Assembly: GCA_002503845.1 (NCBI GenBank)
Contig: DASO01000012.1
Coordinates: 1-19,833, forward strand
DNA: 19,833 nucleotides
DNA from: Euryarchaeota archaeon UBA24
Lineage (GTDB): Archaea; Halobacteriota; Halobacteria; Halobacteriales; Hikarchaeaceae
Reading direction: 5' to 3'
Below are positions 1-19,833 of this stretch, piece by piece. Below the pieces are notes generated by a model, which was not told the DNA's origin, did no database searches, and saw nothing but the letters and a program-made list of their open reading frames with translations. The position numbers were made by a program, and so were the translations under genes. The first letter of the stretch is position 1, and each line of letters opens with the position of its first letter.

Positions 1-45
1 CGTAACAAGGTAGCCGTAGGGGAATCTGCGGCTGGATCACCTCCT
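1..45 (+). rRNA. 16S rRNA, 3' end (partial)
   Basis: Only the last 45 bases of the small-subunit rRNA are in the window. The universal end is visible: the GTAACAAGGTAGCCGTAGG segment, then GGCTGGATCA and the anti-Shine-Dalgarno CACCTCCT at 38-45, where the mature RNA should end. It is the head of an rRNA operon that continues into tRNA-Ala and 23S. The upstream half of its processing stem lies outside the window. Confidence 0.97.
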
Positions 46-152
46 ATTGAACGGGACCAGGCTATATGCCTGGCCCAAAAGATACAGGAGAGCTGATCGG
101 GCACTACAGGAACTGTCTACATTTTATGCGTCCCTTCTTCAGAATGAAGGGT
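46..152 (+). other. 16S-tRNA-Ala spacer with two hairpins
   Basis: This is transcribed spacer without a gene. Two stable hairpins stand out. The first is at 53-76, with CCAGGC paired to GCCTGG and flanked by GGG/CCC with a bulged A. The second is at 132-151, CCCTTC paired to GAAGGG, and it ends right before the tRNA. The first probably belongs to the 3' side of the 16S processing stem, but its partner is not in the window. Confidence 0.55.
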
Positions 153-224
153 GGGCCCATAACTCAGTGGTAGAGTGCTGCCTTTGCAAGGCAGAAGCCC
201 TGGGTTCGAATCCCAGTGGGTCCA
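153..224 (+). tRNA. tRNA-Ala (anticodon TGC)
   Basis: A full cloverleaf can be drawn. The acceptor GGGCCCA (153-159) pairs with TGGGTCC (217-223), and A224 is the discriminator. The anticodon stem CTGCC/GGCAG encloses loop TTTGCAA with anticodon TGC at 185-187. The T-loop is TTCGAAT. CCA is not encoded beyond the discriminator. A tRNA-Ala(TGC) between 16S and 23S is standard in haloarchaea, many other euryarchaea and bacteria. Confidence 0.97.
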
Positions 225-411
225 TGTCGAAGAAAATTGAATTTCACATGATATTCAATTCCATTCAAGGCAAACACATGCACTACTCCGTGAAATCGAG
301 AGTAGGAAGGGTCTGAGTACGTCCACTTCACACTACGGACGATTCTATGAAGATCATTTATACGCACATGGCTCTCACCCGCTTCCCCTCTTAGGGTCGT
401 GGTGAGAGCCA
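225..411 (+). other. tRNA-Ala-23S spacer with hairpins
   Basis: No gene is seen here. Readable structure includes hairpin 235-260 (AATTGAAT/ATTCAATT), hairpin 284-303 (TACTC/GAGTA), hairpin 320-341 (CGTCC/GGACG) and a strong 10-bp hairpin 370-410 (GGCTCTCACC/GGTGAGAGCC). They look like spacer processing or folding elements of the pre-rRNA. Confidence 0.5.
357..362 (+). promoter_or_regulatory. Possible internal rRNA promoter (TATA box)
   Basis: TTTATA matches the haloarchaeal TATA-box consensus. Haloarchaeal rRNA operons are known to have an extra promoter in the 16S-23S spacer, so this is a reasonable candidate. A single short match in an AT-rich spacer is weak evidence. Confidence 0.3.
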
Positions 412-455
412 GAGCCCAAGAACAGAACTTTAAATAAAATTCTATTCTTGGGCTC
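412..455 (+). other. Long perfect hairpin just before the 23S processing stem
   Basis: GAGCCCAAGAA (412-422) is perfectly complementary to TTCTTGGGCTC (445-455). After one mismatch the stem continues with AGAA (424-427) and TTCT (440-443). The AT-rich loop contains TTTAAATA (429-436), which is also a good archaeal TATA sequence. It lies directly upstream of the bulge-helix-bulge strand. Confidence 0.6.
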
Positions 456-456
456 A

Positions 457-485
457 CCCAGGCGAAAACTGGATCTGTATGATAA
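457..485 (+). promoter_or_regulatory. 23S bulge-helix-bulge processing site, 5' strand
   Basis: This strand pairs with 3434-3462 on the far side of 23S. CCCAG (457-461) pairs with TTGGG (3458-3462, one wobble). GCGA (462-465) pairs with TCGC (3451-3454). CTGGATC (469-475) pairs with GGTCCAG (3444-3450), and the helix runs on to about 485/3434 with one wobble and one mismatch. The unpaired triplets AAA (466-468) and TAA (3455-3457) give two 3-nt bulges around a 4-bp helix. That is the exact geometry cut by archaeal tRNA-splicing endonuclease to release pre-23S. Confidence 0.88.
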
Positions 486-500
486 ATACAGATAGTATCT

Positions 501-3418
<2,918 letters not shown>

Positions 3419-3433
3419 ATGATCTATCCAGAA

Positions 3434-3462
3434 TTATCCTATAGGTCCAGTCGCTAATTGGG
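3434..3462 (+). promoter_or_regulatory. 23S bulge-helix-bulge processing site, 3' strand
   Basis: Downstream partner of 457-485. GGTCCAG, TCGC, bulge TAA and TTGGG occupy 3444-3462 in the order needed for the bulge-helix-bulge. Cleavage in the two bulges would free pre-23S and could circularise it, as known for archaeal rRNA maturation. Confidence 0.88.
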
Positions 3463-3485
3463 TTGTGCGTTATTTATAATATCAA

Positions 3486-3570
3486 ACCGACACTGGCCAC
3501 GCTAACTCGACGAGTTAAGGGTGCTATCTTACTTGCACCCATTATGGCGGTTCAATTCCGCAAGTCGGCA
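3486..3570 (+). ncRNA. tRNA-like fold that sets the 5' end of 5S rRNA
   Basis: The 23S-5S spacer folds into a cloverleaf-like shape. The acceptor is CCGAC (3487-3491) with GTCGG (3564-3568). A small arm is AACTC/GAGTT (3504-3516). A perfect 6-bp arm GGGTGC/GCACCC (3519-3524, 3535-3540) has a 10-nt loop. The T-arm-like hairpin is GCGG-TTCAATT-CCGC (3547-3561). It ends in GCA immediately before the 5S start at 3571. It is not a functional tRNA: there is no normal D-arm, the anticodon loop is 10 nt and the acceptor ends do not pair. In Haloferax volcanii tRNase Z matures the 5S 5' end by recognising a tRNA-like upstream structure, and this element fits that role. Confidence 0.7.
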
Positions 3571-3796
3571 TTAAGGCGGCCATAGTGGCGGGGAAACTCC
3601 CGTACCCATCCCGAACACGGAAGATAAGCCCGCCTACGTTCCCTTGAGTACTGGAGTGCGCGAGCCTCTGGGAAATCCGGCCCGAAAGGGTGATTCGGTT
3701 ATGTACTGAGGGGTGTAAGATTAGTACGTGCTGGGTTCGTCCCGGCGGAAGGTCAAGCGCCCTGTCGACGTATATAATTGGTCGTTCGCTGCCTTT
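3571..3796 (+). rRNA. 5S rRNA with an internal ~104-nt insertion
   Basis: The 5' part is classic haloarchaeal 5S: TTAAGGCGGCCATAG at 3571, CCCATCCCGAACACGGAAGA near 3606 and GTGCGCGAGCCTCTGGGAAA up to about 3675. After AAATCCGG (3673-3680), where the closing strand of helix I should follow, the sequence departs. The expected strand is found only at 3788-3795, where GCTGCCTT pairs with AAGGCGGC (3573-3580) in 8 bp with one wobble, preceded by the usual TTC. The intervening ~104 nt fold on their own. Total length is ~226 nt against ~122 normally. Halococcus morrhuae 5S is known to be 231 nt with a 108-nt insertion near this place. The exact insertion edges and pairing of the helix IV/V side are uncertain. 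Confidence 0.82.
3681..3784 (+). other. Insertion inside 5S rRNA
   Basis: The inserted segment is structured. CCC-GAAA-GGG at 3681-3690 makes a GNRA tetraloop hairpin, flanked by AATC/GATT. A longer arm is formed by ATTA (3720-3723) with TAAT (3775-3778), then TACGT (3725-3729) with ACGTA (3768-3772), enclosing CTGGG-TTCGT-CCCGG (3731-3745). CCCTT at 3641-3645 could alternatively pair with AAGGG at 3686-3690, so the junction with the 5S core is not settled. No open frame or mobile-element hallmark is seen. Confidence 0.7.
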
Positions 3797-3818
3797 CCAT
3801 TCATATTTCCATACTTAT

Positions 3819-3857
3819 AGCGGTAGCAGTACCCGCTTTTGATATATCTGATCAAAA
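3819..3857 (+). terminator. Hairpins with T-tract after 5S
   Basis: AGCGGTA (3819-3825) pairs with TACCCGCT (3830-3837) with one bulged base, followed by a TTTT run. A second hairpin, TTTTGAT (3837-3843) with ATCAAAA (3851-3857), overlaps it. This could end or pause part of the rRNA transcript, or be a processing structure between 5S and tRNA-Cys. Confidence 0.4.
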
Positions 3858-3859
3858 CG

Positions 3860-3867
3860 GTTAACTA
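3860..3867 (+). promoter_or_regulatory. Possible TATA box of tRNA-Cys
   Basis: GTTAACTA is centred about 28 bases before the first base of tRNA-Cys, the right spacing for an archaeal promoter. The tRNA may also simply be co-transcribed with the rRNA operon. The match to consensus is only fair. Confidence 0.3.
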
Positions 3868-3891
3868 TCCAAGGCGAAAACATGATCCTGC

Positions 3892-3963
3892 GCATAGGTG
3901 GCAGAGTGGCTACGCGTCCGCCTGCAGAGCGGATATACGCCGGTTCGAATCCGGCCCTATGCT
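3892..3963 (+). tRNA. tRNA-Cys (anticodon GCA)
   Basis: The acceptor GCATAGG (3892-3898) pairs with CCTATGC (3956-3962), and the discriminator is T3963, the U73 identity base of tRNA-Cys. The anticodon stem TCCGC/GCGGA holds anticodon GCA at 3924-3926. The T-arm is CCGG-TTCGAAT-CCGG. A tRNA-Cys directly after 5S is the usual haloarchaeal operon tail. Confidence 0.97.
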
Positions 3964-3965
3964 TA

Positions 3966-4003
3966 TCTTCTACTCTACAATCTTTTTTTCTTAGAGTACA
4001 AGA
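3966..4003 (+). terminator. Operon-end hairpin with a T7 run in the loop
   Basis: TCTT-C-TACTCTA (3966-3977) pairs with TAGAGTA-C-AAGA (3992-4003), with one C-C mismatch. The loop contains seven consecutive T (3983-3989). Archaeal transcription stops readily at T-runs, so this is probably the end of the rRNA/tRNA-Cys transcript; the hairpin may protect the 3' end. Confidence 0.5.
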
Positions 4004-4036
4004 GAATATTCTATAGCCCCTTCCGAGAAGTAATTC

Positions 4037-4044
4037 TTTAATAA
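4037..4044 (+). promoter_or_regulatory. TATA box of the small ABM-like gene
   Basis: TTTAATAA is centred about 28 bases before the ATG at 4069. This spacing predicts a leaderless mRNA starting at or next to the ATG. Confidence 0.55.
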
Positions 4045-4068
4045 TCCGTCCCATAATTTTATACATCA

Positions 4069-4350
4069 ATGAAGTTCTTATCAACTTTTAAAATCACCAA
4101 AGGATTTGATACCTGGCTACAAATGTACAAAGAGATTGAACCCGACTTAGATGAATTAGGAATAAAAGTACTATGGGCCGGAACCAATTCCGACGAAACA
4201 AAAGTCTACGACGTTACAGAAGTAAAAGATCCATCAAAATTTGAGATACTAACAAAACGAGAAGATATCACAAAAAAGAGAATTGATGCTGGAGTCGAAT
4301 TGGAAAGTCAAGAAGTAATAGAGACTATATCTGAAGACTATTGGGCATAA
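4069..4350 (+). CDS. Small ABM-like protein, DUF3764-like, function unknown
   Basis: 93 residues, soluble, no signal peptide, lysine- and glutamate-rich. The order of motifs (FKITKGFDTWLQMYK at 7-21, GIKVLWAG at 31-38, TKVYDVTEVKDPSKFE at 44-59, GVELESQEVIET at 75-86) resembles the DUF3764 / antibiotic-biosynthesis-monooxygenase-like ferredoxin fold known from marine cyanobacteria and other plankton. That assignment is from memory of the pattern and is moderate at best. No function can be named. The ATG is chosen because a TATA box lies 28 bases upstream. Its last 13 bases overlap the end of mocA on the opposite strand, so the two genes converge. Confidence 0.7.
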   Translation: MKFLSTFKITKGFDTWLQMYKEIEPDLDELGIKVLWAGTNSDETKVYDVTEVKDPSKFEILTKREDITKKRIDAGVELESQEVIETISEDYWA

Positions 4351-4943
4351 TCCTCCAAATCCTCTTCCGTGTCGATATCAAATAGGACTCCTCTGTCACC
4401 TGTTTCAACTAAGTCCATCCCAAGATCTTTGAGAATAGAATTCCCCCCTTCATCACCTCTTAATCCTTCTTTGAGCATTTCTATCACAGAAGCTCTAAAT
4501 AAAACAGGATTTCCTCTTCTCCCCTTGTAACCTGCAACAAAAACATCTCCAACTTTCTTATTCATCTGGACAGAAATGAGTTCATTGACACTACTACTTT
4601 TCACGAATGGCATATCTCCCAGAGCAAATACAATCGCATTTTCTTCCAAAACCGCATCAATTCCTCTTCGAACCGAAGTTGACTGGCCCATTTTCCAATC
4701 TTTATTGTATAAAAATTCCACGTCTAAGTGAGATAGTTCTTCTTCCACTCTTTCTGCTTGATATCCGGTAACTATTTTTACAGATTCCACCTCCGAATCA
4801 ATCAAATTTTGAGTGGCCATTTTGATTATAGATTGGCCTCCAATTTCAACAAAAAGCTTGTTTTCGGCCCCAAACCTAGAGCTGTCTCCTCCCGCTAATA
4901 ATACTCCCAAAACACCACTATTTTTTTGGTTCGGTATAGTCAT
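4338..4943 (-). CDS. mocA: Molybdenum cofactor cytidylyltransferase-like nucleotidyltransferase
   Basis: 201 residues of the MobA-like NTP transferase fold. Visible motifs are the nucleotide loop LLAGGDSSRFGAENKL (15-30), GQSTSVRRGI (86-95), the metal-binding GDMP (109-112), GNPVLF (144-149), GDEGG (163-167) and DIDT (189-192). MocA transfers CMP from CTP to molybdopterin, making the MCD form used by the xanthine dehydrogenase/CO dehydrogenase family. The neighbouring coxS/coxM/xdhC genes favour MocA over MobA, which makes the GTP-derived form. The start overlaps the moeA stop in an ATGA arrangement, so the two are surely one operon. No Shine-Dalgarno is seen; translational coupling is likely. 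Confidence 0.85.
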   Translation of the reverse strand: MTIPNQKNSGVLGVLLAGGDSSRFGAENKLFVEIGGQSIIKMATQNLIDSEVESVKIVTGYQAERVEEELSHLDVEFLYNKDWKMGQSTSVRRGIDAVLEENAIVFALGDMPFVKSSSVNELISVQMNKKVGDVFVAGYKGRRGNPVLFRASVIEMLKEGLRGDEGGNSILKDLGMDLVETGDRGVLFDIDTEEDLEDYAQ

Positions 4944-6130
4944 CTTATTGCTGTATATGGAACGACTTTGACAATACTTCCTTTTTCAACATCATTCACC
5001 ATTATAAAAAAACCATCCGCCCGAACTGCTCGGGTACTAGATGACAACACACTAGAGTTAAAAACACCATCAAATATCTGCAATGGAGAATCTATATGTC
5101 CCAGTGGCATCGCTAATTCTCCACCTTTTTCAAATACTACTGGGACAATGTATTCAAATCCCTCTCTACTTACTTTTACATCACGGGACAGTTCCATGTC
5201 AATTGTGGGGAATTCTTCCAATCCCACAAAAAATGGACGGAGAAACAACATCGAAACTGTGTGCGCTCCTATTGGTTTCCCCGGAACTGCAAAAATAACC
5301 GAGCTACCGATACTTGCCATTGTAATTGGTTTCCCCGGACGTACCAATACTCCCTGAAACTGAATCGTTCCAAGGTTTGAAATGGCCTTTACCACATAAT
5401 CCCTTTTTCCCACACTTGTCCCCCCTGTTGTTATTACAACATCGTATTTTTTTGAGAGCTCTTCAATCCGTTTCTCAACAATTTCATATTGATCCGGAAC
5501 GCTACCTTCGTACGTTGGGCGCCCGCCCCACGAAGTCACTAGTCCACCAAGCATGGCCGAATCTAGGTCTTCATGCTTTCCCTCATAAATTTCCGTTCCA
5601 GTAGCTAGAATTCCAACTGAGAATGGAGAATAAACTTTAACATTTTTATGCCCTATATCCAATAAAAGAATCGCATCTCTCGGCGCCAAACACGTTCCCT
5701 TTTCAAACAACTTTTCGCCAATTGAGACATTACTCCCCTTCGCATATACATACGTCCAACTAGGGATATCTTCCCCAATCAGATTTTTCCCATCCACGTT
5801 TGCATCTTCCCGTTTTAACACCGCATCCGCCCCTTCTGGGAGTGCAGCACCCGTGGATATTCTAACCGCTTGTCCCGGAGAAATAGATCCAGGAGAATCC
5901 TCTGGAAAAACAGAATCGATAAGTTCCAATGGATATTCATCACTCGAATTAATGGCATATCCATCCATGGTTGCATGATTCTGAGATGGTAAGTCTACTT
6001 TTGAAACGATGGATTCCGCTAAGATGCGGCCTCCGATCTCATCTACTGCAATCGATTCTGTAGGTCTATCTGAGAGTAAAAGTTTGCGCACAGAGGCTAT
6101 TTTTAAAATAGCTTGAGACCGAGTCACCAT
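4940..6130 (-). CDS. moeA: Molybdopterin molybdotransferase MoeA
   Basis: 396 residues with the chosen start; it inserts molybdate into adenylylated molybdopterin. Motifs are TMDGYAI (54-60), STGAALPEGADAVLKRED (92-109), ILATGTEIYEG (174-184), the MPT-binding TTGGTSVGKRDY (234-245), RPGKP (264-268) and VPGKPIGA (282-289). In the last motif the common PGNPVSA reads PGKPIGA. Two upstream in-frame starts exist (ATG 6145 and TTG 6154). I prefer ATG 6130 because AAATATTT lies about 27 bases upstream, predicting a leaderless transcript. First gene of a moeA-mocA operon, divergent from coxS. The protein lacks the extra C-terminal domain seen in some archaeal MoeA fusions. Confidence 0.92.
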   Translation of the reverse strand: MVTRSQAILKIASVRKLLLSDRPTESIAVDEIGGRILAESIVSKVDLPSQNHATMDGYAINSSDEYPLELIDSVFPEDSPGSISPGQAVRISTGAALPEGADAVLKREDANVDGKNLIGEDIPSWTYVYAKGSNVSIGEKLFEKGTCLAPRDAILLLDIGHKNVKVYSPFSVGILATGTEIYEGKHEDLDSAMLGGLVTSWGGRPTYEGSVPDQYEIVEKRIEELSKKYDVVITTGGTSVGKRDYVVKAISNLGTIQFQGVLVRPGKPITMASIGSSVIFAVPGKPIGAHTVSMLFLRPFFVGLEEFPTIDMELSRDVKVSREGFEYIVPVVFEKGGELAMPLGHIDSPLQIFDGVFNSSVLSSSTRAVRADGFFIMVNDVEKGSIVKVVPYTAIR

Positions 6131-6148
6131 TTTTTGATTGGACATATT

Positions 6149-6167
6149 CTTCAAATATTTCTTGAAG
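6149..6167 (-). promoter_or_regulatory. moeA promoter: TATA box inside an inverted repeat
   Basis: CTTCAA (6149-6154) and TTGAAG (6162-6167) form a perfect 6-bp inverted repeat with a 7-base spacer. The palindromic TATA-like AAATATTT (6153-6160) sits across it, about 27 bases before ATG 6130. A protein bound to the repeat would block TBP, so this is a candidate operator for the moeA-mocA operon. Confidence 0.5.
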
Positions 6168-6201
6168 TCCTACCAAAAAACTCTTGACGGTATGTTCTCT
6201 G

Positions 6202-6210
6202 AATATATAT
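6202..6210 (+). promoter_or_regulatory. TATA-like element before coxS
   Basis: AATATATAT is the strongest TATA-like run upstream of coxS, but its centre is only ~18 bases from the ATG. That is too close for a leaderless start at 6224, so transcription may begin just inside, or another box is used. Recorded as a candidate only. Confidence 0.3.
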
Positions 6211-6223
6211 ATGGTGAAAAAAT

Positions 6224-6718
6224 ATGAGTGAGCACGATATAACCCTAACCGTCAATAATACTGAACACAAGTTGGTTATTGAATCAAGGAGACTTCTAAT
6301 ACATACACTCCGGGACGAGTTGGGCTATACCGGTCCAAATGTGGGATGTGAATCTAGCCTTTGCGGTGCCTGCACGATCCATCTCAATGGATCTGCAGTC
6401 AAATCCTGTACAATCTTAGCAGTACAAGCTAACAACGCAGATATAACAACGGTCGAAGGTTTAGCCCAACATGGAACCTTACACCCCATCCAATCAAGCT
6501 TCCAAGAAGAACATGGCCTCCAATGTGGATATTGCACCCCTGGAATGATGATGACTGCACTGGATTTCCTCAAACACCATCCTGACCCCTCCCGCGATGA
6601 AATACGTGAGGGCCTAGAAGGAAACCTTTGCCGTTGCACTGGTTATCACAATATAGTCAACGCAGTTGAATCTACTGCAAAGAAACTCGCCGAAATTAGT
6701 TCTGGAGGGTCTGCATAA
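6224..6718 (+). CDS. coxS: Xanthine dehydrogenase/CO dehydrogenase-family [2Fe-2S] subunit
   Basis: 164 residues, the normal length of the small iron-sulfur subunit of molybdenum hydroxylases. The N-terminal ferredoxin-like domain has C42, C47, C50 and C62 (motif GCESSLCGACTIHLNG, 41-56). The C-terminal helical domain has C101, C104, C136 and C138 (QCGYCTPGMM and LCRCTGYHNI). Together they hold the two [2Fe-2S] clusters that pass electrons from the molybdenum site to FAD. It is translationally coupled to the FAD subunit (TAATG overlap). The symbol names the family; the substrate (CO, purine, aldehyde or other) cannot be told from this subunit. Confidence 0.93.
   Translation: MSEHDITLTVNNTEHKLVIESRRLLIHTLRDELGYTGPNVGCESSLCGACTIHLNGSAVKSCTILAVQANNADITTVEGLAQHGTLHPIQSSFQEEHGLQCGYCTPGMMMTALDFLKHHPDPSRDEIREGLEGNLCRCTGYHNIVNAVESTAKKLAEISSGGSA
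6702..6709 (+). promoter_or_regulatory. Shine-Dalgarno for coxM
   Basis: CTGGAGGG contains GGAGG, complementary to the anti-Shine-Dalgarno CACCTCCT at 38-45, about nine bases before the coxM ATG. Internal operon genes with such sites contrast with the leaderless first genes. Confidence 0.6.
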
Positions 6719-7593
6719 TGTACCCCACACATTTCGATTATTACCAGGCGAAAACCCTATCTGAGTTATTTGATTTACTCTCTGAACATGGTGAAGAAAT
6801 GATTGAATTCCTCGCAGGTGGGCATAGCCTATTACCTATGATGAAAACTGGATTGGCATCTCCAGATATTTTGATAGACCTGAACAACATCGAAGAACTC
6901 CATGGGATTGAACAGAATGAAACCACAACTTGTATTGGCGCCATGGAGCACTACTCTGATATTTCTAGAAATAACATTGTTAAAACCAATTGCCCCGTAC
7001 TTGCAGAGGCAGTCAGTCTAGTTGGAGATATTCAAGTTAGGAATCGAGGAACTCTTGGTGGGAACCTAGCACACAACGATCCCGCAAGCGATCCCCCTGC
7101 TGCAATATTGGCATCCCAAGCAACCTTACACGTTCACGGACCCAATGGAAAACGAACGATCAAAGAAGATGATTTTTTCACTGGCTTATATGAAACATCA
7201 CTCGAAGAAGACGAAATATTGACCAAAATAGAAATCCAAAATATAGAAAATGGTGCAGGCTCTTACCTTAAAAAACCAAGCCCGTCCTCTGGATATGCTA
7301 TGATTGGAACTGCAGTAGTTTTACACTCCACCGATGGGATCATCGATACCGCAAGAGTGGCAGTAATTGGCGCTGTAGATCATGCTACACGTCTCACCGG
7401 AGTCGAAGATGCTTTAGTTGGTTCTCCTGCAACACACGAGTCCGCGATTAGTGCTGCAGAGCATGCTCTAGAAGGTATTGAAGATTATATGGTAATGGAA
7501 GATCTACAAGCCTCAGCAGAATACCGGGAACATTTGATAGGCGTGTATGCAAAAAGGGCTACAATGGCGGCAATAGACAATTTACCAAAATAA
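6718..7593 (+). CDS. coxM: Xanthine dehydrogenase/CO dehydrogenase-family FAD subunit
   Basis: 291 residues, typical of the medium subunit. The two FAD-binding motifs are clear: AGGHSLLPMMK (33-43) with the following LIDLNNI, and RGTLGGNLAHNDPASDPP (110-127). The C-terminal CO dehydrogenase flavoprotein domain follows. It receives electrons from the [2Fe-2S] subunit. The ATG overlaps the coxS stop by one base. The gene for the catalytic large subunit, which usually sits beside coxS and coxM, does not follow: the next gene is xdhC after a 69-base gap. Confidence 0.93.
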   Translation: MYPTHFDYYQAKTLSELFDLLSEHGEEMIEFLAGGHSLLPMMKTGLASPDILIDLNNIEELHGIEQNETTTCIGAMEHYSDISRNNIVKTNCPVLAEAVSLVGDIQVRNRGTLGGNLAHNDPASDPPAAILASQATLHVHGPNGKRTIKEDDFFTGLYETSLEEDEILTKIEIQNIENGAGSYLKKPSPSSGYAMIGTAVVLHSTDGIIDTARVAVIGAVDHATRLTGVEDALVGSPATHESAISAAEHALEGIEDYMVMEDLQASAEYREHLIGVYAKRATMAAIDNLPK

Positions 7594-7662
7594 CACGTTT
7601 CCTCTCTCATTCAGCTACACTCTCCGAAAGCGATACAGCTCTACAAAACATTTGTAATAACA

Positions 7663-8778
7663 ATGAACGATCAAGATTGGGGTGCCCCAGAATCGGAAAT
7701 TATAGAAACTATTCGAAGAGTTCAAAAATCAGATTCTCAGGCAGTTATAGCTCATATTGTAAGCGTAGAAGGCAGCGCATACAGGCGCCCCGGGGCAAAA
7801 ATGGTTGTATCTGAAAATAGAGTTGGTATCGGGAACATCACTGCCGGATGCTTAGAAGGAGAAGTACTCGATATAGCATCCAAAGTCTTAGAAACTGGAA
7901 AGCCCCTTATTCAAACCTACGATCTAATGCAAGATCGGGATGATATATGGGGATTAGGTGTGGGCTGCAATGGAGTCATTGACATATTACTCGAACAAAT
8001 AGATTCCTCCTATCAACCTATTTTAGACTCACTAGATCAAGGAAGGCCAATTGGAGTTGTAACTGCACTGTCCGGAGATGTTCCTATCGGGACTAAAGCG
8101 TATTATGATGAAGAGACTGGGTTTAACACCTCTGAGAATTTCCCAGATTGGCTCTTAGATGAATTGAATTCAATTCTGCCTCCTTTGTTCAAAAAAGGCA
8201 AATCAATTTCAATCGATATTGAATCCCAGGGTGGCCAAGCAAGAGTCTTCATTGATAGCATCCTCCCAATTCCAAAACTCATTATAGTTGGAAATGGAAA
8301 CGATGTCGCCCCTGTTGTAGATGTAGCAAAGATAAACGGTTTCTCAGTCAGCATAATCAGCTTTCGAAAAGGAATTGACATAGCTAAAAAATTCCCCAAT
8401 GCAGACCATTTCTATCATTCCTCTCCTTCTTCTATCACTTCCATTCTTGAATTCAACAATAACACCTATGTTGTAATTATGACTCATAATTTCATTGAAG
8501 ACCGGCTATCTCTTGAACAACTTCTCTCCACTCCTGTAAGTTATATCGGTCTACTAGGGCCCCAAGAGAGATTCAAAGAAATGCTCTCTGAGTTTAAAGC
8601 AGAGGGGAAAAACCTGACTTCCCACACTGATAGAATTTACACACCCATTGGTCTTGATATCGGTGGTGGTTCTCCTTATCAAATAGCCACAAGTATCATT
8701 TCCGAAATACTTTCTGTACACAACCACCGGCCACCAAGACATTTACGCGACCGAGAAGGTCCTATCCACGATAGATAG
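7663..8778 (+). CDS. xdhC: XdhC/CoxI-family molybdenum hydroxylase maturation factor
   Basis: 371 residues with both domains of the family. The N-terminal XdhC/CoxI domain contains VEGSAYRRPGAKMVV (35-49), AGCLEGEVL (61-69) and GLGVGCNG (97-104), with conserved C63 and C102. The C-terminal Rossmann domain starts near 206 with LIIVGNGND and continues with YVVIMTHNFIEDR (269-281), YIGLLGP (294-300) and GLDIGGGSP (330-338). Family members bind the molybdenum cofactor and help sulfurate and insert it into xanthine dehydrogenase-type enzymes. Its position downstream of coxS-coxM fits. A weak GATACA-like box ~28 bases before the ATG may give it its own start. Residues after ~355 form a short charged tail. 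Confidence 0.9.
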   Translation: MNDQDWGAPESEIIETIRRVQKSDSQAVIAHIVSVEGSAYRRPGAKMVVSENRVGIGNITAGCLEGEVLDIASKVLETGKPLIQTYDLMQDRDDIWGLGVGCNGVIDILLEQIDSSYQPILDSLDQGRPIGVVTALSGDVPIGTKAYYDEETGFNTSENFPDWLLDELNSILPPLFKKGKSISIDIESQGGQARVFIDSILPIPKLIIVGNGNDVAPVVDVAKINGFSVSIISFRKGIDIAKKFPNADHFYHSSPSSITSILEFNNNTYVVIMTHNFIEDRLSLEQLLSTPVSYIGLLGPQERFKEMLSEFKAEGKNLTSHTDRIYTPIGLDIGGGSPYQIATSIISEILSVHNHRPPRHLRDREGPIHDR

Positions 8779-8780
8779 TA

Positions 8781-8815
8781 CATCTCGAAACGAAAAGAAA
8801 CCGCTTTACGAGATG
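8781..8815 (+). repeat. Inverted repeat in the xdhC-membrane protein gap
   Basis: CATCTCG (8781-8787) and CGAGATG (8809-8815) are perfect inverted repeats. AAA/TTT extends the stem with one bulged A. It could be the xdhC transcript end or an operator, since the likely TATA box of the next gene (CTTTACG, 8804-8810) lies in its second arm. Confidence 0.45.
8804..8810 (+). promoter_or_regulatory. Possible TATA box of the repeat-containing membrane protein
   Basis: CTTTACG lies about 26 bases before the ATG at 8832, preceded by the purine-rich CGAAAAGAAACC, which could act as a BRE. The match to consensus is partial. Confidence 0.35.
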
Positions 8816-8831
8816 CATTCTTTTCTTCGCT

Positions 8832-9647
8832 ATGCAACGACGGACTGCAGCTATTTATGCGGCACTCTTACTCCTTCTTGCAGCTGGATCTTACGCGACC
8901 ATAGGTGCAGTAGACGCACCAGTAATAACGATCACTAACCCTGAATATTCCTATGCGTCAGGTGATCAGGCCACACTAAACAATAAAGCTTACACAGTAT
9001 CTGCAGTAACTAGTGATTTTGCAGAATTAGAGTGGATAGATGAGTCTATTGTAAAAACCGAAACATGGGAAGCAGGCGATACGATCAAAATAGGAGAGTC
9101 TGACTTTTTAATAGGCACTCTCTCCACCGTCGATCCTATGACTTCAACATTTATTTTAACCGAAGTGCGACCTATAGGGGATGTTGAGACTGTCACTGTT
9201 AATTCTCAAACATATGTGATCCTCCAAACCGACTCAAATACCTCCTCCAAACCTTCCTTATTGCTTAAAGAAGATTATTTAACAGATAAATACGGCCCTG
9301 CAGCACAAATTGAATTAAGTATCGGAGATATTATTGAATACGATTCGAAACCCACTCTCATAGCCGATGTATCTGATCAAATTATAACGGTCTCTTGGTC
9401 CTCTCCAAAAACTAACACACTTGCTATAAGCGAAGGGGATATAATCGATTCAAACGGAATCTCTTATGTCGCCCATTTTGAGAATTACATGCTTCACTTG
9501 TCTAGCGATGTTGATGATTATGAAAGACAAGCATCTGTCATCGAAAAGTTCTACGAACGAATAAATGGTCTCTGGGGAATTTCCATTCTTGGAAGTCTTG
9601 CGTCCATTCTACTCCTGTCTATGGCCTATCTTTCTTCGCGCTACTGA
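8832..9647 (+). CDS. Exported, C-terminally anchored protein with short beta repeats
   Basis: 271 residues. The N-terminal hydrophobic segment (8-26) with MQRR before it looks like a signal peptide or membrane anchor. A second hydrophobic helix at about 248-267 is followed by SSRY, so most of the protein should lie outside the cell. Between them a GD-centred unit recurs: YASGDQATLNNKAYTVSAV (41-59), WEAGDTIKIGESDFLIGTL (79-97), VRPIGDVETVTVNSQTYVIL (112-131), ELSIGDIIEYDSKPTLIADV (161-180) and AISEGDIIDSNGISYVAHF (198-216). The units suggest small beta modules. I recall uncharacterised haloarchaeal proteins with a similar MQRR...AAIY start, but no function is known. Confidence 0.75.
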   Translation: MQRRTAAIYAALLLLLAAGSYATIGAVDAPVITITNPEYSYASGDQATLNNKAYTVSAVTSDFAELEWIDESIVKTETWEAGDTIKIGESDFLIGTLSTVDPMTSTFILTEVRPIGDVETVTVNSQTYVILQTDSNTSSKPSLLLKEDYLTDKYGPAAQIELSIGDIIEYDSKPTLIADVSDQIITVSWSSPKTNTLAISEGDIIDSNGISYVAHFENYMLHLSSDVDDYERQASVIEKFYERINGLWGISILGSLASILLLSMAYLSSRY

Positions 9648-9679
9648 TAAATTTTATAGATCCGCAGGCCCCATCAACC

Positions 9680-9688
9680 TATAATATT
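9680..9688 (+). promoter_or_regulatory. Possible TATA box for the S6e gene
   Basis: TATAATATT is the best TATA-like sequence in the gap before S6e. With the S6e start at 9757 it would give a 5' leader of about 45-50 bases, unlike the leaderless genes around it. Confidence 0.35.
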
Positions 9689-9756
9689 CACACAATTGAT
9701 ATCACACCAAACAGCGCATCGATGCCCTTTTGTCCAAAGCATGTCTCCGTCCCGAT

Positions 9757-10167
9757 ATGGCCGAATTTCAAGTAGTCGTTGGAGATCCCGACACTGGTAA
9801 CTCTTATCAGTTTACCGTCGAGGGAAAAGAAGCCAATCGATTCATAGGAAAAGAAATCGGAGATGAGGTCGAAGGAAAATTAATTGGCCTCGATGGATAC
9901 ACGCTGCTTCTAACTGGAGGCTCTGATATCATCGGGCGTCAACTAAACAAAGAAATAAAAGGATCAGCTCCACGAAAAATATTAATAACAGACAAATCAG
10001 GGCACAAAAATTCTCTCCGCTCAGGTGAGAGAAAACGTATAATTGTAAGAGGCCGAGAAATCTCTGAACAAACTTCTCAAATTAATACTGTGGTATCCAC
10101 TAAAGGAAAAATTTCCATCGAAGATCTAGTCAACTCTACAGAAGAAATCGAAGAAGAATCCGATTAA
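9757..10167 (+). CDS. rps6e: 30S ribosomal protein S6e
   Basis: 136 residues from ATG 9757, the usual archaeal S6e length. The start MAEFQVVVGDPDTGNSYQF and the segments ANRFIGKEIGDEVEG, GLDGYTLLLTGGSDIIGRQ and SGERKRIIVRGREIS are characteristic of the family, found only in archaea and eukaryotes. It binds the small subunit. An upstream in-frame TTG (9730) would add nine residues absent from the family, so it is rejected. The last ~25 residues are acidic (EEIEEESD). It converges on the DHH gene with an 11-base gap. Confidence 0.95.
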   Translation: MAEFQVVVGDPDTGNSYQFTVEGKEANRFIGKEIGDEVEGKLIGLDGYTLLLTGGSDIIGRQLNKEIKGSAPRKILITDKSGHKNSLRSGERKRIIVRGREISEQTSQINTVVSTKGKISIEDLVNSTEEIEEESD

Positions 10168-10178
10168 TTAGTTTCTCT

Positions 10179-11258
10179 TCACGCTGTATTTTCATTTCCC
10201 AGCATATGTTTAAAAGCTTCAAGTAGTACCTCTTTCGTTTCTTCCCCTTGACTTATCCAATGATTGGCATAATGAAGTAAATCTAAAAATTCAATCGGCA
10301 TACAACCCGAGGCCATAGGATGCCCTCCCCCTCCAAATATCCTTGCAAGTTCATGACATCTTTTGAATTTCTCACTCCCTCTAATACTGACCCCGCCTGT
10401 TGGTTTAATTATCACACATACATCTGCCCCCTCTCCTCTAATGCCTTCTGCAACTTCGTTTTGGGAGCATCTTCCATATGTTATCCCTATGGTAAATCCT
10501 CCGATTTTTCTGTATTCTGCACGATCTACGGCACGTCCAATTAGATCATTTTTTTCTTCCCTATGCTCTTGTATAAATAACATCACGTCTTCTGGTAAAT
10601 CCGCTCCGTATTCTCGAACAACTTCTATATACTCTTTGAATGGTGCCCACATGGCAAAATCCGCTAAATACCCACTTCGAGCATCTTCACATAGCCACAA
10701 ATCATGATCTCTAGTCACTTGCACCAACTCCTTCATGTCCTCAGAAAAATCTCCATTTAACACTCTGAATACTACATCTGCAGCACATTCTTCGGACGAA
10801 TCTCCCAATTCCACTCGAATTCCCAATGACTTCACAAAATCACACACATCCTTGTCCCATCGATGATGATCACACCACAGAATAAAATCAGTTTTCTCGC
10901 ATAATTCTTCCAATCCTGGTTCTATTCCCTCAACCGAATCTGGACAAAGATCACATATGTATATTTTGACCCCTTGATCGGAATATTTAGCAACCCGATT
11001 GAGGCAATCTTCCAAATCGTAAGGACTAGTTGGGACACAAACTGCCCCCTGATGAGTTTCTTGTACAAGAGCCGCACAAGTCAACCCATCCGCATCTGAA
11101 TCTGTAATCACCACCACGCTTGCTCCTTCGAGAGAATTCTCAAGTTCCCTTTCTTTCTGCTCGCGATAAAACGAATCTGGAACAAAAAATCCCATTCCTG
11201 GCAATAAAGATGCCCTTTCCAGATCTACCCCTGGTCCTTTGACAAGCTCATCTTTCAT
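10179..11258 (-). CDS. DHH-family phosphoesterase
   Basis: 359 residues from ATG 11258. The N-terminal DHH domain shows VVVITDSDADGLTCAAL (48-64, motif I aspartates D53, D55, D57), CDLCPDS (102-108) and the signature CDHH (129-132). The C-terminal DHHA1 domain carries FGGGGHPMASGC (308-319). The family cleaves phosphodiester bonds in single-stranded DNA, RNA, cyclic dinucleotides or nanoRNA using two Mn ions. This archaeal type is RecJ/NrnA-like and its substrate is not known. It holds about 14 cysteines, many for an archaeal cytosolic enzyme. The start was moved from 11294 to 11258 because the upstream residues are not family-like and TTTATTA lies 26 bases before ATG 11258. Confidence 0.88.
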   Translation of the reverse strand: MKDELVKGPGVDLERASLLPGMGFFVPDSFYREQKERELENSLEGASVVVITDSDADGLTCAALVQETHQGAVCVPTSPYDLEDCLNRVAKYSDQGVKIYICDLCPDSVEGIEPGLEELCEKTDFILWCDHHRWDKDVCDFVKSLGIRVELGDSSEECAADVVFRVLNGDFSEDMKELVQVTRDHDLWLCEDARSGYLADFAMWAPFKEYIEVVREYGADLPEDVMLFIQEHREEKNDLIGRAVDRAEYRKIGGFTIGITYGRCSQNEVAEGIRGEGADVCVIIKPTGGVSIRGSEKFKRCHELARIFGGGGHPMASGCMPIEFLDLLHYANHWISQGEETKEVLLEAFKHMLGNENTA

Positions 11259-11280
11259 ATATCTCTCTCCTTTCCCGAGA

Positions 11281-11287
11281 TAATAAA
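11281..11287 (-). promoter_or_regulatory. TATA box of the DHH gene
   Basis: On the minus strand TTTATTA lies 26 bases before ATG 11258, predicting a leaderless or nearly leaderless transcript. It supports the shorter start for the phosphoesterase. Confidence 0.55.
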
Positions 11288-11343
11288 GTCCCACCGATGC
11301 GAAATATCATTCACTGTCTAGCGATACTCTTTTTGGGTTGCCG

Positions 11344-11353
11344 TTTAAATAAA
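11344..11353 (+). promoter_or_regulatory. TATA-like run close to the DUF5806-like start
   Basis: TTTAAATAAA is a consensus-like TATA sequence but ends only a few bases before ATG 11358. If used, transcription would begin inside the present reading frame. Either it is a chance AT run or the true start is later; no later ATG keeps the conserved N-terminus. Confidence 0.25.
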
Positions 11354-11357
11354 AAAT

Positions 11358-11963
11358 ATGGCTGAAGATCCGCCCGAAATTGGACTGGAAGAAGCTGACT
11401 TTTCCAACGAAGATACCTCCGATTCTTCACTTCCTGAAGATGTCCGTACGTACGATCGATTCAGCAAAATCGATAGAGCGAGTTACGATAGAGTAAACAA
11501 ATTCCTCAGAGACCGGACTTATATCACCGCGCGAGAATGGGCAATTGCACGATTGTGTGCGGATTTTAGAACCGCAACCGGAATTGAAATGACTAAAATA
11601 GGAACTCACTTACCCGAGTTGGTTCCCTTCATGACCAAACCCTACTCCCCACAAGCAGTCAACCAAGCACGCCATGCCTTTGAAGCGAAAATAAAAAAGT
11701 CTGGAGCAACGTTTCTATATGGTGCAATGTCTGGTTTTATCACTGCAAATCAGTTGGACGATCTAATGTATGAGTCAACTGAAGTTGCCAAATTCCTTCT
11801 AGAAGTTGAAAGCATAGATCTCTCTCTAAATGAAGAATTGGAAGCCGAAGATCGCATCTCAAGCATCATGCGTGATGTAAGGCGAGCTGCAATCAAACTC
11901 CGCCACGAAGATAATCATTGCCCCGAATGTGGACAGCCTCTACATGAGGATCCTACTAAATGA
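11358..11963 (+). CDS. DUF5806-like conserved haloarchaeal protein
   Basis: 201 residues, soluble. The core from PEDVRTYDRFSKIDR (26-40) through YDRVNKFLRDRTYITAREWA, ARLCADFRTATGIEMTKIG, PELVPFMTKPYSPQAVNQAR and FLYGAMSGFITANQLDDLMY closely follows a haloarchaeal family I recall as DUF5806, which has no known function. The region is alpha-helical by composition. The acidic first 30 residues are variable in type, and the tail ends in CPECGQPL, half a zinc-ribbon motif. It overlaps the following surface-protein gene by ATGA, so they are co-transcribed. Its presence is a marker of the Halobacteria-related lineage. Confidence 0.85.
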   Translation: MAEDPPEIGLEEADFSNEDTSDSSLPEDVRTYDRFSKIDRASYDRVNKFLRDRTYITAREWAIARLCADFRTATGIEMTKIGTHLPELVPFMTKPYSPQAVNQARHAFEAKIKKSGATFLYGAMSGFITANQLDDLMYESTEVAKFLLEVESIDLSLNEELEAEDRISSIMRDVRRAAIKLRHEDNHCPECGQPLHEDPTK

Positions 11964-13549
11964 GATATCCCCCAATCATCGCGGTTATAGTGGTTTTATT
12001 AATCGCTAGTTTGGCATATTCCATCCCTTCTTGGAATGGCAATACGGACCCATTAGATATTTTTTCCAATATTTATGATATTCGAGATCCCCTTGATCCC
12101 TCAACACCCGATACAGTGGGATCTGAAAATGGGTATCACCATGCCGATCGAATTTCTATCGACCAGTCTGATGGTTTAAGTGATGACGAAATCCTCGCCT
12201 ACGTATCTCGGGCACACGCTCGAACTGAGTACATCTTGAATTTGGAATTTGATAAACTCATCCCAATCAACGTAACTACTACAAATGAATTCGTGAAAAC
12301 ACACTCCGCGGATGATGACAGTGAAGACGCCGAGTTTAGTTATTCTGCTTGGAACAATCAAGTATGGGAGGCAATTTTTATAATAGGCGAAAATCAAGCA
12401 GCAGAATCTGAATTAGAAAATACTTCTGCCCAAAGCATTGCGGGAGTGTACACTAATGGCCAGATAGTAATAGTGAATGATTCTGATGATGCTCTCCGTG
12501 TAATCCCCGAAGATGTACTTATTCACGAATTGGTACATGCTCTACAAGATCAAGAGGGACTTTTCGACACGCTTTATGAATCATCTCCTCAGCTTACTCA
12601 AGACACCCAACTATCGACAAAAGGCCTCTCAGAAGGCCACGCAATGTACGTGGAATGGTACTATGATCAGGTTTGTAATGGATCTATTTCCGTACGTAAT
12701 AATTCACTTTTAGAAGAAGTGGTATGGGGAGACTGGCAATGTGTCCCTCCTCCTAAAATCACACGCGACACGTCCAATTCAGAAACAAACCCCCCGCCCC
12801 CTCCAGTCAACTTCGGCGCGTTGATAATATTATTCCATCCTTATTCCGATGGGGGAGCTTATGTAGCCCATCTAAAATCCCAAGATGGTTGGGACTCTGT
12901 CAACGCGAAATATGCCTCTCCCCCTCTTTCCACCGAACAAATTATCCACCTCTCTGAAGAAAAACCATCCCCTTTGGAAATAAATTTCCCCGAAGAAGGT
13001 ATTCCTAGTCATACTGGAGGGACTTGGAAGTCAAATCCTGACCATGGAATTGATGGGGCCGATACCGTGGGTGAGGCTAGTATTTTTTCGATGTTTTGGC
13101 ATCAATCCCGTGAATATAATGCAAATGCCATCACAACAAACACATTTTGGAATTCTCGGGAAACTTCTCAAAACTCATCCGGCCTCCAACCATCTGCCCA
13201 CTTTAATTATACTAGTCCACCTTCTACAGGGTGGGGAAATGACAAGTTACTACCTATCTACCGATCTGGAACCGACCAAACTGAGTATGGGTACATCTGG
13301 ACAACAAAGTGGGACACACCACTCGATGCAAATGAATTCCACACCGCATACTCTAAAATTATAGCTGCACACCACGCCACTAAAATCGGGAAGAGCGACG
13401 ATGGCAAAACAACCCTGTGGGTAATCCAAAACGGACCATTCGCAGATTCGTTTGCTATTTCCACCACTAGTAAAACAGTTACCATAGTCAATGCCCCTAC
13501 TCCTGCTGATGTAGAAGAAATATTGACTTCCTTTTCGTTATCTGTGTAA
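11960..13549 (+). CDS. Hvo_1808-family secreted surface protein, metalloprotease-like
   Basis: 529 residues. A hydrophobic signal segment (5-21) indicates export; no lipobox cysteine is visible. The family signature SIDQSDGLSDDEILAYVSRA (66-85) is followed by a zinc-type motif HELVHALQDQEG (189-200: H189, E190, H193) and then SEGHAMYVEW (224-233), whose E225 is placed to be a third ligand. This looks like a gluzincin protease, but activity is not shown for the family as far as I know. Asn-x-Ser/Thr sites are common, fitting surface glycosylation. Proline-rich NPPPPPVN lies near 277-284. Translation is coupled to the DUF5806-like gene by ATGA overlap, with GAGGA about ten bases upstream. RNase P RNA follows. 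Confidence 0.83.
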   Translation: MRYPPIIAVIVVLLIASLAYSIPSWNGNTDPLDIFSNIYDIRDPLDPSTPDTVGSENGYHHADRISIDQSDGLSDDEILAYVSRAHARTEYILNLEFDKLIPINVTTTNEFVKTHSADDDSEDAEFSYSAWNNQVWEAIFIIGENQAAESELENTSAQSIAGVYTNGQIVIVNDSDDALRVIPEDVLIHELVHALQDQEGLFDTLYESSPQLTQDTQLSTKGLSEGHAMYVEWYYDQVCNGSISVRNNSLLEEVVWGDWQCVPPPKITRDTSNSETNPPPPPVNFGALIILFHPYSDGGAYVAHLKSQDGWDSVNAKYASPPLSTEQIIHLSEEKPSPLEINFPEEGIPSHTGGTWKSNPDHGIDGADTVGEASIFSMFWHQSREYNANAITTNTFWNSRETSQNSSGLQPSAHFNYTSPPSTGWGNDKLLPIYRSGTDQTEYGYIWTTKWDTPLDANEFHTAYSKIIAAHHATKIGKSDDGKTTLWVIQNGPFADSFAISTTSKTVTIVNAPTPADVEEILTSFSLSV

Positions 13550-13579
13550 ATATTTCTCCACACACCTTACCACAACAAT

Positions 13580-13586
13580 CTTATTA
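13580..13586 (+). promoter_or_regulatory. Promoter of RNase P RNA
   Basis: CTTATTA lies about 26-27 bases before the likely 5' end of RNase P RNA at 13610, so the RNA probably has its own archaeal promoter rather than depending on the upstream gene. Confidence 0.4.
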
Positions 13587-13609
13587 CCTCTCAAACACTC
13601 AGTGGGTTC

Positions 13610-13970
13610 GGTGACAGAGGAAGACCGGCCACCGCGGACCATCCGTGAGGAAAGTCCCCCCACCGGTCGTACAGGTGACCAGGTGCAAGCTTGGAGTGGG
13701 AGACCACTGGCTCTGAAACAGAAACGACACGTCTCCACCAGACCTATGAAACGAGCGAACCTCTCCCGTAAGGGTGAGGGAGTTAACCTCCTGAGGGTGG
13801 AAGGTGCCAGATATTTTCTGGACGTTAGATATTCTATCTAACTTGAGGATCGATGGAACGGTGAAACCTCACCGGTGCAAGCCCGTGCCGCAAAAGTAGT
13901 ACGACCAGGGCCCGGGTGCTTAGCCGAATGCCGGAGAAAAACAGAAGGGGGCTTACTCTCCTCAGCCACC
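13610..13970 (+). ncRNA. rnpB: RNase P RNA, archaeal type A
   Basis: About 361 nt, the catalytic RNA that matures tRNA 5' ends. Universal elements are present: GAGGAAAGTCC (13647-13657, CR-I) with the following C-run, GGTGCAAGCCCGTGCCGCAA near 13873 (CR-IV region), and ACAGAAGGGGGCTTA (13941-13955, CR-V). The P4 pseudoknot forms between AGTCCCCCC and GAAGGGGGCTT. The ends come from P1: GGTGACAGAGG (13610-13620) pairs with CCTCAGCCACC (13960-13970) in 9 of 11 positions. Short open frames across it on both strands are shadows. T-rich sequence follows at 13971-13982. Confidence 0.93.
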
Positions 13971-14001
13971 ATATTTCTTATCTTGAACCAACCCAGAAAG
14001 C

Positions 14002-14008
14002 TATAGTA
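14002..14008 (+). promoter_or_regulatory. TATA box of the amidohydrolase-Rieske pair
   Basis: TATAGTA is centred 27 bases before ATG 14032, the spacing of a leaderless archaeal transcript. An out-of-frame ATG at 14021 would lie outside such an mRNA. Confidence 0.6.
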
Positions 14009-14031
14009 TCCCTCCCCTCCTATGGATCTCC

Positions 14032-15120
14032 ATGGGCACATACAAGTATCGTGTAGTTGATTCAGATGCACATTATATGGAGGGATTGGACCAATTAGTG
14101 GACTACTTCCCCGAACCCTGGAAAACACGCATGATAGGGGGGTCTGGCAAGGACAAAGCGAGTATTGCAGGCATATATCCAATCTCCACGGGAGATAGGT
14201 CTATTTTTGGTAGAATTCAACGAGACGAGTTCACCGAAATGCAACGAAAAGCGGGTGGGTTTGTTCCAGAAATAATCCCGGACGTGATGGAGTTTCTTGG
14301 GGTGGATGCAATCAATATGCTCTCTCAGAAAATGCTCACATTTTCTAGAATAAAAGGCGACGACGAAAGGGCAACTCTTCTCGCAAATGCCTATACAGAT
14401 TACATGTTGGACAAAGTAGTGGACCCTAGTGAGGGTATCTATACGATGATTCCTATTCCATTTCAAGAACCAAAAGAAGCTGTAGAACTCATCGATAGGG
14501 TGTCTCATGAAAAAGGTATCATCGGTGGATGTTTTGTTACCGCAGGCCCCGAACCACCCTTTGGAAATAGAAAATATGACCCTATATATGAAGCAGCAGA
14601 GGCCAATAATCTCCCAGTAGTCTTCCACGCAGGCGGTGGCGGGATTGATGAATTTGTTAGTGCCGGATATGAGAAATTCATTGAGACTCATGTTTTAGGA
14701 TTTTTGATGGCAAACCAATCTCAAATAACCAGCTTAGTCGTTCAAGGAATCCCTGAGAAATTCCCCAATCTAAAGATAGTTTTCCAAGAATCTGGTGTAT
14801 TTTGGATCCCATTAATGATGCACAGACTCGACACAGAATACTTAAAAAGACAATCAGAGGCCCCTCTGTTAACAAAAAAACCATCCGAATATATCAAAGA
14901 AATGTACTTTGGAATTCAACCACTAGAAATACCCGACGAACTTTCTTATTTGCGCCAGGTAATCGATATGATCGGTGGGGCAGATAGGCTTCTCTACGCA
15001 TCGGATTACCCCCACTGGGATTATGACCCACCTAGTGCCATCACTGATTTGAGTATCTTATCTGATGATGAGAAAAAACGCATTTTATCAGGAACTGCAA
15101 ACGAGGTTTTTGGAATATGA
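14032..15120 (+). CDS. Amidohydrolase-2 family metal-dependent hydrolase
   Basis: 362 residues, TIM-barrel hydrolase related to ACMSD and the Amidohydro_2 group. The first strand ends in VVDSDAHYMEG (8-18; D12 and H14 as metal-binding D-x-H). VVFHAGGGG (196-204) gives H199, ETHVLGF (218-224) gives H220, and LLYASDYPHWD (320-330) gives the catalytic D325. Family members hydrolyse C-N bonds or decarboxylate aromatic acids. The substrate is not predictable here. It is first in a two-gene operon, overlapping the Rieske gene by ATGA. Similar pairings of an Amidohydro_2 enzyme with a small Rieske protein occur in bacteria and suggest a ring- or amide-degrading step. No signal peptide, so cytosolic. 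Confidence 0.88.
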   Translation: MGTYKYRVVDSDAHYMEGLDQLVDYFPEPWKTRMIGGSGKDKASIAGIYPISTGDRSIFGRIQRDEFTEMQRKAGGFVPEIIPDVMEFLGVDAINMLSQKMLTFSRIKGDDERATLLANAYTDYMLDKVVDPSEGIYTMIPIPFQEPKEAVELIDRVSHEKGIIGGCFVTAGPEPPFGNRKYDPIYEAAEANNLPVVFHAGGGGIDEFVSAGYEKFIETHVLGFLMANQSQITSLVVQGIPEKFPNLKIVFQESGVFWIPLMMHRLDTEYLKRQSEAPLLTKKPSEYIKEMYFGIQPLEIPDELSYLRQVIDMIGGADRLLYASDYPHWDYDPPSAITDLSILSDDEKKRILSGTANEVFGI

Positions 15121-15479
15121 CACAAGTACTTATTTGTCATGTGGACGAATTACCCGTGGGCGAACGAAAAATAGTTGAGTTAGAGGGGAAGTCTATCGGT
15201 GTTTTCAATATTGAAGGAAAGTACTATGCCGCATCCAACACTTGTCCTCATAGAGGCGGACCAGTCTGCACCGGTCGCGTGGGAAATGAACTACTTGCAG
15301 ACTTTGTCGGAGTTGGACTCCGGGTTAAAGAACACTTTGGTCCCAATTTAGTTCTCGCTTGCCCTTGGCATGGATGGGAATTCAACATGGAAACAGGGGT
15401 GCATTTAGGGGACCCTCAGATTTCGTTACCTGTGTACACGGTCACTGTTCAAGACAAAGAAATTTTCATTGAAATATAG
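15117..15479 (+). CDS. Small Rieske [2Fe-2S] protein
   Basis: 120 residues, soluble. The Rieske ligands are C43 and H45 (TCPHRGGPVC) and C82 and H85 (CPWHGWEFN). It is most like the stand-alone ferredoxin components of ring-hydroxylating oxygenases. The two ligand pairs are 39 residues apart, while the usual gap is under about 20; the extra stretch (about 57-78, rich in V, G, L and F) seems to be an inserted loop. C51 after the first box is another cysteine. It is translationally coupled to the amidohydrolase and probably passes electrons to, or is needed by, a partner in the same pathway. No terminal oxygenase or reductase gene is in the window. Confidence 0.9.
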   Translation: MTQVLICHVDELPVGERKIVELEGKSIGVFNIEGKYYAASNTCPHRGGPVCTGRVGNELLADFVGVGLRVKEHFGPNLVLACPWHGWEFNMETGVHLGDPQISLPVYTVTVQDKEIFIEI

Positions 15480-15502
15480 TTCTCTATTTCTAGTATGGTC
15501 AA

Positions 15503-15509
15503 TTTAACT
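15503..15509 (+). promoter_or_regulatory. TATA box of the amidase gene
   Basis: TTTAACT is centred 27 bases before ATG 15533, predicting a leaderless transcript separate from the upstream Rieske operon. Confidence 0.5.
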
Positions 15510-15532
15510 CGTATCCGAGCTAACTATGACTT

Positions 15533-17026
15533 ATGGAAATCAATCTCACCCCATCTGAATTAGTTCAACTTGGTTCTCGATTCGGCATTTCTGTGAACTC
15601 TGCCGATGCAGAAATTTTATGCCAAGATGTGATAGATAACATCCAAAATTTAGAAGACCCATATCTGACCCCTACACTTCCTCCAACTGCTACTGAAAAT
15701 AGATCTTGGCAACCTCCACAAAAAGATCCTTATAATGCAATTGCAATCTCCTGTATAGTTCCACCCTCTCACCAAGGAACTCTCTCTAATCTAAAAGTAG
15801 GCGTCAAAGATGCCATTTCGGTTGCAGGTATACCCATGAGAGCTGGGTCTGAAATATTCTCAAATTTCATTCCAACCTCCGATGCAACTTTAGTGACACG
15901 ATTGTTATCCTCTGGAGCAACTATCACTGTAAAGACAACTCTAGATGAATTGGCGGCCTCTCCCCGTTCCACGACCAGTGTAGACGGTCCTATACTAAAC
16001 CCTCATGATCCCAATAGGGTCGCTGGAGGCTCTTCGGGAGGTAGTGCCATCGCTACAGCCACTGGTATTGTAGACATCGCCATTGGAACTGACACAGGAG
16101 GTTCTGTCCGCGGACCAGCTTCTTTCTGTGGTATTTTAGGAATTAAACCCACTTATGGACTTATCTCTCTCAATGGTGTTGTGGAAAACACCTATACCCT
16201 AGATCACGTAGGTATTTTTTCAAAGACAGTTGAAAATATGGCCCTTTGCCTCGATGCAATTGCAGGAAAAGACGAAAAAGATCCGGCAAGTATGCAGGCA
16301 GCAGGCAAAGATGATTACAAATTTGGGGGTTATATGGAATCCTTACAGAACCAACCTCCTGTAGACCAGATAACATTTGGATTGTTAGAAGAAGGATTCG
16401 GCGAAGGGGTCAACACCAAAATCGAATCAAAAACACGAGAAACGATCGATAATCTGTCAAACGCTGGCGCATCTATAAAATCCATTTCTATCCCAAAACT
16501 AGCAGAACACAAAGCACTAAAGGATCACATATCTTACGCCGAAACAGCGGTTCATTGGAGAGCCAGAGGCGCACCCTACCGAAAAGGAGGTTCTGCCGAT
16601 CCCTTCTATCAATCGACTTTTACCCATCGCGCACAAGAAAAAGATTTCAAATTGGGACGTTACTACAAATCGAAATTACTTACTGGTTGTTATCTACTCG
16701 ATGAAAACAATGGGCAGAGCTATACTCATTCTCAAGCAGCAAGATCTCAATTTACCACCAACTTTGAGAATTCGATGATTGACGTAGACGTTTTGATAAC
16801 TCCCACCATGGTGGGCCTCCCACCTCGCGTTGAAGATGCTTCTAATCCTGGATTTGACACGGGAAGGAATACTCGAATAGCAAACCTCACCGGACTTCCT
16901 GCAATATCCATACCCAATGGGAAAATAGACGGTTTATGTATTGGGATTCAATTAATAGGAAAATCTTTCGATGAAGCAAAGCTACTATGTTATGCTAACG
17001 CCGTCCAGAATTTTACCTCAAAATAA
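15533..17026 (+). CDS. Amidase-signature family hydrolase
   Basis: 497 residues. The Ser-cisSer-Lys triad of the family is visible: K92 in [10 protein letters not shown], the cis-serine in GGSSGGS (165-171) and the nucleophile S191 in [25 protein letters not shown] follows, as in GatA and amidases. The C-terminal part has [13 protein letters not shown] and [13 protein letters not shown], also typical. It hydrolyses an amide to acid and ammonia. It is not GatA by context, since no gatB or gatC is near and the N-terminal ~80 residues are longer than in GatA. Its closeness to the amidohydrolase-Rieske pair suggests a shared catabolic role. Substrate unknown. Confidence 0.9.
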
Positions 17027-17094
17027 TTTTTACTTAAATAATTAGCTTGGAGTGTATGGAAACCTATTTGACCACGTCGATTTTACACGACTTA

Positions 17095-17168
17095 GGGCAG
17101 TTAGCTCAGTCAGGTAGAGCATCTGGCTTTTAACCAGATGGCCAGGGGTTCAAATCCCTTACTGCCCG
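17095..17168 (+). tRNA. tRNA-Lys (anticodon TTT)
   Basis: The acceptor GGGCAGT (17095-17101) pairs with ACTGCCC (17161-17167), and the discriminator is G17168. The anticodon stem TCTGG/CCAGA surrounds loop CTTTTAA, with anticodon TTT at 17129-17131. The T-loop is TTCAAAT. No intron and no encoded CCA. It lies alone between the amidase and the transporter. Confidence 0.97.
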
Positions 17169-17194
17169 TACCTGGGAATGGTTCAAATCCCTTA
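17147..17194 (+). repeat. Direct repeat of the tRNA-Lys T-arm
   Basis: The 15-base sequence GGTTCAAATCCCTTA occurs in the tRNA T-arm (17147-17161) and again, identical, at 17180-17194, starting 33 bases further on. The second copy is not part of a tRNA. It may be a leftover of a duplicated tRNA 3' end or of an integration event at this tRNA. No integrase gene is in the window. Confidence 0.6.
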
Positions 17195-17257
17195 GGTTCT
17201 AATCAACGGAACTAATACCTGTATTTTTCCATAACACCAACACTAAGTAGACTACAT

Positions 17258-18160
17258 CTACCAACTGATAGTTAGGAGCGCAATTCCTATAATGGTCAAC
17301 AAGGTCCCTATAATCAACGTCTTTGTTATCTTCTCCACTTTCCCCAACAATACAACTGCTATCACTGCAGTGAATAATGGCGCGGTTCCAAGAATGGGAT
17401 CTGCTATTGAAACAGGCCCTATGATAAGTGCCTGAAATAATAAAAATAAAGCAAAAAAGACAAATATTCCACTTAATAGAAAATTCTGATAACTTTTAAC
17501 ATCACCTTTGTATAGCTCATGTCCCCTCCCTAACCAAATCCCATAAATGCCCACTGTGATTAATGCGGCTATTTCATTTATCGCCAATGCTTGGATGGCA
17601 CTAATTGGCTCTACTACAAACCCAAATTTTCTAGCCACATTTCCCACCGCAAAAAGGAGAGCTGCAATAAGTGGAAATGCAACATCACTTTTTTTCCATC
17701 CTGTCAAATTTCCACTTTTCGACTGAGTTATGAGTATGGCCCCTATTACTGCCAATATTATTCCTATAACTCCTGAAATCGTTATATCCTCCCCAAGAAG
17801 AACGACTGCAAGAACAACAACAAAAAGAGGACGAGTATTCGTTATCGCGGTACAAACACTAGCTCCCATCCTATCTACTCCGTTGTAAAAAAGTAATGAA
17901 CCAATGCCTGCCGCAACCACTCCAGAAAACACAAAAGCCCCCATTGAAACAATGGATATTCCACGAATTAGTATCTCGCCCTCTGACAGCACAAACAACA
18001 ACGACCATGCTAGTACCGTTCTAACGAAGAGAGTTTGAAATGTATTCTGTAACCAATTCCCCCCACTTTCCAAACCCCTTTTCGAAAATATTACCTCACT
18101 CCCTCTGAAAACAGCACATGCCATTAATAACATATAAAACTCAGTTGGCCACTCAAACAT
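17258..18160 (-). CDS. EamA/DMT-superfamily transporter
   Basis: 300 residues, almost wholly hydrophobic, with about ten predicted membrane helices arranged as two EamA repeats. The repeats share a pattern: TRPLFVVVLAVVLLGED in the first half and TAPLFTAVIAVVLLGKVE in the second, each followed by another helix rich in I and G. Such transporters export or import small metabolites such as amino acids or nucleosides; the substrate cannot be predicted. ATG 18160 is supported by TATACTAC about 27 bases upstream. It is transcribed alone, divergently from the pterin dehydratase gene. Confidence 0.88.
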   Translation of the reverse strand: MFEWPTEFYMLLMACAVFRGSEVIFSKRGLESGGNWLQNTFQTLFVRTVLAWSLLFVLSEGEILIRGISIVSMGAFVFSGVVAAGIGSLLFYNGVDRMGASVCTAITNTRPLFVVVLAVVLLGEDITISGVIGIILAVIGAILITQSKSGNLTGWKKSDVAFPLIAALLFAVGNVARKFGFVVEPISAIQALAINEIAALITVGIYGIWLGRGHELYKGDVKSYQNFLLSGIFVFFALFLLFQALIIGPVSIADPILGTAPLFTAVIAVVLLGKVEKITKTLIIGTLLTIIGIALLTISW

Positions 18161-18182
18161 CTATCTCAAAATAAACTACATT

Positions 18183-18190
18183 GTAGTATA
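18183..18190 (-). promoter_or_regulatory. TATA box of the EamA transporter gene
   Basis: On the minus strand TATACTAC is centred 27 bases before ATG 18160. The ~96-base gap to the divergent gene holds both promoters; TTTTAGTAAA at 18217-18226 may serve the plus-strand gene with a short leader. Confidence 0.5.
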
Positions 18191-18256
18191 TGCTTGCCGA
18201 ACGGTTCATTTCACCATTTTTAGTAAACTCTTTTTTCTTTCAAATTAAGATTAATT

Positions 18257-18610
18257 ATGGATTTCGACCTAGCCAATCAACAATGTCTTGCATGTTCCAG
18301 CGACGACGAGCCCCTCCCACCTGAAGTCTACCTAGACTACCTAAAACAACTTGATACCGGGAAATGGAATGTCATAGAATACCATCACCTAAACGGAGTG
18401 TATACTTTCCCCGATTTTAAATCTGCCCTATCATTTTCCAATTCAGTAGGACTCTTAGCCGAAGAAGAATGGCACCATCCTGATATTCATCTCTCCTGGG
18501 GAAAAGTAGAAATCGATGTTTGGACTCACAAAATAAATGGACTACACAAAACTGATTTTGTTTTCGCTGCCAAAGTCGACCGGATGTACGCAGAACTCTC
18601 CGCGAATTAA
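18257..18610 (+). CDS. Pterin-4a-carbinolamine dehydratase (PCD, COG2154)
   Basis: 117 residues. The active-site block AEEEWHHPDIHLSWGKVEID (68-87) followed by WTHKINGL (89-96) and DFVFAAKVD (100-108) is the PCD signature, with H73, H74 and the following H91 as the catalytic histidines. The enzyme dehydrates 4a-hydroxytetrahydropterin. No aromatic amino acid hydroxylase is nearby; in many prokaryotes without one, PCD has been linked to molybdopterin metabolism, which is of interest given the moeA/mocA cluster in this window. N-terminal CLAC (10-13) precedes the family core. It converges on the oxidoreductase with an 11-base gap. Confidence 0.9.
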   Translation: MDFDLANQQCLACSSDDEPLPPEVYLDYLKQLDTGKWNVIEYHHLNGVYTFPDFKSALSFSNSVGLLAEEEWHHPDIHLSWGKVEIDVWTHKINGLHKTDFVFAAKVDRMYAELSAN

Positions 18611-18621
18611 CATGACCATCT

Positions 18622-19815
18622 CTACTTATTTAATGACCATTTGGTATCAGTATGCCCCTCGAATCTAGTAATCGATACGTTTTCATAAAGTTCAGTTTGA
18701 TCCCCATCTAGTATTTGTTTTGATATGATATTCCCTACTGCTGGAGAGAGTTGAATCCCCGAAGAATCAAATGCAGCGATGGAGAATCCTTTCACTTCTG
18801 TCCAACCCACAATAGGAACTCCATCGGACACACCCGATCGAATCCCAACCCATTCTTTCGCAACTTTGGCCTCTTTTAAAATAGGGAAAAATTTCGTTGC
18901 AAACTTTAGCATTTTCTCTCTTAGTTCAACCGGTATCTTGTCATTTATCTCTCTTGGATCGTACTCCCCTCTGTCTCCATAAGATCCAACATATACTGTT
19001 TTATTATCTCTTCCTATTACATATACTCCCGATTCAATATTCTGGAACAACGGCGGTACTACTTTCATCGAGTTTGGTACTTTCATCATCAATATTGGTG
19101 CCAATGTATGTGTTGCTGGCAATTTAATCCCTATTGATCTAGCCATTGGAATGTTCCATGGACCTGCCGCACATACGATCCCATCAACTTCTTTAAAATC
19201 ACCATTTACAGTCAACCCTTCTATTTCACCTCCCTTTTTTACAATTTCATTTACCTCTGAAGACTCATGAAATTGAGCTCCATGTTTTTTTGCTCTATAT
19301 ACAAATTCTCTACCCATCCCAATTGGCTCTAAAAACCCTACATTTGGCTGATAAAGACAACCCATTATCTCACTATCATCCAAATATGGCACGGTTGCTA
19401 TTCTCTTCTTTAATTCCCCCCTGGCTATGTAAGTAACCGGATCGTCTAGTATCAATCTCTCTTTCTCAGGAACACCACTCCCTGCAGAACTTTCATCCAC
19501 ATCTACTCCATCCGTACCTGACAGAGCGTCTGCACCCTCCTTTGTCGTCGAACAAAGCAATCTTCCAGTCAAATTAAAAGACAATTCTCTATCAGATTCT
19601 AGAAAAAATTTATTGTATAATTCAGCACCGTATCTTTTCATTTTTACTTCAGTAGCATTTCCGTAGTGACCAAACACCGCAGCGGATCTACTAGTGGTTT
19701 CCGAAAGTAATTCCCCCCGTTCGTAAACATCCACTGAACAACTCCCCCTTTTCGATAGATGATATGCTATGCTTGCACCTGCAATTCCACCTCCTATAAT
19801 TGCGATTTTGGGCAT
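18622..19815 (-). CDS. FAD-dependent oxidoreductase, DAO family
   Basis: 397 residues, complete; the ATG is 18 bases from the window edge. The N-terminal Rossmann motif IAIIGGGIAGASIAYHL (4-20) and the acid E32/R33 region at the end of the second strand (VYERG) bind FAD. The C-terminal GVSDGVPIVG and FSIAAFDSSGIQLSPAVG are typical of glycine/D-amino acid/sarcosine oxidases and related dehydrogenases. It probably oxidises an amine or amino acid at a C-N bond. The exact substrate and the electron acceptor are unknown. No signal peptide. Promoter and any operon partner lie beyond the window. Confidence 0.87.
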   Translation of the reverse strand: MPKIAIIGGGIAGASIAYHLSKRGSCSVDVYERGELLSETTSRSAAVFGHYGNATEVKMKRYGAELYNKFFLESDRELSFNLTGRLLCSTTKEGADALSGTDGVDVDESSAGSGVPEKERLILDDPVTYIARGELKKRIATVPYLDDSEIMGCLYQPNVGFLEPIGMGREFVYRAKKHGAQFHESSEVNEIVKKGGEIEGLTVNGDFKEVDGIVCAAGPWNIPMARSIGIKLPATHTLAPILMMKVPNSMKVVPPLFQNIESGVYVIGRDNKTVYVGSYGDRGEYDPREINDKIPVELREKMLKFATKFFPILKEAKVAKEWVGIRSGVSDGVPIVGWTEVKGFSIAAFDSSGIQLSPAVGNIISKQILDGDQTELYENVSITRFEGHTDTKWSLNK

Positions 19816-19833
19816 AGATTCAAGTAACGCATC

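Follow-up and report, generated by a model that had tools for sequence, protein, structure and literature searches.

The stretch of DNA analysed here (19,833 nt; hereafter the window) carries near its start the tail of a typical euryarchaeal rRNA operon, consisting of a tRNA-Ala gene (152-225), the 23S rRNA gene on the forward strand (501-3417; RF02540, 2866 bits), the 5S rRNA gene of the same operon (about 3573-3795) and, downstream of it on the forward strand, a tRNA-Cys gene (3892-3963). The succession of 5S and tRNA-Cys genes recurs in one operon of a related genome (G003; loci L031/L150) as well as in L087 and L052; L076 and L070 yielded no tRNA. The initial annotation had labelled the sequence haloarchaeal, which does not hold in the narrow sense: the host belongs to Marine Group IV (Hikarchaeia), its 23S rRNA being 98.6% identical to that of G003, a metagenome-assembled genome (MAG) of the same genus. 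'Marine Group IV archaeon HikBin5' and 'Halobacteriales archaeon isolate PW3.metabat2.160' belong to this genus. The GC content of the window without its rRNA genes is 42.2%; Marine Group IV is described as having genomes of ~1.2 Mb with 40-42% GC, and as exclusively marine and sister to the Haloarchaea (PMC7599335).

The 5S core on the forward strand is canonical up to G3679, starting with the 5' strand of helix I (3573-3580) and including loop E (5' part, 3573-3679; RF00001 and alignment), and resumes at G3784 after 104 nt, where G3784 and TTC lead into the helix I 3' strand at 3788-3795 (GCTGCCTT; 3' part, 3784-3795), which pairs with 3573-3580 in 8 bp including one G-U. The expansion segment between these two core residues spans exactly 3680-3783, as determined by aligning the gene with 34 further expanded 5S sequences, by the insert lengths and by the match of an insert model described below. 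The initial annotation was hence accurate in its overall coordinates (3571-3796), in ending the 5' core at about 3680, in proposing a 104-nt insertion and in recognizing the closing strand of helix I after TTC. The insertion site between G3679 and G3784 lies in helix V. Searching with the 5S family model RF00001, a check that had been suggested at that stage, recovered the gene in part only (3572-3686, 69.2 bits), with a false end inside the insert and a badly mismatched helix I, which is the type of mis-annotation reported for expanded archaeal 5S genes by Stepanov & Fox 2021 (PMC7812874). Furthermore, helix I of the window ends in TCGCTGCC and the Halobacteria pattern given in the same paper ends in TCGCCGCC, so that this pattern would miss the window gene (PMC7812874). 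A covariance model of the insert, R1, matches 3666-3793 with 105.8 bits, the window being among the sequences from which R1 was built.

We used R1 to scan genomes at the level of the order, the phylum and the class, with stricter filters for large sets. Within the order, the insert was detected in 41 of 392 genomes, representing 12 of 95 genera and six family codes; no carrier outside the order was found in the phylum draw (matches in 6 of 392 genomes) or the class draw (9 of 145), both of which overlap the order scan and each other. The carriers include Halococcus, Halalkalicoccus, Halomarina and Halodesulfurarchaeum, and also Halocatena, 'Actinarchaeum', Halorutilus and the Ods01/Ods02 MAGs, which lie outside the four genera listed in PMC7812874. 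Halorutilus (G012) and Ods01 (G038) share a genus code and are therefore treated together as Ordosarchaeia. The initial annotation had described the Halococcus insertion as long thought almost unique, a view that was already outdated, as inserts of this type were known in 15 archaeal strains from the four genera (PMC7812874). The present scan adds the marine Marine Group IV (Hikarchaeia) and Halorutilus/Ordosarchaeia to the groups with a Halococcus-type 5S arm; in the open-access literature, to which our search was confined, no report of such an insert turned up for Hikarchaeia, Halorutilus, Halocatena or Actinarchaeum. In the genus nearest to the window, the insert was present in two of the four genomes examined (G003 and G002), the expanded 5S of G002 being cut at a contig end and missed by RF00001. 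In the other two Hikarchaeia genomes, G001 (71% complete) and G004 (58% complete), neither the insert nor any 5S was found, which counts against the explanation favoured below.

The position of the true 3' end of the gene is further supported by a flanking motif, CA[CT]TCAT. In 39 of 42 carriers, helix I is followed by this motif (the three Ordosarchaeia rows lack it); in the window it occurs at 3798 and has no occurrence within 3680-3784. A wider form of this pattern, in which TATTCAT is also permitted, flanks 24 of 28 normal 5S genes. Three Ordosarchaeia rows moreover carry a compensatory A-U pair in helix I (columns 12-236), where the other rows have G-C. Archaeal rRNA genes can contain introns, and the 104 nt might accordingly be an intron or a processed intervening sequence that the mature 5S either lacks or contains in cut form. 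We consider this very improbable, since the junctions lack a bulge-helix-bulge (a 4-bp helix between two 3-nt bulges; in two junction phases, the inner pairs formed were 3/4 and 2/4 and the outer pairs 0/4 and 1/4), and since the homologous insert of Halococcus morrhuae is retained, having been read directly in a 231-nt 5S and seen as density on the ribosome (PMC7812874, PMC7530397).

There is also scant room for a pseudogene or a mis-assembly with a normal 5S elsewhere in the genome. Such a reading could draw on G003, in which one archaeal expanded 5S is accompanied by a second RF00001 match (L032, contig C103, 1553-1670); this match, however, looks bacterial by eye, lies on a separate short contig and is probably bin contamination. 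Three Hikarchaeia assemblies (the window, G003 and G002) share the insert with compensating differences. In addition, across a set of 59 genomes, each of the 15 carriers outside the Hikarchaeia has a single RF00001 match, which is the expanded gene, and the expanded 5S therefore most likely serves the ribosome in these organisms.

The insert folds by itself, as had been noted from the window alone, with a predicted energy of -41.4 kcal/mol compared with a shuffle mean of -29.6 (z -3.4), and none of 200 shuffles was as good. To this fold belong the GAAA tetraloop hairpin anticipated by the initial annotation (GCCC-GAAA-GGGU, 3680-3691, forward strand) and a long arm, which had been placed at 3720-3778; the arm is present, but its extent is larger, running from about 3700 to 3776 with a distal hairpin at 3723-3750. 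Pairing was evaluated in a MAFFT alignment of 35 of the 42 matched genes. Over the 28 insert pairs, 96.4% of the cells are paired and 18 pairs show two-sided change, in a structure that was drawn from the same sequences as those tested and with counts that refer to related sequences rather than to independent events. The covariation score was 0.528, compared with 0.199 in shuffles and at most 0.116 for slid structures. In the short arm, 20 sequences show two-sided changes at pair 115-130, and 16 at pair 117-128. In the long arm, the proximal stem P2 (3700-3706 with 3770-3776) has 86.9% of its cells paired across the 35 rows, its outermost two pairs failing in 8 and 18 of the rows, and stem P3 (3710-3715 with 3758-3763) has all cells paired, with two-sided changes in four of its six pairs; both fold and covariation support the 3' strands of these stems (3758-3776, forward strand). 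Two-sided changes in P2 even occur inside the Hikarchaeia genus, between the window and L031 at 3705-3771 and between the window and L087 at 3704-3772. The alignment establishes that the insert stems are maintained through compensatory change. The wider sample extends the covariation support beyond the narrower set of Stepanov & Fox (PMC7812874). Length varies little as well: inserts measure 104-112 nt in the 33 full rows (108 in 13 of them, 104 in the window), and the 5' side of the long arm is 31 nt long in 34 of 35 rows. Searched against Rfam for resemblance to another family, the insert matched only RF00001, apart from a chance match at E 4.8.

The original reference for the expansion segment of the Halococcus morrhuae type is reportedly Luehrsen 1981. 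The window insert shares with it the insertion point, the length class (104 versus 108 nt), a short hairpin followed by a long unbranched arm with internal loops, and a distal stem-loop that is the most conserved part, as it is in our set. The junction, which the initial annotation had located in a similar place to that of Halococcus, is common to the rows of the alignment (columns 114/231), including L047, whose 5S is identical to that of L048 at the published coordinates of H. morrhuae DSM 1307, and it corresponds to the archaeal core position 104.1/105 used in Halococcus (PMC7812874). A 12-row alignment of the inserts revealed invariant motifs. The differences are that the window insert is 4 nt shorter, that its distal stem reads CGU/GCG rather than CAC/GUG, that its junction-side pairs are mismatched, and that its host is a member of Marine Group IV/Hikarchaeia and not of the four halophile genera listed in PMC7812874. 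The expansion segments of Thermoanaerobacterales and other bacteria also add a helical module to an intact 5S core, but at other insertion sites and with other structural types, such that they are not homologous by position (PMC7812874).

The initial annotation had left the choice between an independent and a related expansion undecided. Because site, sequence motifs and structure, including the same covarying helices, all coincide, the insert is related: comparative sequence evidence establishes its homology to the Halococcus morrhuae-type segment. Convergence on the Halococcus arrangement after an independent insertion might seem compatible with an overall insert identity of only ~52-65% to other lineages, but the junction is the same to the nucleotide, the distal hairpin is near-invariant and the helices follow in the same order, so that the shared motifs effectively refute convergence already and leave it a negligible probability.

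The distal hairpin (3723-3750, forward strand) comprises AGUA (3723-3726) opposite GAA (3748-3750), a stem at 3727-3735/3741-3747 and a UUCGU loop. Among 13 of the 35 rows, chosen as lineage representatives, its mean identity (0.919) is close to that of the 5S core (0.902), with far lower values in the short arm (0.669) and the outer stems (0.592). Of the 35 rows, 33 have AGTAC, 32 the opposite GGA and 31 the apical GGGTYCGTCCC; exceptions for AGTAC/GGA are L083 (AGCCC), L084 (AGTAG/CGACA) and two Ordosarchaeia rows with GGGAA. Bulged-G (loop E) motifs are marked by AGUA facing GA(A), and this signature together with flanking covariation (two-sided changes in one row at pair 167-187 and in three rows at pair 168-186) points to a putative bulged-G-like motif here. 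The likeness to the sarcin-ricin/loop E motif lies in AGUA opposite GA(A); the flanking C-G pair becomes G-C in L084, and the insert version belongs to an expansion segment, in whose distal arm it sits. A symmetric pairing scheme for the distal stem was rejected, as it left 89.3% of cells paired without covariation, versus 99.6% for the bulged-G version. A duplication of the 5S gene's own loop E arm was likewise rejected as the source of the hairpin (shuffle p 0.55-0.98 in four rows). Stepanov & Fox had singled out the distal stem-loop as the part with the highest conservation and as a candidate for a functional domain, and used covariation in folding; the word 'sarcin' is absent from the main text of that paper, and those of its 'loop E' passages that were consulted concern the 5S core (PMC7812874). 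Our analysis sharpens their remark on the conserved distal loop to 28 nt, a sequence constraint equal to that of the core and a putative bulged-G-like motif. Two natural variants stand apart: L083 (QH_7_66_36, 779-908) is an expanded 5S with AGCC in place of AGUA that keeps the arm, offering a natural test of the role of the motif, and L084 (G357, 958-1085) keeps the arm with a distal stem rewired by compensatory change (AGUAG...CGACA). The loss of AGUA in the one and the rewiring in the other count against the explanation favoured below.

The region next to the junction also differs in the Hikarchaeia. In all three of their rows, the helix between the junction and loop E opposes CCCUU (3641-3645) to AUCCG (3675-3679), with pyrimidine mismatches, whereas in the other 30 rows with letters the pair at columns 79-112 is kept in 30 and that at columns 78-113 in 26. 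CCCUU is complementary to AAGGG (3686-3690) of the short arm, making a local rearrangement possible in which these two segments would pair. These junction-side mismatches, too, count against the favoured explanation.

With respect to function, we propose that the gene would produce a 5S rRNA of ~223-227 nt bearing the 104-nt module, which would branch off the core next to loop E, at a multi-way junction, in the form of a short hairpin with a GNRA cap plus a long arm. The long arm may act as a length-constrained lever presenting the distal bulged-G hairpin at the central protuberance; its covarying stems would then be a spacer, and the near-invariant distal hairpin is probably the working part, a docking site for a candidate partner such as a ribosomal protein, an assembly factor or 23S RNA near helix 38. 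We know of no structure of a Hikarchaeia ribosome. In H. morrhuae, the insert was described as leaving a four-way junction and projecting from the 50S, with most of it flexible in the cryo-EM map and faint, possibly noise-level density towards helix 38 (Tirumalai 2020; PMC7530397). By homology to that 50S map, the window insert would protrude from the ribosome as well (PMC7530397). Mutating the distal hairpin in a tractable carrier makes the forty-year-old question of the function of the insert testable.

The history of the insert was considered on a 23S tree of 49 rows (10 of them outgroup), in which carriers make up 21 of 39 ingroup rows, compared with 41 of 392 genomes in the order scan; this choice of taxa, rich in carriers, favours ancestral presence in the reconstruction, and the 23S, being linked to the 5S, is not an independent species marker. 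Ordosarchaeia together with family f11 branch first in this tree, next Hikarchaeia and last the crown Haloarchaea, parts of which likewise carry the insert. The splits around the Ordosarchaeia group have good support, and support is weak for the branching of Hikarchaeia before the crown (56/87) and for several nodes within the crown. Published work places Hikarchaeia as sister of Haloarchaea and Ordosarchaeia deeper (PMC7599335, PMC10873845). On the carrier-enriched tree, unweighted parsimony counts 6 changes, weighting for rare gain gives 1 gain and 8 losses, and a two-state model assigns a probability of the expanded state of 0.88 to the node of Hikarchaeia and crown and of 0.48 to the deepest ingroup node. 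Insert distances correlate with 23S distances (Mantel r 0.715, p 0.00015; 11 of 21 carriers), and the Hikarchaeia inserts, at 0.35-0.48 from all others, are on average the most diverged.

The Halococcus-type insertion, so far described from four halophile genera, has been thought to move by transfer. Spread between lineages, as published, would fit the patchy distribution of carriers, and a minimum of 6 changes permits several gains. The Halococcus inserts nest inside those of f14 Halalkalicoccus, two groups that the 23S tree separates, and a grouping of Hikarchaeia with f3 lineages is not rejected by AU tests restricted to the insert (116 columns). The placements that these tests leave standing are those with Halomarina/Halocatena (p 0.33), Halomarina (0.36), g20 (0.11) and Halodesulfurarchaeum (0.07), only the grouping with Halalkalicoccus/Halococcus reaching p 0.049; both the insert tree and these tests have too few sites for a firm placement of Hikarchaeia. 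Beside Ordosarchaeia, moreover, family f11 has a normal 5S (L168/L040 of G014, in the family sister to Ordosarchaeia/Halorutilus on the 23S tree), which can be read either as a loss or as a sign of a separate gain in Ordosarchaeia. Against transfer, the insert distances track the 23S, and the high divergence of the Hikarchaeia inserts, combined with this correlation, argues against their being recent copies from any sampled lineage. In viral contigs, the one match to a pattern scan (L131) is by eye a coding stretch unrelated to 5S, and spread on viral contigs was rejected. Contact with saltern donors also seems unlikely for a group described as exclusively marine (PMC7599335). On balance, we regard transfer as a rather unlikely account.

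Carriers in the two deepest branches and insert divergence that tracks the 23S instead favour an ancient gain with repeated loss, and shift the likely origin to the base of the radiation. A single gain of the insert may have preceded or accompanied the Ordosarchaeia-Hikarchaeia-Haloarchaea radiation, followed by vertical inheritance and many losses, such that the arm probably predates the Haloarchaea. The ancestor of Hikarchaeia and Haloarchaea may already have been halophilic or halotolerant (PMC7599335), and Ordosarchaeia are hypersaline (PMC10873845), arguing against a salt-free origin of the insert; its retention in a lineage described as marine suggests that extreme salt is not needed for its upkeep. 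We find the overall account, of a homologous and retained arm with a single ancient gain, later losses and a lever-like role in presenting the distal hairpin, reasonably likely. Our judgement is evenly balanced on the bolder version, that the arm is a relic of the Ordosarchaeia-Hikarchaeia-Haloarchaea ancestor, lost repeatedly in the crown, whose distal hairpin is a genuine functional site at the central protuberance; if true, the arm has been kept even in streamlined (~1.2 Mb) marine genomes. A comparison of proteome acidity was dropped, as each locus offered too few ORFs, several of them probably spurious.

Elsewhere in the window, ORFs at 4341-8778 resemble, by eye, a molybdenum-cofactor/molybdenum hydroxylase cluster, and an archaeal RNase P RNA at 13613-13967 contains a 73-nt stretch in which 7 positions of the Rfam model are skipped and which may be another expanded arm.
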